From Leptotrichia wadei (lineage in GTDB: Bacteria > Fusobacteriota > Fusobacteriia > Fusobacteriales > Leptotrichiaceae): DNA of 64,000 nt. Positions within the stretch are counted from its first letter, which is position 1; every line of letters starts with the position of its first letter. Under the pieces are notes generated by a model. The model had not been told where the DNA came from and did no database searches. It saw only the letters and a program-made list of their open reading frames with translations. Where the stretch lies: contig NZ_AP019841.1 in NCBI RefSeq assembly GCF_007990445.1, positions 62,001-126,000 on the forward strand, given 5' to 3'. Positions 1 through 64,000 of this stretch are shown here, one piece after another. The translations under genes and the position numbers were made by a program.

Positions 1-1
1 A

Positions 2-577
2 ATTGATAAAAATATAAGCAGGGAAATTATAAGGCTTGCAAAAAAAGGAACAATAGTATTTGGAATTTGTGGCGGTTTTCAGATAATGGGACAAAAAATA
101 ATGGATCCTCAAAATATCGAATCTAATCTAAAAGAAATTTCAGGCTTAGATTTACTTGACATAGAAACTGTTATGGAAACGGCAAAAACAACAACACAGT
201 ATGAAAATAAAATAAAAAATGCCGATGGAGTGCTAAGCGGAATGGAAGGCATTGAAATAAAAGGCTATGAAATACATCAAGGCTACAGTTATCCTGTAAA
301 TGAGGAAAAAATTGAAATAAAGTGCATTTTTGACGATGAAAAGTTAAAAGGTGCTGTGAAAGGCAATGTTGTCGGAACGTATATTCACGGAATATTTGAC
401 AATTCTGAATTTACAAATCATTTTCTGAACAAAGCAAGAAAACTTAAAGGGCTAGACAAAGTCGATGAAGATTTTAGTTTCAAAGAATATAAAAACAGGG
501 AATATGATAAATTGGCACAAATTTTGAGGGAAAATGTGGATATTGAGAAGGTTTATGAAATAATGGGGATTAAATGA
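2..577 (+). CDS. cbiP: Cobyric acid synthase, C-terminal part (runs off the left edge)
   Basis: The reading frame is open from the first bases of the window, so the N-terminal synthase part lies upstream. What remains is the class I glutamine amidotransferase domain. The motif GICGGFQIMG near codon 20 carries the nucleophile cysteine, and a conserved 'GYEIHQGYS' block follows. CobQ/CbiP enzymes amidate adenosylcobyrinic acid a,c-diamide at four carboxylates, using glutamine and ATP. The 'GTYIHGIFDN' stretch holds the usual second catalytic histidine. An internal ATG at 86 is not the true start, because the catalytic cysteine lies before it. CobD follows about 1 kb downstream, as expected for a cobalamin cluster. 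Confidence 0.9.
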   Translation: MDKNISREIIRLAKKGTIVFGICGGFQIMGQKIMDPQNIESNLKEISGLDLLDIETVMETAKTTTQYENKIKNADGVLSGMEGIEIKGYEIHQGYSYPVNEEKIEIKCIFDDEKLKGAVKGNVVGTYIHGIFDNSEFTNHFLNKARKLKGLDKVDEDFSFKEYKNREYDKLAQILRENVDIEKVYEIMGIK

Positions 578-754
578 ATTGACATTTGTAATAAAAATTT
601 AGATTGTCCATGTGCTTTATCTTTGGATATGGTGACAAATGAAATCAGAAAATATATAATTTAAATGATTAAAAATTTTCAAAAATGTTTTGCTGAAATT
701 AAAGACATCGAAATAAAAAAACTATATAATTAATTTTTAGGAGATTTAGAAAAA

Positions 755-1408
755 ATGAAGAGTGAATATGATAAAAATGATGATGAATTAGTAGAAAGAT
801 ATAAAAATGAAAATTTAGAAATTTATAATTATAAAGGAATAACATTAGGGGATAGCGTAGAAAAAATTTATCCTCTTATGAAAATTTATCATACAGAGTA
901 TCGTAAAAATGATAGAAGCGAAAGATATAACTTAATAATGGAAATGGAAAATTCATATATTCACATAGACATATATTCAAGAAAAGTAGTGGAAATAGAA
1001 ATCTATGATGAAAATTATTTATTAGGCGAATTTAAAGTTGGAAATGAGATGACAACTGAATTATGTGAAAAATACGATCTTTTAGATGTAGATGATGTAG
1101 ATACAGGGAAAATATATTATTATCCTGAAAAAGGGTTTATGCACGCAGAATTTTGTGTAAACCCTGAAGATGTTATATCAAAAATAAATAAAATAACTTT
1201 TTCCATATATGTAGAAACTCCTTCAGAAAATAATGTTAAAGATACTTTAAAAGCCAAAAGAATAGAAGATATTTACCATTCATTATATAATTTTGGAAAA
1301 ATAGAAATAGATATTGAAAATAAAGAAATTATTGGAAGATTAGAAGAAAATATATTTACATTTGATTTATTGAACGGTAATTTAAAAAATATTGAAATTA
1401 AAAAATAA
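755..1408 (+). CDS. Hypothetical acidic protein, 217 aa
   Basis: I do not recognise this protein. It starts at an ATG preceded by TAGGAG at a normal distance. It has no signal peptide or membrane segment and is rich in Asp, Glu, Lys and Tyr, so it is probably a soluble cytoplasmic protein. Phrases such as 'GITLGDSVEKIYPLM' recall bacterial proteins that sense or bind small surfaces, but this is too weak for a family call. It lies between cbiP and cobD without obvious functional linkage, and an inverted-repeat element separates it from cobD. Confidence 0.65.
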   Translation: MKSEYDKNDDELVERYKNENLEIYNYKGITLGDSVEKIYPLMKIYHTEYRKNDRSERYNLIMEMENSYIHIDIYSRKVVEIEIYDENYLLGEFKVGNEMTTELCEKYDLLDVDDVDTGKIYYYPEKGFMHAEFCVNPEDVISKINKITFSIYVETPSENNVKDTLKAKRIEDIYHSLYNFGKIEIDIENKEIIGRLEENIFTFDLLNGNLKNIEIKK

Positions 1409-1483
1409 GAGATTGAAATAAAAATGAATTTGATTTTAAAGAAAATTTAGACAAAACAGTTAATATATTTTATCATTAGACCT

Positions 1484-1581
1484 GTTCGATAACTATACAA
1501 ACTTAGAATTTAATAAAATAAATATCTTGAAGCAAGGGGTCTTGACCCCTTGTATAGATAAAAAAACTTAGGTTATCGAAC
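1484..1581. repeat. 98-bp inverted-repeat element with nested palindrome
   Basis: The outer arms GTTCGATAAC (1484-1493) and GTTATCGAAC (1572-1581) are perfect inverted repeats. Inside is the palindrome CAAGGGGTCTTGACCCCTTG (1533-1552), and related palindromes occur at three other places in the window. The element sits just before cobD and may be a small non-autonomous insertion or a hairpin terminator for the gene before it. No reading frame is present. Confidence 0.55.
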
Positions 1582-1615
1582 ATATCTATTATAAGTTTTG
1601 TATAAGGAGACAAAA

Positions 1616-2722
1616 ATGGATTTTCATGGTGGAAATATTTATAAAATATTCAGGGAAAAAAATATAAAAGAAATACTGGATTACAGTTCAAATATTAATC
1701 CTTACGGAGTGCCTGAGAGCCTAAAGCAGAAGATTATTGAAAATATTGGGATTCTTGAGAGGTATCCTGACCCTGATTATGTGGAATTACGTGAAAAATT
1801 GGCTCATCTGAATAAAGTTGAGCTGGAAAATATTGTGCTGGGAAATGGTGCAACAGAAGCTATATTTTTGTTCATAAAAGTAATAAAGCCCGAAAAAGTG
1901 CTGATTGTGTCGCCTACTTTTGGTGAATATGAAAGGGCAGTAAGAGCGTGCAAAAATTCTGAAAGTCAGAAAATTGAAATTGAATATTTTGAATTAGAAG
2001 AAAAAGATGAGTTTAATCTTAATATTGGGAAATTAAAAAAGGAACTTGAGAAAAAATATGATCTGGCAATAATTTGCAATCCAAATAATCCGACTGGAAA
2101 ATTTTTAAAAATGGCTGAAACAGAGGAAATTCTGAGAGAATGTAATAAATATGATACAAAGTTATTTATTGACGAGGCATTTATCGAATTCCTAGAGGAC
2201 GGTCTAAAGGAAAGTATTGTAAACAGTGGGGAAAATAAGAAAAATTTATTTGTAACTCGTGCATTTACAAAATTTTTTGCTATTCCAGGACTACGATTGG
2301 GATATGGAATTTATTTTGACAAAAATTTAGAAAAGAAAATCGCTGAAAAAAAAGAGCCGTGGAGCGTGAATAATATTGCTGAAATAGCTGGAATAACGGT
2401 GCTTGATGATACAGAATATATCGAAAAGACATTAAACTGGATAACAGAAGAAAAAAAATATATGTATGAAAAACTGGATGAAATTTCAGGAATAAAGTCT
2501 TATAAAACAGAAGTAAACTTTATTTGTGTAAAAATAAAGGATGAATTGATTTCTAAAGGGCTGAATGTGAAAAAGTTGAGGGAAAAAATGATGGAAGAAG
2601 GAATTTTAATAAGAGATGCATCCAATTTTAAATTTTTGGATGAAAGATTTTTTAGGCTGGCAATTAAGGATAGAAGGAGTAACGACAGAGTTATTGAGGC
2701 TTTGAAAAAAAATTTAGAATAG
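1616..2722 (+). CDS. cobD: Threonine-phosphate decarboxylase (PLP aminotransferase fold)
   Basis: CobD decarboxylates L-threonine O-3-phosphate to (R)-1-amino-2-propanol phosphate, which forms the lower-ligand arm of cobalamin. The N-terminal 'HGGNIYK' and 'DYSSNINPYG' blocks are typical of CobD rather than of histidinol-phosphate aminotransferase. The PLP-binding lysine is expected in 'VTRAFTKFFAIPGLRLGYG', and 'CNPNNPTG' is the usual PLP-fold signature. The start at ATG 1616 is preferred over an in-frame TTG at 1598, because the ribosome site AAGGAG (1604-1609) lies between them. The length (368 aa) fits the family. HisC-type activity cannot be fully excluded, but the cobalamin neighbourhood supports CobD. 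Confidence 0.88.
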   Translation: MDFHGGNIYKIFREKNIKEILDYSSNINPYGVPESLKQKIIENIGILERYPDPDYVELREKLAHLNKVELENIVLGNGATEAIFLFIKVIKPEKVLIVSPTFGEYERAVRACKNSESQKIEIEYFELEEKDEFNLNIGKLKKELEKKYDLAIICNPNNPTGKFLKMAETEEILRECNKYDTKLFIDEAFIEFLEDGLKESIVNSGENKKNLFVTRAFTKFFAIPGLRLGYGIYFDKNLEKKIAEKKEPWSVNNIAEIAGITVLDDTEYIEKTLNWITEEKKYMYEKLDEISGIKSYKTEVNFICVKIKDELISKGLNVKKLREKMMEEGILIRDASNFKFLDERFFRLAIKDRRSNDRVIEALKKNLE

Positions 2723-2733
2723 AAGATAGGCAA

Positions 2734-2853
2734 TTGTAAAAGTAAGCTAACTAATATCATAAGGGGTCAAGTCCTCTTGTTAGAGAGCAGAAAAAATAAA
2801 AAAATTAAAAATTTTAGAATACTGTATTTATTAGAATTTTTAGACTTTTACAA
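2734..2853 (+). repeat. Dispersed repeat, copy 1 (TTGTAAAAGT ... ACTTTTACAA)
   Basis: Inverted ends TTGTAAAAGT (2734-2743) and ACTTTTACAA (2844-2853) enclose 100 bp. The interior carries one CAAGGGGTC-type half palindrome at 2761-2779. The right end closely matches the copies ending at 9535 and 50320. The right end lies 33 nt before the start of the next gene, the same placement as in the other copies. Confidence 0.6.
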
Positions 2854-2886
2854 ATAGTTAGAATAAAAAAGAAAGGAATGTTATTT

Positions 2887-3606
2887 ATGAAGAGGAAATT
2901 ATTGTTTATTTTATCATTGTTTTTAATTTTCTCAATTTTTTCTTTTGGGGAAAACTTTCCAGAAAAGGCAAAAAATATAAATGGATTCGTTCCAAAAGGC
3001 TGGAAAACTGTTCTTTCGGCTAAAGGAGATTTAAATAATGATAAGCTTGAAGATGTTGCCATCATTATCGAAAAAACTGATAAGGCAAATATTGTAAAAA
3101 ACGAGAATCTTGGCTCTGAATATTTAAACTTAAATCCAAGAATACTTTTGGTTTTATTCAAGCAAAATAATGGAAGCTATATTTTGGCAAGCAAGAATGA
3201 TAAAGGTTTTATCAAAAGCGAAGGAAATAAGGAAAGTCCAGCTCTTATGGATACTTTAGACAGCATTAGCATAAAAAATAATATTTTAAAAATTAAACTT
3301 AATTATTTTTTAAGTGCGGGAAGCTGGTCTGTAACACAAAATACCTACACTTTTAGATTTCAAAACCAAAAGCTTGAACTTATTGGATTTGACAATAATT
3401 CATTTATGAGAAATTCTGGCGACCAAGAGAAACTTAGCATTAATTTTTCAACTAACAAAGTAAAAATCATTGCTGGCGGAAATATTTTTGATGAAAAGGC
3501 AAATAAACCTAAGGAGGAATGGAAAACTGTTAATATTAAGAAAAAATATGTGTTAGATGAGATGACAAGCGATATAGTCGGTGAGATTATGAAATATATT
3601 TATTAG
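2887..3606 (+). CDS. Hypothetical secreted protein
   Basis: The first ~23 residues form a clear Sec signal peptide (a Lys/Arg-rich start, then a Leu/Ile/Phe core, ending 'SFG'). The mature part contains 'KGDLNNDKLEDVAIIIEK', which resembles a single FG-GAP/VCBS-like calcium loop often seen in exported proteins of unknown role. ATG 2887 is chosen over ATG 2878 because the ribosome site AAAGGA directly abuts 2878 but is correctly spaced from 2887. A hairpin terminator follows. The function is unknown. A periplasmic or outer-surface location is likely. Confidence 0.75.
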   Translation: MKRKLLFILSLFLIFSIFSFGENFPEKAKNINGFVPKGWKTVLSAKGDLNNDKLEDVAIIIEKTDKANIVKNENLGSEYLNLNPRILLVLFKQNNGSYILASKNDKGFIKSEGNKESPALMDTLDSISIKNNILKIKLNYFLSAGSWSVTQNTYTFRFQNQKLELIGFDNNSFMRNSGDQEKLSINFSTNKVKIIAGGNIFDEKANKPKEEWKTVNIKKKYVLDEMTSDIVGEIMKYIY

Positions 3607-3616
3607 TATTTTAAAT

Positions 3617-3660
3617 GGGGAATTCTTATGACTTATAAGATCTTCCCTATTATTTTATTT
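3617..3660 (+). terminator. Rho-independent terminator
   Basis: GGGGAA-TTCTTAT and ATAAGA-TCTTCCC form an imperfect hairpin around 'GAC', followed by the T-rich TATTATTTTATTTTG. It lies directly after the secreted-protein gene. Confidence 0.6.
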
Positions 3661-3684
3661 TGTTATAATTAATATTAAATTGAA

Positions 3685-3713
3685 TTGACAAAAAATGGAA
3701 AAGTTAATAGAAT
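3685..3713 (+). promoter_or_regulatory. Sigma70-type promoter before the hemA leader
   Basis: TTGACA (3685-3690), a 17-nt spacer and TAGAAT (3708-3713) form a near-consensus promoter. Transcription would start near 3720, about 270 nt before hemA and immediately ahead of a structured segment. Confidence 0.7.
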
Positions 3714-3719
3714 GTAAGT

Positions 3720-3835
3720 AGACAACAATTTACGGAGTAAAAGTTTCCCTTGATGTAAGATAGAAAAGAGTTGGGAATACTAGAAGTTCTGTAGAACAGT
3801 CATTTGATTAGGGAAAGGAGTTTCCGTAAGTATTT
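3720..3835 (+). ncRNA. Structured leader or small RNA upstream of hemA
   Basis: Two nested helices can form: TTACGGA (3730-3736) with TCCGTAA (3823-3829), and TTTCCCT (3744-3750) with AGGGAAA (3810-3816). An internal hairpin GTTCT/AGAAC lies at 3786-3797. A strong promoter ends only a few bases upstream. There is no open reading frame. I do not recognise a known riboswitch, and the T-box and B12-box motifs are absent. It could be the 5' leader of hemA or a free small RNA. Confidence 0.45.
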
Positions 3836-3877
3836 AATACAGCCAAAATTATAAAAATTTTGTTGATACTGCAATTG

Positions 3878-3897
3878 CAAGAGATCAAGATCCCTTG
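3878..3897. repeat. Imperfect CAAGGGGTC-type palindrome
   Basis: CAAGAGATCAAGATCCCTTG is related to the perfect palindrome at 1533-1552 and to the copies at 2761 and 9217. It lies in the hemA leader. Confidence 0.4.
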
Positions 3898-3989
3898 TCA
3901 GGAAATAAATAAAGTATAATTTCTATTTTTTAAAAGGGATTTAGTATAAATTATAAATAAATAAAATAAAAAAACGGAGAGAGAGAAAA

Positions 3990-5030
3990 ATGAATGAAAA
4001 TTTAGTAAAAAATTTTTATATTCTAAGTTTTAGTTATAAAAATTTGAGTTTGGAGGAAAGGGAAAAGTTTGTAAAAGAAGGGTATAGACATATTTTGGGG
4101 GAGTATTTGGAAAAAAGGGTTATAAAGGGGTATGTGGCTGTTGAAACTTGCCTTAGGATAGAGTTTTATCTGGATGTTAGCAGGAAATTTGAAATTGAGA
4201 GGTTAAAGAGAGATTTTAGGGTTGAGAAGATGAAGGACTATGAAGGGACTGAGGCGGTGCATTATTTGCTTCGAGTTATTTGTGGGCTAGATTCGATAAT
4301 AAAGGGGGAAGATCAAATTCTTGTGCAGCTTAAAAAGGCTTATTTTGAGGCTCTTGACAAGGAGACTACATCTTCATTCTTGAATATAATATTTAATCAG
4401 GCGATAGAAACTGGGAAGAGATTTAGGGCAGAAAGCAGGATAAATGAGAAAAATATTTCACTGGATTCGATTGCTGTGAAATTTATAAAGACAAAGTTTG
4501 AAAGTCTTGAAGATAAAAAGGTATTTGTAATTGGAGTGGGAGATTTGAGCCAGTCGATTCTTGCGCTTCTTCACAAAATGAATAATTGTCATTTGACGAT
4601 GACAAATAGGAGCTTGAAAAAATCCATTGAGTTGCAAAAAGTGTTTCCAGATGTCCAAACGGCGGAATTTAGTGAAAAATATAATATTATAAAAAATATG
4701 GATATTGTGATAAGTGCCACTTCTGCACCGCATTTGATAATTGAAAAGGCTAAAATTGAGGATATTTTAAATGATGGAAAGAAAAGGTTTTTTCTTGATT
4801 TGGCAGTTCCTAGAGATATTGAAATTAGTATTGGAGAATTTGAGAATGTTTCCCTTTATCATTTGGAGGATATTTGGGATGAATATAATAAAAATGTGGA
4901 AAAACGAGATGAAATTGTGGAAAAGTATTTTTACATTATTGAGGAGCAGCTGAAAAAAATAGCGGAAAAACTTGAAAAAAGAAGAAAATATACAAATCAG
5001 AAAAATATCGAGATGGGTGAAAATGGATGA
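3990..5030 (+). CDS. hemA: Glutamyl-tRNA reductase
   Basis: HemA reduces glutamyl-tRNA(Glu) with NADPH to glutamate-1-semialdehyde, the first committed step of C5-pathway tetrapyrrole synthesis. The catalytic cysteine is in 'ETCLRIEFY' (usually TCNRxE). The 'GLDSIIKGEDQILVQ' block and the NADPH-binding 'VFVIGVGDLSQSI' segment follow. At 346 aa it is shorter than most HemA proteins (about 400-430 aa), mainly at the C-terminal dimerisation region. The ribosome site GGAGAG precedes the ATG. Its stop overlaps the start of hemC (ATGA), so the two are translationally coupled. The next gene completes uroporphyrinogen III. Confidence 0.92.
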   Translation: MNENLVKNFYILSFSYKNLSLEEREKFVKEGYRHILGEYLEKRVIKGYVAVETCLRIEFYLDVSRKFEIERLKRDFRVEKMKDYEGTEAVHYLLRVICGLDSIIKGEDQILVQLKKAYFEALDKETTSSFLNIIFNQAIETGKRFRAESRINEKNISLDSIAVKFIKTKFESLEDKKVFVIGVGDLSQSILALLHKMNNCHLTMTNRSLKKSIELQKVFPDVQTAEFSEKYNIIKNMDIVISATSAPHLIIEKAKIEDILNDGKKRFFLDLAVPRDIEISIGEFENVSLYHLEDIWDEYNKNVEKRDEIVEKYFYIIEEQLKKIAEKLEKRRKYTNQKNIEMGENG

Positions 5031-5992
5031 AATCAAATAAAATAATTATTGGAACGAGAGGGAGCATTTTGGCACTTGCACAGGCAGAAAAGGTGAAGGA
5101 AATACTGATTGAAAAATATGATGAATTAAGGGAAAATGAAGATTTTTTTGAAATTGAAGGATTTGATAAAAGGAAATCGCTGGAAATAGAACTGAAAGTC
5201 ATAGTTACAAAGGGGGACAAGGACTTGCGTGATTTTACAAAAATAAAGGGAACGACACAAAAGGACTTGTTTGTGAAAGAAATCGAAAAGGAAATGCTGG
5301 AAAATAAAATAGATTTGGCGGTGCATTCGTTAAAGGACATGCCACAGAATACTCCAGAAGGGCTTTTGAATGCGTGTTTTCCAATGAGGGAAGATAATTG
5401 TGATGTGCTTGTTTCAAAAAGTGGGAAAAAATTAAAGGAACTTGATGAAAACTCTGTGATTGGGACAGGGAGCGTAAGACGGGAAAGGGAGCTTTTGAAT
5501 TTGCGAAATGATGTAAACATAAAAGCAATTCGTGGAAATATTCACACAAGACTTAAAAAACTTGATGATGGGGAATATGATGCGATTGTGCTGGCTGCGG
5601 CTGGATTAAAGAGAGTTGGACTGGAAAGCCGAATTACTGAATATTTTGATACAGATTTTTTTATGCCTGCACCAGGACAAGGAATTTTGTGTATTCAATG
5701 CAGGGAAAATGATAATAAAATACGGCATCTTCTGGAAATTATAAATGATGATGAGGTTACAATGATGTGTGAAGCCGAAAGGGAATTTTCAAAAATTTTT
5801 GATGGAGGCTGCCATACTCCGATAGGCTGTTCATCGGTTATTGAAGGAGATACATTAAAATTAAAGGGAATGTTTAATGATAATGGAAGCAGAATGCTTA
5901 AAGAAGTTGAAGGAAATAAGGAAAATCCGAAGGAAATTGCACAAAAATTGGCTGAAGAAATAAAAAAGGAGCTGAAAAATGAGAAAAGGTAA
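5027..5992 (+). CDS. hemC: Hydroxymethylbilane synthase (porphobilinogen deaminase)
   Basis: HemC polymerises four porphobilinogens into hydroxymethylbilane. The N-terminal 'IIGTRGSILALAQAE', the 'HSLKDMP' motif, 'GTGSVRRE' and the catalytic aspartate region 'LAAAGLKR' are all present. The cysteine that binds the dipyrromethane cofactor lies in 'GGCHTPIG' (about residue 263). It overlaps hemA by 4 bp upstream and cobA-hemD by 14 bp downstream, so the three genes form a tight operon. The length (321 aa) is normal. Confidence 0.95.
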   Translation: MKSNKIIIGTRGSILALAQAEKVKEILIEKYDELRENEDFFEIEGFDKRKSLEIELKVIVTKGDKDLRDFTKIKGTTQKDLFVKEIEKEMLENKIDLAVHSLKDMPQNTPEGLLNACFPMREDNCDVLVSKSGKKLKELDENSVIGTGSVRRERELLNLRNDVNIKAIRGNIHTRLKKLDDGEYDAIVLAAAGLKRVGLESRITEYFDTDFFMPAPGQGILCIQCRENDNKIRHLLEIINDDEVTMMCEAEREFSKIFDGGCHTPIGCSSVIEGDTLKLKGMFNDNGSRMLKEVEGNKENPKEIAQKLAEEIKKELKNEKR

Positions 5993-7469
5993 AGTTTATA
6001 TTGCGGGAGCAGGCTGTGGAGATGAAGGGCTTATAACTTTAAAATTGAAAAAGGTGATAGAAAAAGCTGACTGCATTGTTTACGACAGGCTTGTAAATAA
6101 AAATATCTTACAGTATGCAAAGTCTGATGCAGAACGGATTTATATGGGAAAAGAAAATACGGCTGGAGGGAAATTGCAGGCGGAAATAAATAAAAAACTT
6201 GTGGAAAAAGGGAAAGAGGGACTTTTAGTATTGAGATTAAAGGGAGGAGATCCTTTTGTATTTGGGCGAGGTGGAGAGGAAATAGAGGCATTAGTCGCTG
6301 AAAATATTGAATTTGAGGTAATTCCAGGGATAACTTCTTCAATTGCTGTGCCGGCTTATGCTGGAATCCCTGTAACTCATAGAGGAATTAATACTTCATT
6401 TCATGTATTCACTGGACATACGCAATTTAATGGAACAGAGCTTGATTTCCCAGTTATTGCAAAATTGGAAGGAACTTTAGTTTTTTTAATGGGATTAAGC
6501 AATCTTAAAAAAATAGCAGAAAACTTGATAAATAATGGAAAAGATCCGAAAACACCTGTTGTGATAATAAAAGATGGAACTACGACAAGACAGAAAACTT
6601 ATATAGGAACATTGGAAACAATAGTAAATACAGTAAAAGAGCATAATGTAAAATCGCCTGCCATCATTTTGATTGGGGAAGTGGTGAATTTACGTGAAAA
6701 AATGAAATGGTTTGAGAATAAGCCGTTATTTGGGAAAAATATTCTTGTTACGAGAAATAGGGAAAAACAGGGAAATATTTCAAATAAGATAAATGAACTT
6801 GGCGGACAGGCTTTGAGCCTTCCATTTATTAATATAGAGTATATTGATTTTGAAATGCCTGATTTGAAGGGATACAGTACCCTTTTATTTAACAGCATAA
6901 ATTCTGTTATTGGATTTATGAGAAAAGTAAAGGATATTCGTGCTTTAGGAAATGTTAAAATAGGTGTCGTAGGAGAAAAAACGGCAGAAGAAATTGAGAA
7001 ATATAAAATAATTCCAGATTTTTATCCAAAAGAATATACGGTAGAAAGGCTGGCTAGCGAAAGTGTGAATTTTACTAAGGAAGGAGAAAAAATACTGTTT
7101 ATAGTATCTGATATTTCTCCAGTAAATGAAAAAAAATATTCAGATTTATACAATCGAAATTATGAAAAACTTGTAGTTTATAAAACTCAGAAAGTCGAAG
7201 TGGAAAAGGAAAAAGCTGAAAAATACATAAAAGAAAGCGACATCTTAATGTTTTTAAGTTCATCAACCTTTAAAGCCTTTGCTGACAGCATAAACTTAAG
7301 TGAAAATGAGGAAATAAAAGAAATTATGAAAAATAAGGTTATTTCTTCGATTGGGCCTGTTACTACAAAAACTATTGAGAAATATGGATTAAAAATTGGG
7401 ATAGAAGGGAAAAAATATACTGAAGAAGGACTGTTTCAAGAAATATTGCAATATGTTATGTCCGAATAG
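5979..7469 (+). CDS. cobA-hemD: Uroporphyrinogen-III C-methyltransferase / uroporphyrinogen-III synthase fusion
   Basis: Residues 1 to about 245 are an SUMT (CobA) domain with the SAM-binding 'YIAGAGCGDEGLITLK' loop, 'RLKGGDPFVFGRGGEE' and 'VIPGITSS'. Residues about 250-496 are a HemD domain, recognisable by 'ILVTRNREKQGNISNKI' and the late 'SSIGPVTTKTIEKYG'. One protein therefore cyclises hydroxymethylbilane to uroporphyrinogen III and methylates it at C2 and C7 to precorrin-2. The same fusion is known in other anaerobes. It is the last gene of the hemA-hemC operon and directs flux to cobalamin or siroheme. Confidence 0.94.
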   Translation: MRKGKVYIAGAGCGDEGLITLKLKKVIEKADCIVYDRLVNKNILQYAKSDAERIYMGKENTAGGKLQAEINKKLVEKGKEGLLVLRLKGGDPFVFGRGGEEIEALVAENIEFEVIPGITSSIAVPAYAGIPVTHRGINTSFHVFTGHTQFNGTELDFPVIAKLEGTLVFLMGLSNLKKIAENLINNGKDPKTPVVIIKDGTTTRQKTYIGTLETIVNTVKEHNVKSPAIILIGEVVNLREKMKWFENKPLFGKNILVTRNREKQGNISNKINELGGQALSLPFINIEYIDFEMPDLKGYSTLLFNSINSVIGFMRKVKDIRALGNVKIGVVGEKTAEEIEKYKIIPDFYPKEYTVERLASESVNFTKEGEKILFIVSDISPVNEKKYSDLYNRNYEKLVVYKTQKVEVEKEKAEKYIKESDILMFLSSSTFKAFADSINLSENEEIKEIMKNKVISSIGPVTTKTIEKYGLKIGIEGKKYTEEGLFQEILQYVMSE

Positions 7470-7548
7470 AAAGTCAAATTCAGGGTAAAACAATAGTTTT
7501 TTGAAAATTATCTAAAGTTTATAAAAAAAAGTTTGTATAACTTTTTGC

Positions 7549-7576
7549 TTGACTTTTTAAAAAAATGATGTATAAT
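7549..7576 (+). promoter_or_regulatory. Sigma70-type promoter of a non-coding transcript
   Basis: TTGACT (7549-7554), a 16-nt spacer and a perfect TATAAT (7571-7576). No rightward gene follows before the convergent htrA, so it should drive a non-coding RNA. Confidence 0.7.
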
Positions 7577-7582
7577 TTATTG

Positions 7583-7915
7583 AAAAAAGTAAAAATATTC
7601 TGGATAAACTTGTATTCACCCAAGAGAGTGGAGCAAGTCACTTTACGGAATTATAATAAGTAACACATTTTGGAATTGATAAAGACTTACATATAAGTGA
7701 AATTCCGAAATGTTAGGATAATTGTACATCCTTTAATATATTTTATATTATAAAAGCAATCTTGAATATCTTTGATTAAGTTTTCAAGTTACGGTATGGA
7801 AGTGAAATTTCTATTTATCAAATTAAATGAAAGTATTAGAAATTTTGTATAAAAATAAAAAAACTGCTCTTTTTGTCTGGCTCATATTCAAGACTTTTAG
7901 AGCAGTTTATATTTT
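7583..7915 (+). ncRNA. Candidate structured small RNA beside htrA
   Basis: About 330 nt lie between a strong promoter and a bidirectional hairpin terminator, with no convincing rightward gene. Several helices can be read. ACTTG-TTCAC pairs with GTGGA-CAAGT at about 7609-7640. A long stem CATTTTGGAATT / AATTCCGAAATG at about 7663-7716 has an inner ACTTA/TAAGT hairpin. GGAT/ATCC lies near 7722-7736. The fold has some features of 6S RNA (a long bulged stem) but also differs from it. RNase P RNA and SRP RNA signatures are absent. Confidence 0.5.
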
Positions 7916-7918
7916 TTA
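7861..7918. terminator. Bidirectional hairpin terminator
   Basis: AAACTGCTCT (7861-7870) pairs with AGAGCAGTTT (7899-7908), extended by TGTCT/AGAC inside. T-runs flank it on both strands, so it can end htrA (minus) and the plus-strand small RNA. Confidence 0.8.
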
Positions 7919-9145
7919 TCTACCGAATTGTTCTTGTTCTAATTGTTGTTGCTGCTGCATTTTTTGCTGCATGATACGTTGCTGTTCGATGGCATTTGGA
8001 GTTTTTGCAAGAGTTACTGATACTTCTGATGTTTTTCCATTTCTAGATATAGTTAATTTTACAGATTGTCCGACTTTTTTAGCGGCTATTTCTCCAACGA
8101 AGGCCCCTGCGGAATTTACTTCCTTTCCATCAACTGCTATGATAATGTCATTTTTTGTGATTCCTGCTGCTGCTGCTGGACCATTTGGAACAGTACCTGC
8201 TATAAATACTCCGTTTGAAGATTTTAAGTTAAGGGCTTTTACTTTATCTGCATCTAAATTTCCTAAGTATATACCAATATATGGTTTTTCAAATTTACCA
8301 GTTGCGATAATTGAATCTTTTACAGTCGTTACCAAATTTGCTGGAATTGCAAATCCGATTCCTACACTTCCTCCGCTTTGTGAATAAATTGCAGTATTGA
8401 CTCCAATAACTTTTCCTGTAATGTCAATTAACGGACCTCCACTATTTCCTTGGTTAATAGCGGCATCAGTTTGAATAAAGTTTTCAATTTCTTCGATTCC
8501 AAGTGAACTACGTCCAGCTGCACTTACGATTCCGACAGTCATTGAATCATTTAATCCTAATGGATTTCCAAAGGCGATTGACCATTGTCCAATTTGAACT
8601 TGATCTGAATTTGCAAATTCTAACGGTTTAAATGTTTCATTTGAATCTATCTTCAATACGGCAATGTCAACTTCAGGCGAAGTTCCCACAAGTTTTGTAC
8701 GATATTCACGTCCATTTGAGAATTTTACATAAATTTCATCTGCACCGTCAATAACGTGATTGTTTGTAACAACATATCCATCTTTTGAAACTACAAACCC
8801 TGAACCAAGCGAACCAGACTCACGTTTTTCCTGTCCTCCAGAACGTCCATATAACAATTCTTCCAAAGGATTGTAAGTATTTACCGTAACAGTTTTTTTT
8901 GTTCTAATATTTACGATTGAATCTTTAACGCTGTTATGCACACCTACAAAGGCATCTTGTGTTTGCGCTGCATTTTTAGTATATTTTTTCAGTTCTTCTG
9001 GAGAAACTGTTTTTTGCTGTTCTGTTGTGCTGTTTGTACTTTCTGAATTATTTCCAGTCTTATTGGAGCAGCTTAAAACTAAAAATAACATTGAAAGCAA
9101 AGCAAATTTTTTATTTTCTTTTTTTATGAAATTCATTTTTTTCAT
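7916..9145 (-). CDS. htrA: HtrA/DegP-type periplasmic serine protease, lipoprotein
   Basis: The N-terminus ends in a lipobox (LFLVLSC), so the protein is probably an anchored lipoprotein. The trypsin-like domain holds the triad in 'VTNNHVI' (His), 'DIAVLKID' (Asp) and 'GNSGGPL' (Ser). A single PDZ domain follows ('PYIGIYLGNLDADKV... GPAAAAGI'), and the C-terminus is Gln-rich. HtrA proteases degrade or refold damaged envelope proteins. The ATG at 9145 has a GAGGT ribosome site 8 nt upstream. The length (409 aa) and single PDZ resemble DegS/HhoB-like forms rather than two-PDZ DegP. Confidence 0.93.
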   Translation of the reverse strand: MKKMNFIKKENKKFALLSMLFLVLSCSNKTGNNSESTNSTTEQQKTVSPEELKKYTKNAAQTQDAFVGVHNSVKDSIVNIRTKKTVTVNTYNPLEELLYGRSGGQEKRESGSLGSGFVVSKDGYVVTNNHVIDGADEIYVKFSNGREYRTKLVGTSPEVDIAVLKIDSNETFKPLEFANSDQVQIGQWSIAFGNPLGLNDSMTVGIVSAAGRSSLGIEEIENFIQTDAAINQGNSGGPLIDITGKVIGVNTAIYSQSGGSVGIGFAIPANLVTTVKDSIIATGKFEKPYIGIYLGNLDADKVKALNLKSSNGVFIAGTVPNGPAAAAGITKNDIIIAVDGKEVNSAGAFVGEIAAKKVGQSVKLTISRNGKTSEVSVTLAKTPNAIEQQRIMQQKMQQQQQLEQEQFGR

Positions 9146-9566
9146 ATATAATTACCTCGTTTCTATTCTTTATACTAAACCCTATTTTAAAAACAGTAAA
9201 TATATTTATTTTCTTACAAGGGTCAAAATTCCTTGTTAAATAAAATTTTGTAATAAATTCATTATTCTAAATGGGAAATTTAGTTCCTGTCTAAAGGATT
9301 GGGTATATTTTAGTGAATAAAAGTTTTTTATCCTTATGATTTTTATTTGAATTTCATTTATTAGCAATATTTTTTGCAATTTTATAAACTCCATTTGCCT
9401 ATCTTGTTTTTTCTTCTATAATATGTTATCCTATATTTAGAAAAATTAAAAAATATACAAATAAATAACTGTAAAAGTAAAAAGTTATAAAAATTTAAAA
9501 ATACTGAATTAATAAGATTTCAAGGACTTTTACAAATAAATATAAAAATAAGGAGAAAAATCAATA
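9146..9566. other. Intergenic region between divergent htrA and ffh
   Basis: About 420 bp with no convincing gene. It holds an imperfect palindrome CAAGGGTCAAAATTCCTTG (9217-9235) and a dispersed repeat directly before ffh (9470-9535). The rest is A/T-rich sequence in which both divergent promoters must lie. I cannot place them with confidence. Confidence 0.5.
9470..9535 (+). repeat. Dispersed repeat, copy 2 (short form)
   Basis: TGTAAAAGT (9470-9478) and ACTTTTACAA (9526-9535) are inverted ends. The interior 'AAAAATACTG' and the right end match copy 3 at 50188-50320. The right end is 31 nt before the ffh start codon. Confidence 0.6.
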
Positions 9567-10904
9567 ATGTTTAATAATTTAGGAGACAGATTTAAAGATA
9601 TATTTAAAAAAGTCAGCGGCCAGGGGAAGTTGACTGAAAATAATATGAAGGATGCTTTGAGAGAAGTGCGGTTGGCATTGCTTGAAGCGGATGTAAATTA
9701 TGGCGTAGCTAAGAATTTTGTGGCAAAAATTAGGGAAAAAGCTCTTGGAGAGCAGGTTATTAGCGGAGTTAATCCAACACAGCAATTCATTAAAATTGTA
9801 AATGATGAGTTGGTAGAAGTGCTGGGAGGTTCAAATGTTTCAATTGCTAAAGCTGAAAAAAATCCTACAATTGTAATGCTTTCTGGGCTTCAAGGGGCTG
9901 GGAAAACTACATTTTCTGGAAAATTGGCTAAACATCTGAAATCAAAAGGGGAAAAGCCGTTTTTAATTGGAGCGGATGTTTATAGACCTGCTGCTAAAAA
10001 GCAATTAAAGGTATTAGGAGAGCAAGTAAAAGTTCCAGTATTTACAATTGATGAGAGTACAGATGCATTGGAAATTGTAAAACAGGGAATTGAGGCTTCA
10101 AAGGCGGAGCATGCTACTTATGTAATTATTGATACGGCAGGAAGGCTGCATATTGATGAGCAGCTTATGCATGAATTGCAGGATATAAAGGATAGTTTTA
10201 ACCCAAATGAGATTTTGCTTGTCGTTGATGGAATGACTGGGCAGGATGCGGTTAATGTGGCTAAAGAGTTTAATGAGCAGCTTGATATTACGGGAGTCGT
10301 GCTTACGAAACTGGATGGAGATACTCGTGGTGGAGCAGCCCTTTCAGTAAAGGAAGTTGCAGGAAAGCCAATTAAGTTCATAAGTGAAGGGGAAAAACTG
10401 GATGACATCGCACCGTTTCATCCTGACAGGCTTGCTTCACGTATTCTTGGAATGGGAGATGTCGTTTCACTTGTGGAAAAGGCACAGGAAGCCATTGATG
10501 AAAAAGAAGCCAAGAAAATGGAGGAAAAATTTAGAAAAAATCAGTTTGACTTTGAAGATTTTCTAAAGCAGTTTAAAATGATAAGAAAAATGGGATCAAT
10601 TGCTGGAATTATGAAAATGATACCAGGAGTTGACTCAAGCATGATTGACATGGGAATGGCTGAAAAGGAAATGAAAAAAGTTGAAGCGATTATTTTCTCA
10701 ATGACAGTTCAGGAAAGACGTGATCCGAAACTTCTAAAAAATGGAAGCCGTAAAATGAGAATTGCTAAAGGAAGCGGAGTTCAAGTAAATGATGTAAATA
10801 AATTAATAAAGCAGTTTGAACAAATGAAGCAGATGATGAAAATGTTCAATAGTGGCGGTATTCCAGGACTTGGCGGAGGATTTATGAAGGGCAGAAGAAA
10901 ATAA
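9567..10904 (+). CDS. ffh: Signal recognition particle GTPase
   Basis: Ffh binds the SRP RNA and signal sequences and delivers ribosomes to FtsY at the membrane. The N-terminal four-helix N domain is followed by the G domain with 'GLQGAGKTT' (P-loop), 'DTAGRL' and 'TKLDGDTRGG'. The Met-rich M domain ends the protein ('GSRKMRIAKGSGV', 'QMKQMMKMFNSGGIPG'). Its 445 aa are standard. The ribosome site AAGGAG precedes the ATG. Confidence 0.97.
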   Translation: MFNNLGDRFKDIFKKVSGQGKLTENNMKDALREVRLALLEADVNYGVAKNFVAKIREKALGEQVISGVNPTQQFIKIVNDELVEVLGGSNVSIAKAEKNPTIVMLSGLQGAGKTTFSGKLAKHLKSKGEKPFLIGADVYRPAAKKQLKVLGEQVKVPVFTIDESTDALEIVKQGIEASKAEHATYVIIDTAGRLHIDEQLMHELQDIKDSFNPNEILLVVDGMTGQDAVNVAKEFNEQLDITGVVLTKLDGDTRGGAALSVKEVAGKPIKFISEGEKLDDIAPFHPDRLASRILGMGDVVSLVEKAQEAIDEKEAKKMEEKFRKNQFDFEDFLKQFKMIRKMGSIAGIMKMIPGVDSSMIDMGMAEKEMKKVEAIIFSMTVQERRDPKLLKNGSRKMRIAKGSGVQVNDVNKLIKQFEQMKQMMKMFNSGGIPGLGGGFMKGRRK

Positions 10905-10939
10905 AATTAATATTTTATAAAACAAGAAAGGTGGAATTA

Positions 10940-11434
10940 ATGATGAAAAAATTAATTTTAGCATTGTTTATTATTTTTGGGACACTTTCATTTTCAGCTT
11001 TTGACAAAGTTGTAGTTGGAATTATTAATGACAATTATGAAAGTCCAGTAATATCAGGAACTTTAAATAGAGGAGGACTTGCCAATTTAATTTTTGGAAT
11101 GAAAAAGGATGGGGATTTTGCAAAACAAATGTATCAAAATCTTTCAGGTGCAGATAAAATTGAATTTATTATAGAAAAAAAAGATGAATCAGCACTTCTT
11201 AGCCTTTTGAAAGTATTTGAAAAAAGAAAATATAAAGGTCAGATGGAGATAACAGAAGTGGCATCTTCAGAAAATAAAAATATACGTCAAATTTCTGAAA
11301 AAAATAGCTGGACTTATAATGTTTATCCTTTCGCACGTGAAATATCAGGAACTGTAAAAATTTCAGGAAATGATATGAGCAAAGGGGAATTTATAGAAGG
11401 TCTGTTTCAAGATGCAAAATCAAAATTAAAATAA
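10940..11434 (+). CDS. Hypothetical small secreted protein
   Basis: An N-terminal Sec signal peptide of about 19 residues (ends 'LSFSA') is followed by a 145-residue mature domain that I do not recognise. ATG 10940 is chosen because AAGGTGG sits 5-6 nt before it. An upstream in-frame GTG at 10931 is part of that ribosome site. It follows ffh by 35 bp and may be co-transcribed. A 195-bp tnpB-less insertion element lies immediately downstream. A periplasmic location is inferred. Confidence 0.72.
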   Translation: MMKKLILALFIIFGTLSFSAFDKVVVGIINDNYESPVISGTLNRGGLANLIFGMKKDGDFAKQMYQNLSGADKIEFIIEKKDESALLSLLKVFEKRKYKGQMEITEVASSENKNIRQISEKNSWTYNVYPFAREISGTVKISGNDMSKGEFIEGLFQDAKSKLK

Positions 11435-11451
11435 TTTTATGAAAATTTAAC

Positions 11452-11646
11452 AATATTTAGCAAGAAGTCTCCTTCTTCTATAAGTGGGAGATGAATTGCA
11501 GAATATAGCTTGAAATAACAGCTCTTATATAGTATAATATTCATAGTCAGGGCAGGGACTGCCCGAAGAGCTTGGTAAATATATTTAGCTAGCAAAAGCA
11601 GATACTTCCCAGGAAGCTCCCTCTTCTACAAGTGGGAGTAGTTCAC
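11452..11646 (+). mobile_element. tnpB-less IS605-type derivative with omega-RNA-like right end
   Basis: It has the same left end as the tnpB elements at 31967 and 41620 (TAGCAAGAAGTC...GATGAATTGC) and the same ~100-nt right end (CAGGGCAGGGACTGCCC...GTAGTTCAC). It sits after the same target TTTAAC (11446-11451). No protein is encoded. A near-perfect promoter lies inside it. It is a non-autonomous element of about 195 bp that probably depends on TnpA/TnpB supplied elsewhere. Confidence 0.75.
11510..11538 (+). promoter_or_regulatory. Promoter inside the tnpB-less element
   Basis: TTGAAA (11510-11515), exactly 17 nt, then TATAAT (11533-11538). Transcription would begin about 4 nt before the omega-RNA-like scaffold at 11549 and run through the element's right end into flanking DNA. 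Confidence 0.65.
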
Positions 11647-11666
11647 ATTAAAGGCATGAAAATTTC
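11545..11666 (+). ncRNA. Candidate omega RNA (TnpB guide RNA) without its own tnpB
   Basis: The scaffold GGGCAGGGACTGCCC hairpin, 'GAAGAGCTTGGTAAATATATTT', and the terminal CTCCCTCTTC/TAAGTGGGAG-type hairpin match the 3' ends of the two tnpB elements. In IS200/IS605 systems the RNA scaffold ends at the element boundary and the flanking ~16-20 nt form the guide. Here the guide would begin ATTAAAGGCATG. Transcript boundaries are inferred. Confidence 0.5.
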
Positions 11667-11714
11667 AATACCTTTTTTTATAAAAATATTAATTTGAAAG
11701 GAAAGAAAAAATAA

Positions 11715-12479
11715 ATGAAAAAAGCTATTTTAGTAACTAGCTTTGGGACATCGCATAAAGATACACGAAAAAAATGTCTTGATTCAATCCAAAGGGAAGT
11801 AGAGGAAAAATATGGAAATGAAAATGTGGAAAGAGCTTATACTTCAGGAATCATAAGACGGATAATAGAAAAAAATGAAGGGATTCATATATTTGACCAG
11901 AAGGAAGGACTAAAAGTCTTAAAAGATAAAGGGTTTGAGGAAATAATAACAATGTCTTTGCATATTTTAGATGGAATTGAATATTCAAAACTTGATGATA
12001 AGTTTGGAAAAATATCAAAACCGCTTTTGGCAGATGACAAGGATTTAAAAAAAATTGTAAACAATAAAGAATTTAATGATTTTGAGGGAAACGATGCTAT
12101 TGTGTTTATGGGACACGGAACTGAAAATGCTGCAGATTGCATATATCAAAAATTGCAGGATGAGTATTTAAAAGCTGGAAAAGATAACATTTTCATAGCC
12201 ACTGTTGAAGGGAAAGTGACTATTAAAGATATTGTTGAAAAAATGAAGGGAAAAGGTTTTAGAAATATATTATTAAAACCACTTATGATAGTAGCTGGAG
12301 ATCATGCAAAAAATGATATGTCTTCTGATAAAAAGGATTCATGGAAGACAATACTAAAAAATGAAGGTTATAAAGTAACATCTGTTCTAAAAGGAATGGG
12401 AGAATACAAGTTTATTCGAGAAATGTTTATGGATAAGCTGAAAGATGTCTATATTTGTCGTGGTACAATACATATGTGA
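11715..12479 (+). CDS. cbiK: Sirohydrochlorin cobaltochelatase with altered C-terminus
   Basis: CbiK inserts Co2+ into sirohydrochlorin, the entry step of anaerobic cobalamin synthesis. 'ILVTSFGTSHKDTR' at the N-terminus and the metal-site histidines in 'SLHILDG' and 'FMGHGTE' are typical. The natural gene ended '...DKLKDVYI' then TAG. That end survives at 19329-19357. A 6.9-kb insertion at the stop codon replaced TAG with seven extra codons (CRGTIHM) before a new TGA. Only the extreme tail has changed, so the enzyme is probably active. Its downstream partner, the B12 riboswitch and cbiM, is now displaced. Confidence 0.92.
   Translation: MKKAILVTSFGTSHKDTRKKCLDSIQREVEEKYGNENVERAYTSGIIRRIIEKNEGIHIFDQKEGLKVLKDKGFEEIITMSLHILDGIEYSKLDDKFGKISKPLLADDKDLKKIVNNKEFNDFEGNDAIVFMGHGTENAADCIYQKLQDEYLKAGKDNIFIATVEGKVTIKDIVEKMKGKGFRNILLKPLMIVAGDHAKNDMSSDKKDSWKTILKNEGYKVTSVLKGMGEYKFIREMFMDKLKDVYICRGTIHM
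12430..12455 (+). repeat. Left 26-bp direct repeat flanking the composite insertion
   Basis: The last 26 bp of cbiK before its stop (beginning TGGATAAGCTG) occur again, identically, at 19330-19355 on the other side of the insertion. It is best read as a target duplication or the result of a rearrangement at the insertion. Confidence 0.85.
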
Positions 12480-13545
12480 CAAAAAAGAAGAAAAAAAGAA
12501 AGGTTTCTGATATAATGTAAGCCGACCAAAACTACATAAGGAGAAACCTTTCTATGAATAGTATATCAGAAGAGTACTGTGTTCGTCAACGGGCAGTTGA
12601 GTATGCAATAAAACATAACAATAATTCAAAGGCGGCATTAAAATATAAAACGTCAAGACAGCAGATTAAGCGATGGCGTGACAGATATGACGGGACAGTG
12701 CAGTCACTGATGCCAAAAAGCAGAAGACCTAAAAGTCATCCAAATCAACATACTCAGGAAGAAATAGATTTAATTATGAAAAAATACAGGAGATTTTCAT
12801 ATGAAGGACTGGCACAGGTATATACCGAAGCTAGAAAACTGGGATACAGCCGTTCTTATGGAACTATGTGCAAAATAATAAGAAAAATTAGGGATAATAA
12901 GCCCAAAAAGCTTAAAAGGCTTTACAAAAGCACAAAAAAAGTGAAGCAGGCTACATATCCTGGCGAAAAGGTTCAGATAGACATAAAATATGTTCCAAGA
13001 GAATGCATATGTTTTGGAATGAATGACCAAAATTACTATCAGATAACGGCAATAGATGAGTATACAAAAAAGAGGGTATTAAGAATAGTGGATGAAAAAA
13101 GTACATACCAGACTACAAAATTTCTAGAAACGCTTGAAGCGGAGCTGGGCTTTAAAATAGAAAAAATACAAAGTGATAACGGCAGGGAGTTTACGAATGC
13201 GGAAAATGGCCAAAAGACACTATTTGAGTTAAAGCTGGAAGAACAGGGATAGAATACATGAGAACAAGACTGTATTCGCCGTGGCAGAATGGGAAAGTGG
13301 AAAGGAGCCACAGGCTAGACAGCAATTATTATTTAGGAAAAAGATTTAGAGGTCTAGAAGAATTAAGAAGGTCAGTAAAAAGATATTGCAGCAGATACAA
13401 TAATATATCAAGAAAAGTATTAAATTTTAAAAGTCCAAATGAAATGCTGAAAGAATACAGGACAAACAATTAGGCTAAGACATTAGTAAGATAACTTTTC
13501 TATTTATTTTTAAAGTTTTTGTAACAAATGTTTGACAACTATACA
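12456..13545 (+). mobile_element. IS481-type insertion sequence, copy A
   Basis: It starts TGT and ends ACA. Aligned ends share CAT(A/T)TGT(G/T)ACAAAAA after a less conserved first 15 bases. It has the same length (1090 bp) as copy B at 18240-19329 and is nearly identical to it. The transposase gene inside is frameshifted. Confidence 0.8.
12554..13473 (+). pseudogene. IS481-type transposase, frameshifted (copy A)
   Basis: The N-terminal helix-turn-helix ('SKAALKYKTSRQQIKRWRDRY') and an rve integrase core are present. The acidic triad appears as 'VQIDIKY', 'IQSDNGREF' and 'NGKVERSH'. The frame breaks at about 13245, where 'GAAGAACAGGG' lacks a T that copy B retains ('GAAGAACTAGGG'). The protein stops at 13252, and the rest, with the catalytic Glu, reads on from 13258. 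A single intact protein would be 306 aa. The ribosome site AAGGAG lies before the ATG. Confidence 0.85.
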
Positions 13546-13906
13546 CATTTAAAGGCTGGACAGGGAAAACAGTATTGCAGTATAGGAAAGAAAAAGAATA
13601 AATATTAAAATACGTCATAAATTTGGCATATTTTTTCGTTGCAAAATGAAACGAAAAATGGAACGAAAAGCTTTTCGTTGTTTATAAGTAAAGTAAATTT
13701 ATTTTTAATAATCAAAAAGATGTACTTATGAATATATTGAATAATTTTTAGAGGAAGCGAATGCCTCCTCTACTTATCAAAAAATTGTATTACAAATCAT
13801 TAACTAGCTTTGATTATGTAAATATCAATAATATTTTCAAGTTTATCATAACTTTTGAAAATATTTTAGTTAAATGTAGCCTAAAGTTTCGCTTAACCTT
13901 TAAGGA
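13546..13906. other. Gene-free stretch inside the composite
   Basis: About 360 bp with no supported gene. Four copies of TTTTCGTT or its complement cluster at 13633-13679 and can fold as two hairpins. A GAGGA/TCCTC hairpin (TAGAGGAAGCGAATGCCTCCTCTA region, about 13749-13772) may terminate transcription. The remainder is plain A/T-rich DNA. Confidence 0.45.
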
Positions 13907-14836
13907 TTAATTTAAAAAATTTATATTTGAAACCAGAATTAAAACTTGAGTATAATGATGTCCTGTGTGCAAATGAAATAACTCGCCAGTAATTTGTACT
14001 TTTTTTCCTACAACATCTTTATCGAATAAAGAAATTGTTTCATTTCCCATTAATTGAATTTCCTGCACATTTCTTTCAGTCGGGCTATCTTCAGTATTTC
14101 CAATTACTGTAATAGGTGTACTTAATCTTAATAAGAACACATTTGCTACTGAATTATCTGGGTTTTGATATTTTCTTCTGGTAATTGTTCCAACTAGTTT
14201 AACAGAAGAACCGTAATAGTATTGTGACTGGTTAGGAGTTATAATGGCAGGTTGTTGTTCTTGCACTTTTTCTTGAGTATTATTTTTTCTCTGTTTCATT
14301 CTTGCAATATTGGCATCTGAAACAGTATCACTTTCTACTACTAATTTCCAGCTGCCATTAATATTTTCAAAGGCTAAGTATGAAGGGTATTCTTTTGTTT
14401 CCTTTCTTGTAGACACTTCTTTAACAAATCTTGCTAGCATTTTGTTATCAGAAAGTTGTGTAACTATGATGTTGCCAACTATTCTTTGACTATAAACAGG
14501 ATTTTTTTGAAAAAACCTTTTTTGATCTGCAATGTAATAATCTCTGGAAATTAAAGACTGATAATAATCAATTTTATCTCCTAATATTTTTTCTAAAGTA
14601 CCAAAGTCAGCATTATTAGAAGCTGCATTCCATATAACAACCATATTCTTTATTTCCTCTTCAATACTTCTTTCTTTGTTAATTTTTTCTATATTTTCAT
14701 TGTTAGTCTTTTTTATATTTTCATTATTATCACTAATATTCTTCGAATTAGCCAAATTCTCTGAATTATCAACATTTCCGTTTTTTTCACATGATAATAG
14801 TAATAAAAATATTATGAAAAACATAATTTTTTTCAT
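13907..14836 (-). CDS. Lipoprotein with C-terminal DUF4431-like domain
   Basis: The signal peptide ends in a lipobox ('FLLLLSCEK'), so this is an anchored lipoprotein. A low-complexity Asn/Glu/Lys linker (residues about 20-58) leads to a domain resembling NTF2-like folds (about 60-180). The last 100 residues match DUF4431, recognisable by 'VKLVGTITRR', 'FLLRLSTPITVIG' and 'VQITGELFHLHTGHHYTQV'. The role of DUF4431 is unknown. The ribosome site AAGGAGG precedes the ATG. It is the first cargo gene of the composite insertion and points back toward IS copy A. Confidence 0.8.
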   Translation of the reverse strand: MKKIMFFIIFLLLLSCEKNGNVDNSENLANSKNISDNNENIKKTNNENIEKINKERSIEEEIKNMVVIWNAASNNADFGTLEKILGDKIDYYQSLISRDYYIADQKRFFQKNPVYSQRIVGNIIVTQLSDNKMLARFVKEVSTRKETKEYPSYLAFENINGSWKLVVESDTVSDANIARMKQRKNNTQEKVQEQQPAIITPNQSQYYYGSSVKLVGTITRRKYQNPDNSVANVFLLRLSTPITVIGNTEDSPTERNVQEIQLMGNETISLFDKDVVGKKVQITGELFHLHTGHHYTQVLILVSNINFLN

Positions 14837-14872
14837 TTTATTAATCCTCCTTATTTTTTATAATATAGTTAT

Positions 14873-14882
14873 TTGTAAAAGT
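14873..14882 (-). repeat. Half copy of the ACTTTTACAA repeat
   Basis: Read on the minus strand, ATTTTTAAACTTTTACAAAT lies 36 nt before the lipoprotein start at 14836. It matches the right end of the repeats at 2853, 9535 and 50320. No left partner was found. Confidence 0.45.
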
Positions 14883-15040
14883 TTAAAAATTATATATTTT
14901 AATATTATTATAGCTTATAAAATGAAAAAATGATATAGTTAATTGAATTTATTTTATATTATCATAAATTGAAATATAATTATGACATTTTACCAATTTT
15001 TTTTAGGCTCTATAATATATATGGGGGTGGAAAAAGAAAT

Positions 15041-15090
15041 AAAAAAACAGTAGATTGATTTTATCTAAATCTTTTTACTGTTTTTTAGTT
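15041..15090. terminator. Bidirectional hairpin terminator
   Basis: AAAAACAGTA and TACTGTTTTT, with an inner GATT/AATC extension, form a stem flanked by an A-run and a T-run. It ends the 15075-15383 gene on the minus strand. Confidence 0.6.
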
Positions 15091-15383
15091 TTTGAATTTT
15101 TAAAAATTATAGGCTCTAAAAAAATATGAAAAAAAATAATTATCACAATAATAAATATCAAAGGGTTTATTTTATAAGCACGGTAAAAATTACCCTTTAT
15201 CAATTGTATAAATGCCGTTGTTAAACCTTCACTCCAATAACGAATATGTAATGGTTTTAAAACAAATCCAATTGGTGACGGTATTTTAAAATAATATCTT
15301 ATAGAAATTATAAATACAAGTGATATGTACAAAATAAGATTGTTTTTATGATAATTAAATAATAATTTAAAGTATTTTTTCAT
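15075..15383 (-). CDS. Small membrane protein, DUF2752-like
   Basis: A 102-residue protein with two hydrophobic segments (about 14-32 and 75-95). The central 'LTTAFIQLIKGNFYRAYKINPL' resembles the DUF2752 core (TRA...L..G....A...NP). The cysteines usual in 'CPGCGxT' are absent. No good ribosome site is visible before the ATG, so expression is uncertain. The family is small inner-membrane proteins of unknown role. It sits in the cargo region of the composite insertion. Confidence 0.6.
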   Translation of the reverse strand: MKKYFKLLFNYHKNNLILYISLVFIISIRYYFKIPSPIGFVLKPLHIRYWSEGLTTAFIQLIKGNFYRAYKINPLIFIIVIIIFFHIFLEPIIFKNSKTKKQ

Positions 15384-15704
15384 TATATTGAAAATTTTAA
15401 ATAAAATCAGAGTATTAGTTACGCTTTAAACTAGATTTACTATAGACGCTTTTATTTGAGAGTGCAAGTAATATTTTCTGAGAATTCATTTTTTTTGTTT
15501 CATCGATAACAAAAAATAAATCAATATATTTGTTATTTTAATAAAAAATAACATAAAATATTATGAATATTTTGATTAAATTTATATTTATTTGATATTT
15601 GTAAGTTAAATTTAAAAAAATTTAGATGTAATAAAAATTTTTTTAAGTAGTCTACTATGTGTTCTAGAAATATTTGTAATTTGTTTTTAACTAATTCAAA
15701 ATAT
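15384..15704. other. Gene-free, very AT-rich stretch
   Basis: About 320 bp with no supported gene. TTTTTTGTT/AACAAAAAA (about 15488-15514) and GTTATTTT/AAAATAAC (about 15532-15553) can form hairpins that may act as terminators. Confidence 0.4.
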
Positions 15705-16328
15705 TTAGTTATTATCTGATAGTTTTCCAAAAAGCTGTACCCAAGATATTCCATAATAACCATCTTCATAATTAACTTCAACGCCAATTTCTGTGTAATT
15801 TGGATTTAAGATATTAGCCCTATGACCAGGACTATTCATCCAGCTTTCCATTACAGCGATAGGGCTTATTTGACCAGCAGCAATATTTTCACCTACATAA
15901 GATGATGGATATCCAACATTTTGTACTGCTGTAAGATAACTGCTCCCATTGGGTCTTGTATGGCTGAATTTCTGTGTAAGTTCACTAGCTCTAATAGCTG
16001 CTGCTGCAAAAAGTTTATTAGATATAGAAAGTGGATGAATTCCTCTTTTAGTTCTTTCTATATTAATAAGTCTTACGACTTCCATTTCAAAATTTAGACT
16101 ATTATTTGTGTAAGTATTTGTATTTGATACAGAATTATTAGTATTTGTCTTGTTTGGGCTATTATCATTTTTATATCTATTATTACTGTGCCGTTGATCG
16201 TTAGAATTTATCCAATTTTTAAAGCCTTTTAAAATTTTGTCTCTATGTTTCGCCCATCCTGCATTTGCATTAATTGAAATCAAACTTAAAATTCCAATTA
16301 TTAAAATTTGATATTTTATTTTACGCAT
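15705..16328 (-). CDS. Secreted CAP-domain (SCP/YkwD-like) protein
   Basis: A Sec signal peptide ('MRKIKYQILIIGILSLISINANA') is followed by an Asn/Ser/Thr-rich linker and a CAP domain (about residues 83-205). The domain carries 'LINIERTKRGIHPL', 'FSHTRPNGSSY', 'GENIAAG', 'WMNSPGHRANIL' and 'IGV'. Bacterial CAP proteins act at the cell surface, with roles in envelope or host interaction, and a few bind metals. ATG 16328 is preferred to ATG 16352, because AAGGAAGAG falls between them at the right spacing. It is composite-insertion cargo. Confidence 0.85.
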   Translation of the reverse strand: MRKIKYQILIIGILSLISINANAGWAKHRDKILKGFKNWINSNDQRHSNNRYKNDNSPNKTNTNNSVSNTNTYTNNSLNFEMEVVRLINIERTKRGIHPLSISNKLFAAAAIRASELTQKFSHTRPNGSSYLTAVQNVGYPSSYVGENIAAGQISPIAVMESWMNSPGHRANILNPNYTEIGVEVNYEDGYYGISWVQLFGKLSDNN

Positions 16329-16486
16329 TGTTCTCTTCCTTTCTTTTTTCACAATAGGTAAGCGTTTTGTTTTATAATAACAGTTTCTGAATAGGTATAT
16401 TTAGTTCTATTATAGCATAAACAAACATTAAATAAAACTTTTATTTTTTGTAAAAATTGGCTCTTTGTCAAGTATGGAGTAGAAAA

Positions 16487-16610
16487 AGTTCGATAACCTT
16501 AAGAGATTCTAAGCTGAATAAACTTTTTAAGGTTGTCGAATTTTTTTATCCCATAATGTACTGCACCCAAAATCTTGGACACAAGATTGGAGGTGCAGTT
16601 TTTATCATAT
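16487..16610. terminator. Two hairpins, one derived from insertion-sequence ends
   Basis: GTTCGATAACCTTAA and TTAAGGTTGTCGAA (16489-16540), then a T7 run, form a strong terminator. A second palindrome, ACTGCACC-AATCTTG / CAAGATT-AGGTGCAGT, followed by T5 (about 16560-16603), looks like two IS3/IS150-type ends joined head to head. No gene is supported between 16353 and 16694. Confidence 0.5.
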
Positions 16611-16694
16611 TATTCTTAATAATATTAATTTTGAAAACTATCTTGAGTTTTTTATCTTGTCGTAATATATTATACAATCTATGATGAGAAAAAA

Positions 16695-17273
16695 TTAACC
16701 AGCATTATAAATTAGCCAAGTTGCCCATGCTTTCAAGTACTTTTCTGTAGTTGAATCAAGTCTTTTAGCATTTCTAGATTTTAATAAGATATTTAATTCG
16801 TTTTCTGAAAGTACTTGATAACTTTTTCTTTCATATCTTTTTCCTTTTTTTATTTCTATACCTGGATGTGCTCCAAAAAATGTATTATCGAAACTGTATG
16901 AAACAGCTACAGGTATATTTTCTTCTTTTCTAGTTTTTTGCGTATATTTTCTTGTTATTCTATGAGTTAGGATAGGATAACCTTCCTTATCGTAAGATTT
17001 CGTTTCATCAAAAGGTATATAGGCTATTTTATAATTTTTTCCAACTGGAAGAATACTGATAAAATAATACTTCTTCTCCCATTCAATAGATGAATCATCT
17101 GGAGTTATTCCAAGGAACCATTCTTTTTGATTTGAAATGTAAAATTGAGCATTTGGTGATAAAAAAATTTTAGTTTCATTTGGCGATAAAAAAAGTTCAG
17201 TTTCATTTCCAGCTGTTTCTGCAAAAACAAAACTTCCTAAGATAAATATTAGCATTAAAATAATTTTTTTCAT
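16695..17273 (-). CDS. Hypothetical secreted protein
   Basis: The signal peptide 'MKKIILMLIFILGSFVFA' precedes a tandem duplication: 'ETELFLSPN' and 'ETKIFLSPN' at residues about 23-42. The rest (192 aa in total) is not recognised. It has no further membrane segment. The ribosome site AAGGAG is well placed before the ATG. It is composite-insertion cargo, and its role is unknown. Confidence 0.72.
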   Translation of the reverse strand: MKKIILMLIFILGSFVFAETAGNETELFLSPNETKIFLSPNAQFYISNQKEWFLGITPDDSSIEWEKKYYFISILPVGKNYKIAYIPFDETKSYDKEGYPILTHRITRKYTQKTRKEENIPVAVSYSFDNTFFGAHPGIEIKKGKRYERKSYQVLSENELNILLKSRNAKRLDSTTEKYLKAWATWLIYNAG

Positions 17274-17536
17274 AATTAATCTCCTTTTATTTGAATTTGA
17301 TTACTAGTATTATACTTTAAAAAACTTTGTATTCACTTATAATATTGTTTGAATGGTTGATAGTTTGATAATTGCAAAATGGTATTATTAATATTATTGA
17401 GATTATTGATTACAATAAAACTATAAATCACATTTTAAAACTTAAAATAAAAATGTATTAGAACAAACAGGTGTAAATTAATTAAAAAGATACATCTGTG
17501 CAGATTATAATATCTAATTCTAAAGTTTTGAAAGTA

Positions 17537-17665
17537 TTAAAAACCAGAAGAGTTTAAACAAAAGAAAACATTTGCTAAATCAAGAATAATAAGTATAATA
17601 AAGAAAATCCAGTTAATCGTGTTTAAAAGGGAAATCATCTTTTTTCCGCTAAATAAACCAAACAT
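17537..17665 (-). CDS. 42-residue membrane peptide
   Basis: A short frame not usually called automatically: it starts MFGLFSGKKMISLLNTINW and has one hydrophobic segment (about residues 16-36). A strong ribosome site AAGGAG lies 6-7 nt before the ATG, which supports translation. It ends just left of the IS5-type fragment. It could be a small membrane regulator or toxin-like peptide. No partner is visible. Confidence 0.5.
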   Translation of the reverse strand: MFGLFSGKKMISLLNTINWIFFIILIILDLANVFFCLNSSGF

Positions 17666-17684
17666 TTTTTTCTCCTTCTTACTA

Positions 17685-18239
17685 GGGCGTGTCTTAAAAC
17701 TTGAAATAGGCAATATTTTTAATAATTATGAAAGTATATACTAAGAGATTGAAAGATTGAAAGATAGTCATCATTTTGTTACAATAGAAGAAAAACACAG
17801 GAGGTTTTCATTATGCAGAGAAGATATGAAATATCAGATGAACAGTGGGAAAGAATAAAAGAAATGTTTCCCAGAGCTAAGACAGGACGTCCAGGTAAGG
17901 ATTCACGCCTGATATTTAATGCTATTCTCTGGATTGTATGCAGTGGAGCACCCTGGAGGGATCTTCCGGAGCGTTTTGGTTCATGGAAGACAGTCTATTC
18001 CCGTTTCTGCAAATGGCGTGATGAGGGAACACTTTTTAGGGTATTTGAAGATTTAAAGAAGGATTCTGATTATGAAAATCTCAGCATTGATTCTACGACA
18101 GTAAAGGCTCATCAGAGCAGTGCGGGAGCAAAAAGGGGGCAAAAGGTTCTGAAGTAGGACAGCATATAGGGAAAAGTTCAGGTGGAAGGACAACCAAGAT
18201 ACATGCGGTTGTAGATGGACTTGGTAATCCTCTGTATAT
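17685..18239 (+). mobile_element. IS5 family (IS427-type) element, right part missing
   Basis: The left end GGGCGTGTCTTAAAAC is typical of this group. The element reads into its transposase and is cut at 18239, where IS481 copy B begins. The right part is not found elsewhere in the window. Confidence 0.75.
17813..18239 (+). pseudogene. IS5-type transposase, truncated, with -1 frameshift site
   Basis: ORF A (17813-18157) carries 'ISDEQWERIKEMFP', 'RLIFNAILWIVCSGAPWRDLP' and the first catalytic Asp in 'LSIDSTTVKAHQ'. At the slippery run AAAAAGGGGG the -1 frame continues as '...GRTTKIHAVVDGLGNPLYI', the usual start of ORF B in this group. The frame then ends at the IS481 junction. The second Asp and the Glu are lost, so the transposase is dead. 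Confidence 0.82.
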
Positions 18240-19329
18240 TGTCGTGGTACAATACATATGTGACAAAAAAGAAGAAAAAAAGAAAGGTTTCTGATATAAT
18301 GTAAGCCGACCAAAACTACATAAGGAGAAACCTTTCTATGAATAGTATATCAGAAGAGTACTGTGTTCGTCAACGGGCAGTTGAGTATGCAATAAAACAT
18401 AACAATAATTCAAAGGCGGCATTAAAATATAAAACGTCAAGACAGCAGATTAAGCGATGGCGTGACAGATATGACGGGACAGTGCAGTCACTGATGCCAA
18501 AAAGCAGAAGACCTAAAAGTCATCCAAATCAACATACTCAGGAAGAAATAGATTTAATTATGAAAAATACAGGAGATTTTCATATGAAGGACTGGCACAG
18601 GTATATACCGAAGCTAGAAAACTGGGATACAGCCGTTCTTATGGAACTATGTGCAAAATAATAAGAAAAATTAGGGATAATAAGCCCAAAAAGCTTAAAA
18701 GGCTTTACAAAAGCACAAAAAAAGTGAAGCAGGCTACATATCCTGGCGAAAAGGTTCAGATAGACATAAAATATGTTCCAAGAGAATGCATATGTTTTGG
18801 AATGAATGACCAGAATTACTATCAGATAACGGCAATAGATGAGTATACAAGAAAGAGGATATTAAGAATAGTGGATGAAAAAAGTACATACCAGACTACA
18901 AAATTTCTAGAAACGCTTGAAGCGGAGCTGGGCTTTAAAATAGAAAAAATACAAAGTGATAACGGCAGGGAGTTTACGAATGCGGAAAATGGCAAAAAGA
19001 CACTATTTGAGCTAAAGCTGGAAGAACTAGGGATAGAATACATGACAACAAGACCGTATTCGCCATGGCAGAACGGAAAAGTGGAAAGGAGCCACAGGCT
19101 AGACAGCAATTATTATTTAGGAAAAAGATTTAGAAGTCTGGAAGAATTAAGAAGGTCAGTAAAAAGATATTGCAGCAGATACAATAATATATCAAGAAAA
19201 GTATTAAATTTTAAAAGTCCAAATGAAATGCTGAAAGAATATAGGACAAACAATTAGGCTAAGACATTAGTAAGATAACTTTTCTATTTATTTTTAAAGT
19301 TTTTGTAACAAATGTTTGACAACTATACA
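18240..19329 (+). mobile_element. IS481-type insertion sequence, copy B
   Basis: Same ends and length as copy A (TGT...ACA, 1090 bp). It is inserted in the IS5-type transposase on its left. On its right it abuts the displaced end of cbiK. Confidence 0.8.
18338..19257 (+). pseudogene. IS481-type transposase, frameshifted (copy B)
   Basis: Nearly identical to copy A, but one A is missing from the A-run after 'ATTATG' at about 18562 (five instead of six), so the N-terminal part stops at 18661. The C-terminal part (from about 18649) with 'VQIDIKY', 'IQSDNGREF' and 'NGKVERSH' is intact. The lesion differs from that of copy A, so the two copies are broken at different places. Confidence 0.85.
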
Positions 19330-19355
19330 TGGATAAGCTGAAAGATGTCTATATT
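19330..19355 (+). repeat. Right 26-bp direct repeat (displaced end of cbiK)
   Basis: Identical to 12430-12455. Reading on, the sequence gives the original cbiK ending '...KDVYI' and TAG (19355-19357). Confidence 0.85.
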
Positions 19356-19359
19356 TAGC

Positions 19360-19387
19360 TTGACAAATGTAGAAAAAGTTATATAAT
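19360..19387 (+). promoter_or_regulatory. Promoter of the cbiM riboswitch transcript
   Basis: TTGACA (19360-19365), a 16-nt spacer and TATAAT (19382-19387). It lies only five bases right of the insertion repeat, so the insertion left it intact. Confidence 0.8.
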
Positions 19388-19400
19388 ATTTATAGAGAAT

Positions 19401-19556
19401 AATAGGTGTTTTGCAAACTTAATAAGGAAATCGGTTGAAATCCGATACAGCCCCCACTACTGTGAAACTGACGAAAGCGTGATAACCACTGAGATTGAAG
19501 GGATCTTGGGAAGGAAGTGAGTAGGTTGAAGTTAGTCAGGAGACTTGCCTAATATT
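19401..19556 (+). promoter_or_regulatory. Adenosylcobalamin riboswitch
   Basis: The B12 box AGTCAGGAGACTTGCC is at 19534-19549. Upstream are 'GGTTGAAATCCGATACAGCCCCC', 'ACTGTGAAACTGACGAAAG' and 'CCACTG', the conserved helices of the cobalamin aptamer. It precedes cbiM, a cobalt-transport gene normally repressed by adenosylcobalamin. Confidence 0.95.
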
Positions 19557-19692
19557 GATATATTATAGATTTTCTGGGAAGGGGAAATTTGATATACATC
19601 AGTAAATGAATCAATGGTGATTTGTTCCATTAGCACATAGTGAATGTACGACGTTAGTACAAATATTGTTTTGATGGGATTTGACGTGTATT

Positions 19693-19721
19693 AAATTCGG
19701 CTTTTAGCTGATTTTTTTTTG
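19693..19721 (+). terminator. Riboswitch expression-platform terminator
   Basis: TCGGC and GCTGA pair around TTTTA, followed by about nine T residues, 40 nt before cbiM. It probably forms when adenosylcobalamin is bound. Confidence 0.65.
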
Positions 19722-19762
19722 GATTGCTTAAAACTAAATAAAAGTTTTGGAAGGAGAAAAAA

Positions 19763-20470
19763 ATGAAAAAGAGAACATTATTATTTTTAGTTTTAACCAG
19801 TATGCTTTTAATAGGTGTAAACGGGTTTTCAATGCATATTATGGAAGGATTTCTACCGTTAAATTGGGTTATTGTATGGTTTGTTGTGTGTATTCCGTTT
19901 TGGATTTTGGGGATAAAAAAACTTCAAACTGTTTCTAAAGGAAGTGTTAAGGATAAAATGACGCTTGCATTGGCGGGAGCATTTATTTTTGTGTTATCGG
20001 CGTTGAAGATTCCGTCAGTTACAGGGAGTTCGTCACATCCGACAGGAGTAGGACTTTCAGCTATTTTGTATGGACCATTTGTAACTTCAATTTTAGGGAC
20101 AATTGTATTGATATTTCAAGCTGGATTACTTGCACATGGAGGATTTACGACTCTTGGAGCGAATACGGCTTCAATGGCAATTGTTGGACCAATTGTTTCG
20201 TACTTGATTTATAAAGGACTTGCTAAGAAGAATAGAGCGGTTGCAATATTTTTGGCAGCAGCAATAGGGGATCTTGCAACTTATGTTGTTACATCTTTTC
20301 AGTTGGCACTTGCGTATCCATCGCCTGAAGGTGGAGTACTTGCTTCATTTATTAAATTTGGAATGGTATTTGCAGTAACTCAAATTCCACTTGCTATAAT
20401 TGAAGGATTGCTTACAAATGTTGTAATGAATATACTTGACAAATATGAAGTAAAAGGGGTGGAAGAATAA
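19763..20470 (+). CDS. cbiM: Energy-coupling-factor cobalt transporter, S component CbiM
   Basis: CbiM is the substrate-specific membrane subunit that captures Co2+. After a signal-like first segment comes the hallmark '[10 protein letters not shown]', whose N-terminal His region binds cobalt in the family. Six to seven membrane segments follow, with '[21 protein letters not shown]' typical of CbiM. The ribosome site AAGGAG is well placed. The stop overlaps the cbiN start (TAATG). The gene is controlled by the upstream riboswitch. Confidence 0.96.
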
Positions 20471-22716
20471 TGGATAAGAATAAAAATAAAAGTGTTTTTA
20501 AAAAGAATATTATTTTATTAAATAAAGCAAGAACACTTGCGACTTTAGTCGTAAGATGAATTGCACAAAAATTTTAGTAAGCATATAGGGAAACTTGTAT
20601 GTAGACACGGAGCAAAACCGTGCAACAAAGAAACTGAATTGCTGGGAACTCTTAAAGCTGGTATAACCACAACATAATACCTAAATTAGAAAATGGTATA
20701 AGTGTGATGGTGGCGAAAGCAGAAAAAATATACTAGATGGTGCAAGGTTAAATCCTAAACATTGAGCCGTACATATAGAAAGGAATATAATAGACAATCA
20801 GCAGCTAAGCCTGAAAAGGAAAGTTCAACGACTATCCCTCGTGAGGGGAGTACAATACAAGCAATTGGTATTGGAAGTAGTTTCGCCTAAGGTGCCAAAA
20901 TACACTATGGATAAGATATAGTCTGTGCTTGTTAGAGATAACAAGAAGTTCATAAGATATAAAATCTTTGGGAACTGCATAAGTAGTAGCGAACTTATGT
21001 GAACGACACTTCCCACTGTTGTGGGGTTTTAAAAACTTTAAAAATATTTAAAAATAAATAAAAAATATTACTTTTTGATAGTTAAAATGTAGAATATATA
21101 GTATAATATCTCTGATGAAAAGGAGGTGATTATATATGTATTTAACATTAAAACAACAGGTAAAACATCTTAGTAAAAAAGAGTTTAGGAATTTAAAATA
21201 TTTATCTCATATAGCCAAGAACTTAACTAATGAAGCTATATATAATGTTAGACAACACTATTTTCAAAATAAAAAATATTTAAGTTATAATGAAAACTAT
21301 AAAATGCTTAAAAACAGTGAGAATTACAAGAAATTAAATTCTAATATGGCTCAGCAAATTCTAAAAGAAGTAGATGGAAGTTTCAAATCGTTTTTTGGAC
21401 TTTTAAAACTTGCTAAAAACGGTCAATACGATAATAAAAAAATAAAATTACCTAAATATCTTGATAAAGATGGTTTTACAACTCTTGTTATAGGTTTTGT
21501 AAGATTAAAAGATGATATTCTGATAGTTCCTTATTCAAATTCATTTAGAAAGACACATAAGGAAATCGCAATAAAGCTACCACCAGTATTAAAAGGCAAG
21601 AAGATAAAAGAGATTAGAATAATACCCAAACAACATTCTAGGTACTTTGAAATTCAATATATTTATGAGGTAGAAGAAGTTCAAAGGGAATTAAATGAAA
21701 ACAATGTACTAGGAATTGATTTAGGTATAGATAATCTTTGTACTTGTGTTACAAATTCTGGATCTTCATTCATAATAGATGGTAGAAAATTAAAATCAAT
21801 AAATCAATACTATAATAAGACAAATGCAAAATTACAAAGTATAAAAGATAAGCAAAAGATTGAGCGAACGACATTAAGGCAAAAGAGAATAGCTAGAAAG
21901 AGAAATAATCGTATAAATGATTATCTTTCAAAAGCGGCAAGAATAATTGTAAATTATTGTCTTAATAATGATATAGGACAAATAGTTCTAGGATATAACG
22001 AGGATTTTCAAAGAAAATCAAATATAGGAAGTGTAAATAATCAAAATTTTGTAAATATACCATATGGAAAATTAAGAGATAAATTAATATACCTATGTAA
22101 ACTATATGGAATAGAATTTAAACTGCAAGAAGAGAGTTATACATCAAAAGCAAGTTTCTTTGATGGAGATGAAATCCCGATATATGATAAAGAAAATCAA
22201 AAAGAATATATATTCAGTGGAAAAAGGATAAAAAGAGGACTGTATCAAACAAGAGCAGGTAAACTCATAAATGCAGATTGTAATGGAGCATTAAATATTT
22301 TAAGAAAAAGTAAAGTTGTGGATTTAAGTATCCTATACAATAGAGGTGAACTGGACACGCCTAAAAGAATAAGGATAGCATAGGACTATCAAACTTCTTA
22401 GAAAATTTTTGAATATTTTTAAAGATTTTAGAACCCTGTGACTTTAGTCGTGGGAGGTTCAGTGGTTTTAATACTTTTGATAGGTGTCGTACCATTACTT
22501 CTTGTAAAATCTGAATTTGGTGGTTCAGATGACAAGGGAGAAGAAATGATTAAAACGATAAAACCTGATTATAAGCCTTGGGCTAAAAATTTAATAGAAT
22601 TGCCTGGAGAGGAAACTGAAAGTTTACTTTTTGCGTTACAAGCAGCACTAGGTGCAGGAATTGTAGGATATGTTTTAGGATATTTCAAAGGTGAAAGAAA
22701 AAATGCTAATAGATAA
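20470..22716 (+). CDS. cbiN: Cobalt transport protein CbiN, split by an IStron-like element
   Basis: Exon 1 (20470-20518) encodes [16 protein letters not shown] plus the first base of a Leu codon. Exon 2 (22463-22716) continues 'VLILLIGVVPLLLVKSEFGG...YKPW...EETESLLFALQAALGAGIVGYVLGYF', the classic CbiN core. Joining T20518 to T22463 gives an uninterrupted 100-codon frame of normal family length, with both membrane segments intact. CbiN is the small auxiliary subunit that helps CbiM load cobalt. Unspliced mRNA would give only a peptide that ends inside the element. A GTG in the element end (22438) could allow some translation of exon 2 alone. Confidence 0.85.
20540..21030 (+). ncRNA. Group I intron ribozyme core
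   Basis: Conserved core segments are readable. P4 strands TGCTG (20640-20644) and CAGCA (20799-20803) pair. P7 strands GACTAT (20830-20835) and ATAGTC (20918-20923) pair perfectly inside the typical 'GTTCAACGACTA' and 'AAGATATAGTC' blocks. A GTAAG sequence at 20577-20581 could pair with the exon end TTTAT as P1, with a terminal U-G pair. The 3' splice site would be at the far right end of the element, after G22462. Confidence 0.85.
21136..22383 (+). CDS. tnpB: TnpB RNA-guided nuclease, IStron type
   Basis: A 415-aa protein with a RuvC-like core. The first Asp is in 'VLGIDLGIDNLCT' and the last in 'INADCNGALNIL'. The usual Glu in the 'VxExL' position is replaced ('IVLGYNEDF'). A conserved Glu occurs later in 'LQEESYTSKASFFDGDEIP', as in the TnpB branch with a rearranged active site. 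No CxxC zinc finger is present. The ribosome site AGGAGGTG is good. TnpB proteins use the element's 3' RNA as guide to cut the empty target and favour element retention. No tnpA is present in the element. Confidence 0.9.
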   Translation: MYLTLKQQVKHLSKKEFRNLKYLSHIAKNLTNEAIYNVRQHYFQNKKYLSYNENYKMLKNSENYKKLNSNMAQQILKEVDGSFKSFFGLLKLAKNGQYDNKKIKLPKYLDKDGFTTLVIGFVRLKDDILIVPYSNSFRKTHKEIAIKLPPVLKGKKIKEIRIIPKQHSRYFEIQYIYEVEEVQRELNENNVLGIDLGIDNLCTCVTNSGSSFIIDGRKLKSINQYYNKTNAKLQSIKDKQKIERTTLRQKRIARKRNNRINDYLSKAARIIVNYCLNNDIGQIVLGYNEDFQRKSNIGSVNNQNFVNIPYGKLRDKLIYLCKLYGIEFKLQEESYTSKASFFDGDEIPIYDKENQKEYIFSGKRIKRGLYQTRAGKLINADCNGALNILRKSKVVDLSILYNRGELDTPKRIRIA

Positions 22717-23386
22717 AATATCATATACGAATCCCATAAAAAATATTAATCCTGGAATAAAATTTACGTTGTCAATGATGACATTAGTATTTTTGCTTTA
22801 CACGGGAAGTAAAGTAGTATTTATTTTTAATCTTACACTATTTAATTTACTTCTTTTATTTGTAGTAAAAGTGAAAGTGAAAGATTTACTAAAGCTGAAT
22901 TTTGTTCCAGCTTTATTTATTTTAACAACTGTAATTTCATTATGGCTAATAAAGGCGGATATTTGGACATTTTTGTTACGTTCATTTTCGTCAATATCAG
23001 TAATTTATTTTCTTATTTGCTCAACACCAGTTGTAGATTTAGACTATATATTTGAAAAAATGAGATTTCCAAAAATTTTTAGAGAAATGTTTTTGTTGAT
23101 TTATAGATATATTTTTTTGTTGTTTGAGAATAAGGAAAGACTCAAAAATGCACAGGAAGTAAGACTTGGATACAGTAGTTTTAAGAATGGGATGAAATCA
23201 TTTCCAATGTTAGTGGTAGCTATATTAAAAAAAACATATTACTATAATCTTAATTCTATAAAGGCTGTAGAATCAAGACTGGGAAAGGAATTTATCTTTT
23301 CTCATAGAAAATACAAAAAAATTGGATTTGAAACTATTTTTGTAATAATAATAGTTGCAATAAATTTATATTTGGTGGTAAAATAA
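22703..23386 (+). CDS. cbiQ: ECF transporter transmembrane (T) component CbiQ
   Basis: CbiQ couples the ATPase CbiO to CbiM. The protein has about five membrane segments and the T-component signature helices near 'AQEVRLGYSSFKN' and 'AVESRLGKEF'. ATG 22703 is chosen, with AAAGGTG upstream. It overlaps the end of cbiN by 14 bp, so it depends on translation through exon 2 of cbiN. Length 227 aa. Confidence 0.92.
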   Translation: MLIDKISYTNPIKNINPGIKFTLSMMTLVFLLYTGSKVVFIFNLTLFNLLLLFVVKVKVKDLLKLNFVPALFILTTVISLWLIKADIWTFLLRSFSSISVIYFLICSTPVVDLDYIFEKMRFPKIFREMFLLIYRYIFLLFENKERLKNAQEVRLGYSSFKNGMKSFPMLVVAILKKTYYYNLNSIKAVESRLGKEFIFSHRKYKKIGFETIFVIIIVAINLYLVVK

Positions 23387-23387
23387 A

Positions 23388-24194
23388 ATGCTTAAACTTG
23401 AAAATATAACTTTTTCGTATGATAATGAAACAGAAGCGTTAAAAAATGTGACTTTGAATATTGAAAAAGGAAAGAAAACATTATTTCTTGGGGAAAATGG
23501 CTCAGGAAAATCAACTTTATTTTTAATAATGAATGGACTCTTGAAGGCACAAAAAGGAGACATTTATTTTGAGGGGAAGAAGGTTAAACATAAAAAAAAG
23601 GATTTGGAGGAATTGAGAAGAAAAGTTGGAATAATTTTTCAAGATCCTGAAATACAAATTTTTGCTCCGTTAGTTTTTCAAGAAGTGGCTTATGGACCTG
23701 AAAATCTTGGATATTCTGAGGAAAAAGTAGAAGAAAATGTTAATAGAGCAATGAAGGAAATCAATATTGAGGAGTTGAGGGACAGACCTTGTCATCATTT
23801 GAGTTATGGTCAGAAAAAACGGGTTTCAATAGCGGCAATTACAGCAATGGAGCCAGAATTGTTGATTCTAGATGAACCTACAGCTTGGTTGGATTCGAAA
23901 AATACAAAAAGAGTTTCTGAAATTTTAGATAATTTTTCTAAAGCTGGGAAAACACTTGTAGTTTCGACACACGATACAGATTTTGCATATGAATTCGCTG
24001 ACTATATTTATGTTCTTGATAAAGGGAAAATTGTAAGACAAGGTAGTAGAGACGAAGTTTTTGAGGATTTTGAATTTTTGAAAAAATTAAATTTGAATGT
24101 TCCAAATATTTTGAAAATTAAAAGTTATCTTAAGTATAGAAATCTTGATGAAAATGATTATTGTAAATTTTTGGAGGAAAAAAATTTGTTATGA
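23388..24194 (+). CDS. cbiO: ECF cobalt transporter ATPase CbiO
   Basis: An ABC ATPase with Walker A 'GENGSGKST', Q-loop 'IIFQDPEIQIF', signature 'LSYGQKKRVSIA', Walker B 'LLILDEPTAWLD' and switch His 'STHD'. It powers cobalt uptake through CbiQ and CbiM. Only one base separates it from cbiQ, and its last bases overlap the cbiA start (ATGA). Length 268 aa, typical. Confidence 0.95.
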   Translation: MLKLENITFSYDNETEALKNVTLNIEKGKKTLFLGENGSGKSTLFLIMNGLLKAQKGDIYFEGKKVKHKKKDLEELRRKVGIIFQDPEIQIFAPLVFQEVAYGPENLGYSEEKVEENVNRAMKEINIEELRDRPCHHLSYGQKKRVSIAAITAMEPELLILDEPTAWLDSKNTKRVSEILDNFSKAGKTLVVSTHDTDFAYEFADYIYVLDKGKIVRQGSRDEVFEDFEFLKKLNLNVPNILKIKSYLKYRNLDENDYCKFLEEKNLL

Positions 24195-25546
24195 AAAAAA
24201 TATTAATATCAGGAACGATGAGCGGAAGCGGAAAAACTACAGTAAGTAGCATTTTGATGTCTGCATTAGAAAATGTGGCTCCTTTTAAAGTGGGACCAGA
24301 TTACATTGATCCGACGCATCATGAGGTATTTACAGGACATCATTCACACAATTTGGATATTTTTATGACAGGTGAGGATGCTGTGAGACAGATATTTGAG
24401 ATGTATTCACAAGGCAGGGATATTTCTGTTGTTGAAGGTGTTATGGGACTTTATGATGGAATTGGGAACGAAAAGGACAATTTTAGCACGGCTCATTTAG
24501 CAAGAGTACTTGATATTCCCGTAATTTTAGTTGTGAATGCTAAAGCGATTTCAACAAGTATTGCGGCAGAAGTTCTTGGGTTTAAGATGTTTGATGAACG
24601 AGTGAATATAAAAGGTGTGATTCTTAACAATGTTTCTTCACAAAAATTGTATGAGAGCTTGAAGGAAGCAGTTGAAAAATATACAGGAATTGAGTGTTTA
24701 GGCTACATTCCTAGAAATGAGCAACTTGCTACAGAGAGCCGGCATTTAGGCTTGAAACAGGCTTTTGAAGAGGATAATGCACAAAAACAGGAGTTATTTG
24801 AGGAAATCGCACAAAATTGCTTGAATTTGGAGCGGATAAAAGAAATTGCACAAGAATTTGAGTCAAGTCGAAATATGGAAAATTATGCAAAAATAGGATA
24901 TCTAAAAGATAAATTTAAAGGAAAAAGAGTAGCGATTGCAAGAGATGAAGCATTTTCGTTTTATTATGAGGCAAACATTGATTTGATGAAATTTTGTGGA
25001 GTGGAAATAGTTGAGTTTAGTCCAATTCGAGATAAAAAACTTCCTGAAAATACAGATTTTATCTACTTTGGTGGAGGTTATCCTGAATTATTTGCAAAAG
25101 AGTTGAGTGAAAATATTTCTATGAAAAATAGTATTGTTGAAGCGTGTAAAAATGGCGTGAGAATATTTGCAGAATGTGGCGGATTTATGTATTTAGCAAA
25201 AAAATTACATTTATTAAATGAAGAAATTTTTGATATGTGTGGAATTTTTGATATTAAAATTGGGATGAGAAAACGTTTAAATATTGGAAGATTTGGGTAT
25301 ATCAATATTGAAACTGCAAATGGGATAAACTTGCGAGGACATGAATTTCATTATTCGGAAATTTTGAAAAATAATGAAGTGAGTAAAAATGATTCGGAAG
25401 GCTATTTTTATAATATTTATAAGAATAATGGGAAAGAATGGAAATGTGGATATATGAAAAATAATGCGATAGCTGGGTATCCGCATATTCATTTTTACTC
25501 GAATGTGGAGTTTCTTGAGTTTTTGTTGGATGTGAAAAGAGATTAA
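24191..25546 (+). CDS. cbiA: Cobyrinic acid a,c-diamide synthase
   Basis: CbiA amidates cobyrinic acid at positions a and c with glutamine and ATP. The P-loop 'ISGTMSGSGKTTVSS' starts the DethioB-synthetase-like domain. The C-terminal amidotransferase domain has the nucleophile in 'FAECGGFMYLA' and a catalytic His in 'GYPHIHFYSN'. It overlaps cbiO by 4 bp. Length 451 aa, normal. It lies before the CbiC methylmutase, whose product, cobyrinic acid, is its substrate. Confidence 0.95.
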   Translation: MKKILISGTMSGSGKTTVSSILMSALENVAPFKVGPDYIDPTHHEVFTGHHSHNLDIFMTGEDAVRQIFEMYSQGRDISVVEGVMGLYDGIGNEKDNFSTAHLARVLDIPVILVVNAKAISTSIAAEVLGFKMFDERVNIKGVILNNVSSQKLYESLKEAVEKYTGIECLGYIPRNEQLATESRHLGLKQAFEEDNAQKQELFEEIAQNCLNLERIKEIAQEFESSRNMENYAKIGYLKDKFKGKRVAIARDEAFSFYYEANIDLMKFCGVEIVEFSPIRDKKLPENTDFIYFGGGYPELFAKELSENISMKNSIVEACKNGVRIFAECGGFMYLAKKLHLLNEEIFDMCGIFDIKIGMRKRLNIGRFGYINIETANGINLRGHEFHYSEILKNNEVSKNDSEGYFYNIYKNNGKEWKCGYMKNNAIAGYPHIHFYSNVEFLEFLLDVKRD

Positions 25547-25654
25547 GAAGATTTTGAAGAGAAATTTTTAATCTTTTTGAAAATAATGAATTTGAAGTGT
25601 GGAAAACGATAAAGAAGAAAGGAGAGTGTGGTAGTTATTATCGCACAATGAAAT

Positions 25655-26311
25655 ATGTCATATATTAAAGATCCGAAATCAATAGAAGTGAGAAGTTTTG
25701 AAATAATAACTGAAGGATTGGCTGGAAAGGCTGATCATTTTAGTGAGGAAGAGCAATTGATTGTGAAAAGATTGATTCATACGACGGGAGATTTTGATTA
25801 TGTAAACATTGTTGAATTTCAAAATAATCCGATTGAATCGGCAAAAGAAGCGTTAGAAGCTGGAAATTGCAGAATTTATTGCGATACAAATATGATTGTT
25901 AATGGACTGAATAAAAATGGATTGAAAAAATTTGGTGCTGAGGCGTATTGTTTGGTGGCGGATCCAGATGTGGCGAAAGAAGCGAAAGAAAGAGGAATTA
26001 CACGTTCAATGGTTGGATTGGAAAGAGCATTAAAGGATCCTCAAACGAAAATTTTTCTAATTGGAAATGCACCGACAGCATTGTTCACATTACTTGAAAA
26101 AATGGATAAAGAAGGAGAAAATGTTCCAAAATTGATAGTTGGAGTGCCAGTTGGATTTGTGGGATGTCCTGAATCGAAAGCTGAGCTTTCAAAATACGAT
26201 GTTCCATTTATTAGAACAAATGGGACAAAAGGTGGAAGCACAGTTGCAGTTGGTGTGATGCACGGAATCCTTTATCAAATGTACGAAAGAGATAAATATT
26301 TTAATAATTAA
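25655..26311 (+). CDS. cbiC: Cobalt-precorrin-8 methylmutase
   Basis: CbiC moves the C11 methyl group to C12, giving cobyrinic acid. 'YIKDPKSIEVRSFEII' opens the protein, and the catalytic histidine is in 'LIHTTGDFDY'. 'DTNMIVNGLNK', 'IGNAPTALF' and 'PVGFVGCPESK' are all conserved. The ATG at 25655 is fixed by an in-frame TGA two codons upstream. A GGAG site lies unusually far (about 30 nt) before it, so translation may be weak or initiated differently. Confidence 0.94.
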   Translation: MSYIKDPKSIEVRSFEIITEGLAGKADHFSEEEQLIVKRLIHTTGDFDYVNIVEFQNNPIESAKEALEAGNCRIYCDTNMIVNGLNKNGLKKFGAEAYCLVADPDVAKEAKERGITRSMVGLERALKDPQTKIFLIGNAPTALFTLLEKMDKEGENVPKLIVGVPVGFVGCPESKAELSKYDVPFIRTNGTKGGSTVAVGVMHGILYQMYERDKYFNN

Positions 26312-26465
26312 TCACAATTTTATGTGAAAATTAATTAGTGAATCTATTAATATCTGAAAACTTATTTCAATTTTTATATTTTATTTTTTCATAACGAAAG
26401 ATAATATAAATTATTGATTTAAGTATTTTCAGATATATTTTAATATAACTTTGGAGAAGTAAAAA

Positions 26466-27572
26466 ATGGGAAATTATGTATATTTTAACGGTAGAAAATT
26501 GCGATATGGTTATACTACTGGGAGTTCAGCAACAGCAGCGACTAAAGCAGCATTGTTACTTTTGCTGGGAAAAGTCGAAAAAATCGAAGAAGTTGAAATA
26601 GACGTTCCAGCAGGTAAGAGAATAAAAATTGGGATTAAATCTTTTGAAAAGACAAAGGATTATACGATGGCGACTGTTGTGAAAGATGGGGGAGATGACC
26701 CTGATGCGACACATGGTTTGGAGATTGTTTCAAAAGTGAGTTTTAGAAAAGATAGTAAAATCAATATTTTTGGAGGAAAAGGAGTTGGAAAAGTTACAAA
26801 AGTTGGGCTTCCTGTAGAAATTGGAAAATCAGCAATTAATCCAACACCAATGAAAATGTTGACAAGTATTGTTGAGGAGTTTCTTCCAGAGGGAAAAGGA
26901 GTTGATGTTGAAATCAGTGTGCCTTTGGGTGAGGAAGCTGCAAAAAAAACAATGAATGCAAAGTTAGGAATTATCGGTGGAATCTCGATTCTTGGAACAA
27001 TGGGAATTGTGCGACCAATGTCTGAAGAGTCATGGAAAGCCTCTTTGGCAATAGAATTGAAACAAAATTTAACATATTTTAATACAAAGACGGCAATTTT
27101 TCTTTTTGGAAATCGTGGAAAAATGTTTTTGAGCAAGGAATTCCCTAAAAGAGCTGAAGAAGGGGTTGTAATCAGTAACTTTGTTGGATATATGTTTGAC
27201 AAAGCCTGTGAATATGAAGTTAAGAAAGTTTATTTTATTGGTGAATTGGGAAAATTTGTAAAAGTGGCAGGAGGAATTTTTCATACACACAGTCGAGTTT
27301 CTGATGCAAAAATGGAAATTTTAGCTGCAAATGCTTTATTAGTTGGCGAAAAGTTGGAAAATGTTTACAAAATTTTAGATTCGAATACGACTGAAGAAGC
27401 TTCTGGATATATTGAAAAAAAGGAAGTTTTCAATTTACTAGCTGAAAAGGCAAAGCAAAAATGTGAAGAACATTGCAGAAAAAATGGCTGGGACTTGGAA
27501 GTAGAAACGTTGATTTTATCAGCTGAGAAAAAAGTTATTGGGCAAAGTAAGAACTTTTTTAAAGAGTTCTAG
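26466..27572 (+). CDS. cbiD: Cobalt-precorrin-5B C1-methyltransferase
   Basis: CbiD methylates C1 of the macrocycle in the anaerobic pathway. It begins with the hallmark 'LRYGYTTGSSATAATKAAL' and contains 'VVKDGGDDPDATHG', 'SAINPTPMKM' and 'GTMGIVRPMSEESWKAS'. Length 368 aa, normal. A GGAG site precedes the ATG. It lies about 150 bp after cbiC, the largest gap in this part of the cluster. Confidence 0.96.
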   Translation: MGNYVYFNGRKLRYGYTTGSSATAATKAALLLLLGKVEKIEEVEIDVPAGKRIKIGIKSFEKTKDYTMATVVKDGGDDPDATHGLEIVSKVSFRKDSKINIFGGKGVGKVTKVGLPVEIGKSAINPTPMKMLTSIVEEFLPEGKGVDVEISVPLGEEAAKKTMNAKLGIIGGISILGTMGIVRPMSEESWKASLAIELKQNLTYFNTKTAIFLFGNRGKMFLSKEFPKRAEEGVVISNFVGYMFDKACEYEVKKVYFIGELGKFVKVAGGIFHTHSRVSDAKMEILAANALLVGEKLENVYKILDSNTTEEASGYIEKKEVFNLLAEKAKQKCEEHCRKNGWDLEVETLILSAEKKVIGQSKNFFKEF

Positions 27573-27631
27573 TTTTTTATTTTTAAAGAAAAAAACATAA
27601 TAAAAAATTATAGTTTTTGAAAAGAGGAAAA

Positions 27632-28258
27632 ATGGAAAAAATACAAATTTTAGGTCTAGGACCTGGAAATTTAGACTACACATTACCGATTGTTTTGAAG
27701 AAAATTAAAGAATCGGAAGTAATTGTCGGGGGAAAGCGGCATATTGAAAGTTTGGGAGAGTATGCGGAGAATAAGGAATATTGCTATATTTCAGCTGATT
27801 TGCAAAAAGTTCTGGATTTCATAAATGAGAATCGAAATAAAAAGATTTCTGTGATTGTGTCTGGAGATACTGGATTTTATAGCCTTTTAACTTTTATGAA
27901 AAAATATTTTGAAAGTGAAGAGCTAGAAGTTGTGCCAGGAATTTCATCGGTTCAATATATGTTTGCGAAAATTTCAGAATATTGGTATGATGCTTGTATT
28001 GCCAGTGTTCATGGGAAGGAATTCGATTTTGTGGAAAAATTGAATGAGTATGAAAAAATTGGATTATTGACTGATTTTAAAGAAAATACGCCACAGAAAA
28101 TTGCTCAAAAATTGTTGGAAAATAATTTTGAAGATGTGGAAATTTTTGTTGGGGAAAATTTGTCTTATGAAAATGAAAAAATTTATCGTTTTAAGGCAAA
28201 AGAGTTGGCAAATTATGAAGAGAAATTTGGAATGAATGTTGTGATTTTGAAAAAATAA
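27632..28258 (+). CDS. cbiE: Cobalt-precorrin-7 C5-methyltransferase
   Basis: A SAM-dependent corrin methyltransferase with 'ILGLGPGNLDY' at the N-terminus, 'VIVGGKRHIES' and 'VIVSGDTGFYSLL'. CbiE methylates C5, and CbiT, next door, methylates C15 with decarboxylation. In some species the two are fused as CobL. ATG 27632 is used, with AGAGGA upstream. The in-frame TTG at 27617 lacks a site. Length 208 aa. Confidence 0.92.
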   Translation: MEKIQILGLGPGNLDYTLPIVLKKIKESEVIVGGKRHIESLGEYAENKEYCYISADLQKVLDFINENRNKKISVIVSGDTGFYSLLTFMKKYFESEELEVVPGISSVQYMFAKISEYWYDACIASVHGKEFDFVEKLNEYEKIGLLTDFKENTPQKIAQKLLENNFEDVEIFVGENLSYENEKIYRFKAKELANYEEKFGMNVVILKK

Positions 28259-28335
28259 AAAAGGTTAAAAGTTTTTGTAATAAAAATAAGGTTTTTAACA
28301 AAATAAAAAAATTAAATGTAAGAAGTGGAGAGAAA

Positions 28336-28902
28336 ATGTATCATATAAAAGATAAGGACTTTATTCGTGGAAAAGTTCCAATGACAAAGGAAGAAATAAG
28401 AGCGGTGAGTATTGCAAAAATGGAAATTTCTGATGAAGATGTGTGTATTGATATTGGTGGTGGAACTGGCTCTGTAAGTATTGAAATGGCTAGATTTGCT
28501 AAAAATGGGCATGTTTACACGATTGAGCAAAAAAAGGAAGCCGTTGATTTAATAAAACAAAATATGGAAAAATTTGGGATAAAAAATATGACTGTAATTT
28601 CTGGAAAAGCACCAGAAGATTTACCACAAGGAATAACTTTCGACAAAGTGTTTATCGGTGGTTCAGGTGGGAATTTATCAGAAATTATCAATTATTCTTA
28701 TGAAAATTTAAAAGAAGGCGGAATAATCGCTTTGAACTTTATCGTTTTAGAAAACACATTTGAAGCACTTGAATGCTTAAAAAAATCAAAATTTGAGGAT
28801 ATTGATATTTCTCAAATAATTGTGGCAAAAAATAGAAAAGTGAAGGATTTTAACATGATGATGTCGGAAAATCCAATTTATGTGATTTCTGCGAGAAAAT
28901 AA
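28336..28902 (+). CDS. cbiT: Cobalt-precorrin-6B C15-methyltransferase (decarboxylating)
   Basis: A class I Rossmann SAM methyltransferase with 'VCIDIGGGTGSVSIEMA' as motif I, 'VYTIEQKKEAVDLIKQN' and 'DKVFIGGSGGNLSEI'. 'FIRGKVPMTKEEIRAV' at the N-terminus is typical of CbiT. It removes the C12 acetate carboxyl and methylates C15. A strong terminator follows, so the riboswitch-controlled cluster probably ends here. Length 188 aa. Confidence 0.94.
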   Translation: MYHIKDKDFIRGKVPMTKEEIRAVSIAKMEISDEDVCIDIGGGTGSVSIEMARFAKNGHVYTIEQKKEAVDLIKQNMEKFGIKNMTVISGKAPEDLPQGITFDKVFIGGSGGNLSEIINYSYENLKEGGIIALNFIVLENTFEALECLKKSKFEDIDISQIIVAKNRKVKDFNMMMSENPIYVISARK

Positions 28903-28908
28903 AATATA

Positions 28909-28946
28909 AAAAACCACTTGTAAGATACTAAAAGGTGGTTTTTTTT
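28909..28946 (+). terminator. Rho-independent terminator after cbiT
   Basis: AAACCACTT pairs with AGGTGGTTT around a 13-nt loop, followed by a run of eight T. Confidence 0.85.
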
Positions 28947-29389
28947 ATGAAAAGTCTTTCATAATAATCATTTTTGCTGATTACATTTTGTTTTATCATA
29001 AATTTAAACTTTTAGAAATATAAAATCTTGTCTGTTTATAAAAATATTTTATTATGTTCTAATATTTTTATCTCATTATGTTATTATGAATAATCAAAAA
29101 TTTAAAATATGATGATTCATAAAATAAATGAAAAAATATTGGATTAAACTTTTCTAAATGTTATGATGAATGAACATTTAGATTGGTTAAGTGTATTAGG
29201 TGAACTACTCCCGCTTCTAAAAGCGGGAGTAGTTCACTGAAGATGTGATATTATTATGATGAAAAGATAAAAAGAATAAATCATAAAATCTTAAATTGAA
29301 ATCTATTATAACATTTAGAGGAATTCGAAAATATTAGAAATATAAATTTTAAGATTTTAGATAAAAAATTTTAGAAAAGAGGAATAAAA
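28947..29389. other. Intergenic region with solo element palindrome
   Basis: No gene is supported. Besides the palindrome at 29200-29237, a perfect CTAAATGTT/AACATTTAG hairpin lies at about 29154-29182. The rest is A/T-rich sequence before the META-domain gene. Confidence 0.5.
29200..29237. repeat. Perfect palindrome made of IS605-type right-end sequence
   Basis: GTGAACTACTCCCGCTT and its exact complement AAGCGGGAGTAGTTCAC flank a CTAA loop. The right arm is identical to the right terminus of the tnpB elements in this window. It may be two right ends joined or a decayed element reduced to its hairpin. Confidence 0.7.
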
Positions 29390-30172
29390 ATGAAAAAGAC
29401 ATTTGTTTTATTCGGAATTTTAACAGTTTTCTTACTAAGTTGCATTTCTTTAAGTGCAAAAACGAAAAAGAAAATTATTAACTTAAACGAAACTTCATGG
29501 GAATTATTACAAATTACCAAAAGAGGTAAAGAACAATTAATTCCCCAAAATGCAAATATCACAATTAATTTTGCAGATAACAAAATTAACGGAAATTCGG
29601 GAGTAAACAGCTATTTTGGAGGTTACAAAATCAAAAATAACTCAATTTTAACTGCAAATGCAGCAACAACATTAATGGCAGGTCCAGAAGAATTAATGAA
29701 AATCGAACAAAGATTTTTAGAAACATTGAAAAATTCTCCAAGAATAACTTATAGCAATACAACTTTAAGTTTGAGAAATAAAAATGGAGAAATTTGGACA
29801 TTCCAAAAATTAGATTTAAGTGAAAAATTAAAAAATACAAAATGGAAACTTTTGGAAATGGGACAAACAACACTTCCAGAAAAAGATGGAGAAATAACAA
29901 TTTCTTTCGACGAAAACAAAGTAAACGGAAATTCAGGAGTAAACAACTATTTTGGAAGTTTTGAAATAAAAAATAACAGCATTAAAATCGGACCAGTTGG
30001 CTCTACAAGAATGGCAGGACCAGAAAATTTAATGAAAATTGAATTTGAATATTTAAAATTATTACAAGATTCTAAAACTATAGAATTTAATAATAATCTT
30101 TTGATTTTGACTACTAATGATGGGAAAGTTTTGAAATTTGAAAAGATTGATGACAGAGCTTATCATTATTAG
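29390..30172 (+). CDS. Lipoprotein with two META (HslJ-like) domains
   Basis: A lipobox ('TVFLLSC') follows the signal core. Two tandem META domains cover residues about 30-130 and 145-255. Each has 'W.L......L', 'ITI(N/S)F....(I/V)NGNSGVN.YFG', 'I.NNSI' and '(R/L)MAGPE.LMKIE...L..L'. META domains occur in HslJ and in secreted or motility-linked proteins, usually with unknown partners. The two copies are closely similar, indicating a recent internal duplication. The ribosome site AGAGGA precedes the ATG. Confidence 0.85.
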   Translation: MKKTFVLFGILTVFLLSCISLSAKTKKKIINLNETSWELLQITKRGKEQLIPQNANITINFADNKINGNSGVNSYFGGYKIKNNSILTANAATTLMAGPEELMKIEQRFLETLKNSPRITYSNTTLSLRNKNGEIWTFQKLDLSEKLKNTKWKLLEMGQTTLPEKDGEITISFDENKVNGNSGVNNYFGSFEIKNNSIKIGPVGSTRMAGPENLMKIEFEYLKLLQDSKTIEFNNNLLILTTNDGKVLKFEKIDDRAYHY

Positions 30173-30250
30173 GTGTTAGAGATAGAGAATTTTATAAATT
30201 TTATCTAGAGTGTCCATAATTTTGTGTAAACTCAAAATATAATATATGGT

Positions 30251-30282
30251 ACAGGATGGTAGTTTTATCATCCTGTTTTTAA
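30251..30282 (+). terminator. Rho-independent terminator
   Basis: ACAGGATG and CATCCTGT pair around GTAGTTTTAT, followed by T5. It ends the META-domain gene. Confidence 0.8.
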
Positions 30283-30291
30283 ATTCTTCCT

Positions 30292-30621
30292 TCAAAATAA
30301 ATATAAATCATGAACAACCACATAGTGTAAAAAATTATTTGTGGTTTGAATATGTGCTATTATAGGAAAAGACACACTATTATCAATTTTTTTATCCTCA
30401 ACTTTCACTGCCTTTGAATCAAATCCCAAATAATCAAGCCCTTTTATCATTCCCGCAAGATTAGTTCCGTTTCTATCTGTTCCTGATATTTGCCGTAACT
30501 TGGCAATTGAAAAATTTGAATTATATTGCTTAGCTATTGTTAATATACAGGCAGGTCCGCAATCCTTCTCATCCTTTTGTAAAACACAACAATATCTTTT
30601 AAATATCGAAAAAATCTTTTT
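30292..30621 (-). pseudogene. C39 peptidase domain fragment (bacteriocin exporter N-terminus)
   Basis: Read on the minus strand, the frame gives 'KRYCCVLQKDEKDCGPACIL', 'IAKLRQISGTDRNGTNLAGM' and 'FPIIAHIQTTNNFLHYVVVHDL', then a stop. This is the N-terminal peptidase of double-glycine ABC exporters, including the catalytic Cys (DCGPAC) and His (HYVV). No usable start codon and no downstream membrane or ATPase domain are present, so it is a remnant. Confidence 0.75.
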
Positions 30622-30742
30622 CTATCTCTCTTTCTTTAAAAATAAAGAGTTCCTAAAAACTAGAAACTCTCTATTCAAATAAAAGTTTTATTGGGATTAG
30701 GTTAAGGACTATAATTTTATAATAAATATGTATTTATTTAAT

Positions 30743-30922
30743 TTATCTATTAATTTTAAGAAACTTTAATATAATTTTTCCAAGCAATCCAACAACAGCA
30801 CCTGTAATTGCAGCTGTTATTAAACCTATAACCCATCCATATTCATCAATTATTCTACCACCAATTATGACTGACGATATTGAAGCCATTATAACTATCA
30901 TATTTTGATATTTCTTATTCAT
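30743..30922 (-). CDS. 59-residue Gly-rich hydrophobic peptide, possibly bacteriocin-like
   Basis: ATG 30922 has an excellent AAGGAGGT site 7 nt upstream, so it is preferred to an earlier ATG at 30955. The peptide has a hydrophobic first half ending 'SVIIGGR', then 'GWVIGLITAAITGAVVGLLGK', a Gly-xxx-Gly-type helix, and a basic tail. A double-glycine processing site is possible. A C39 peptidase fragment and another Gly-rich peptide tail lie on either side, so a former class II bacteriocin locus is plausible. A holin-like or other small membrane role is the alternative. Confidence 0.55.
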   Translation of the reverse strand: MNKKYQNMIVIMASISSVIIGGRIIDEYGWVIGLITAAITGAVVGLLGKIILKFLKINR

Positions 30923-30948
30923 AAATTTTACCTCCTTAAAAATTTCGA

Positions 30949-31026
30949 TTACCATCCTAATTTGAAAGCTCCTCTATCAAAAGCATATCCTACTCCTCCT
31001 GCAAAAGAGCCTTCAATAGTTGATGT
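30949..31026 (-). pseudogene. Tail of a Gly-rich bacteriocin-like peptide
   Basis: A 25-codon open frame without a start codon ends 'EGSFAGGVGYAFDRGAFKLGW' (here given only as the last segment). The Gly-rich, aromatic end is like the C-termini of class IIb bacteriocin peptides. It directly precedes the 59-residue peptide gene. Probably a truncated gene. Confidence 0.35.
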
Positions 31027-31049
31027 CTAAAATATAAAATAATTCTAAA

Positions 31050-31553
31050 TTAATAATTCAAATAAAATGCTTCTTTCAACTCTTCATAAGTTTTTGATCC
31101 ACCCAAATCTTTTTGGATTCTTGAATTTTGGATAATCAAGTTGTATGGAACTGTTTTTACTTTAAAGGCTGTCATAAGAGTATTTGTAGCGTCATAATAC
31201 ACAGGGAAAGTAAATTTACTATCTTCTACATATTTTTTAGTTGCTGATAAGTTTGTTTTTCTTCTTGTGAATACGACTACAACATTTATATTATCTTTAT
31301 TTTCTTCGTAAAATTTTTGTACATCAGCTAATTCACGTTGACAATAAGGACACCATTCAGCCGCAAAAATTAAAAGTGTTGGTTTTCCATCTCCAAATAA
31401 TTTTTTACTTTTAGTATATTTCCCATGAAAATCTCTTAATTCAAAATTTGGTAATTTTGCACCTTCTGTTACATCAACATCAAGAGGTTTTGCATTTGCG
31501 AATCCGAAAATACATGTCATAAATAATGAAATAATAATCAATAATTTTTTCAT
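31050..31553 (-). CDS. Periplasmic thioredoxin-like (TlpA/AhpC-type) protein
   Basis: The signal peptide 'MKKLLIIISLFMTCIFGFANA' directs export. The thioredoxin fold has the redox motif in 'FAAEWCPYCQREL' (CPYC) and the cis-proline in 'VKTVPYNLII'. 'LPNFELRDFHGKY' at the mature start is typical of TlpA/ResA-like proteins. It probably reduces or oxidises disulphides in envelope proteins. Length 167 aa. It stands alone with no visible partner. Confidence 0.88.
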   Translation of the reverse strand: MKKLLIIISLFMTCIFGFANAKPLDVDVTEGAKLPNFELRDFHGKYTKSKKLFGDGKPTLLIFAAEWCPYCQRELADVQKFYEENKDNINVVVVFTRRKTNLSATKKYVEDSKFTFPVYYDATNTLMTAFKVKTVPYNLIIQNSRIQKDLGGSKTYEELKEAFYLNY

Positions 31554-31772
31554 TTTTATCCCTTCTTTCTTATTTTTTTTATTTAAAATATTTTATAAAG
31601 TTTATCATATTAATATATATTTTCAATTATATTTAACTTTTTAAATCCTAATTTCGCCATATTTCTTACAAACAATCCACAAGTTAAAAGAAAAAAACTA
31701 AAATAATAGGATAAACTAAATAAAGACAAAAATATTTATATTAAAATATATCTAATTAAAAAAGAGGTGAAT

Positions 31773-31976
31773 ATGAAAAAAGTACTATTAATATTGTCAT
31801 TATTTATTTTTTGTTATTGCTTCTCAAATACAAATGTAAAAGACAATAAGAATTCAAAAGTTGAAAATACAAAAAAATATGTTTCAGGAAGTGAAATTTA
31901 TCGTGACAGAATGAGAGATTTAATTCGTGAAGTGCGTTCAAATACAACGAAAGATAAATATTTAACAAAAAGATAG
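31773..31976 (+). pseudogene. 5' part of a GH114/TM1410-like gene cut by an IS605-type element
   Basis: ATG 31773 with GAGGTG upstream begins a signal peptide ('MKKVLLILSLFIFCYCFS') and a charged stretch that ends '...TKDKYLTKR' at a stop supplied by the element. Joining TTTAAC (31961-31966) directly to 33338 gives '...DKYL' followed by 'TSNNINSLNDVKNSWCY', in frame. It is therefore the N-terminal part of the gene whose end lies at 33377-33826. Confidence 0.65.
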
Positions 31977-33337
31977 CAAGAAGTCGTAGGCTTTCTATAA
32001 GTGGAAGATGAATTGCTTTTTTTGTAAAAAAATTGAAAAAAGGGTATATCCATGATACAATTTTTGTATAAAATATTGAAGAGAAGTCATTAAAAATAAT
32101 ATTCAAAATTAAAAGGAGGTGTAATTTCATGAAATATAATTTAGCATTCAAATACAGGATTTATCCAAATAAGGAACAAGAATTGTTGATAAATAAGACT
32201 TTTGGATGTGTTCGTTTTGTTTATAATACGATTTTATACATCGCTAATAAAATTTATGAAGAAACTGGAAAAAATAAAATAATTACACCTGCCAGTTTGA
32301 AAAGTGAAAATCAATTTTTGAAAGAAGTGGATAGTCTTGCACTTTCAAATGCTCAATTGAATGTGAGACGATCATTTACGAATTTTTTTCAAAAGAGAGC
32401 GAAGTTTCCAAAGTTTAAATCTAAAAAGAATAATGTTAAAAGTTACACGACAAATTGTGTGAATAATTCAATAAGAATTGAAGAAAATAAATATTTGATT
32501 TTGCCAAAATTGAAAAAAATGAAATTGAAATATCATAGAGAAATACCAAAGAATTATAGAATAAAGTCGGTAACATTGACAAACAGTAATGGAAATTACT
32601 ATGTTTCCATCTTGACAGAATTTGAAAAAGAAATTCAAAAAGTGCCAAGTAATGATAAAGTAATTGGACTTGATTTTTCAATGTCTGAATTATTTGTCAG
32701 TTCTGAAAACCAAAGGGCTGATTATCCAAGATATTTTAGGATGTTGGAGAAAAAATTGAAAGAATTACAAAAGTCATTGTCAAGAAAAATGAAATTTTCT
32801 AAAAATTGGTATAAACAAAAAATGAAAATATCAAGATTGCATGAGTATATTAAAAATTGCCGAAGAGATTTTTTGCATAAATTATCGAAAAAATTATCTA
32901 AAGAGTATAATGCTGTGGTTGTTGAGGATTTGAATATGAAAGGGATGAGCCAGGCATTAAATTTTGGTAAAAGTGTAGGAGATAATGGGTGGGGAATGTT
33001 TTTGAGAATGCTTGAGTATAAACTGATGTTTTTAGGGAAACAATTTTTGAAGATAGATAAGTGGTTTCCGTCATCAAAAACTTGTAGTGGATGTAGAAAT
33101 GTTAAAGAGGAACTGAAATTATCAGAAAGAAGTTATAGATGTGAGTGCTGTGGAATTGAAATTGATAGAGATTATAATGCGGCACTGAATATAAAAAACA
33201 TTGGAAAAGAGATTTTGAAATATTAGGAAATAAAAAGACAGGGTAGGAACTACCCGAAGAGCTTGGTAAATATATTTGGCTAGCAAAAGCAGATACTTCC
33301 CAAGAAGCTCCCGCTTCTAAAAGCGGGAGTGGTTCAC
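31967..33337 (+). mobile_element. IS605-type tnpB element (no tnpA), copy at 32 kb
   Basis: Left end after target TTTAAC: AAAAAGATAGCAAGAAGTC...GATGAATTGC hairpin. Right end: GGGTAGGAACTACCC, then 'GAAGAGCTTGG...AGCAAAAGCAGATACTTCCC', a GCTCCCGCTTC/GAAGCGGGAG-type hairpin and GGTTCAC. It contains one tnpB gene. It is very similar to the element at 40263-41620. Confidence 0.85.
32129..33226 (+). CDS. tnpB: TnpB RNA-guided nuclease
   Basis: A 365-aa TnpB with intact catalytic residues: Asp in 'KVIGLDFSMSELFV', Glu in 'AVVVEDLNMKGM' and Asp in 'IEIDRDYNAALNI'. The zinc finger is complete ('CSGC' and 'CECC'). The ribosome site AAAGGAGGTG precedes the ATG. TnpB cuts DNA matching its omega RNA next to a short target motif. 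Here the motif is presumably the TTTAAC-like sequence found at the left of each copy. No tnpA is in the element, so movement depends on a transposase elsewhere. Confidence 0.93.
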   Translation: MKYNLAFKYRIYPNKEQELLINKTFGCVRFVYNTILYIANKIYEETGKNKIITPASLKSENQFLKEVDSLALSNAQLNVRRSFTNFFQKRAKFPKFKSKKNNVKSYTTNCVNNSIRIEENKYLILPKLKKMKLKYHREIPKNYRIKSVTLTNSNGNYYVSILTEFEKEIQKVPSNDKVIGLDFSMSELFVSSENQRADYPRYFRMLEKKLKELQKSLSRKMKFSKNWYKQKMKISRLHEYIKNCRRDFLHKLSKKLSKEYNAVVVEDLNMKGMSQALNFGKSVGDNGWGMFLRMLEYKLMFLGKQFLKIDKWFPSSKTCSGCRNVKEELKLSERSYRCECCGIEIDRDYNAALNIKNIGKEILKY

Positions 33338-33357
33338 TTCAAATAATATAAATTCTT
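33236..33357 (+). ncRNA. Candidate omega RNA of the 32-kb tnpB element
   Basis: About 100 nt after tnpB fold as a GGGTAG/CTACCC hairpin and a terminal GC-rich hairpin ending at the element boundary (33337). The next ~20 nt would be the guide. Boundaries are inferred from TnpB biology. Confidence 0.5.
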
Positions 33358-33376
33358 TGAATGATGTAAAAAATTC

Positions 33377-33826
33377 TTGGTGTTATTAAATCCAAAAGAA
33401 TTTAGAGATGTTGATGATTTTTATAATTATTTGAAAAATACTGATTATGATTTGTTGTTAATCGAGCCTTCACATAGTGGAAAATATATGACAAAAGAAC
33501 AAATAGAATCATTGAAGAGAAAGAAAAATGGAGCTAAGAGAATAGTAATAGCATATTTTAGTATTGGAGAAGCTGGAGGATATAGAGATTTCTGGAAGCC
33601 TGAATGGAAAAATAAAGCTACAAGACCTAGTTGGATTGTGGGAGAAAATCCAAATTGGGCAGACGATTACATTGTAAAATATTGGAGTCCTGAATGGAGA
33701 AAAATCGTAAAAGATTATCAAAAACGATTAGATGATATGGGTGTAGATGGTTACATGCTTGATACAGTTGACACATACTATAATTTTGAAGTTAAATCGG
33801 AAAAAAGCGGAGAAATTATAAATTAA
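33377..33826 (+). pseudogene. 3' part of a GH114/TM1410-like glycosidase gene
   Basis: The fragment has 'LKNTDYDLLLIEPS', 'KRIVIAYFSIGEAGGYRDFW', 'PSWIVGENPNW', 'YIVKYWSPEWR' and 'MGVDGYMLDTVDTYY', the core of the TM1410/GH114 (endo-alpha-1,4-polygalactosaminidase-like) family. The barrel C-terminus is cut short after 'GEIIN'. A frame change is needed near 33385 ('NSWCY' to 'LLNPKEF'), so it is broken by a small deletion as well as by the element. The 5' part is at 31773. Confidence 0.75.
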
Positions 33827-33856
33827 TTATTTATTTAGTTAATAATTTTATAACAA

Positions 33857-33918
33857 AGAGAAAACCACCTTTTGATTAGGATTGCATGATATAGTGCAAC
33901 AGGTTTTCTCTTTTTTTG
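33857..33918 (+). terminator. Rho-independent terminator
   Basis: AGAGAAAACC and GGTTTTCTCT pair around a ~35-nt loop, followed by T7. Confidence 0.75.
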
Positions 33919-33968
33919 TTAAATAAGAAAAAGTAAATTTTAGTTTTTAGCAAAAGGAGAGGTTTAAA

Positions 33969-34547
33969 TTGGAATTAAGAAAAATAAAATCAATAAAACA
34001 AATTAGAAATATTTACAAATTATATCAAAATTCATTTCCAAAAGAGGAAAAAAAGTCATTTGGATTAATATTAATCGGAGTATTGAGAGGAAATTTTGAG
34101 GTCTTTTCAATCGAAAAGAAAAAAACTGATGAGAAAAATAGAGATTCGTATGAGTTTAAAGGTTTAGCAATTGCATTGAAACATGAGGACTTGGTTTTGC
34201 TAGATTATTTGGCGATAACTGAAGAAGCTAGAAGCTATGGATACGGCTCTAAAACGCTATCTTTTTTGAAGGAATATTACAAAAATTATCGTTTTTTTCT
34301 TGAGATTGAAAATGCTGAGGATGAAAATGCTGAAAATTATGAAGAGCGTCAAAGTCGAAAGAAATTTTATTTGAAAAATGGATTTTCGCCATTTCCTTTC
34401 AATGTTGACTTATTTGGAATTGAGATGGAAATTTTAGGATACAATTGTTCTTGCGAATTTTCAGAATATCTTGAACTTTACAAAAATCAATTTGGTGGAA
34501 TTATGAAAAAGAAAATTTCAGAAAATATTTTTTTAGTGGAAAAATAA
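33969..34547 (+). CDS. GNAT-family acetyltransferase
   Basis: The start is TTG with GGAGAGG upstream. The GNAT core is readable: 'EFKGLAIALKHEDLVLLDYLAI' (beta4), then 'EEARSYGYGSKTLSFLKEYY' (the acetyl-CoA P-loop, R-x-x-G-x-G). 'RFFLEIENAE' and 'RKKFYLKNGFSPF' complete the fold. Length 192 aa. The substrate is unknown. It is similar in layout to stand-alone GNATs of Firmicutes and Fusobacteria. Confidence 0.82.
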   Translation: MELRKIKSIKQIRNIYKLYQNSFPKEEKKSFGLILIGVLRGNFEVFSIEKKKTDEKNRDSYEFKGLAIALKHEDLVLLDYLAITEEARSYGYGSKTLSFLKEYYKNYRFFLEIENAEDENAENYEERQSRKKFYLKNGFSPFPFNVDLFGIEMEILGYNCSCEFSEYLELYKNQFGGIMKKKISENIFLVEK

Positions 34548-34678
34548 TTAAAAATTGTTGTATTATCGAAATATTTGTATAACAAATATGGTATAATAGT
34601 TAAAGTAATTTTATGAAAAGTGATTGACAAATAGTTGTGATCTTGATAAGATTTTTGATTTTAGAAAAGGAGGGAGCT

Positions 34679-35050
34679 ATGAAATTTGAAATTAAATGGA
34701 AAAGAGCTTATGAAAAAATTGGAGAAGCGGATGGTTTTAGAATATTGGTCGATAAATTATGGCCTAGAGGGTTAAAAAAGGAAGATGCAAAAATTGATTA
34801 TTGGGCAAAAATTATTACGCCATCAAAGGAATTGAGACAAAATTATCATAAAGGAATTATCAATTTTGAAAATTTTTCTGAAAAATATAGAAAAGAATTG
34901 GAAGAAAATTCGGATTTTGAGGAATTTGAGGGTATAATAGTGGAAGAGTTGAAAAAGGGAAATGTGACAATGGTTTATGCGAGTAGAACTCCAGAATTGA
35001 GCCATATTCCTGTATTAAAGGAATTTATTGAGGAAAAGTTGGGAAAATAG
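34679..35050 (+). CDS. DUF488-family protein
   Basis: ATG 34679 has AGGAGG upstream, and an upstream in-frame ATG at 34637 lacks a site. 'FRILVDKLWPRGLKKEDAKIDYWAK', 'ITPSKELRQNYH' and 'VTMVYASRTPELSHIPVLKEFI' are diagnostic of DUF488 (YeaO-like). The biochemical function of the family is unknown. Length 123 aa. It lies just before cbiL without clear linkage. Confidence 0.88.
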   Translation: MKFEIKWKRAYEKIGEADGFRILVDKLWPRGLKKEDAKIDYWAKIITPSKELRQNYHKGIINFENFSEKYRKELEENSDFEEFEGIIVEELKKGNVTMVYASRTPELSHIPVLKEFIEEKLGK

Positions 35051-35174
35051 TCGAAATTTAAAAAGTATTTTGAGTGATGCATAGAAAAAGTTTGAAAATA
35101 AAGAAGTTAAATAAAAAAATGAGTAAATTTTTTAGTAAGATAAATAGGAGAATAAAAAGAAAGGAAAGTGAAAT

Positions 35175-35900
35175 ATGAAAAAAGGTAAATTTTATGGTAT
35201 TGGAGTTGGAGTGGGAGATCCTGAAAATATAACGGTTAAAGCGACGAAAAAATTGCACGAAGTGGATGTAATTGTATTGCCTGAGGCGAAAAGTGGAGAA
35301 GGAAGCACGGCTTTTAATATTGTAAAAGAGTATTTGAAACCTGGTGTAGAGCAAATGTTTTTGGAGTTTCCGATGATAAAAGATGTGGAAGCAAGAAAAA
35401 TTTTTAGAAAAAATAATGCTGATAAAATAAGTGAGGAACTTGAAAAAGGGAAAAATGTGGCATTTTTGACAATTGGAGATCCGATGACTTATAGCACATA
35501 TACTTATGTTTTGGAGCATATTGCAGATGATGTTGAAGTGGAAACTATTGCTGGAATAACTTCGTTTAATAGCATTGCAGCTAGACTGAATGTGCCTTTG
35601 ATGATTGGCGATGAAGATTTGAAATTGGTGTCTGTCAATCGAAAAACTGATATTTATAAGGAAATTGAAAATAATGATAATTTAGTTTTGATGAAAATAA
35701 GCAGAAATTTTGAGAAAATTAAAAAGGCAATAATTGAAACAGGAAATAAAGAAAATGCTGTAATTGTTTCAGATTGCGGAAAAGAAAATGAAGTTGTTTA
35801 TTGGGATATTGAGAGTGTGGAGGAAGTTCCTTATTTTTCGACGATGATATTGAAGAAGAAAGGAGTTAAGGAGTGGAAGAGATTTCTAAAAACACTTTAA
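35175..35900 (+). CDS. cbiL: Cobalt-factor II C20-methyltransferase
   Basis: CbiL adds the C20 methyl group to cobalt-factor II with SAM. The N-terminal 'KFYGIGVGVGDPENITVKA' is the SAM-binding loop. 'FLTIGDPMTYSTYTYVLEHI' and 'TIAGITSFNSIAARLNVPL' are typical of CbiL/CobI. Length 241 aa. The ribosome site AAAGGA precedes the ATG. The gene is about 6 kb from the riboswitch-controlled cluster and has no riboswitch of its own that I can see. Confidence 0.94.
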   Translation: MKKGKFYGIGVGVGDPENITVKATKKLHEVDVIVLPEAKSGEGSTAFNIVKEYLKPGVEQMFLEFPMIKDVEARKIFRKNNADKISEELEKGKNVAFLTIGDPMTYSTYTYVLEHIADDVEVETIAGITSFNSIAARLNVPLMIGDEDLKLVSVNRKTDIYKEIENNDNLVLMKISRNFEKIKKAIIETGNKENAVIVSDCGKENEVVYWDIESVEEVPYFSTMILKKKGVKEWKRFLKTL

Positions 35901-36778
35901 GGAAAATAAAAATAGCAAAGTTTATAATTCTTCAAATTTTATTTTTTGCATTTTATTTTTGGGTTGGAAAATATGATTGGGATTACGGCTTTGATTTACC
36001 ATATCGTATAGTTTTTGAAGGAATCTCTTCGGTAGTAGCAGGCGTATTTTTTGGTTTAATATTTTATTTATTAGGAAAAAGTAAAGAATATGAAAATGAT
36101 AAAATTTTGAAATTGCCAATATTTTTTATAATTTTATCAGTAGTATTATTATTTAGAATAGATATTATTGGAGTTATAAAATTATGTTTTTTCAACGGAT
36201 TATTCATTTTAGGAATATTTAGAAGTAAAATAAAGATTAGAAGTTATTTATTTAAAGTTTCTAAAATTATATTATGGTTTATTGTAATGTATTTTTTAAT
36301 TCCTATTCTTTCAATTATTTTTTCAATCTTCTTTGCAATCTTTTTTTTAATAATAGAAAGTATTTTGAGAATTGAGGGAAGTTTTGGTCAATACAGAATT
36401 TTAGTTCCATTTTTTCTTATCAATGTATTTTTCGGACTTTTTATAAAAAAATATTTTGATAAAGAAGAAATTGAAGTTGTAAGAATATTGACAATAACAG
36501 GCTGTCTAATAATTATGGGAATATTTGTTTTTATGGGCTTTAACTGGTACAAAGAAGATTATCACGCAATAATTTATACTTTTCCGTATAAAGTTTTGAT
36601 GTATTTAGAAGAAGGTGAGAACAGCGTTGAAAAATTTGGAATTATAAAGACGTTAGAGTCGAGGTATTTTGTTTATGCGATGGTTGTTAATATGGGATTT
36701 TATTTGGGAACTTTGAAAATAAATAATAAAGATAAAAGGAGAAATTGTGTTAAAAACCAGATTGATGGAGATATTTAA
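35873..36778 (+). CDS. Hypothetical multi-pass membrane protein
   Basis: A 301-aa protein with about eight hydrophobic segments separated by short basic loops. It starts at GTG, overlapping the end of cbiL by 28 bp, with AAGGAG close by, so it is probably translated with cbiL. I do not recognise a family. The last part contains 'MVVNMGFYLGTLK' and a charged tail. A role in cobalamin metabolism is suggested only by position. Confidence 0.7.
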   Translation: MEEISKNTLRKIKIAKFIILQILFFAFYFWVGKYDWDYGFDLPYRIVFEGISSVVAGVFFGLIFYLLGKSKEYENDKILKLPIFFIILSVVLLFRIDIIGVIKLCFFNGLFILGIFRSKIKIRSYLFKVSKIILWFIVMYFLIPILSIIFSIFFAIFFLIIESILRIEGSFGQYRILVPFFLINVFFGLFIKKYFDKEEIEVVRILTITGCLIIMGIFVFMGFNWYKEDYHAIIYTFPYKVLMYLEEGENSVEKFGIIKTLESRYFVYAMVVNMGFYLGTLKINNKDKRRNCVKNQIDGDI

Positions 36779-36824
36779 TAAGAAGTAGTTAAAATTGAAA
36801 AACTGAAAGAAAGAAGGAATTATT

Positions 36825-37508
36825 ATGAAAAAAATTTTATTTATTTTGTCATTTATAGTGGCAATTCAAGGAATGGCAGAAACGATTGTAAAAGGGACTT
36901 ATGATACAAAAAAGAAGAGATATGTAGAATTGAGTCAAGATTTTGTTAAAGAAATTAAATTAGATTATGTATTGCCAAGTGATAAAAAAGATTTGGTGAC
37001 TTACAAAACTGAAAATTTTGATATTGTAGTAAGAAAAAGTGATTTATTGGAATTGTATAATAAGAATAGAGATAAAAAAGAAAATAATATAAAAAATAGT
37101 ATTTCGGATAAAGATAAAAAATTGGATTATGTTCGTAATTATATTGCTGAATTAGTGGAAAACGATAGAGCGACTATTTATGAAAGAAAAACAAAAAAAG
37201 AAATAAAAAATATTGTAAAGATAAAATATAATAACAATACTTATTATGATGCGGGAAGAGGTTCAAATTACGATGGTTATAAATTTTATACAGACAAAAG
37301 TTTGTCGCAAGAAATTATGAAATTTGATATTATAACACAATTTGGAGTTGCACTTCATAGCAGTTTGGGAGATAATCCGTATAATAGGGAATTGACAGAA
37401 AAGGAAAAAGAATATAGAGAAAAAAATGGAAATCATTTTGAAGAATTAAAGGAATTATATAAGAAAGCGGTTCAAAATCCGAATGTGGAACAAAAAATTA
37501 GTTATTAG
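36825..37508 (+). CDS. Hypothetical secreted protein
   Basis: A signal peptide ('MKKILFILSFIVAIQGMA') precedes a Lys-, Asp- and Tyr-rich mature protein of about 210 residues that I do not recognise. 'GRGSNYDGYKFYTDKSLSQE' is the most distinctive stretch. The ribosome site AAGGAA is well placed. It is probably periplasmic. Confidence 0.68.
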   Translation: MKKILFILSFIVAIQGMAETIVKGTYDTKKKRYVELSQDFVKEIKLDYVLPSDKKDLVTYKTENFDIVVRKSDLLELYNKNRDKKENNIKNSISDKDKKLDYVRNYIAELVENDRATIYERKTKKEIKNIVKIKYNNNTYYDAGRGSNYDGYKFYTDKSLSQEIMKFDIITQFGVALHSSLGDNPYNRELTEKEKEYREKNGNHFEELKELYKKAVQNPNVEQKISY

Positions 37509-37568
37509 TAAAAAATATTTGATAAGTTATTTTTGAAATTAATATAAATGGGGGAAAAATGAGTAAAA

Positions 37569-37826
37569 TTGAAAAAGGAATTGGGAGTAATATGGGAAAA
37601 AACTTTTAAAAGAATTGTCAAAAAATTGACAAAAGAGTATGAAAAAGGCTTTTCGAGATCTAATTTACAAAATATGAGGCAATTTTATTTGAAGTATCCA
37701 ATTTGCCAGACAGTGTCTGGAAAATTGAGTTGGTCCCATTATTGTGAGATTCTGAGTATATCCGATGATAAAGAAAGAGCATTTTATGAGAGAATAATAA
37801 TTTATGCTTTGATGAAAAGCAAATAA
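37569..37826 (+). pseudogene. DUF1016 (YhcG-like) N-domain fragment
   Basis: 'LTKEYEKGFSRSNLQNMRQFYLKYPICQTVSGKLSWSHYCEILSISDDKERAFYE' (here in two halves) is the core of the DUF1016 N-terminal domain found in YhcG-type putative nucleases. The usual upstream helix and the entire C-terminal PD-(D/E)XK nuclease domain are missing. The frame ends soon after 'IIYALMKSK', so this is a remnant of about 85 residues. Confidence 0.7.
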
Positions 37827-37841
37827 TAGGAAAAGAGAAAA

Positions 37842-38510
37842 ATGTTAGAAATAAAAAGAAAAGTTTACGATGATAAGGATTGGTATGAAGAATATATTCA
37901 AGTTTTAAAGGATGGAAAAGAAATCCATTATGGTGAAAGTTTTGAATTGCCAAAATATGAAAATGGAAATTATATATTTTATTTAAATTATGGAAACATA
38001 GAGTATTACAAATTTTTTAAAATTTATTTGAAAAAATGGAAAGATAAAATTTATTTTATTCCGAAATATAATTTTTGTGATGATAAGGTTTATGGATATT
38101 CACCGTTGGAATTTTTAGAGAATGATATAAAAGGAATTTTAGAGAATAAGGAAGAAATTAGTAAAATCAAGAAATTGACAATAAAGGATATTTTGTGTGA
38201 ATGGGCATGTAATAGTCAGTTTAGAGAATTTTGCAATAGTTTTGAAGATTATCAGAAAAAATTGGTTAATGAAATTTATTTTGTGGATAACGAGATAATT
38301 AATAACGACATTTCAGGAAAATTTGAAAAGATTTTTGGAATGAAAAACAAAAAAATAGAAAAAATAAATGTTGAAGAAGTTGAAAAATTTGATAAAATAT
38401 CCGTTTATCTTGAAAATGGGAAAGTTTGGGAAGCGTTTTTTAAGAAAAATGAAAAAATATATTTGAATACAGAAATATCAGTAAGTTTTCAAATAAATGA
38501 AATATTATAA
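37842..38510 (+). CDS. Hypothetical protein, 222 aa
   Basis: Not recognised. A soluble protein rich in Lys, Glu, Asn, Phe and Tyr, without a signal peptide. It begins at ATG with AAAAGAG upstream and lies 15 bp after the DUF1016 fragment. A short 14-bp overlap with an upstream extension of cbiF is not meaningful, because cbiF starts later. Confidence 0.65.
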   Translation: MLEIKRKVYDDKDWYEEYIQVLKDGKEIHYGESFELPKYENGNYIFYLNYGNIEYYKFFKIYLKKWKDKIYFIPKYNFCDDKVYGYSPLEFLENDIKGILENKEEISKIKKLTIKDILCEWACNSQFREFCNSFEDYQKKLVNEIYFVDNEIINNDISGKFEKIFGMKNKKIEKINVEEVEKFDKISVYLENGKVWEAFFKKNEKIYLNTEISVSFQINEIL

Positions 38511-38544
38511 AATAAAAAAATATAAAAAAGAAAGAGGTAATTTT

Positions 38545-39306
38545 ATGAAAAAAGTATACTTCATAGGAGCAGGGCCTGGAGATCCTGAATTAATAACAGT
38601 AAAAGGACAAAGAATTGTAAAGGAAGCAGATGTCATAATTTATGCGGGTTCGCTTGTGCCAAGAGAAGTTATTGAATGTCATAAAGAAGGAGCGGAAGTT
38701 TATAATTCTGCTACAATGAATTTAGATGAAGTGATGGAAGTTACAATAAAAGCTCAGAAAAATGGGAAATTGGTTGCAAGAGTTCATACTGGGGATCCAA
38801 GTATTTTTGGAGCAATAAGGGAACAAATGGATATTTTGGATGAATATGGAATCGAGTATGAAGTCGTGCCAGGAGTGAGTTCATTTGTAGCTGCTGCTGC
38901 CGCAATAAAAAAAGAGTTCACATTGCCTGATGTGAGTCAAACAATAATTTGTACAAGACTGGAAGGAAGAACACCTGTTCCTGAAACAGAAAGTCTAGAA
39001 AGCCTAGCTTCACACAAATGCTCAATGGCAATATTTTTGTCTGTACAAATGATTGATGAAGTTGTGAAAAGACTATTAAAACATTACGAGAAAACAACTC
39101 CAATTGCAATTGTCCAAAGAGCTACTTGGGATGATCAAAAAATTATTATGGGAACATTGGAAAACATTGCTCAAAAAGTGAAAGATGAAAAAATTACGAA
39201 AACTGCACAAATTTTAGTTGGAAACTTTATGGGGGATGAATATTCTAAATCTAAACTTTATGATAAGACATTTTCGCATGAGTTTAGAAGAGGGATTAAA
39301 GAATAA
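38545..39306 (+). CDS. cbiF: Cobalt-precorrin-4 C11-methyltransferase
   Basis: CbiF adds the C11 methyl group. 'VYFIGAGPGDPELITVKGQRI' binds SAM, and 'IIYAGSLVP', 'RVHTGDPSIFGAIREQMD', 'VVPGVSSFVAAAAA' and 'SVQMIDEVVKRLL' are all conserved. ATG 38545 with AGAGGT upstream is chosen over an in-frame ATG at 38497. Length 253 aa, as in the family. Confidence 0.96.
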   Translation: MKKVYFIGAGPGDPELITVKGQRIVKEADVIIYAGSLVPREVIECHKEGAEVYNSATMNLDEVMEVTIKAQKNGKLVARVHTGDPSIFGAIREQMDILDEYGIEYEVVPGVSSFVAAAAAIKKEFTLPDVSQTIICTRLEGRTPVPETESLESLASHKCSMAIFLSVQMIDEVVKRLLKHYEKTTPIAIVQRATWDDQKIIMGTLENIAQKVKDEKITKTAQILVGNFMGDEYSKSKLYDKTFSHEFRRGIKE

Positions 39307-39349
39307 AATTATAAAAATTTTAGAACAAAAAAAAGAAGGAGAATTTTAA

Positions 39350-39973
39350 ATGAAAAAAATATTAGTGATTATGTTATTTGCACTTTCGTTGCAAATTTTT
39401 GGACAAGGTTATGAAGTGACGAAAGGGAAAAATGTTACATTGTCTGCAGAACAGATTGAGATGGAAAATAAAAAGATTGAAGAAAAGATAAAGTATTATA
39501 TAAATAGAGGTTTTAAAGAGTACTTATCAACATTTTCAGAAGCAGAAAATGCTATGAAAAATCAAAAAAATAATAAATCAGAAGATATTTATCTTTATAA
39601 AACTTTCTTAGAAGTTTATTCACAGATGTTTGATCTTATGGCTGAAAATACTAAAATAGAAGTAAAAAGTATAAAGTATTTATTAAATTCAAAAGCAATT
39701 GTAAAATGTGAAATAAAAATACCTTCATTTGATAAATTGGACAATTTAAGTGAAGAGGAAATTCAAAAAAGTTTGGTGGAGAAATATAATGCTGATAAAT
39801 TAAAAAATATGAATGAAAAGGAAATAGCCGCAGAATTTTTGATGTATATGATAGATTCAATGAAAAAAGAATTTAAAGAAAATCCATCTTATGAAATTAC
39901 TAAAAAAGATATTACTTTTGAAAAAAAAGGAAATGATTGGAAATCAAAGGAATATGAGGAAATGTTTAAATAA
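39350..39973 (+). CDS. Secreted protein of a three-member paralogous family
   Basis: A signal peptide ('MKKILVIMLFALSLQIFG') is followed by a helix-rich domain with 'VKSIKYLLNSKAIVKCEIKIPSFDKL' and a late 'KKGNDWKSKEYEE'. The two genes at 46229 and 46999 share this plan: signal peptide, a region of ~100 residues, then 'V..VVYDIK...D'-like strands and a final 'GKWE'-type segment. The family may belong to DUF5105-like or NTF2-like lipoprotein relatives, but I cannot name it. It is probably periplasmic. Confidence 0.68.
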   Translation: MKKILVIMLFALSLQIFGQGYEVTKGKNVTLSAEQIEMENKKIEEKIKYYINRGFKEYLSTFSEAENAMKNQKNNKSEDIYLYKTFLEVYSQMFDLMAENTKIEVKSIKYLLNSKAIVKCEIKIPSFDKLDNLSEEEIQKSLVEKYNADKLKNMNEKEIAAEFLMYMIDSMKKEFKENPSYEITKKDITFEKKGNDWKSKEYEEMFK

Positions 39974-40062
39974 AATAATATTAAAATGATGTATTTATAA
40001 AAAAATAACATAATTAGAAAACTAAATGAAAATTTCAAAAAGTTTAATAATTATGTTTTTTT

Positions 40063-40262
40063 TTATGCTCTATTATCAAAATATCTTTGCCACATTTGCA
40101 ATTTCAATCGTGAAATCGGACCTACAAGCAATAATTGTAACGGCAAAGCAGCTATAAAGTTCATTCCCCAAGCTGTAAAATATGCACTTACGATATTTTC
40201 TGGCAATTCAGGACGCATTAACAGACCGAAAACTGACATAAAAGTCACTATTCCAGTAACCA
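40063..40262 (-). pseudogene. DUF2798 membrane protein, 5' end lost to an insertion element
   Basis: On the minus strand 'TFMSVFGLLMRPELPENIVSAYF' and 'WGMNFIAALPLQLLLVGPISRLK' match the two-helix DUF2798 family. The open frame extends back to the element boundary ('LVTGIV...'). Fusing across the element leads to an in-frame stop, so the first ~20 residues are missing. An internal ATG at 40248 could allow a shortened product. Confidence 0.6.
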
Positions 40263-40269
40263 GTGAACT

Positions 40270-40375
40270 ACTCCCGCTTTTAGAAGCGGGAGCTTCTTGG
40301 GAAGTACCTGCTTTTGCTAGCCAAATATATTTACCAAGCTCTTCGGACAGTTCCTGCCCTGTTTTTTTTATTTTT
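40270..40375 (-). ncRNA. Candidate omega RNA of the 41-kb tnpB element
   Basis: On the minus strand a CAGGGCAGGAACTGTCC-type hairpin is followed by 'GAAGAGCTTGG...' and the terminal GCTCCCGCTTC/GAAGCGGGAG hairpin. Same layout as at 33236. Confidence 0.5.
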
Positions 40376-41473
40376 CTAATATTCCATTATTTCTTTTCCA
40401 ACATTTCTTATATTCAATGCAGCATTGTAATCTCTATCAATTTCAATTCCACAGCACTCACATTTATAACTTCTTTCTGATAATTCCAGTTTCTCTTTAA
40501 CATTTCCACATTTACTACAAGTTTTCGACGATGGAAACCACTTATCTATCTTCAAAAATTGCTTTCCTAAAAACATCAACTTGTACTCAAGCATCCTCAA
40601 AAACATTCCCCATCCATTATCTCCTACACTTTTCCCAAAATTTAATGCCTGATTCATCCCTTTCATATTCAAATCCTCAACAACCACAGCATTATAATCT
40701 TCAGACAATTTTTTCGATAATTTATGCAAAAAATCTCTTCGGCAATTTTTGATATACTCATGCAATTTTGATATTTTCGCTTTTTGCTTATACCAATTTT
40801 TAGAAAATTTCACTTTTCTTGACAATGACTTTTGTAATTTTTTCAATTTTTTCTCCAATATCCTAAAATATTTTGGATAATCAGCTCTTTGGTTTTCAGA
40901 ACTGACAAATAATTCAGACATTGAAAAATCAAGTCCAATTACTTTATCATTACTTGGCATTTTTTGAATTTCTTTTTCAAATTCCGTCAAAATAGAAACA
41001 TAGTAATTTCCATTACTGTTTGTCAATGTTGCCGACTTTATCTTGTAATCCTTCGGTATTTCTCTATGATATTTTAATTTTATTCTTTTCAATTTTGGCA
41101 AAACCAAATATTTGTTTTCCTCAATTCGTATTGAATTATTCACACAATTTGTCGTGTAACTTTTAACACTTTTCTTTTTAGATTTGAACTTTGGAAACTT
41201 TGCTCTCTTTTGAAAGAAATTCGTAAACGATCGTTTTACATTCAATTGAGCATTTGAAAGTGCCAGACTGTCCACTTCTTTTAAAAATTGATTTTCACTT
41301 TTCAAACTGGCAGGTGTAATTATTTTATTTTTCCCAGTTTCTTCATAAAATTTATTCGCAGTATATAAAATCGTATTGTAAACAAAACGAACACATCCAA
41401 AAGTCTTGTTTATCAACAATTCTTGATCTTTATTTGGATAAATTCTGTATTTGAATGCTAAATTATATTTCAT
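40376..41473 (-). CDS. tnpB: TnpB RNA-guided nuclease
   Basis: A 365-aa TnpB closely related to the one at 32129. The catalytic Asp ('VIGLDFSMSE'), Glu ('VVVEDLNMKGM') and Asp ('DRDYNAALNI') are present, as is the zinc finger ('CSKCGN' and 'CECCG'). The start has AGGAGGTG upstream. The gene appears intact, so the window holds two functional-looking nucleases of one type. Confidence 0.93.
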   Translation of the reverse strand: MKYNLAFKYRIYPNKDQELLINKTFGCVRFVYNTILYTANKFYEETGKNKIITPASLKSENQFLKEVDSLALSNAQLNVKRSFTNFFQKRAKFPKFKSKKKSVKSYTTNCVNNSIRIEENKYLVLPKLKRIKLKYHREIPKDYKIKSATLTNSNGNYYVSILTEFEKEIQKMPSNDKVIGLDFSMSELFVSSENQRADYPKYFRILEKKLKKLQKSLSRKVKFSKNWYKQKAKISKLHEYIKNCRRDFLHKLSKKLSEDYNAVVVEDLNMKGMNQALNFGKSVGDNGWGMFLRMLEYKLMFLGKQFLKIDKWFPSSKTCSKCGNVKEKLELSERSYKCECCGIEIDRDYNAALNIRNVGKEIMEY

Positions 41474-41703
41474 AAATTACACCTCCTTTCGATTTTGAAT
41501 ATTATTTTTAATTATTTCTTTAGAGATTTTATCATAAGAGTATCCTTTTTTCAATTTTTTTTACAAAAAAAGCAATTCATCTCCCACTTATAGAAGTCGG
41601 AGACTTCTTGCTATCTTTTTGTTAAAATTTTCTAACACTATTCTAAATCAACATAACTATATGGTATAATATTTTATAAATAAAATAAAAAAAGGAGATA
41701 AAA

Positions 41704-42471
41704 GTGATTACAACATTATGTTATTTAGAAAAAGATGAAAAATATCTAATGCTACATAGAACTAAAAAGAAAAATGATATAAATAAAGGAAAATGGCTAG
41801 GAATTGGCGGAAAATTGGAAGCTGGGGAAACACCCGAAGAGTGCTTAAAAAGAGAAGTGCAAGAGGAAACTGGCTACAAATTGAATAGTTATGAATTTCG
41901 TGGACTTGTGATTTTTAATTACAACAATGATGAGCCATTATTTATGTATCTTTACACAAGTTCAGATTTTTCAGGAAATCAGCATGAATGTGACGAAGGC
42001 AACTTAAAATGGATTCCCAAAAAAGAAATTTTTGGTTTAAAATTGTGGGAAGGCGACAAAATATTTTTAGAATTATTGTTTAAAAATACGCCATTTTTTT
42101 ATTTGACTTTAAATTATGAAAACGACAATTTATTGAGCTCAAAATTAGAATTTAAAGAAAAATACAGCTGTTTTGAAGTTTTTGCTCCAGAAAATTATGT
42201 GGAAAAAATTGTGGAAAACTTACAAAAATACAACCTTTTGACAGAAGGATTTTATGCAGATGTTTATTCTACAATTGATGGAATTGGACATTGGAAAACT
42301 TTGGAAGGCGGAAATCCTTTTGACGGAGAAATTGGAAAATCCAGTGTTGCTAATGAGAAAATTATGAAATTTAGAGTGAAAAAAGAATTTTGTGAGTTAG
42401 CATATTATTTGATTAAGGAGGTTCATCCTTATGAAACGCCTGTGATTAATGTGTTTGAGATGGAAGTGTAG
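41704..42471 (+). CDS. Nudix hydrolase fused to a YqfO/NIF3-insert-like domain
   Basis: GTG start with AAGGAGAT upstream. Residues about 1-135 are a MutT-type Nudix domain with the box 'GGKLEAGETPEECLKREVQEETGY'-like signature (G-x5-E-x7-REUxEE), so it probably hydrolyses oxidised or other nucleoside triphosphates. Residues about 150-255 ('CFEVFAPENYVEKIVENL', 'GIGHWKTLEGGNPFDGEIGK' and 'VHPYETPVINVFEM') match the YqfO/CutA-like domain usually inserted in NIF3 proteins. The fusion is unusual, and the second domain may bind metal or regulate assembly. Confidence 0.85.
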   Translation: MITTLCYLEKDEKYLMLHRTKKKNDINKGKWLGIGGKLEAGETPEECLKREVQEETGYKLNSYEFRGLVIFNYNNDEPLFMYLYTSSDFSGNQHECDEGNLKWIPKKEIFGLKLWEGDKIFLELLFKNTPFFYLTLNYENDNLLSSKLEFKEKYSCFEVFAPENYVEKIVENLQKYNLLTEGFYADVYSTIDGIGHWKTLEGGNPFDGEIGKSSVANEKIMKFRVKKEFCELAYYLIKEVHPYETPVINVFEMEV

Positions 42472-42494
42472 AATTTTATGGACTAGGGGGATTT

Positions 42495-43860
42495 ATGAAA
42501 ATAAAATTATTTAAAATTTTTAAATATTTTAAAGATATAGTTTTTTGGAATAGAGAAAAATATAATAAATATTACGAAGCGTTGAAAAAATTTTATCCTG
42601 AATATTATTTATCAATAAATGATTATGAAGAAGATGATGTTGATGAAGAGATTGAGGGAACAAACTTAGAAACAGAAAAATTTCAATATTTTAAAAATAG
42701 TGAGATAGAAAAATTATTAAAAGAATATTATGAATCATCAAATATTTCATTTTCCTTTTGGAAAGAAAAATTTTTTTGATAAATTGAAAAAAGAATGTAC
42801 AACACAAGATATAAATAAAATTTACAGTTTGATTTTTGAAGGTGATAAGTGTGTTGAAACTGATAATTTGAGATTTGCGAATAAAATAGATAAAATTTTA
42901 AATCAAAATAAATTTGAAAAAGATTTTTTTAAATATAACCTTATGAATAATGATAAAAGTGAATTGAAGGAAATATTAAAAGAATACGAAGCCAATTCAG
43001 AAAAAGGAATAAAAAAATTTATTAAAAAATATTTTTTTCTAAAATATAACAAAATTTTGGGTTTATGTATAAATAGTAATGAAAATATTTTAAAAAATTG
43101 GATTTTTTCAAAGCCATTTTTCTTAAATATAGAAAATATGATGTTTAAATATAAAATGAAAAAAATAAGTAATGAAGCAATTTCAGGCTATGTTTTTTAT
43201 ATAACTTTAATTCCTTTATGTCTGCAATTTACAGGAATTATGCTTATGTTAATGGGAAGTTTACAAATTAATTATTGGATAATTTCATTAGTTATAGGAA
43301 TAATCTTTCTTATTTTAGATTGGGATGCACTTATAAATTATAGAGAGATAGAAGGAGGTTTTTCCTCAGGAATGACAAATTGTTATTTATTTTTTGAACC
43401 AATCATTTATTTAATTTATCATTTGAAATGTCAGAATTTTAGTTATGAGAATTTTTATCAACTTTTAGGATTAAATTTAATATTTATTATATACTTTATT
43501 ACAAAACAGAGAATAGTTTATCTTCGTGTAAAAAAAGTATCTAAATATTTTATAGATAGCATTTTGGGAAAAACTTATACGAAAGAACTAATAGTTGAAA
43601 ATGAAATACAAGAAATTAAAAAATCAGATTTGATAGAAAATTGGATAAAACTTTTAAAAAGTAAACTTTCTAAATTAGTATTAAAAAAATATATATTTAG
43701 AAAAGTACCAGAATATGAAGGATTAATTGAAGATTTTATTCATTTTGAATCGGATGATAAAAAGAAAATTTTGGAAATTTTAAAATCTAAAGGAATTATA
43801 GAAAAAAGTAAAATACCAAAAAAAGAAAAGAAATTATTGTATAAAAGATTAAAATTATAG
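42495..43860 (+). pseudogene. Membrane protein gene split by a T7-run frameshift
   Basis: Frame 1 (from 42495) ends 'FSFWKEKFF' at a TGA directly after seven T (42771-42777). Reading one T fewer gives 'KEKFFDKLKKECTTQDINK' and the frame continues to 43860, for a single protein of about 454 aa. The second half has four or so membrane segments ('YVFYITLIPLCLQFTGIML', 'IISLVIGIIFLIL' and others). It is either a disrupted gene or one expressed by slippage on the A5T7 run. The family is not recognised. Confidence 0.6.
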
Positions 43861-43891
43861 ATTTAAAAAATAGAAAAAAGGAGAAAATTTT

Positions 43892-44872
43892 ATGAAAAAA
43901 TTAATTTGTGCAATTACAATTTTTTTAGCAACAAGTTTAGGAGCAAATGCATACACGCTTAGGGAATATGTTCAAGAAACGCTTTCTAAAAAAGGAGTAA
44001 AACAAAGTATAATTGATGAAACATCAGACTTTCTATTAGATTCAAGAGGTGAATTATCAATTATTCCACAGAAAGATGAAATTGATGAATTGATTAACAA
44101 GGCAGAAGTATTGCTGAAAAAAGATAAAAATAATGTTTTAGTTAGACAATACTTAATAACATTGTATTTAAAAAAAGGTGGGGATAAAAATATTTTAAAA
44201 GCACAAAAAATAGGTGAAGAAAATTTACAAGATAAGGAAATTACTGACTTTGAAAAATGGAGTCTGGCAGGTCTCTATTATTATCAAATTGGTCAAAAGG
44301 AAAAAGCTCAAGTATATTTTAATAAAATTAAAGAAAAATATAAAGATAAACCAGCTGTTTATGATCTAATTGAAATTGCGACTATGGAAATTGATATTCA
44401 TGGTAAGAGCAAGAATTTTCAGGAATTACTTAATCAAGCATTGGAAAATGAGAAAAAAATGAAGGAAATAAAGGAAATCAGTGATAAGCAAATGAAAAAA
44501 ATAGTAGTTGTTAAAGATTTTTTTCAGTCAGAAGAAAATAAAAGAGATTTTAAAATTGTAGACGAGTTAGTTTACGGATTTGATTTAACGTTAAATTTTT
44601 CAAAAATTAATGAAATATTAGAGAATTATTCGGAAGATTCAAGTGAAGAAAAAACAGAAGTTATAAAAAAAGCGATTGATTATTATTTGAGAAATATTGC
44701 AAATAATGAGAAAATGACAGAAGATTCAATAAAGTATAATATTATTCTAGAAAATATGTACTTGAAAATAATGAGGATGGTGGCATCGTTTGATGAAAAA
44801 GAAAGCGAAGAGTTTTTAAATAAATTAGAAAAAAGTAAGCTTTATGAAGTTATGAGAAAATTAGAAGAATAA
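43892..44872 (+). CDS. Secreted TPR-like hypothetical protein
   Basis: The signal peptide 'MKKLICAITIFLATSLGANA' is followed by helical repeats. 'NVLVRQYLITLYLKKGGDKNILKAQKIGEEN' and 'WSLAGLYYYQIGQKEKAQVYFNKI' look like tetratricopeptide units. The rest is helical and charged. Length 326 aa. The AAGGAG site is well spaced. It is probably a periplasmic protein-interaction module of unknown partner. Confidence 0.72.
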   Translation: MKKLICAITIFLATSLGANAYTLREYVQETLSKKGVKQSIIDETSDFLLDSRGELSIIPQKDEIDELINKAEVLLKKDKNNVLVRQYLITLYLKKGGDKNILKAQKIGEENLQDKEITDFEKWSLAGLYYYQIGQKEKAQVYFNKIKEKYKDKPAVYDLIEIATMEIDIHGKSKNFQELLNQALENEKKMKEIKEISDKQMKKIVVVKDFFQSEENKRDFKIVDELVYGFDLTLNFSKINEILENYSEDSSEEKTEVIKKAIDYYLRNIANNEKMTEDSIKYNIILENMYLKIMRMVASFDEKESEEFLNKLEKSKLYEVMRKLEE

Positions 44873-44916
44873 GTTCAAATAAAAAGTTAAAAATTTAGTG
44901 ATTAGGAGAGATAAAA

Positions 44917-45930
44917 ATGAGAACAGCAGTATATTGCGTAAGTAAAAACGGATACGAAACATGTTTAAAAATAAGAAACAATGTTTATAAAAATTTGCAT
45001 ATTTATGTGTCACAAAGAGTGGCAAATATGCTCAATCTTGAAAGTGAAAATGTGGAAAATTTGTTTGTGATAAATGAGCGAGTGCCAATTTTATTAGAAA
45101 AGACATTTGATAAATATGATTTACATATTTTCGTTGCAGCAACTGGAGCAGTTGTGAGAATTATTGAAGGGAAATTTAAAAGCAAGGACACAGACCCAGC
45201 TGTTATTACAGTTGATGACCATGCTAATTTTGTGATTTCATTACTTTCAGGACATCTTGGTGGTGCAAATGAAGAATGTAAAAAAATTGCAAATGGAATC
45301 GGAGCAATCCCAGTAATTACAACAGCTTCTGACGTCGGTGGGAAAATTGCGGTTGACACATTGTCACAAAAAATTAAAGCAAAATTGGAAAGTTTGGACG
45401 ATGCCAAAAGAGTGACTTCGCTTATTGTAAATGGAGAAAATGTGAGTATTCATTTGCCAAAAAATATCGTAGAAAACGACAAAAATTGTGCTGGAGCAAT
45501 AATTGTTTCAAATAGAAAAAATATCGAAATTTCTAAAATTATTCCAAAAAATATTATTCTCGGAATCGGCTGCAAAAGAAATACACCGAAAGAAAAAATC
45601 ATCGAAAAAATAAATTATGTAATGGAAACTCAAAATTTAGAAATGGACTCGATAAAAAAAGCCGCATCCGCTTGGGTAAAATCTGATGAAATTGGACTTT
45701 TAGAAGCAATGACGGAATTAAATATTCCAATAGAATTTTTTGAAAAAGAAAAAATTTTGGAAGTAGAAGATTTAGTTGAAGAGCGTTCAGAATTTGTAAA
45801 AAATCAAATTGGAGTGTACGGCGTTTCCGAGCCCTGTGCGTACTTAGCTTCGAGCAGAAAAGGTAGTTTTTTAGTGAAAAAAGTTAAGATGGAAGGGATT
45901 ACAATTTCAATTTTTGAAGAGGAAATGTAG
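44917..45930 (+). CDS. cbiG: Cobalt-precorrin-5A hydrolase
   Basis: CbiG opens the delta-lactone of cobalt-precorrin-5A and releases acetaldehyde (the ring-contraction step). The N-terminal 'IFVAATGAVVRIIEGKFKSKDTDPAVITVDD' and 'VISLLSGHLGGANE' blocks are highly conserved. The C-terminal domain begins 'ILGIGCKRNTPKEKI', with 'YGVSEPCAYLAS' near the end. Length 337 aa. It follows an unrelated secreted gene and stands apart from the other cbi genes. The same frame stays open for 70 codons after its TAG. Confidence 0.95.
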   Translation: MRTAVYCVSKNGYETCLKIRNNVYKNLHIYVSQRVANMLNLESENVENLFVINERVPILLEKTFDKYDLHIFVAATGAVVRIIEGKFKSKDTDPAVITVDDHANFVISLLSGHLGGANEECKKIANGIGAIPVITTASDVGGKIAVDTLSQKIKAKLESLDDAKRVTSLIVNGENVSIHLPKNIVENDKNCAGAIIVSNRKNIEISKIIPKNIILGIGCKRNTPKEKIIEKINYVMETQNLEMDSIKKAASAWVKSDEIGLLEAMTELNIPIEFFEKEKILEVEDLVEERSEFVKNQIGVYGVSEPCAYLASSRKGSFLVKKVKMEGITISIFEEEM

Positions 45931-46143
45931 AATAAAAATTTAAATTTAGTAGCTTTAATAACGAAAGAAAAAATTCAGCAAGATTTATTAAAAGTAGGTG
46001 TGAAACAAGGGGTGAAATTGGATAAGAAATTTGTAGAAGAATTTGTAGTAGAAAATGAAGATGTGAGACTGAAAAAATTTATATTAGATTTTTGGAAGAT
46101 ATTTTTTTCGAGTAAATTTTTCAGAAAAGACGATAAAAGTTGA
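45931..46143 (+). other. 70-codon open frame in phase with cbiG after its TAG
   Basis: Directly after the cbiG stop, the same frame reads on to TGA at 46141-46143, with codon use like a gene ('LVALITKEKIQQDLLKV', 'KKFVEEFVVENEDVRLKKF'). No ATG is present. It may be a remnant, a gene with a GTG/TTG start, or an extension by stop-codon read-through. Confidence 0.4.
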
Positions 46144-46228
46144 GAGAAAAAATTTTTATTTTCTATATTTTGAAAAAATATGCTATAATTTTGACAAAGA
46201 AAAATAAAAGATAAAGTGAGGAGAGTTT

Positions 46229-46915
46229 ATGAAAAAATTATTATTTATATTGATGTTGGCAGTAATGGGAAATGCACTTGCAGGGACGACAGTGCAAAAA
46301 AATCGGAATACATCAATGAATATGGTATTGGGAAGTGAGAAAATTAAAATTGAAAATGCCTTTCAAAAAGATATGGAAAATATTAAGAAGATGGTTGAAA
46401 ATCAGACTTTAACGGAAGTGATTAAATATTCTTTTAGTAATAATGCAGATTTATTATTTGACAAAGATTATAAAATTAGTGATTTAAATAAAAAAAAGAT
46501 ATTGGAAAAATTTTCTAAAGGATGTTCTGATATTTATTTGAAAAATATGAAATTAAGATTTGCTGTTAAAAATATTAAATCTATTGATAATAAAAATGTT
46601 GAAGTAGTGTATGATATAAAAATGAAGGATTTCGATAAGGCATTGGAGGGAACAGAAAAAAATTTTGAAGAAAATGTTAGGACTAATGTTTTAAAGAAAT
46701 CAGGTTATAAAAGTGAAGATGAAATAGAAGCTTTAATGGTAAAAAATGGAAATGAATCAGAAAAAGTACGGATTTATGACATTATGGTAGATGAAATTTT
46801 GGATATTATAGGAAAAGCCTTGGAAAATACAAGTTTAGAAACAGTAATTTCAGCAAATGAAAAAGCAGTATTGACTGAAGTAAACGGACAATGGGAATTA
46901 AATGAACTAAAGTAA
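46229..46915 (+). CDS. Secreted protein of the three-member paralogous family
   Basis: The signal peptide 'MKKLLFILMLAVMGNALA' is followed by a ~210-residue mature part. 'LRFAVKNIKSIDNKNVEVVYDIKMKDFDKAL' corresponds to similar strands in the neighbours at 39350 and 46999, and it ends 'AVLTEVNGQWELNEL'. It is probably periplasmic. The GGAG site is well placed. The tandem arrangement with 46999 indicates gene duplication. Function unknown. Confidence 0.7.
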   Translation: MKKLLFILMLAVMGNALAGTTVQKNRNTSMNMVLGSEKIKIENAFQKDMENIKKMVENQTLTEVIKYSFSNNADLLFDKDYKISDLNKKKILEKFSKGCSDIYLKNMKLRFAVKNIKSIDNKNVEVVYDIKMKDFDKALEGTEKNFEENVRTNVLKKSGYKSEDEIEALMVKNGNESEKVRIYDIMVDEILDIIGKALENTSLETVISANEKAVLTEVNGQWELNELK

Positions 46916-46998
46916 AAAAATTTAATTTATTAAAAAATTTTTTTGAAAATATGGTATAATATTAATAGAAAAATAAAAAATATATTAAGGAGAAGATC

Positions 46999-47664
46999 AT
47001 GAAAAAATTATTATTTTTAATTATGATGATTGTTGCAGGAAATGCTTTTACAGCAGGAACACAGGCAAATGAAGATATGGCAATAAAAAGAGCACTTCAA
47101 AGCAGGCTGAATTCATTTTTCTTCACAATTGTAAATGAAGGAATAAGAGATAATGAAAGAAATCTTGAAAAGGAAGCATATAGCAAATTGTTTAAAAAGG
47201 ATTATATTATCAGTAATTCTTTGAAAAGAGAGATTGTGGAAAAATATGCAAGGGAAATTTCAAGAATTACAGCAGATGAAACAAAGTTAAAATTTGATGT
47301 GAAACAAATAGATTATCTTTCAAATGGTGAGGCAGAAGTAGTTTATGATATAAAATCCAAAAGTTTGAAAAGCGTTCCAGATATGCTGGAAGTAGATGAT
47401 CAAACAGAAAGAAGAATTTTAGAAAGAGCCAAGATGACCGAAAGTGAATTAGAAGCAATTATGAAGGAAAGAGGAAATGAGCCTGCTAAACGAAATTATT
47501 ATAATGTTGCAATTGAAGAAAGAATAAACATGTATGAAAAAGAAGCTAAGAAAGTTACTGATGAAGAGGTAATATTACAAGATTTGCCAGCATTGATGGT
47601 AAAAGTAGATGGAAAATGGGAATCAGAGAATTTGGAAAAGGCACTAAAAGGAATTAAAGAATAA
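46999..47664 (+). CDS. Secreted protein of the three-member paralogous family
   Basis: Tandem paralogue of the preceding gene: signal peptide 'MKKLLFLIMMIVAGNAF', then 'LKFDVKQIDYLSNGEAEVVYDIKSKSLKS' and 'ALMVKVDGKWESENL'. The AAGGAG site precedes the ATG. A TATAAT lies about 25 nt upstream of the gene. It is probably periplasmic. Function unknown. Confidence 0.7.
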   Translation: MKKLLFLIMMIVAGNAFTAGTQANEDMAIKRALQSRLNSFFFTIVNEGIRDNERNLEKEAYSKLFKKDYIISNSLKREIVEKYAREISRITADETKLKFDVKQIDYLSNGEAEVVYDIKSKSLKSVPDMLEVDDQTERRILERAKMTESELEAIMKERGNEPAKRNYYNVAIEERINMYEKEAKKVTDEEVILQDLPALMVKVDGKWESENLEKALKGIKE

Positions 47665-47831
47665 AGAAGTTTTTCCATATATTTCAGTTTTTGAAAATTA
47701 CATAGTAGGAATGATCGTTTGATAAGAGATTTTGATGTGTCATTTTTACTATGTTTTTTTATATATTTTTTTTCTACGCTTGATTATACAATACACCGAT
47801 ATTAAAATATTGAAAAATTATAAAAAAAGTG

Positions 47832-47860
47832 TTGACAAAATCAATTTTTTTTTGTATAAT
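47832..47860 (+). promoter_or_regulatory. Promoter of tRNA-Gln
   Basis: TTGACA (47832-47837), a 17-nt spacer and TATAAT (47855-47860), about 40 nt before the tRNA. Confidence 0.85.
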
Positions 47861-47899
47861 AATTAATGTCCGTAAAGGATAAAAATATGAAGATGTTGT

Positions 47900-47974
47900 T
47901 GGGCTGTCGCCAAGCGGTAAGGCACTGGACTTTGACTCCAGCATGCAATGGTTCGAATCCATTCAGCCCAGCCA
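47900..47974 (+). tRNA. tRNA-Gln (anticodon TTG)
   Basis: The acceptor stem TGGGCTG/CAGCCCA, D arm, anticodon stem CTGGA/TCCAG with loop CTTTGAC (anticodon TTG), the T arm GGTTCGAATCC and an encoded CCA end are all present. Confidence 0.97.
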
Positions 47975-48009
47975 TTTTAAAAAACAAATTACGATATTGT
48001 ATTATATAT

Positions 48010-48036
48010 ACTACTAGGATTTAGTAGTTTTTTTTT
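48010..48036 (+). terminator. Rho-independent terminator after tRNA-Gln
   Basis: ACTACT and AGTAGT pair around AGGATTT, followed by about ten T. Confidence 0.85.
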
Positions 48037-48127
48037 TGCTTAAAAATTATAATTTAATATTTATTTTTTTAATTTTTTTGAATATAAGTATTTTAAACAA
48101 AACTATAAAATTTATTAATTTTTGCCG

Positions 48128-48156
48128 TTGAAAATTCAAAAAAAATGTGGTATACT
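48128..48156 (+). promoter_or_regulatory. Promoter of gapA
   Basis: TTGAAA (48128-48133), a 17-nt spacer and TATACT (48151-48156), about 60 nt before gapA. Confidence 0.7.
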
Positions 48157-48183
48157 CAAAATGTAAGAAATAATATATATTAA

Positions 48184-49230
<1,047 letters not shown>

Positions 49231-49266
49231 TTGATTTAATTAAATTCTAAAAAGATCAACTTTAGG

Positions 49267-49300
49267 AAATCGGCTAGAAATAGTCGGTTTTCTTTTTTTA
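49267..49300 (+). terminator. Rho-independent terminator after gapA
   Basis: AAATCGGCT and AGTCGGTTT pair around AGAAAT, followed by CTTTTTTT. Confidence 0.8.
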
Positions 49301-49405
49301 TTATTTTAAATTTTCTTTTTAAAAAATCAATTTATATTTTGTAAAATATGTGCTATACTATAGTGAAATTATTTAAAGTAAAAAATTTTTAAATCTGGAG
49401 AAAAG

Positions 49406-50131
49406 ATGAAAAATATAGAAAATATGAAAAAATTTTATGATACAATTTCAGAAAAGTATGATTTTATTTTCTCGCTTTCAGATGTTCAAAAAAATTTTTT
49501 TAAAAAATATGTCAGTGGAAAAAAAGTTCTTGATGTTGGAACGGCAACAGGAAATTTGTCAAAATTTTTAAAGAATGAAAAATTTGAAGTGACTTCGATT
49601 GACATAAATGAAAAACTTATTGAGCAGGCTGGAAAAAAGGGAATAGATGTAAAAAATCTGGATATGCTGAAAATTGATGAATTGGGAAAATTTGATACAA
49701 TAATAAATGTTGGGAATACGTTGCCACATTTAAATAATAAGGATGAGATTTTTTTGTTTTTGAAAAAGGCTTATTTGCAGTTGGAAAATGGTGGGAAACT
49801 AATTATTCAGCTGATAAATTTTTATAAATTTTTTGAAAATCAAGAATTTGAATCTAATTTTTTAGGAAGTTTACCATTAATTCAGAATGAAAATGTTAAA
49901 TTTGAACGTTTTTACTATAAAAGTTCAGATAATAATGTGATTTTTAAAACTATTTTGGATGAAAAATTTGAAAATGAAGAAATTTTAGTTAATGTTAATT
50001 ATTTTGACTTTATGGACTTTTTTAAGAAATTAAATATAGATGATGTGAAGGTGTTTGGCGGTTTTAATGAAGCAGAATTTATTTTGGAAAAATCACAGCC
50101 ATTGATATTTGTAATTACAAAAAAAGTCTAA
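49406..50131 (+). CDS. SAM-dependent methyltransferase
   Basis: A class I methyltransferase fold: 'KKVLDVGTATGNLSKFLK' is motif I, 'VTSIDINEKLIEQA' motif II, and 'DTIINVGNTLPHL' the acidic strand. The last part, with 'FKTILDEKFENEEILVNVNYFDFMDFF', is of a common stand-alone type (methyltransferase 25/11-like). The substrate cannot be told. Length 241 aa. A GGAG site precedes the ATG. Confidence 0.85.
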   Translation: MKNIENMKKFYDTISEKYDFIFSLSDVQKNFFKKYVSGKKVLDVGTATGNLSKFLKNEKFEVTSIDINEKLIEQAGKKGIDVKNLDMLKIDELGKFDTIINVGNTLPHLNNKDEIFLFLKKAYLQLENGGKLIIQLINFYKFFENQEFESNFLGSLPLIQNENVKFERFYYKSSDNNVIFKTILDEKFENEEILVNVNYFDFMDFFKKLNIDDVKVFGGFNEAEFILEKSQPLIFVITKKV

Positions 50132-50187
50132 TATTATTTTTTAAAATGAAGTTTAGTATAAAAAATAATGTAAATAAATTTAGGAAA

Positions 50188-50320
50188 TTGTAAAAGTAAT
50201 AAAGATTGAATAATGGCAGTATATAATAATCATAAGTGGGGGAAGAAGCTTTATCAGGAGTGGAGAAAAGCAAGAAAACCAAAAAATACTGCGTTTATTG
50301 TAATTTTTAGAATTTTACAA
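50188..50320 (+). repeat. Dispersed repeat, copy 3 (TTGTAAAAGT ... AATTTTACAA)
   Basis: TTGTAAAAGT (50188-50197) and AATTTTACAA (50311-50320) are inverted ends. The right half reads AATACTG.GTTTATT.TAATTTTTAGA, nearly as in copy 1 at 2819-2853. The right end lies 30 nt before the next start codon. Confidence 0.6.
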
Positions 50321-50350
50321 ATGACTAAAGAAATATAAAGAAAGGAGTGT

Positions 50351-50908
50351 ATGGTATTTTATATAATTATTTATGTATTTATCATACAAAAAATGATGAA
50401 ATCTTTTATAAATTTTATAAAAGTTGCTTTAATTGGAGCGCCACTTTTAAATAAAATGATAGGAATATTTCTTATTTCAATGTTTCCTGTAATTGAATTG
50501 CGTGGGGCGATACCAGTTGGAGCGGCTATTGGGTTGCCTTGGTATTTGAATATGATTGTTTCTATTGTGGGGAATATGCTTCCTGTGCCATTTATTCTTT
50601 TGTTTTCGGTAAAATTTTTTGAATTTATGAAAAAGCGGAATATTTTGGTAAAATTTATTGAAAAAATAGAAAATCGGGCTAAAAAACGTAGTGAAGGGCT
50701 TGCAACAGGGGAGTTTATTGGACTTATGCTGTTTGTGGCAGTTCCATTTCCTGGGACAGGTGCTTGGACAGGTGCATTGATTGCGGCTTTGCTTCAATTT
50801 GAGAGAAAAAAATCGTTTTTTTATATTGGATTGGGAGTAATAATAGCTGCTGCAGTAATGACTATGGCATCTTATGGAGTAATAAGTATTTTTGCGCCAA
50901 AACATTAA
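50351..50908 (+). CDS. Putative small multidrug export protein (COG2426-type)
   Basis: A ~185-aa membrane protein with four or five segments. 'FPVIELRGAIPVGAAIGLPWYLNMIVSIVGN' and 'LFVAVPFPGTGAWTGALIAALL' are the two conserved re-entrant-like blocks of this family. Export of drugs has been suggested for relatives, but the substrate is not established. The ATG at 50351 has AAGGAG very close. A later ATG pair at about 50393 lacks a site. Confidence 0.82.
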   Translation: MVFYIIIYVFIIQKMMKSFINFIKVALIGAPLLNKMIGIFLISMFPVIELRGAIPVGAAIGLPWYLNMIVSIVGNMLPVPFILLFSVKFFEFMKKRNILVKFIEKIENRAKKRSEGLATGEFIGLMLFVAVPFPGTGAWTGALIAALLQFERKKSFFYIGLGVIIAAAVMTMASYGVISIFAPKH

Positions 50909-50926
50909 AAAATTTTAAATAGGCTG

Positions 50927-50955
50927 TTGAAAAATAAATATTTTTGTGGTAAAAT
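50927..50955 (+). promoter_or_regulatory. Promoter of tmRNA
   Basis: TTGAAA (50927-50932), a 17-nt spacer and TAAAAT (50950-50955), about 24 nt before the mature 5' end. Confidence 0.7.
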
Positions 50956-50978
50956 GACTTAAAGTTAAATATTATTAA

Positions 50979-51316
50979 GGGAATGTTTTGGTTTCGACAG
51001 GATAAAAAGATTATTATCGGCAAGTAAGCGGGAGCTTTAAAATCCATTTTAAAATAATCGGAAACGATAATTACGCATTAGCTGCCTAAGATAGCGGCTC
51101 ATCTCTTTTGGAAACGCCATTTTTCCATTAGATGATGTCATTTTTAATGGCTTACCTAAATGTATGATTATGTCATTTAGGGAAATTCTATAATCTCGCC
51201 TTTAGACTTTTGTCTGTTTAATATCTAACGGTTAAAGCGTTAAATAGACTAAACTTGTAGAAGATAGTAAGGACTTTCTATTTTGGACACGGGTTCGATT
51301 CCCGTCATTTCCACCA
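50979..51316 (+). ncRNA. ssrA: Transfer-messenger RNA
   Basis: The 5' end GGGAATG pairs with CATTTCC before the ACCA end, and 'TTTTGGTTTCGACAGG' and the T arm GGTTCGATTCCC are classical. The tag frame reads '...GNDNYALAA' and stops with TAA at 51087-51089. Length about 338 nt. It tags stalled proteins for degradation and frees ribosomes. Confidence 0.97.
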
Positions 51317-51351
51317 AAACAGAAAATAAAAAGTAAAATTTTAGATAGATT

Positions 51352-51385
51352 AAAAGAAGCGGGTCATTAGGCTCGTTTTTCTTTA
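51352..51385 (+). terminator. Terminator after tmRNA
   Basis: AAAGAAGCGGG and CTCGTTTTTCTTT can pair around TCATTAGG, with a T-rich 3' side. Confidence 0.6.
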
Positions 51386-51411
51386 ATTAGAAATAGGAGA
51401 TTTTAGTAAAA

Positions 51412-52311
51412 ATGAAAAGAGGTATTGGAAAATCACATAGTAAAATCATATTAATTGGGGAACATTCTGTCGTTTATGGCTATCCTGCCATTGCTATTCC
51501 ATTAAAAAAAATTGAGATTGAATGTGCAATAGAAGAGGCAAAAAGCAATTTTTTTTATGATGAAACAGATACACTTTCAGTCGCAATTTTTACTGCATTA
51601 AAATATTTAAAAAAAGAAAATGTAAAAATAAAATACAAAATAACTTCTCAAATTCCTCAAAAACGTGGAATGGGCTCTTCAGCAGCAGTTAGCATTGCGG
51701 CAATTCGTGCAATATTTAACTATTTTGGAGAAAATTTAGAAGATGAATTATTGGAAAAATTAGTGAATACGGCAGAAATTGTGGCTCATAAGACTCCAAG
51801 CGGGCTGGATGCAAAAACTTGCCTTAGCGATAAGGCTATAAGATTTGTAAAAAACAAGGGATTTTCATACATTGACTTAAATCTTGATGCGTATCTTGTG
51901 ATTGCAGATACAGGCATTTATGGAAATACTGGTGAAGCGATTCAAAATGTGAAAAATTTAGGAAGTAAAGCTGAACTTTCCTTGAAAAAATTAGGCAGAT
52001 TGACAGATGAAATGACTAGAATTTTAACTGGAAATATTGAAAATAAAGAAGAAAAAATAAAAAAAATTAGTAAAATTGGGGAAATTATGACAGCAGCAAA
52101 TACAGAACTTGGAAAATTGAATATAACTATTGAAAAGACAGAGTTATTTGTAAAAACGGCGATTGAAAATGGAGCGGCTGGAGCCAAAATTTCTGGTGGC
52201 GGTTTGGGAGGCTGTGTAATTGCACTTGCCGAAAATTTGGAAATTATGGAAAAAGTAAAAGATGGATTTACAAAATGTGGGGCAGAAAATATTTGGGTGG
52301 AAAAAATTTAA
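51412..52311 (+). CDS. mvk: Mevalonate kinase
   Basis: A GHMP kinase: 'KIILIGEHSVVYGYPAIAIPL' (motif 1), 'PQKRGMGSSAAVSIAAIRAIF' (ATP loop) and 'AAGAKISGGGLGGCVIAL' (motif 3). It phosphorylates mevalonate in the mevalonate route to isopentenyl diphosphate. The decarboxylase follows 36 bp downstream. Phosphomevalonate kinase and IPP isomerase are not in the window. Length 299 aa. Confidence 0.93.
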   Translation: MKRGIGKSHSKIILIGEHSVVYGYPAIAIPLKKIEIECAIEEAKSNFFYDETDTLSVAIFTALKYLKKENVKIKYKITSQIPQKRGMGSSAAVSIAAIRAIFNYFGENLEDELLEKLVNTAEIVAHKTPSGLDAKTCLSDKAIRFVKNKGFSYIDLNLDAYLVIADTGIYGNTGEAIQNVKNLGSKAELSLKKLGRLTDEMTRILTGNIENKEEKIKKISKIGEIMTAANTELGKLNITIEKTELFVKTAIENGAAGAKISGGGLGGCVIALAENLEIMEKVKDGFTKCGAENIWVEKI

Positions 52312-52347
52312 TATTTAAAAATTTAACGAAAAAATAAAGGAGAAAAA

Positions 52348-53331
52348 ATGGTAAAAGTCAAATCTTATGCTAATATCGCAATTGTAAAATACTGGGGAAA
52401 AAAAGATGCAGAAAAAATGATACCTGCCACAAGCAGCATTTCTCTTACTCTTAATGATATGTTCACAGAAACAGAAATGGAATTTATAAAGGATGAGGAT
52501 ACTAAAATTGCTGTTGAAAAGGAAATGAAAAATGGAAATTGTAAAGATAAGTTTTCAAATATGACGGATTTATTTTATTTAAACGGAGAATTACAGGACA
52601 AGATGCATACGGAAAAGATTAGCAAGGTCGTGGATTTGTTTAGGGAAAATAGAAGTCAGAAGGTAAAAATTTCTACAACAAATAATATGCCGACAGCTGC
52701 GGGACTTTCTTCCAGTTCGAGTGGACTATCAGCTGTAATAAAGGCTTGTAATGAACTTTTTGGAAAAAATTATGCACAATCTGAACTTGCACAAATTTCA
52801 AAATTTGGTTCTGGCTCTTCTTCGAGAAGTTTTTTTGGACCAATTGCGGCTTGGGACAAGGATACTGGAGAGATTTATGAAGTTAAGACAGATTTGAAAT
52901 TAGCGATGATTGTGCTTGTACTGAATGAAAATAAAAAGAAAATTTCAAGCCGAAACGGAATGGAGCTTTGTGCTAAAACTTCGACATATTTTGATGAATG
53001 GGTAAAGCAGTCTGAAATTGATTTTATAAATATGAAAAAATATCTTGCTGAAAATGATTTTGAAAAAGTGGGAACTTTAACAGAAGAAAATGCCCTTAGA
53101 ATGCACAAGACAACTGAAACTGCAAATCCGCCGTTTTCATATTTTAATGAAAAAACTTACGAAGCAATGGATTTTGTAAAAAATTTGAGAAATAATGGGG
53201 AGAAATGCTATTTTACGATGGATGCTGGACCTAATGTGAAGGTGCTTTGTCTAGAAGAGGATTTAGAAAAATTGGCAGAAATTTTTGGGCAGAAATATAA
53301 GATTATTGTAAGTAAAACTGTTAAATTATGA
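52348..53331 (+). CDS. mvaD: Diphosphomevalonate decarboxylase
   Basis: 'VKSYANIAIVKYWGKKDAEKMIPATSSISLTL' is diagnostic of MvaD, with the ATP loop 'TAAGLSSSSSGLSAV' and 'FTMDAGPNVKVL' near the end. It converts mevalonate diphosphate to isopentenyl diphosphate. Length 327 aa. The AAGGAG site is present. Its TGA overlaps an ATG of a small frame (ATGA). Confidence 0.95.
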   Translation: MVKVKSYANIAIVKYWGKKDAEKMIPATSSISLTLNDMFTETEMEFIKDEDTKIAVEKEMKNGNCKDKFSNMTDLFYLNGELQDKMHTEKISKVVDLFRENRSQKVKISTTNNMPTAAGLSSSSSGLSAVIKACNELFGKNYAQSELAQISKFGSGSSSRSFFGPIAAWDKDTGEIYEVKTDLKLAMIVLVLNENKKKISSRNGMELCAKTSTYFDEWVKQSEIDFINMKKYLAENDFEKVGTLTEENALRMHKTTETANPPFSYFNEKTYEAMDFVKNLRNNGEKCYFTMDAGPNVKVLCLEEDLEKLAEIFGQKYKIIVSKTVKL

Positions 53332-53486
53332 TTTTGGAAAGGTTTTTGAATAATGAGGGTAAATTAAGAAAATTTGACATAGTTGCAGGTATATTATTTG
53401 AAATTGCGACAATAATTTTAACTGGCAAAAGTGTATTTTCAATGTTGACGCCTGCGGTTACTGGATTAATTATTTGTGTGACTTAA
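53328..53486 (+). CDS. 52-residue membrane peptide coupled to mvaD
   Basis: A short frame overlapping the mvaD stop as ATGA. It has a charged start (MILERFLNNEGKLRKF) and one or two hydrophobic stretches ('DIVAGILFEIATIIL' and 'SVFSMLTPAVTGLIICV'). It is probably translated by coupling with mvaD. I do not recognise it, and a family function cannot be assigned. Confidence 0.5.
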   Translation: MILERFLNNEGKLRKFDIVAGILFEIATIILTGKSVFSMLTPAVTGLIICVT

Positions 53487-53519
53487 AAAAGAAAAACTGA
53501 TAGAAAAGGAGGATAGATT

Positions 53520-55604
53520 GTGGGATATATAAAAATACTAGATGAAAAAGTGTCAAATATTATTGCTGCTGGGGAAGTTGTGGAAAATCCAGCTTCGATG
53601 ATTAAGGAGATGATTGAAAATTCACTGGATGCGAAGGCTACAATGATAAAAATTGAAGTTTTCAAATCTGGAACTGATGTTAAAGTAAGTGATAACGGAA
53701 TTGGGATGGATAAGGATGATACGCTTTTGTCAGTTGAGCGGCATGCCACTTCTAAGATTAAGGAAAAGGAGGATGTCTTTAATTTAAGTACTTATGGCTT
53801 TCGTGGAGAAGCTCTGTCATCTATTGCAGCGGTGTCTAAGCTTACGATTACTACACGTTCTGAAAACAGTCCTGCGGGGTATAGAATTGGCTGTTATGGC
53901 GGGGTTGTGAGAAAGTTTGAGGAAGTTTCAAGAAATGTTGGGACAGAAATGGAAGTCAGGGATTTATTTTACAATACGCCTGCTAGGAGAAAATTTTTGA
54001 GAAAGATGTCAACAGAGTATGGAAAAATTAGGGATATTGTGCTAAAGGAGGCGCTTTCCAATAGTAATGTGGCATTTTCGCTTGAATTAGACGGGAAAAG
54101 TACGATAAAGACAAGCGGGAAAGGGATTGAGAATACAATTCTTGAATTATTTGGAAAATCAGTTTTAAAAAATTTGAAAAAATTTGAATATGGATATTTG
54201 GGAAATGTGGAAATTTTACGAAGTTCAAAGGATTTTATGTTTACTTTTGTAAATAATCGGTATGTGAAGTCAGCAACTATTGAGAGAGCTGTTATAGATG
54301 GCTATTATACTAAGTTAATGAAGGGGAAATATCCTTTTGCTATTATTTTTTACAATGCTGATCCAAAGGAAATAGATGTGAATGTTCATCCATCTAAAAA
54401 AATAGTAAAATTTTCAAATGATAAAATTGTTTATAATGAGATAAAATCAGCAATTGACGACTTTTTTTATTATAATGACAGGGAAAACTGGCAGCCTAAT
54501 ATTGATTTAATAAAGAAAAATATTAATATTAATGAAAATGTCGCTGTGGAAAAGGATGATTTATTTTCTGATGATATTTTAAAGGGGGAAAATCAGAAAA
54601 TTTTAAGTTTGGAAACTTTTGATGGGAAAGAAAATAGTGAGAAATTGGAAGGAGAAGATGGGTTTACAGGAGGTAATCTTGAGAAAAATGATGAAAATAG
54701 AGAATCTGCTGGTATTTCTGAAAGTCTAAGCAGTGGTAATTTTTTTAATGATGAAAAAGAGAATAGCAATAAAAAGAATGATTCGAGTCTTGATGAAATT
54801 TGGAAAAAAATGAATGGGAATTTAAATGAAATTGTGGAAAACAATGTGGAAAACTTGCAAAATGTTGAAAACTCTAATTTGGTAAAGAGCGATAAAGATA
54901 AGAGAAATTGGGATGAAAAGAGTAATTTTAGAAATTATGAAAAATTTAGTGGAGAAAAAAATTCTAATGGTATAAATGAAAATACTGAAAATGAATATTA
55001 TAAAGTTGGGACATTTGAAAAGCACATTGGGAAGCAGGTTCATTATGATATTTTGGGACAAATTTTTGATACGTATATTTTAGTGCGGAAGGATGAGGAA
55101 CTGGAAATCTATGATCAGCACATTATTCATGAAAGAATTTTGTATGAAGAATTAAAAGATAAGTTTTATAATAAAAAAATTGAGTCACAGCATTTGCTGT
55201 TACCGCTGAAAATGGAAGTTACGGTAATTGAAAAAAATATTATTTTTGAAAATATTGATGTTTTTCGAAATTTTGGATTTGATATTGATGAATTTTCAGA
55301 AAACGAGATTGTGATTCGTGCTGTGCCTGCTTTTGATTTTCGGGATAGTATTGAAAATGTGTTTTTACAGCTTTTGCTGGATTTAAAAAATGAAGTGGAA
55401 ATAAAAGATTTAAGGGAAAATATCATTATTTCAATGTCGTGTAAAGGGGCGATAAAGGCTGGGCAGAAGCTGGATATATCTGAAATGCAGAATATGGTGA
55501 GAAGGATTCATGAAGTTGGGAAATATACGTGTCCCCACGGCAGACCAATTATTGTAAAATTGTCTAAAAATGATTTGGATAAAATGTTTGGAAGAAAAAA
55601 ATAA
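53520..55604 (+). CDS. mutL: DNA mismatch repair endonuclease MutL
   Basis: GTG start with AGGAGG upstream. The GHKL ATPase domain has 'MIENSLDAKAT', 'DNGIGM', 'ATSKI' and 'YGFRGEALSSIAAVS', then 'DVNVHPSKK'. A long Asn/Glu/Ser-rich linker covers residues about 345-500. The C-terminal domain has the endonuclease motif DQHIIHERILYE and the zinc-linked 'CPHGRP', so it is of the nicking type. It acts with MutS after mismatch recognition. Length 694 aa. No mutS is in the window. Confidence 0.97.
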   Translation: MGYIKILDEKVSNIIAAGEVVENPASMIKEMIENSLDAKATMIKIEVFKSGTDVKVSDNGIGMDKDDTLLSVERHATSKIKEKEDVFNLSTYGFRGEALSSIAAVSKLTITTRSENSPAGYRIGCYGGVVRKFEEVSRNVGTEMEVRDLFYNTPARRKFLRKMSTEYGKIRDIVLKEALSNSNVAFSLELDGKSTIKTSGKGIENTILELFGKSVLKNLKKFEYGYLGNVEILRSSKDFMFTFVNNRYVKSATIERAVIDGYYTKLMKGKYPFAIIFYNADPKEIDVNVHPSKKIVKFSNDKIVYNEIKSAIDDFFYYNDRENWQPNIDLIKKNININENVAVEKDDLFSDDILKGENQKILSLETFDGKENSEKLEGEDGFTGGNLEKNDENRESAGISESLSSGNFFNDEKENSNKKNDSSLDEIWKKMNGNLNEIVENNVENLQNVENSNLVKSDKDKRNWDEKSNFRNYEKFSGEKNSNGINENTENEYYKVGTFEKHIGKQVHYDILGQIFDTYILVRKDEELEIYDQHIIHERILYEELKDKFYNKKIESQHLLLPLKMEVTVIEKNIIFENIDVFRNFGFDIDEFSENEIVIRAVPAFDFRDSIENVFLQLLLDLKNEVEIKDLRENIIISMSCKGAIKAGQKLDISEMQNMVRRIHEVGKYTCPHGRPIIVKLSKNDLDKMFGRKK

Positions 55605-55655
55605 TGGTAAAATTAGTAAAAAAATGAAAAAAACTTTTGACAATAAGGGAAAAAT

Positions 55656-56126
55656 ATGATAAGAATTAATGTAGTGTGTATTGGAAAAATAAAGGAAAAG
55701 TATATAAAAGAGGGAATAGCTGAATTTTCAAAAAGGTTATCAAAATATATAAAACTTGAAATTATTGAACTGGCTGAAGAGGATGATAACAAAGGGATTG
55801 AAAATGCAATAAATTCTGAAACTGAAAGAATAATAAATGTTATTTCAAAAAAAAATTATTCATATAATATTTTGCTTGATTTAAAGGGAAAAATGCTGAC
55901 TTCAGAAGAAATGGCAGATAAAATTGAAAAAATTTCAATAACAAACAGTGAAATTAATTTTATAATCGGCGGTTCAAATGGAGTTAATGATAATTTGCGG
56001 GAAATTGCAGATTTTAGATTGTGTTTTTCAAAAATGACATTTCCACATCAGCTTATGCGGTTAATTTTGTCAGAGCAAATATATAGATGGATTTCAATTA
56101 ATAATAATATAAAATATCATAAATAA
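55656..56126 (+). CDS. rlmH: 23S rRNA pseudouridine-1915 N3-methyltransferase
   Basis: A SPOUT-class methyltransferase: 'VVCIGKIKEKYIKEGIAEF' at the N-terminus, 'FIIGGSNGVND' (SAM loop of the trefoil knot), and 'MTFPHQLMRLILSEQIYRWISI' followed by 'YHK' at the end. It methylates pseudouridine 1915 in helix 69 of 23S rRNA. Length 156 aa, as in the family. Confidence 0.95.
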   Translation: MIRINVVCIGKIKEKYIKEGIAEFSKRLSKYIKLEIIELAEEDDNKGIENAINSETERIINVISKKNYSYNILLDLKGKMLTSEEMADKIEKISITNSEINFIIGGSNGVNDNLREIADFRLCFSKMTFPHQLMRLILSEQIYRWISINNNIKYHK

Positions 56127-56138
56127 TGGAGGGAAGTT

Positions 56139-56564
56139 ATGTATTCTGCTGGGGAAGAATTTGAAAAAACTAATAGCGAAGGGGATGTTGAAGAATATAC
56201 GTGTCTTTCAAATATTACGGTAGGAGATAAGGAATATTTAGTTTGTGATAGTGAAACTGGGGAAAAGAAGGTTTTTTACTATGACAGTATTGAAGAGGAA
56301 CTGTATGATTTAGATGAAGATGAGGAAGATCAGGTTCTGGAAATATGGAACGATGAATATTACGGTTCTGACAAGGATTATATGTACTGGAACGAAGATT
56401 TTGGCGAGTATGATAAAAATGAGAATGTAGATGGAGAATTTGATGAAAGTAATTTTGATCCATTGAATGATGATGAAAATGAATTTTTTGAGAATGAAGA
56501 AGAAGCTGATGATGAAGATTTGTCAGAATTTTTAGATGATTTTTTAGATGATGAAAATGAATAG
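56139..56564 (+). CDS. Acidic protein, DUF1292-like
   Basis: A 141-aa very acidic protein (a Glu/Asp-rich second half). The first half 'YTCLSNITVGDKEYLVCDSETGEKKVFYYDS' resembles DUF1292, a small bacterial family of unknown function. The GGAGG site is good. It is closely linked to rlmH (13 bp) and perhaps co-transcribed. Confidence 0.65.
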   Translation: MYSAGEEFEKTNSEGDVEEYTCLSNITVGDKEYLVCDSETGEKKVFYYDSIEEELYDLDEDEEDQVLEIWNDEYYGSDKDYMYWNEDFGEYDKNENVDGEFDESNFDPLNDDENEFFENEEEADDEDLSEFLDDFLDDENE

Positions 56565-56624
56565 GTTTATTTTATAATTTTCAATTCTCTAAAATAATAA
56601 AAAAAATAAAAAATAAGGAATAAA

Positions 56625-56993
56625 ATGAAAATAAAAATAAAAAGTCTGGATAATTTTAATCAGAATTATGAAAAATTATTTGAGCTGAAAAAAGTATTGG
56701 AACAGGAAGAAAAAAAAGAATATCATTATAGTGATGAGTATGGAAACTGTAAAATCATTGATAAAGGTAATTCCATTGAAATTTACCGATATGGTGAAAT
56801 CAATTCCAGACAAATTTTTCAAAGTGATAAAAATACGCCATTTATTTATATTACAAAACAGTTTCGAGGGAAATACAAAATTTTTACAAAAAAAATTAAA
56901 AAAGAAAATGGAAAAATGATGCTGGAATATGATATAATACATAATAATGAAGTGATAAACAGTATAAATTTAGAATTTCAATTTATTAAATAG
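56625..56993 (+). CDS. DUF1934-like beta-barrel protein, C-terminus altered by an element scar
   Basis: A 122-aa protein whose strands ('YHYSDEYGNCKII', 'NSIEIYRYGEINSRQIF', 'GKMMLEYDIIHNNEVINSINLEFQF') resemble DUF1934 (YwiB-like) lipocalin-like proteins. The stop TAG lies inside a 45-bp IStron scar (56987-57031). Without the scar, the frame would run '...FQFIKKAERKK' and stop at 57054-57056. Loss of this tail is probably harmless. Confidence 0.55.
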   Translation: MKIKIKSLDNFNQNYEKLFELKKVLEQEEKKEYHYSDEYGNCKIIDKGNSIEIYRYGEINSRQIFQSDKNTPFIYITKQFRGKYKIFTKKIKKENGKMMLEYDIIHNNEVINSINLEFQFIK

Positions 56994-57031
56994 TGCAAGA
57001 ACGCTCGCGACTTTAGTCGTGGGAGGTTCAG
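56987..57031 (+). mobile_element. 45-bp scar of an IStron-like element
   Basis: It starts TAAATAGTGCAAGAAC after target TTTAT (as the element in cbiN does), passes through a GCGACTTTAGTCGT hairpin, and ends GTGGGAGGTTCAG (as the right end at 22462). The interior (intron and tnpB) is gone, probably by recombination between the two GACTTTAGTCGT copies. Confidence 0.75.
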
Positions 57032-57056
57032 AAAAAAAGCAGAAAGGAAAAAGTGA

Positions 57057-58541
57057 ATGAGTAATCAAAACCAGAATGATAATGGTATTATAAAAGAAAA
57101 ATTGAAAAAAGTAGCAGAACTAGAGGAAATTGGAATAGAACCTTACGGAAGAAAATATGAAAAAGTGAATGATATTGCTGAAATAAATCAATATGACGAA
57201 ACTTGCGATAAAGTATTTAAAACAGCAGGAAGAATCATCGCTTTTAGAAGAATGGGTAAAAACGGATTTGGTAAGATTCAAGATCCAACTGGTCAAATTC
57301 AATATTATGTGAAAAAAGAAGAAGTTGGAGAAGATCAATATGAAATTTATAAAAAAATGGGACTTGGAGATTTTATTGGGCTTGAAGGACATTTATTTAG
57401 AACTAAGACTGGGGAATTAACTTTGAGAGTAGATTCTTTTGAAGTATTATCTAAAAATGTTCGTCCACTTCCAGAAAAATTCCATGGATTAACTAACGTT
57501 GAAACTAGATATAGACAAAGATACGTTGACTTGGTAATGAATAGAGAAGTTATGGAAACTATGAAAAAAAGATTCCAAGTTATTAGATTTTTTAGAAGCT
57601 ATTTAGAAAAAAAAGGATTTACGGAAGTTGAAACTCCAATGATGCACCCAATCGCAGGTGGAGCAACTGCAAGACCATTTGTTACGCACCACAATGCATT
57701 AGATATGGAATTATTCTTAAGAATCGCACCTGAATTATACTTAAAAAGATTATTAGTTGGTGGATTTGAAAAAGTATTTGAAATTAATAGAAGTTTTAGA
57801 AATGAAGGAATTTCTGTAAAACATAATCCTGAATTTACAATGATGGAATTGTACCAAGCGTACGCTGATTTTAATGATATGATGGACTTAACAGAAGACT
57901 TAATTTCTAGTTTGACTTTCGAGTTACATGGAAAATATGAAATTGAATATGAAGATAAAACTATTAATTTAGCTAAACCTTGGAGAAGAGTAACAATGAA
58001 AGAAGCTGTAAAAGAAGCAACTGGATTTGATTTTGATTCAATTTCAAGTGATGAAGAAGCTGTTGAAAAAGCGAAAGAATTTGGAATTCCTTTAGAAAAA
58101 GATAAAACTTATACAAAATTTGGAATTTTAAATTTATTCTTTGAAGAAAAAGTGGAAGAAACATTGATTAATCCAACATTCATAACAGAATATCCAAAAG
58201 AAATTTCTCCACTTTCAAAAAATCAAAAAGGTGAAACTGAATGGGTTGACAGATTTGAATTATTCATTTCAGGAAGAGAATTTGCAAACGCATATTCAGA
58301 ATTAAACGATCCAAGAGATCAAAAAGAAAGATTCGAAGAACAAGTTAAATTGAAAGAAGCAGGAGACGATGAAGCACAAGGAATGGATTTAGATTACATT
58401 AGAGCCTTAGAATATGGAATGCCACCTGCAGGAGGATTAGGAATTGGAATTGATAGATTAGTTATGTTACAAACTAATTCAGCATCAATCAGAGACGTAA
58501 TCTTGTTCCCAACATTAAGAAAAGAAGACATCGAATTATAA
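57057..58541 (+). CDS. lysS: Lysyl-tRNA synthetase, class II
   Basis: The OB-fold anticodon domain ('[23 protein letters not shown]') is followed by the class II core with motif 2 '[27 protein letters not shown]' and motif 3 '[21 protein letters not shown]'. It charges tRNA(Lys). Length 494 aa, normal. The start has AAAGGA upstream. Codon use is that of a highly expressed gene. Confidence 0.98.
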
Positions 58542-58604
58542 TTTTTCAAATTAATTTATTAATCAAAAAATAAAATATAATCATGAAATTAGTTGTGAAA
58601 ATCT

Positions 58605-58650
58605 AGAAAAATAGGCAATCTCTGAAGCAGAGAGTGTCTATTTTTTTATA
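58605..58650 (+). terminator. Rho-independent terminator after lysS
   Basis: AAAATAG-CTCTG and CAGAG-CTATTTT pair around AAG, followed by T7. Confidence 0.8.
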
Positions 58651-58768
58651 AAAATTTTAAAAAATGAGAAAAAATTAAAAGTTCTCATTTTTCTTTAATC
58701 TTTATATGATACTATTATAATGTAACAAAGGAACAGCAATTACAAATACAAAAATGCAAAGGAGGATT

Positions 58769-59086
58769 ATGAAAAATAAATTCTTAAAAGTAGCATTGTT
58801 AGGTTGTTTGGTATTAGGTTCTTTGAGTTTTGCTGGAAGTAAAGATTATAAAAAATCAAATTTCAACCATAAAAAAAGTTCTTATAAAAGATCAAAAATA
58901 ACCCCAGCAAGAGCTAAACAAATAGCATTAGCAAAAGTTCCAGGTGCAACATTGAGAAATATTAAGGATTTTGAATTTGATGAAGATTCTTATGAAGGAG
59001 AAATTCATTACAGAGGTTACACTTATGAATTTGAAATCGATGCGTATACTGGAAGAATTACAGATTGGGACGTAGATAGAGATTAG
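58769..59086 (+). CDS. Secreted PepSY-domain protein
   Basis: A signal peptide ('MKNKFLKVALLGCLVLGSLSFA', with a possible lipobox-like Cys at residue 13, but without a good +1 context) precedes a Lys/Ser-rich linker and one PepSY domain: 'ITPARAKQIALAKVPGATLRNI... YEGEIHYRGYTYEFEIDAYTGRITDWDVD'. PepSY proteins are thought to inhibit or regulate proteases or bind ions at the envelope. ATG 58769 with AAAGGAGG upstream is chosen. Length 105 aa. Confidence 0.85.
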   Translation: MKNKFLKVALLGCLVLGSLSFAGSKDYKKSNFNHKKSSYKRSKITPARAKQIALAKVPGATLRNIKDFEFDEDSYEGEIHYRGYTYEFEIDAYTGRITDWDVDRD

Positions 59087-59458
59087 GAAATAAAGAGTTT
59101 TATGAAGAAAAGGTCAAAGGTAAAAAGGAGTAAAGGTTACACAGGAATTTGTATACAAAAATGAAGTAACAAAAGTAAAAAGGATAGGATTTTTGGTTGA
59201 ATCCGAATTATGAAGAAAAAAGTTTTTTAAAGTTAAGTCGATATCGATAAAAAAAGGAGTTTAGAAGGCATTATTGCCCTAAAAGAAAAAAGTTATTTAT
59301 AGATAATTAGGTAGAAAAAAGGATAAAGTCTAAAGAAAATTAGATGTGTTTTGAAGAAAAAGGTCGTTATGTATAGAAAAAAGTCGGGAAGTTAAAGTAC
59401 AGAGGTTTTGTTTTAAGGAGAAATTGGGAAAAAGGTTGAGAAGAAATATAGTTTTGAA

Positions 59459-59506
59459 AGAAGTTATTTTGTAAGTCAGATGTTTTGCAAAATGCTTCTT
59501 TTTTAG
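59459..59506 (+). terminator. Rho-independent terminator
   Basis: AGAAG-ATTTTG and CAAAAT-CTTCT pair, followed by T6. It could end a transcript crossing the purine-rich region. Confidence 0.6.
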
Positions 59507-59548
59507 TTATAGCAGTTACTATGGGAAAAATAAAAATAATAAAAAGGT

Positions 59549-59585
59549 GCTATGAAAACACCTTCTTAAATTTTTTGGAGAGAAA
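59549..59585. terminator. Hairpin terminator between convergent genes
   Basis: AAGGTG and CACCTT pair around CTATGAAAA, with a T-rich tail to the right. Confidence 0.5.
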
Positions 59586-59716
59586 ATCAACTTGTGAAAA
59601 TTGATTTATCTTAGTTATATATAAATATAGCTAAAATCATATTTATTTGTCTTTTGTGAATAATTATTTTTTTTAAATATTTTCACAGACATAGTTTTAT
59701 TATAATTCTTAATTTA

Positions 59717-60211
59717 TTAAAATTCCTTTTGGATTTGTTCAACCCATGCGTCAATTCTTTCATCTGTCAATTCAGATTGATTAACTTCATCTAGAGCAAG
59801 TCCCAAAAATTCTCCATCTTTTGCTGCTCTTGATTCGCTGAATTCATATCCTTCTGTTGAAGTTTTTCCAATGATTGTTGCACCAGTTTTTTGAATTTCT
59901 TCATCAATGATGGCAATTCCATCCATAAATGTATCAGAGAAAGTTCCTTGATCCCCACTTCCGAAATATCCTACTTTTTTACCGCTTAAATCTTTGCTTG
60001 CCAAATCATCAAGAACTGCTGCCCAGTCATCTTGCAAGTCTCCAAATCCCCAAGTAGAAGTACCTAAAAGAAGTACATCATAATCTTCCAATTTATCCTC
60101 ATTTCCATCAATATTAAAAACTTCTGCTCCATCAATTTTTTCTGCAATTTTATGAGCAATATCTTCAGTTACTCCTGTTGTTGATCCGAAAAAAATTCCT
60201 ACTTTTGCCAT
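59717..60211 (-). CDS. fldA: Flavodoxin
   Basis: 'VGIFFGSTTGVTEDIAHKIA' is the FMN phosphate loop. 'LLLGTSTWGFGDLQDDW' (the Trp and acidic 60s loop) and 'GYFGSGDQGTFSDTFMDG' (90s loop) bind the flavin ring. It carries single electrons between redox enzymes in the cytoplasm. Length 164 aa, normal for a long-chain flavodoxin. A GGAGG site precedes the ATG. Confidence 0.96.
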   Translation of the reverse strand: MAKVGIFFGSTTGVTEDIAHKIAEKIDGAEVFNIDGNEDKLEDYDVLLLGTSTWGFGDLQDDWAAVLDDLASKDLSGKKVGYFGSGDQGTFSDTFMDGIAIIDEEIQKTGATIIGKTSTEGYEFSESRAAKDGEFLGLALDEVNQSELTDERIDAWVEQIQKEF

Positions 60212-60427
60212 TTTAATCCTCCATGTTTATTAGTTTAGTTTTAAATATGCTTTTGCACATTTGTATGTTTTTGCATTTCTGGATAATCCTATCCTAATTT
60301 TTATTTCAAATCAAAGAAATGAAGTAAATTTTTCATATAGAAAATATACCATATTTTACTTTGATTGTCAAATTTTTTTGTATTTGAATATTTTAATAAA
60401 TAATATAAAAAAACTGTAAAAAATCTG

Positions 60428-60976
60428 TTAAATATGCCACATATAGTAGTCTTCCTCTGTTTTTGGAATGATTCTAGCTGGAATCCCTACTGCTACTGCA
60501 TTATCTGGAACATCCTTTAAAACAACTGAATTTGCTCCAATTTTCACATTATTTCCAATCACAATATTTCCTAGCAGTTTTGCTCCTGTTCCAACTGTGA
60601 CGTTATTTTTTAATGTGGGATGTCTCTTAGTTTTGGAAGAGCTTACTCCGCCTAGAGTTACACCATGATAGATGACGCAGTTATCGCCTATTTCAGCAGT
60701 TTCTCCAACTACGATTCCCATTCCGTGGTCAAAAAATACTTTTTTTCCTAATTTTGCTCCTGGATGAATTTCTATTCCTGTAAAAAATCGTGAAATTTGA
60801 GAAATCAGCCGTGCACAAAAATATAATTTATGCTTTTGAAAAAAGTGGGCAATCTTGTGATTAATAACTGCATGTAGAGACGGATAGAGAAAAACTTCTA
60901 TTTTATATCTGACAGCTGGATCTTTTTCCGCTATATTATTTATTTCACTTACTAACCATTTAAAAATAATAATCAC
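60428..60976 (-). CDS. cysE: Serine O-acetyltransferase
   Basis: A left-handed beta-helix acyltransferase: '[17 protein letters not shown]', '[44 protein letters not shown]' (in parts), with the catalytic His in 'DHGMG' and 'YHGVT'. It makes O-acetylserine for CysK. Length 182 aa, the short-type CysE. The GTG start at 60976 is only a base or two after AAGGAG. An ATT codon a little downstream would be better spaced, so the exact start is uncertain. Confidence 0.93.
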
Positions 60977-61151
60977 ACTCCTTAAAATTTATATTTGAAT
61001 TATATAATAAAACTGTTTTAAAAACAACATTTTATTGCATATTTTACTTTTTTGTTAAATTTATAAAGGTTAAATAGTGTATAATATCTGAGTTCGGCTC
61101 TAAAGCAGTTTTACTATAATTCTATTTCATAAAAGTATGAAAATATGAAAA

Positions 61152-61203
61152 CAGGCAATTCATCCCGTTATTTTATGTAAAAGTCAGAGAATCCTTGCCC
61201 AAG
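61152..61203 (-). mobile_element. Decayed left end of an IS605-type element
   Basis: GGCAATTCATCCC...AAAAGTCAGAGAATCCTTGCC parallels AGCAATTCATCTCCC...AGAAGTCGGAGACTTCTTGC of the element ending at 41620, with several changes. No tnpB or right end is nearby. Confidence 0.5.
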
Positions 61204-61221
61204 TTAGTTAAGTTTTATTAA

Positions 61222-62139
61222 TTATAAACTGTTTCTGAATGCTTCAATTGATAAGTATTTTTCTCCACCATCTGGTAAAATTGCTACAACTTTTTTACCT
61301 TTTCCTAATTTTTTAGCTACTTCATAAGCTGCTGCAATTGCACTTCCAGAAGAAATTCCGATAAATAGTCCGTTTTCCTTTGAAGCTCTTGTCGCAAATT
61401 CTACCGCTTGTTCATTAGTTACCTTTATAATTTCATCTACAAGGCTGGCATCATAGTTTCCAGGTACAAATCCTGCTCCAAGTCCTTGTTGGAAGTGTTT
61501 TCCAGGTTGTTCTCCTGATAATACTGCAGAAGTTGCAGGTTCAACGGCAAATACTTTAACTCCTGGTCTTTCTTCCTTTAATCTTTTTCCAACTCCTGAT
61601 AAAGTTCCAGCAGTTCCAACTCCTGATACGAATGCATCGATTTGAGGGAAATCATCTAAGATTTCTTTTGCAGTTGTTTCGTAGTGTTTTGCAGGGTTTG
61701 CAGGATTTTCAAATTGTTGAGGCAAGAAATATCCGTTTTCAGCTGCTAGTTTTTCAGCTTCAGCAATTGCCCCTTTCATACCTTTTGCCCCTTCAGTTAA
61801 TATTAATTCAGCTCCATAGGCTGCTAAAATACTTCTTCTTTCCACGCTCATTGAATCAGGCATTACAATTACCACTTTATAACCTTTTGCTTTACCGATT
61901 AATGCAAGTGCGATACCAGTATTTCCAGAAGTAGGTTCAACAATTGTTCCACCTGGTTTCAATTTTCCTTCTTTTTCAGCTGCTTCTATCATTCCAAGAG
62001 CCGCTCTATCCTTTACACTTCCACCAATATTATATTTTTCAAGTTTTACATAAATATCAGCGATATTTTCATCATTTAAGAATTTTAATTTCACCACAGG
62101 CGTATTTCCAATTAAGTCTAAGATATTTTCGTAAATCAT
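61222..62139 (-). CDS. cysK: Cysteine synthase A
   Basis: The PLP lysine is in '[15 protein letters not shown]'. '[31 protein letters not shown]' and '[13 protein letters not shown]' are conserved. '[11 protein letters not shown]' near the end is also typical. It replaces the acetyl group of O-acetylserine with sulfide. cysE lies directly downstream in the same direction, so the two genes form a cysteine unit. Length 305 aa. GGAGG precedes the ATG. Confidence 0.97.
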
Positions 62140-62329
62140 TATAAATTACCTCCATATTTAAATATATTTATTTTTTGTTTTATTAATTTGTATCTACAAT
62201 TATTATAGCACTAATTCTTTTTAAAATCAATAGAAAAATATAAATATTTTAAAAATTTTCACTTAATTCAAAATTTTTTAGGTTATATTTATAAACAATA
62301 ATTATCTAAATAAATAAGTAATATCAAAT

Positions 62330-64000
62330 TTACAAGTTCATATCATCAACATTATCCAAATATTCCTTAATTTTTGGAATTACAAAAGCCAATGTCCCTT
62401 CTTCAAACGGATTTTTCAAATTAGCTGATTTCATAAGTTCAAAGAATGGCTTGCTTCCTCCAAGTTTACATAAATTCAAATAATCTTGCCATGCTTTTTC
62501 TCTGTTTTCTCTTGATTTTATCCAGAATTGGAAGGCACATACTTGAGCTAGAGTGTAGTCGATGTAGTAAAATGGCGAACTGAAAATATGCCCTTGTCTA
62601 AACCAGAAAATTCCATTTTTTAATTCTTCGACTTCTCCGTAATCTCTTGTTGGTAAATATTTTTTTTCTATTTCAATCCATTTTTCACGACGTTCTTTTG
62701 GCGTAACTTCTGGATTTTCATACACCCAGTGCTGAAATTCATCGACAGTTACTCCGTAAGGAATAAATAAAAGAGCTTCTGATAAATGAATAAATTTATA
62801 TTTATCAGTATCATTTTCAAAAAACAAGTCCATCCACGGCCAAGTTAAAAATTCCATGCTCATCGAATGAATTTCACAAGCCTCATAAGATGGCCATAAG
62901 TATTCAGGCACTTCAAATCCACGGCTTTGGTAAACTTGGAAAGCATGTCCGGCTTCATGCGTCAAAACATCAATATCGTGTGAAGTTCCATTAAAATTGG
63001 CAAAAATAAATGGTGCCTTGTGTTCTGGAATATAAGTGCAGTATCCGCCGCTCATTTTCCCCTTTTTAGAAAGCAAGTCAAGCAAATTGTTTTCAGTCAT
63101 AAATGTAAAAAATTCATCAGTTTCTTTCGATAATTCCTTATACATTGTCTTCCCATTATTTAAAATCCATTCAGGCGACCCATGCGGATCAGCATTTCCA
63201 GAATTAAATTTTATAGCTTCATCATAAAATTTAAGTTTGTCCAATCCAAGTCTTTTCCCTTGTCTTTCACGAAGTTCGGTATGTAGCGGCACAATATTTT
63301 CAAGCACTTGCTTTCTGTAGCCTTCTACCATTTTTGCATCATATTCAAGTCTTGACAGTTGTTTATATCCAAATTCCACAAAATTTTTATATCCCATCTT
63401 TTGAGCCATTCTAGTTCTGACTTTTACAAGCGAATCATAAATGTTATCAAATTCATCTTGATTTTCAGCAAAAAACTGAGCAACTTTTTTAGCCGCTTCA
63501 ATTCTTACATTTCTGTCCTTTGACTGTGTGTAGGGAACCATTTGTGACAAATTAAGCTCTTTTCCATCAAAATCTATTTTTGCACTTGCAATTAATTTTG
63601 AATATTTACTAGATAATCTGTTTTCTTCTTGAGCATCTGGGATAATTTCAGGTGAAAATGTTTTCAATGTATTTTCTGCCAAATCAAATAAAAATTTTCC
63701 ATATTTTTTAACAAGTTCATCTTTAAATTTTGAATTTACAAGAGCCTTATAAAAGTCATTCGTAAACCCAAAAAGAATAGGGCTGATTTCATCCATATAC
63801 TCATTTTCCTTATCATAAAACTCATCATTTGTGTCAATGCTATGGCGAACCGAAACAAGTGTCTGCATAGTTTCAATATGATTTCTCAGTTTTATAATTT
63901 CATCAAATGCAGTAATCTGTCCTTCCACATTTTCAGCCTTTTCAAAACTTTCTATAAGCTCCGAAAAAATTTTTTTTATTTTTTCCAAATCCAAATGTTC
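62330..64000 (-). CDS. pepF: Oligoendopeptidase F-like M3 metallopeptidase (runs off the right edge)
   Basis: The zinc motif is in 'DVLTHEAGHAFQVYQSRG' (HEAGH). The M3 fold is evident in 'YCTYIPEHKAPFIFANFNGTSHD' and 'IHSMSMEFLTWPWMDLFFEND', the site of the third zinc ligand (Glu). It cleaves short peptides in the cytoplasm. The frame stays open to the last base of the window. A TTG at 63994 is not a credible start, so the first few residues lie beyond the edge. About 556 of a usual ~565 residues are present. Confidence 0.93.
   Translation of the reverse strand, partial: EHLDLEKIKKIFSELIESFEKAENVEGQITAFDEIIKLRNHIETMQTLVSVRHSIDTNDEFYDKENEYMDEISPILFGFTNDFYKALVNSKFKDELVKKYGKFLFDLAENTLKTFSPEIIPDAQEENRLSSKYSKLIASAKIDFDGKELNLSQMVPYTQSKDRNVRIEAAKKVAQFFAENQDEFDNIYDSLVKVRTRMAQKMGYKNFVEFGYKQLSRLEYDAKMVEGYRKQVLENIVPLHTELRERQGKRLGLDKLKFYDEAIKFNSGNADPHGSPEWILNNGKTMYKELSKETDEFFTFMTENNLLDLLSKKGKMSGGYCTYIPEHKAPFIFANFNGTSHDIDVLTHEAGHAFQVYQSRGFEVPEYLWPSYEACEIHSMSMEFLTWPWMDLFFENDTDKYKFIHLSEALLFIPYGVTVDEFQHWVYENPEVTPKERREKWIEIEKKYLPTRDYGEVEELKNGIFWFRQGHIFSSPFYYIDYTLAQVCAFQFWIKSRENREKAWQDYLNLCKLGGSKPFFELMKSANLKNPFEEGTLAFVIPKIKEYLDNVDDMNL

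Follow-up and report, generated by a model that had tools for sequence, protein, structure and literature searches.

Can a transposon derivative without tnpB carry a guide-RNA gene that still serves TnpB proteins encoded elsewhere in the genome? This question is raised by a short sequence in Leptotrichia wadei that lies in the gap between the end of an ORF at 11434 and the start of a cbiK-like gene at 11715 of the 64,000-nucleotide stretch that we analyzed (here called the window). The original prediction for this sequence was that it keeps both ends of an element, together with a consensus promoter just before an omegaRNA-like scaffold whose guide comes from the flanking DNA. We considered the locus in the context of its 2.4-Mb source genome (G000) and of 13 compared genomes of the genus.

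Results

Bounds and anatomy of the element

An alignment of 29 copies and the empty sites of sister copies place the element at 11451-11646, from C11451 to C11646. A short tnpB-less element is thus present as predicted, with a length of 196 bp instead of the 195 bp first given, and hairpins are found at both its left end (LE) and its right end (RE). The predicted flank-derived guide likewise lies directly after the element terminus. The features of the locus are as follows.

11446-11450, + strand: TTTAA target site and predicted TAM, flanking the left end
11451-11646, + strand: tnpB-less element, 196 bp
11453-11506, + strand: imperfect LE hairpin (single-strand fold z -3.4), common to the LE of full copies
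11510-11538, + strand: sigma-70-type promoter TTGAAA-17-TATAAT (-35 TTGAAA at 11510-11515, 17-bp spacer, -10 TATAAT at 11533-11538)
11544-11547, + strand: predicted start of transcription, 1-4 nt ahead of the scaffold, placed by the 9-nt distance from the -10 box to CAGGG
11548-11646, + strand: omegaRNA scaffold, 99 nt, with 5' hairpin GGGCAG/CTGCCC, core stem, RE hairpin and GAA/UUC pseudoknot arms
11617-11646, + strand: RE hairpin and terminus GTTCAC, from the copy alignment and helix pairing
11647-11666, + strand: predicted guide ATTAAAGGCATGAAAATTTC, in the host flank directly after the element terminus
11650-11679, + strand: weak hairpin (-3.4 kcal/mol) followed by TTTTTTT, a possible host terminator at which the RNA would stop

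The terminator scan called no terminator at 11650-11679. The predicted guide overlaps this possible host terminator hairpin, which we count against the guide-RNA reading.

The element has the subterminal hairpins of IS605-type transposons at both ends. Two sister short copies (L017 and L005) show that insertion takes place on the 3' side of a short, constant target, which is not duplicated: their sites, empty in relatives, read TTTAA followed immediately by the flank. According to these empty sites the next base, C, is the first base of the element, and the target is therefore TTTAA and not TTTAAC, as had been proposed. A pattern search of the 13 genomes for a second target, made with TTTAAC and not with TTTAA, found none. 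For the copy at 11451-11646 itself no clean empty site was found, and genomes G007 and G003 differ around this position. The element lacks a Y1 TnpA of its own, which would mark an autonomous form. Because 196 bp leave no room for TnpA and one TnpA is encoded elsewhere in the genome, we file the element only as a non-autonomous derivative. Its ends without protein genes, its multiple copies and its full relative in the same genome match palindrome-associated transposable elements (PATEs) and other non-autonomous IS605 derivatives.

Several other mobile-element features lie in the window. Integrase-like transposase copies, which we take by reading to be of the IS3 type, occur near the element at 12554-13252 and 18338-19257, and at least one of them is split into two ORFs. 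A perfect palindrome, GTGAACTACTCCCGCTTCTAAAAGCGGGAGTAGTTCAC, at 29201-29238 consists of the right end of the element family as an inverted repeat, and the scaffold model matches both of its strands.

A promoter joined to the scaffold

The consensus promoter of the original prediction is borne out. It scores 11 of 12 in a position-limited comparison, against a background of 0.09% of window positions (60-bp stretches with the same placement), and its -10 box ends 9 nt before the scaffold start CAGGG at 11548. Among the 29 collected short copies, a promoter directly before the scaffold reaches at least 9/12 in 27 and 11/12 in 19, and wherever it is intact, its spacing from the scaffold is 8-10 nt in every cassette type. 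In 51 tnpB-bearing copies the corresponding position scores mostly 7-8, with a maximum of 9, which three copies reach (Mann-Whitney p=3e-13 versus short copies). In the tnpB-bearing copies, the LE itself contains TTGAAA followed, with a spacing that is almost always 17 bp, by TAyAAT or TAAAAT, and tnpA-bearing copies such as L123 have TTGAAA-17-TATAAT. The short form thus has the promoter layout of its parent joined directly to the scaffold.

Similarity within a family is partly common descent, since most copies within a family are recent. Between divergent families, changes per site number 0.58-0.67 in the hexamers and 1.65-1.82 in the 17-bp spacer, about 2.5 times less in the former. On a tree made without the cassette the values are 0.67 and 1.82 (permutation p=0.005; p=0.003 on the full tree). 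Of 20 placements compared, none had fewer changes than the true hexamer placement, which shared this minimum with the one a single base further on. In two independent contrasts, changes had occurred at 1 of 24 sites in the hexamers and at 13 of 34 in the spacer (Fisher p=0.002). Hexamers steadier than their spacer, in a position where tnpB-bearing copies have no promoter, suggest that transcription is under selection, and this pattern argues that the promoter has probably been kept by selection and not by descent alone. Some short copies have lost it: deletions run through the promoter in L007 and L089, and that of L120 is degenerate as well.

A scaffold shared with tnpB loci

Against a covariance model built from 35 tnpB-associated scaffolds, the scaffold of the element scores 118.3 bits (E=1.4e-20), in agreement with the omegaRNA-like character first ascribed to it, and its identity to tnpB-copy right ends is mostly 88-95%. 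As in the omegaRNA genes of TnpB loci, it ends at the RE with its guide in the flank, and the complementary letters of the predicted pseudoknot, GAA on the 5' side and UUC on the 3' side, are retained. A single-sequence fold of the scaffold is no better than shuffles (z -0.84), and we relied on model-based and comparative evidence instead.

In 27 distinct short scaffolds, pairing is kept at 97% in the 5' hairpin, 98% in the core stem and 88% in the RE hairpin, so that the 5' half outside the RE hairpin retains both its pairing and an invariant core. Two pairs of the 5' hairpin show changes on both sides; the both-side change C-G to U-A also occurs in full copies and is therefore partly inherited. 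The pseudoknot arm reads GAA or AAA in all 38 distinct full scaffolds versus 20 of the 27 short ones, and the seven broken arms (p=0.001) indicate a weaker constraint than on the parent. The constraint on short copies is real but incomplete.

No Rfam family matches the scaffold, and RF03065 (IS605-orfB-I) has no match at 11400-11720 even at E<=10. Elsewhere in the window, RF03065 does identify a stand-alone RNA at 7599-7798 (+ strand; 112.7 bits) with no adjoining tnpB and a promoter-like TTGACT-16-TATAAT just upstream, the sole copy in the 13 genus genomes. An omegaRNA-like scaffold without LE is also found between apparent rpsG and fusA genes of the str operon in three species:

G000:C1:2172527-2172614, - strand: L186
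G012:C1:2138931-2139018, - strand: L187
G007:C1:160842-160920, + strand: L188

The core of this scaffold is almost unchanged among them and the RE hairpin varies; it is possibly a vertical relic or a domesticated RNA in a highly expressed operon.

A mobile multi-copy family

What had been described as a guide-RNA gene freed from tnpB does combine a promoter and a scaffold without tnpB, yet it is a member of a multi-copy, non-autonomous transposon family and not a single gene. All copy counts are lower bounds. A DNA search of the source genome found at least 40 related places, including at least eight short tnpB-less copies, and at least 29 short copies of 169-198 bp occur across five species of the genus (eight in G000, seven in G006, three in G008, nine in G010 and two in G012). 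They fall into three cassette types, A (which includes the element at 11451-11646), B, and C with its relatives, and one C-type promoter-scaffold unit without tnpB is present in another genus (L226). No matches were found in viral contigs or in wider genome contigs, from which near relatives may have been left out.

The short copies occupy different sites and two of them have clean empty sites; thus they move or have moved. G012 carries the same insertion at the same site; its element shows three differences and its guide a single one, compared with a divergence of about 8% over a 1.56-kb region. This low divergence implies that the insertion either predates the split of the two species or was exchanged between them. 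In a tree built from the ends and scaffold there are hints that the short form arose more than once, but informative sites are few, recombination may have occurred, and we make no such claim.

Two further forms were observed. The terminal-only remnants L107-L110, L112-L116, L119 and L126, about 50-54 bp long, consist of LE fused to the RE hairpin without a scaffold; they resemble the repeat-mediated core deletions described for PATEs. That such scaffold-less remnants persist counts against the guide-RNA reading, though those of about 54 bp look like local core deletions. The short copy L002 (in the region G000:C1:1709880-1710103) has a second RE hairpin ending in GTTCAC about 48 bp further on, and thus two possible 3' termini.

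Possible TnpB and TnpA partners in the same genome

Two TnpBs were originally proposed to use the RNA in trans. Both are indeed intact and compatible, but they are not the only possible partners: the genome has at least about 28 tnpB loci, most of them uninterrupted by stops. The two in the window and their scaffolds are listed here.

32129-33226, + strand: intact parent-family TnpB, a possible trans partner (Pfam OrfB_IS605, Cas12f1-like_TNB and HTH domains; ISDra2 TnpB E=3e-61)
33239-33337, + strand: scaffold of the same element, 129.4 bits
40376-41473, - strand: second intact parent-family TnpB, with the expected Pfam domains
40263-40361, - strand: scaffold of the same element, 128.1 bits

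The genome has a single Y1 TnpA, located at C1:371121 and next to a tnpB. A 415-aa TnpB from another subfamily is also encoded in the window (21136-22383, + strand), and its right end differs (...GTGGGAGGTTCAG). G010 contains several copies of a related subfamily whose scaffold reads AACCGTAGGAACTATGG...

Discussion

In regard to how these parts may work together, we consider it reasonably probable that the locus is a non-autonomous, PATE-like IS200/IS605 element that combines transposon ends with an autonomous omegaRNA gene, is moved by TnpA and serves TnpB in trans. In this scheme, an IS605-like transposon with a TTTAA target would have discarded tnpA and tnpB while keeping the LE and RE hairpins for mobilization by TnpA in trans. 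A promoter would have taken the place of the parent's LE promoter, joined to the scaffold in such a way that the scaffold's 5' end is also the point where transcription begins. The product would be an autonomous omegaRNA with a scaffold of about 100 nt, and the DNA flanking each insertion on its 3' side would supply the guide of 16-20 nt. Loaded in trans onto the TnpB of a full copy, this RNA may direct cleavage of the site emptied by TnpA (TTTAA plus flank), and recombination with a sister copy on the sister chromosome would restore the element after excision. Because the guide is reset at each insertion, retention of the element is the expected role and presumably the benefit.

Alternatively, the element may be an internally deleted IS605 copy of the ordinary MITE or PATE kind, that TnpA moves and whose promoter and scaffold are passengers with no role; the scaffold would then have survived because the RE forms its 3' part. 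PATEs of such origin are well described (PMC3119063), and the loss of the promoter in two to three short copies and of the pseudoknot arm in 7 of 27 fits this explanation and keeps it the main rival. We nevertheless regard it as rather unlikely, given that the hexamers are conserved above the spacer between divergent families, that pairing and an invariant core persist in the scaffold half outside the RE hairpin, and that promoter and scaffold keep their close spacing in every cassette type whose promoter is intact.

Another explanation is that the element acts as a mobile promoter and drives whichever gene follows its RE, in this case the cbiK-like one at 11715. The promoter does point outwards, and in 19 of 28 copies the downstream gene runs in the same direction as the element, but for the upstream gene this holds even more often (22 of 29), which a strand bias of insertion would predict; moreover, the hairpin and T-run come after the element here, and the conserved scaffold would be left unexplained. 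We consider this very unlikely. Similarly improbable in our estimate is that the RNA is a regulatory decoy, which would titrate TnpB (or TnpA) and so dampen the activity of the parent elements instead of guiding cleavage: the scaffold is the same as that of TnpB loci, and even copies with a broken pseudoknot could still bind, yet the arrangement of guide and TAM is intact.

The favored reading, of an omegaRNA gene that serves TnpB from between transposon ends, is related to several known systems. The TnpB of ISDra2 is a homologue of those described here, its guide is likewise the 3' flank of the element (PMC8612924), and its omegaRNA is also derived from the RE and has a pseudoknot of an upstream GAA with UUC at the 3' end (PMC10097598). 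Cleavage of the emptied site by ISDra2 TnpB has been proposed to favor restoration from the sister chromosome (PMC8612924). Unlike the RNA considered here, for which a start site of its own is predicted, that of ISDra2 shares sequence with tnpB and arises by trimming of a longer transcript, and its TAM is TTGAT instead of TTTAA. The RF03065 family is associated by name with IS605 orfB, but it has no match in the element and its scaffold differs.

PATEs, known from Haloquadratum (PMC3119063) and Halanaerobium (PMC7290912), are alike in having IS605-type ends without protein genes, near-terminal palindromes, no target duplication and presumed movement in trans; the accessible portions of these accounts describe neither promoter nor guide RNA, whereas here a conserved promoter abuts a complete omegaRNA scaffold. 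The Fanzor "ghost loci" of Spizellomyces punctatus are nuclease-less omegaRNAs with element ends for which use in trans has been proposed (PMC10432273). They are eukaryotic and no transposase was found with them, in contrast to the bacterial TnpB/IS605 setting with a TnpA in the genome. They are stand-alone omegaRNA loci already described; the suggested path to stand-alone guide RNAs is an analogy only. In the open-access literature, next to which subscription papers may hold earlier cases, we found no bacterial family with a promoter joined to a TnpB omegaRNA scaffold inside empty IS605 ends. Stand-alone TnpB and IscB omegaRNAs of prokaryotes have probably been described earlier. The nearest precedents that we know of are the Fanzor ghost loci and the PATEs.

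The anatomy of these elements, their multi-copy mobility, the homology of their scaffold and ends to the parent and the conservation of the promoter hexamers are observed. We would give roughly even chances to the wider view that they form a class of transposon made of ends and an autonomous, selected guide-RNA gene, in which each insertion programs a guide that the parent nuclease uses in trans to maintain that insertion. The element would then in effect be a parasite of an RNA-guided nuclease, spreading as a mobile guide-RNA gene. The compact promoter-scaffold units could be tested directly in E. coli. If this view is true, they would be a natural, many-copy bacterial case of a guide RNA separating from its nuclease while staying useful, a step that is assumed in the origin of CRISPR-type guide arrays. 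TnpB activity would then maintain elements that do not encode it, which would alter the account of how non-autonomous IS605 elements persist.

What the first reader, a model, noticed from the sequence alone, without database searches (positions are those of the whole stretch)
20470..22716. IStron-like element in cbiN: predicted splicing restores an exact CbiN frame
The element in cbiN combines a group I intron core (P4 TGCTG/CAGCA, P7 GACTAT/ATAGTC in their usual sequence context) with tnpB. The base before the element is U (20518) and its last base is G (22462), as group I splice sites require. Joining 20518 to 22463 yields a 100-codon CbiN with no gap, and cbiQ depends on translation through it. 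Cobalt uptake may therefore depend on ribozyme splicing. Clostridial IStrons are the known precedent. One inside a riboswitch-controlled cobalamin operon of a likely Fusobacteriota is, to my knowledge, notable.
Basis: partly seen in the sequence, partly recalled or inferred. Interest (0 to 1): 0.92.

Follow-up and report, generated by a model that had tools for sequence, protein, structure and literature searches.

The report
Self-splicing transposon inside cobalt-transporter gene
A mobile DNA element that carries its own RNA-splicing ribozyme sits inside a vitamin B12 (cobalt-uptake) gene of a Leptotrichia bacterium; this kind of element is known, but in this genome full copies sit inside many genes, including the only copy found of an essential replication helicase, so the cell probably depends on ribozyme splicing.

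Summary
Confirmed. Window 20519-22462 is a group A IStron (group I intron plus IS605-type tnpB), following TTTAT and ending TTCAG, inside cbiN of a B12-riboswitch-led cbiMNQO operon of a Leptotrichia. Relatives have uninterrupted cbiN, two with the identical TTTAT|TGG site, so the predicted junction restores the ancestral 100-codon frame. The ribozyme fold is supported by covariation. The 5' exon UUUAU pairs with GUAAG in 38 of 38 IStrons; three intron-only relatives pair UUGAU with GUCAG. IStrons are already published from Fusobacterium and Leptotrichia buccalis (LbISt1), so this is a new member of a known kind. What stands out is the genome: all 14 full-length copies found lie in sense in a gene. 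Exact excision gives a sense frame of at least 100 codons in 13 of 14, against 3 of 21 intron-less IS605 relatives, and the fourteenth is the third group I intron of cobK. One copy splits the only dnaB found. A copy with a damaged ribozyme sits two codons before its gene's stop. Splicing itself is inferred; no RNA data were available.

The parts
19387..19566 (+). cobalamin riboswitch leading the operon
   Evidence: Rfam RF00174, 97.3 bits; a 12-of-12 sigma-70-like promoter just upstream at 19360-19387 and a terminator-like hairpin at 19697-19711 (25 promoter-like sites found against 18.6 expected)
19763..20470 (+). cbiM
   Evidence: Pfam PF01891, E 8e-55
20470..20518 (+). cbiN, first exon, ending in the target pentamer TTTAT (20514-20518)
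   Evidence: empty site in L021 and L022
20519..22462 (+). whole IStron (1944 nt), the predicted intron
   Evidence: same ends in 14 of 14 full copies of this genome
20536..20555 (+). left-end hairpin (subterminal palindrome), inside the P1 loop
   Evidence: paired in 87% of cells over 38 copies; one of its eight pairs is unpaired in 21 of 38
20577..20581 (+). internal guide sequence GUAAG pairing with exon UUUAU (P1)
   Evidence: invariant in 38 of 38 IStrons; GUCAG with UUGAU in 3 of 3 intron-only relatives
20581..20999 (+). group I core, P2 to P9.1 (P3 20630-20635/20879-20884, P4 20640-20644/20799-20803, P7 20830-20835/20918-20923, P9 20928-20945, P9.1 20978-20999)
21023..21055 (+). left arm of the AU-rich inverted repeat around tnpB
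   Evidence: 32 predicted pairs with one mismatch
21136..22383 (+). tnpB, 415 aa
   Evidence: Pfam PF01385 E 1e-30 and PF07282 E 4e-8; open frame of at least 414 aa in 11 of 14 copies
22405..22437 (+). right arm of the inverted repeat
22440..22462 (+). right-end palindrome and terminus ...GGTTCAG with the terminal G of the intron
22463..22716 (+). cbiN, second exon (its first ~20 nt would also be the guide of a TnpB guide RNA: inferred)
22691..23386 (+). cbiQ, overlapping the end of cbiN
   Evidence: Pfam PF02361, E 6e-18
23388..24194 (+). cbiO-like ATPase
   Evidence: Pfam PF00005, E 3e-34; the name cbiO rests on gene order

Best explanation
A group A (IS200/IS605-type) IStron. It is transcribed as part of the riboswitch-led cbiMNQO mRNA. 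The ribozyme folds; its guide GUAAG selects the 5' splice site after UUUAU and the terminal G (22462) marks the 3' site; the AU-rich inverted repeat loops out tnpB so that the two sites meet. Splicing joins 20518 to 22463 and restores CbiN. As DNA the element was placed after TTTAT, probably by a Y1 TnpA in trans, and TnpB probably cuts emptied TTTAT sites with a guide RNA that reads into the 3' flank. Shown by sequence: the element, its fold, the empty sites, the copies. Inferred: splicing in the cell, dependence of cobalt uptake on it, TnpA and TnpB action.
For: Ends and target of group A IStrons in 14 of 14 full copies here (definition). Fold: 98.3% of cells paired and 29 pairs with double changes against 9.8 in shuffles and 5-11 in slid controls (its first helix was a wrong P1 but adds none of the 29); RNAalifold finds 105 pairs, 39 with compensated changes. 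Exon and guide change together: UUUAU/GUAAG in 38 of 38, UUGAU/GUCAG in 3 of 3. Empty sites. All 14 copies are in sense in a gene; sense frame of at least 100 codons on exact excision in 13 of 14 against 3 of 21 intron-less elements, p = 5e-6. Only dnaB found is interrupted, 12 of 12 other same-genus genomes have it whole. The ribozyme is damaged in L015, where splicing matters least.
Against: No RNA evidence. No Rfam group I match; the best sub-threshold match there was rli56, E 0.17. The dnaB and cobK copies each have one mismatched P4 pair. P1 never varies among IStrons, so its support comes from three intron-only rows. The one TnpA found sits beside an intron-less tnpB with different ends, so present mobility is doubtful. 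In cbiN a ribosome would read 13 codons into the intron, which may hinder folding.
Confidence: 0.9

Rival explanations
1. A plain insertion whose ribozyme no longer works: cbiN is disrupted and cobalt uptake is lost or covered by another transporter.
For: Splicing was not observed; tnpB is broken in 3 of 14 copies, so some parts of copies do decay.
Against: No pair of the modelled fold is broken in the cbiN copy. The core is 97-99% identical among copies while P8 and other tips vary (72-87%) with compensation. Both halves of cbiN keep their frame, and the downstream cbiQ and cbiO are open.
Confidence: 0.06
2. The gene is restored at the DNA level: TnpA removes the element in part of the cells, and no RNA splicing is needed.
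For: One Y1 TnpA gene in the genome; precise excision would give the same junction.
Against: That TnpA lies beside an intron-less tnpB, whose family has other ends. It does not explain a conserved, covarying ribozyme or the damaged ribozyme being found only where splicing matters least. The 13 other copies differ from the cbiN copy by 7-14%, which does not suggest recent movement.
Confidence: 0.03

Closest known systems
LbISt1, group A IStron of Leptotrichia buccalis (Tourasse et al. 2014, PMC4227781; abstract, sections 14 and 15, part 1 of section 20 and passages read)
   Same: Same genus, group IA2 intron plus IS605-type ORF B and no whole ORF A; group A ends (downstream of TTGAT, ATTAT or TTTAT; 3' end TCAG)
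   Different: One copy of 1760 nt there; 14 full copies of 1890-1952 nt here. Its sequence was not at hand, so identity was not measured
FnISt1 and FnISt2 of Fusobacterium nucleatum (PMC4227781; PMC1924603, passages)
   Same: Same phylum, tnpB plus group I intron
   Different: All five IStrons of the 2007 genome follow TTGAT, and four of five were predicted inactive; here TTTAT, and no full copy lacks the core
CdISt1 of Clostridioides difficile (through PMC4227781)
   Same: Type element of group A; splicing shown by earlier work that the survey cites
   Different: 9-24 copies per strain, some with ORF A; other host
IS605/IS1341-like elements without intron in the same genome (L098-L126)
   Same: TnpB family, subterminal palindromes, RE ...GTTCAC against ...GTTCAG
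   Different: No intron; 3 of 21 analysed have a sense frame of at least 100 codons across the join
IStron splicing against TnpB guide RNA (Zedaveinyte et al. 2024, Science; seen only as a reference in PMC12558985; content recalled)
   Same: Model in which the 3' end serves as splice site and as border of the guide-RNA scaffold
   Different: No guide RNA was tested or shown for this element

Membership tests
Group A IStron | inserted directly downstream of TTGAT, ATTAT or TTTAT | tested here: met
   TTTAT in 14 of 14 full copies here and 24 of 24 from other genomes; definition
Group A IStron | 3' end TCAG | tested here: met
Group A IStron | group I intron of class IA2 with P7.1 and P7.2 and an extended P9 | tested here: met
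   P7, P7.1, P7.2, P9 and P9.1 paired; class by topology, not by an Rfam match
Group A IStron | U-G pair at the 5' splice site, flanked by pairs on both sides | tested here: met
   38 of 38
Group A IStron | IS part after GAACGA or a similar motif, ORF region enclosed by an inverted repeat | tested here: met
   TGTGAACGAC after P9.1; 32 predicted pairs, longer than the 6-10 bp given for group A
Group A IStron | ORF B of IS200/IS605 type | tested here: met
   PF01385 and PF07282
Group A IStron | self-splicing | not testable with these tools
   only indirect:
RNA-guided TnpB with guide RNA | guide RNA at the element's 3' end reading into the flank; recognition of the target pentamer | tested here: inconclusive
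   the geometry fits, but the Rfam IS605-orfB-I model hit only another element at 7599-7798

The most novel reading that the evidence does not exclude
This bacterium lives by ribozyme splicing. At least 16 group I introns (14 IStrons and two intron-only elements) interrupt its genes, among them the only dnaB found and a cobK with three introns, and B12 supply needs at least four splicing events (cbiN and three in cobK). Splicing efficiency (GTP, Mg2+, translation) could then act as a shared control over replication, repair and B12 genes, with the host genes holding the ribozymes under selection.
Probability: 0.15. Interest if true: 0.85.

Novelty: new member of a known kind. Interest (0 to 1): 0.57.

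Why it matters
It offers a natural test of whether a bacterium relies on ribozyme splicing for essential genes. The contrast with intron-less relatives in the same genome shows how a self-splicing intron changes where a transposon is found. A damaged ribozyme only where splicing hardly matters, and a copy at the same nagB site in three genomes, suggest that host genes keep the ribozyme under selection long after insertion. The cbiN copy also places tnpB inside a riboswitch-led operon, which makes its expression easy to vary.

Tried and rejected
Rfam scans of the element and of the cobK locus for a group I intron: no match. phmmer of TnpB against PDB: no match. Scan of named genome contigs with TnpB: two Synergistales contigs only; blastn found their tnpB (and one right end, one short left-end match) but no ribozyme.

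First P1 (element 33-37) rejected: its pairs were inconsistent (helix 1), and that strand is the 3' arm of the left-end hairpin. The guide at 59-63 replaces it.

Codon phase of the junction: 10 of 13 in phase 2 in this genome (L007 left out), but 10/3/10 for 23 junctions of other genomes, as in the background of 96/42/74; pooled p = 0.013, found after looking, so not claimed.

Control with intron-less elements: 29 loci, of which 7 were left out as truncated or diverged on the left and L103 because its ends were not found, leaving 21. Seven of the 21 have a sense frame of at least 60 codons across the join (71, 150, 474, 64, 88, 63, 108 codons, with up to 2 nt slack because their ends are less certain). 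By eye I called only L113 and L099 coding, which gave p = 5e-8. The plain cut-offs give 14/14 against 7/21 at 60 codons (p = 6e-5), 13/14 against 3/21 at 100 (5e-6) and 12/14 against 1/21 at 200 (1e-6); I report the 100-codon figure.

Notebook entry 2 wrongly says that the start codon of L007 is formed at the junction; there the element lies between ribosome-binding site and ATG.

Caps: one search scored five candidates per genome, so 24 copies in seven other genomes is a lower bound, and genomes without a listed copy are not proven free.

Full report
WHAT IS THERE. The element runs from 20519 to 22462 (1944 nt) and interrupts cbiN, second gene of a cbiMNQO operon behind a cobalamin riboswitch at 19387-19566. 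Removing it joins 20518 to 22463 into a 100-aa protein that matches Pfam CbiN. CbiN was found in 24 of 60 genomes examined, the host included. In the 23 others it is one piece, and ten of these align over all 100 residues at 88-99% identity. At DNA level the junction lies in an ungapped block in 23 of 23; L021 (98.7% identical, from a genome with another genus label) and L022 (94.7%) read TTTTAT|TGGTTTT, while the other same-genus empty sites nearest to them read TTTTAA|T and so lack the target. The host is a Leptotrichia: its 8-kb contig matches a plasmid of L. wadei over 33% and plasmids of L. shahii and L. hofstadii over 3% and 2%; the first 12 kb of another contig match an L. hofstadii plasmid over 10%.

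THE RIBOZYME. I aligned the 5' parts of 37 IStrons (14 of this genome and 23 of the 24 from others; L082 was added) and three intron-only relatives. RNAalifold gives 105 pairs, 39 with compensated changes, among them P2, P3, P4, P8 and P9; it cannot show the P3/P7 pseudoknot. A structure that I named, with 80 pairs including P7, has 98.3% of cells paired and 29 pairs with changes on both sides, against 9.8 in shuffles and 5-11 in slid controls. Its first helix was a wrong P1, which adds none of the 29. P3 is replaced on both sides in four of its six pairs in the intron-only rows. P7 never varies and so says nothing by itself. The right P1 is exon UUUAU with GUAAG at element 59-63, continued by UAAA/UUUA: nine pairs, invariant in 38 of 38. 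Introns that follow TTGAT have GUCAG at that place, 3 of 3. Splice guide and insertion target are thus the same pentamer. An AU-rich inverted repeat with 32 predicted pairs encloses tnpB.

COPIES IN THIS GENOME. One search found 14 full copies (the 13 others 86-93% identical to the cbiN copy), one with deletions in the ribozyme (L015), two derivatives of about 310 nt and two intron-only relatives. All 14 follow TTTAT and end GGTTCAG; 11 of 14 keep tnpB open. All 14 are in sense in a gene. In L001-L012 the longest frame across the join arises at exact excision: cbiN, a glycosyltransferase, a restriction specificity subunit, an arginase-family enzyme, an MFS transporter, an Mfd-like helicase (only Helicase_C matched; Mfd by eye), a HAD hydrolase, an unidentified surface-protein-like frame, dnaB, queA, a second glycosyltransferase and nagB (families). 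For the HAD gene (L007) the element lies between ribosome-binding site and ATG. L013 splits the start codon of an O-methyltransferase, AT|G (215 codons at exact excision; a join 2 nt shorter gives 219). L014 gave only a 60-codon frame and looked intergenic. It is the third group I intron of cobK: exon 1, intron of 648 nt after TTGAT, exon 2, intron of 542 nt after TTGAT, exon 3, IStron, exon 4. The joined protein matches CbiJ/CobK, E 7e-62. cobK is in one piece in ten of the 12 other same-genus genomes (two of these matches contain one TAA), and is split at the same first two sites in G002 and G003; G003 has no IStron at the third site. No further intron-only copy was found in the genome.

DNAB. 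The genome has two DnaB matches only, residues 1-318 and 317-478, on the two sides of copy L009, which sits at the Walker B motif (recalled motif). The 12 other same-genus genomes each have one uninterrupted match. DnaB is essential in bacteria where it was studied (recalled), so splicing of this copy is the simplest way for the cell to live. Caution: this copy and the cobK copy each have one mismatched P4 pair.

CONTROL. The genome has 45 TnpB matches: 29 without intron, 15 in IStrons and one fragment. Of 22 intron-less copies with both ends, 21 could be analysed. A sense frame of at least 100 codons across the join exists in 3 of these 21 (L113, L099, L118) and in 13 of 14 IStrons, p = 5e-6; at 60 codons the counts are 7 of 21 and 14 of 14, p = 6e-5. 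L113 seems to interrupt a transporter-like frame near its start and L099 lies four codons before a frame's end. In the window, 212 of 810 TTTAT sites are in sense inside ORFs of at least 150 codons. L015, whose ribozyme lacks element positions 56-225 and 246-268, sits two codons before its gene's stop, and the element supplies TAA at once. The two ribozyme-less derivatives appear to lie between genes. The ribozyme core is 97-99% identical among the 14 copies, its tips 72-93%, tnpB 93% (third codon positions of intact copies 88%). This fits selection on splicing through the host gene, as the 2014 survey argued for IStrons in general.

OTHER GENOMES. One search listed 24 near full-length copies in seven other genomes (a lower bound). 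All 24 give a sense frame on exact excision; 23 frames have at least 131 codons, L048 only 68. Segments match UvrB, MutL, RuvB, guanylate kinase and cobalamin adenosyltransferase (start codon formed at the junction in the last two) and MTHFR. nagB has a copy at the same site in G000, G002 and G003; L082 and L093 share a site; queA is hit at three different sites. The 38 copies are therefore not 38 independent events.

HOW IT MOST LIKELY WORKS. Transcription from the riboswitch-led promoter, folding, splicing after UUUAU and after the terminal G, translation of CbiN; the splicing step is inferred. In cbiN a ribosome would read 13 codons into the intron before a stop; the survey notes that early stops protect intron folding, so this site may splice less well than others. 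One Y1 TnpA was found, beside an intron-less tnpB with other ends, so present mobility is doubtful. TnpB as an RNA-guided nuclease is inferred from family knowledge.

COMPARISON. The defining features of group A IStrons are met, except splicing, which could not be tested. By host, LbISt1 of L. buccalis is the nearest published element. The survey reports 118 of 202 insertions (58%) intragenic and 1-6 copies per strain outside C. difficile; here 14 of 14 full copies. It also says that IS elements mostly lie outside genes and that selection maintains splicing, so the principle is not new. Text searches for IStron (40 of 43 papers listed), TnpB with group I intron, five related terms (15 of 23 listed), Leptotrichia with group I intron and group I intron with cobalamin biosynthesis showed no paper on IStrons in cbiN, cobK or dnaB. 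Subscription papers and supplementary tables were not searched, so absence in print is not established.

Noticed in passing
L094:1490-2137, 2555-3096, 3223-5122 (own genome C1:224989-228621): cobK (precorrin-6A reductase) is interrupted by three group I introns: two intron-only elements after TTGAT and one IStron after TTTAT.
   Followed up: yes
L009 (own genome C1:689546-691435): An IStron splits the only dnaB found in the genome at its Walker B motif.
   Followed up: partly
L015 (own genome C1:477296-479063): The one near-complete copy with a deleted ribozyme part lies two codons before its gene's stop, where it supplies a stop codon itself.
   Followed up: partly
L012, L050, L088: nagB carries an IStron at the same site in three genomes, which suggests an old insertion kept by descent; queA is hit at three different sites (L010, L049, L087).
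   Followed up: partly
alignment A1, columns 201-240, 455-500, 540-590: Peripheral helices (P5 extension, P8, P9 extension) occur in a few alternative versions that are mixed among copies and genomes, as if helices were exchanged between copies.
   Followed up: no
L139 (Paenibacillus larvae plasmid), L140 (Finegoldia magna pFMC): IStron-like relatives: blastn matches reach from the ribozyme through tnpB to the right end (67% and 73%); L139 has a second ribozyme-like stretch without tnpB match. Neither species is in the survey's Table 1.
   Followed up: no
L016, L017 (own genome C1:1984443-1984754, 880949-881260): Two ~310-nt derivatives that keep both ends but lack ribozyme core and tnpB; they appear to lie between genes.
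   Followed up: partly
window 7599-7798: IS605-orfB-I RNA (RF03065), which marks an intron-less IS605-type element in the window.
   Followed up: no
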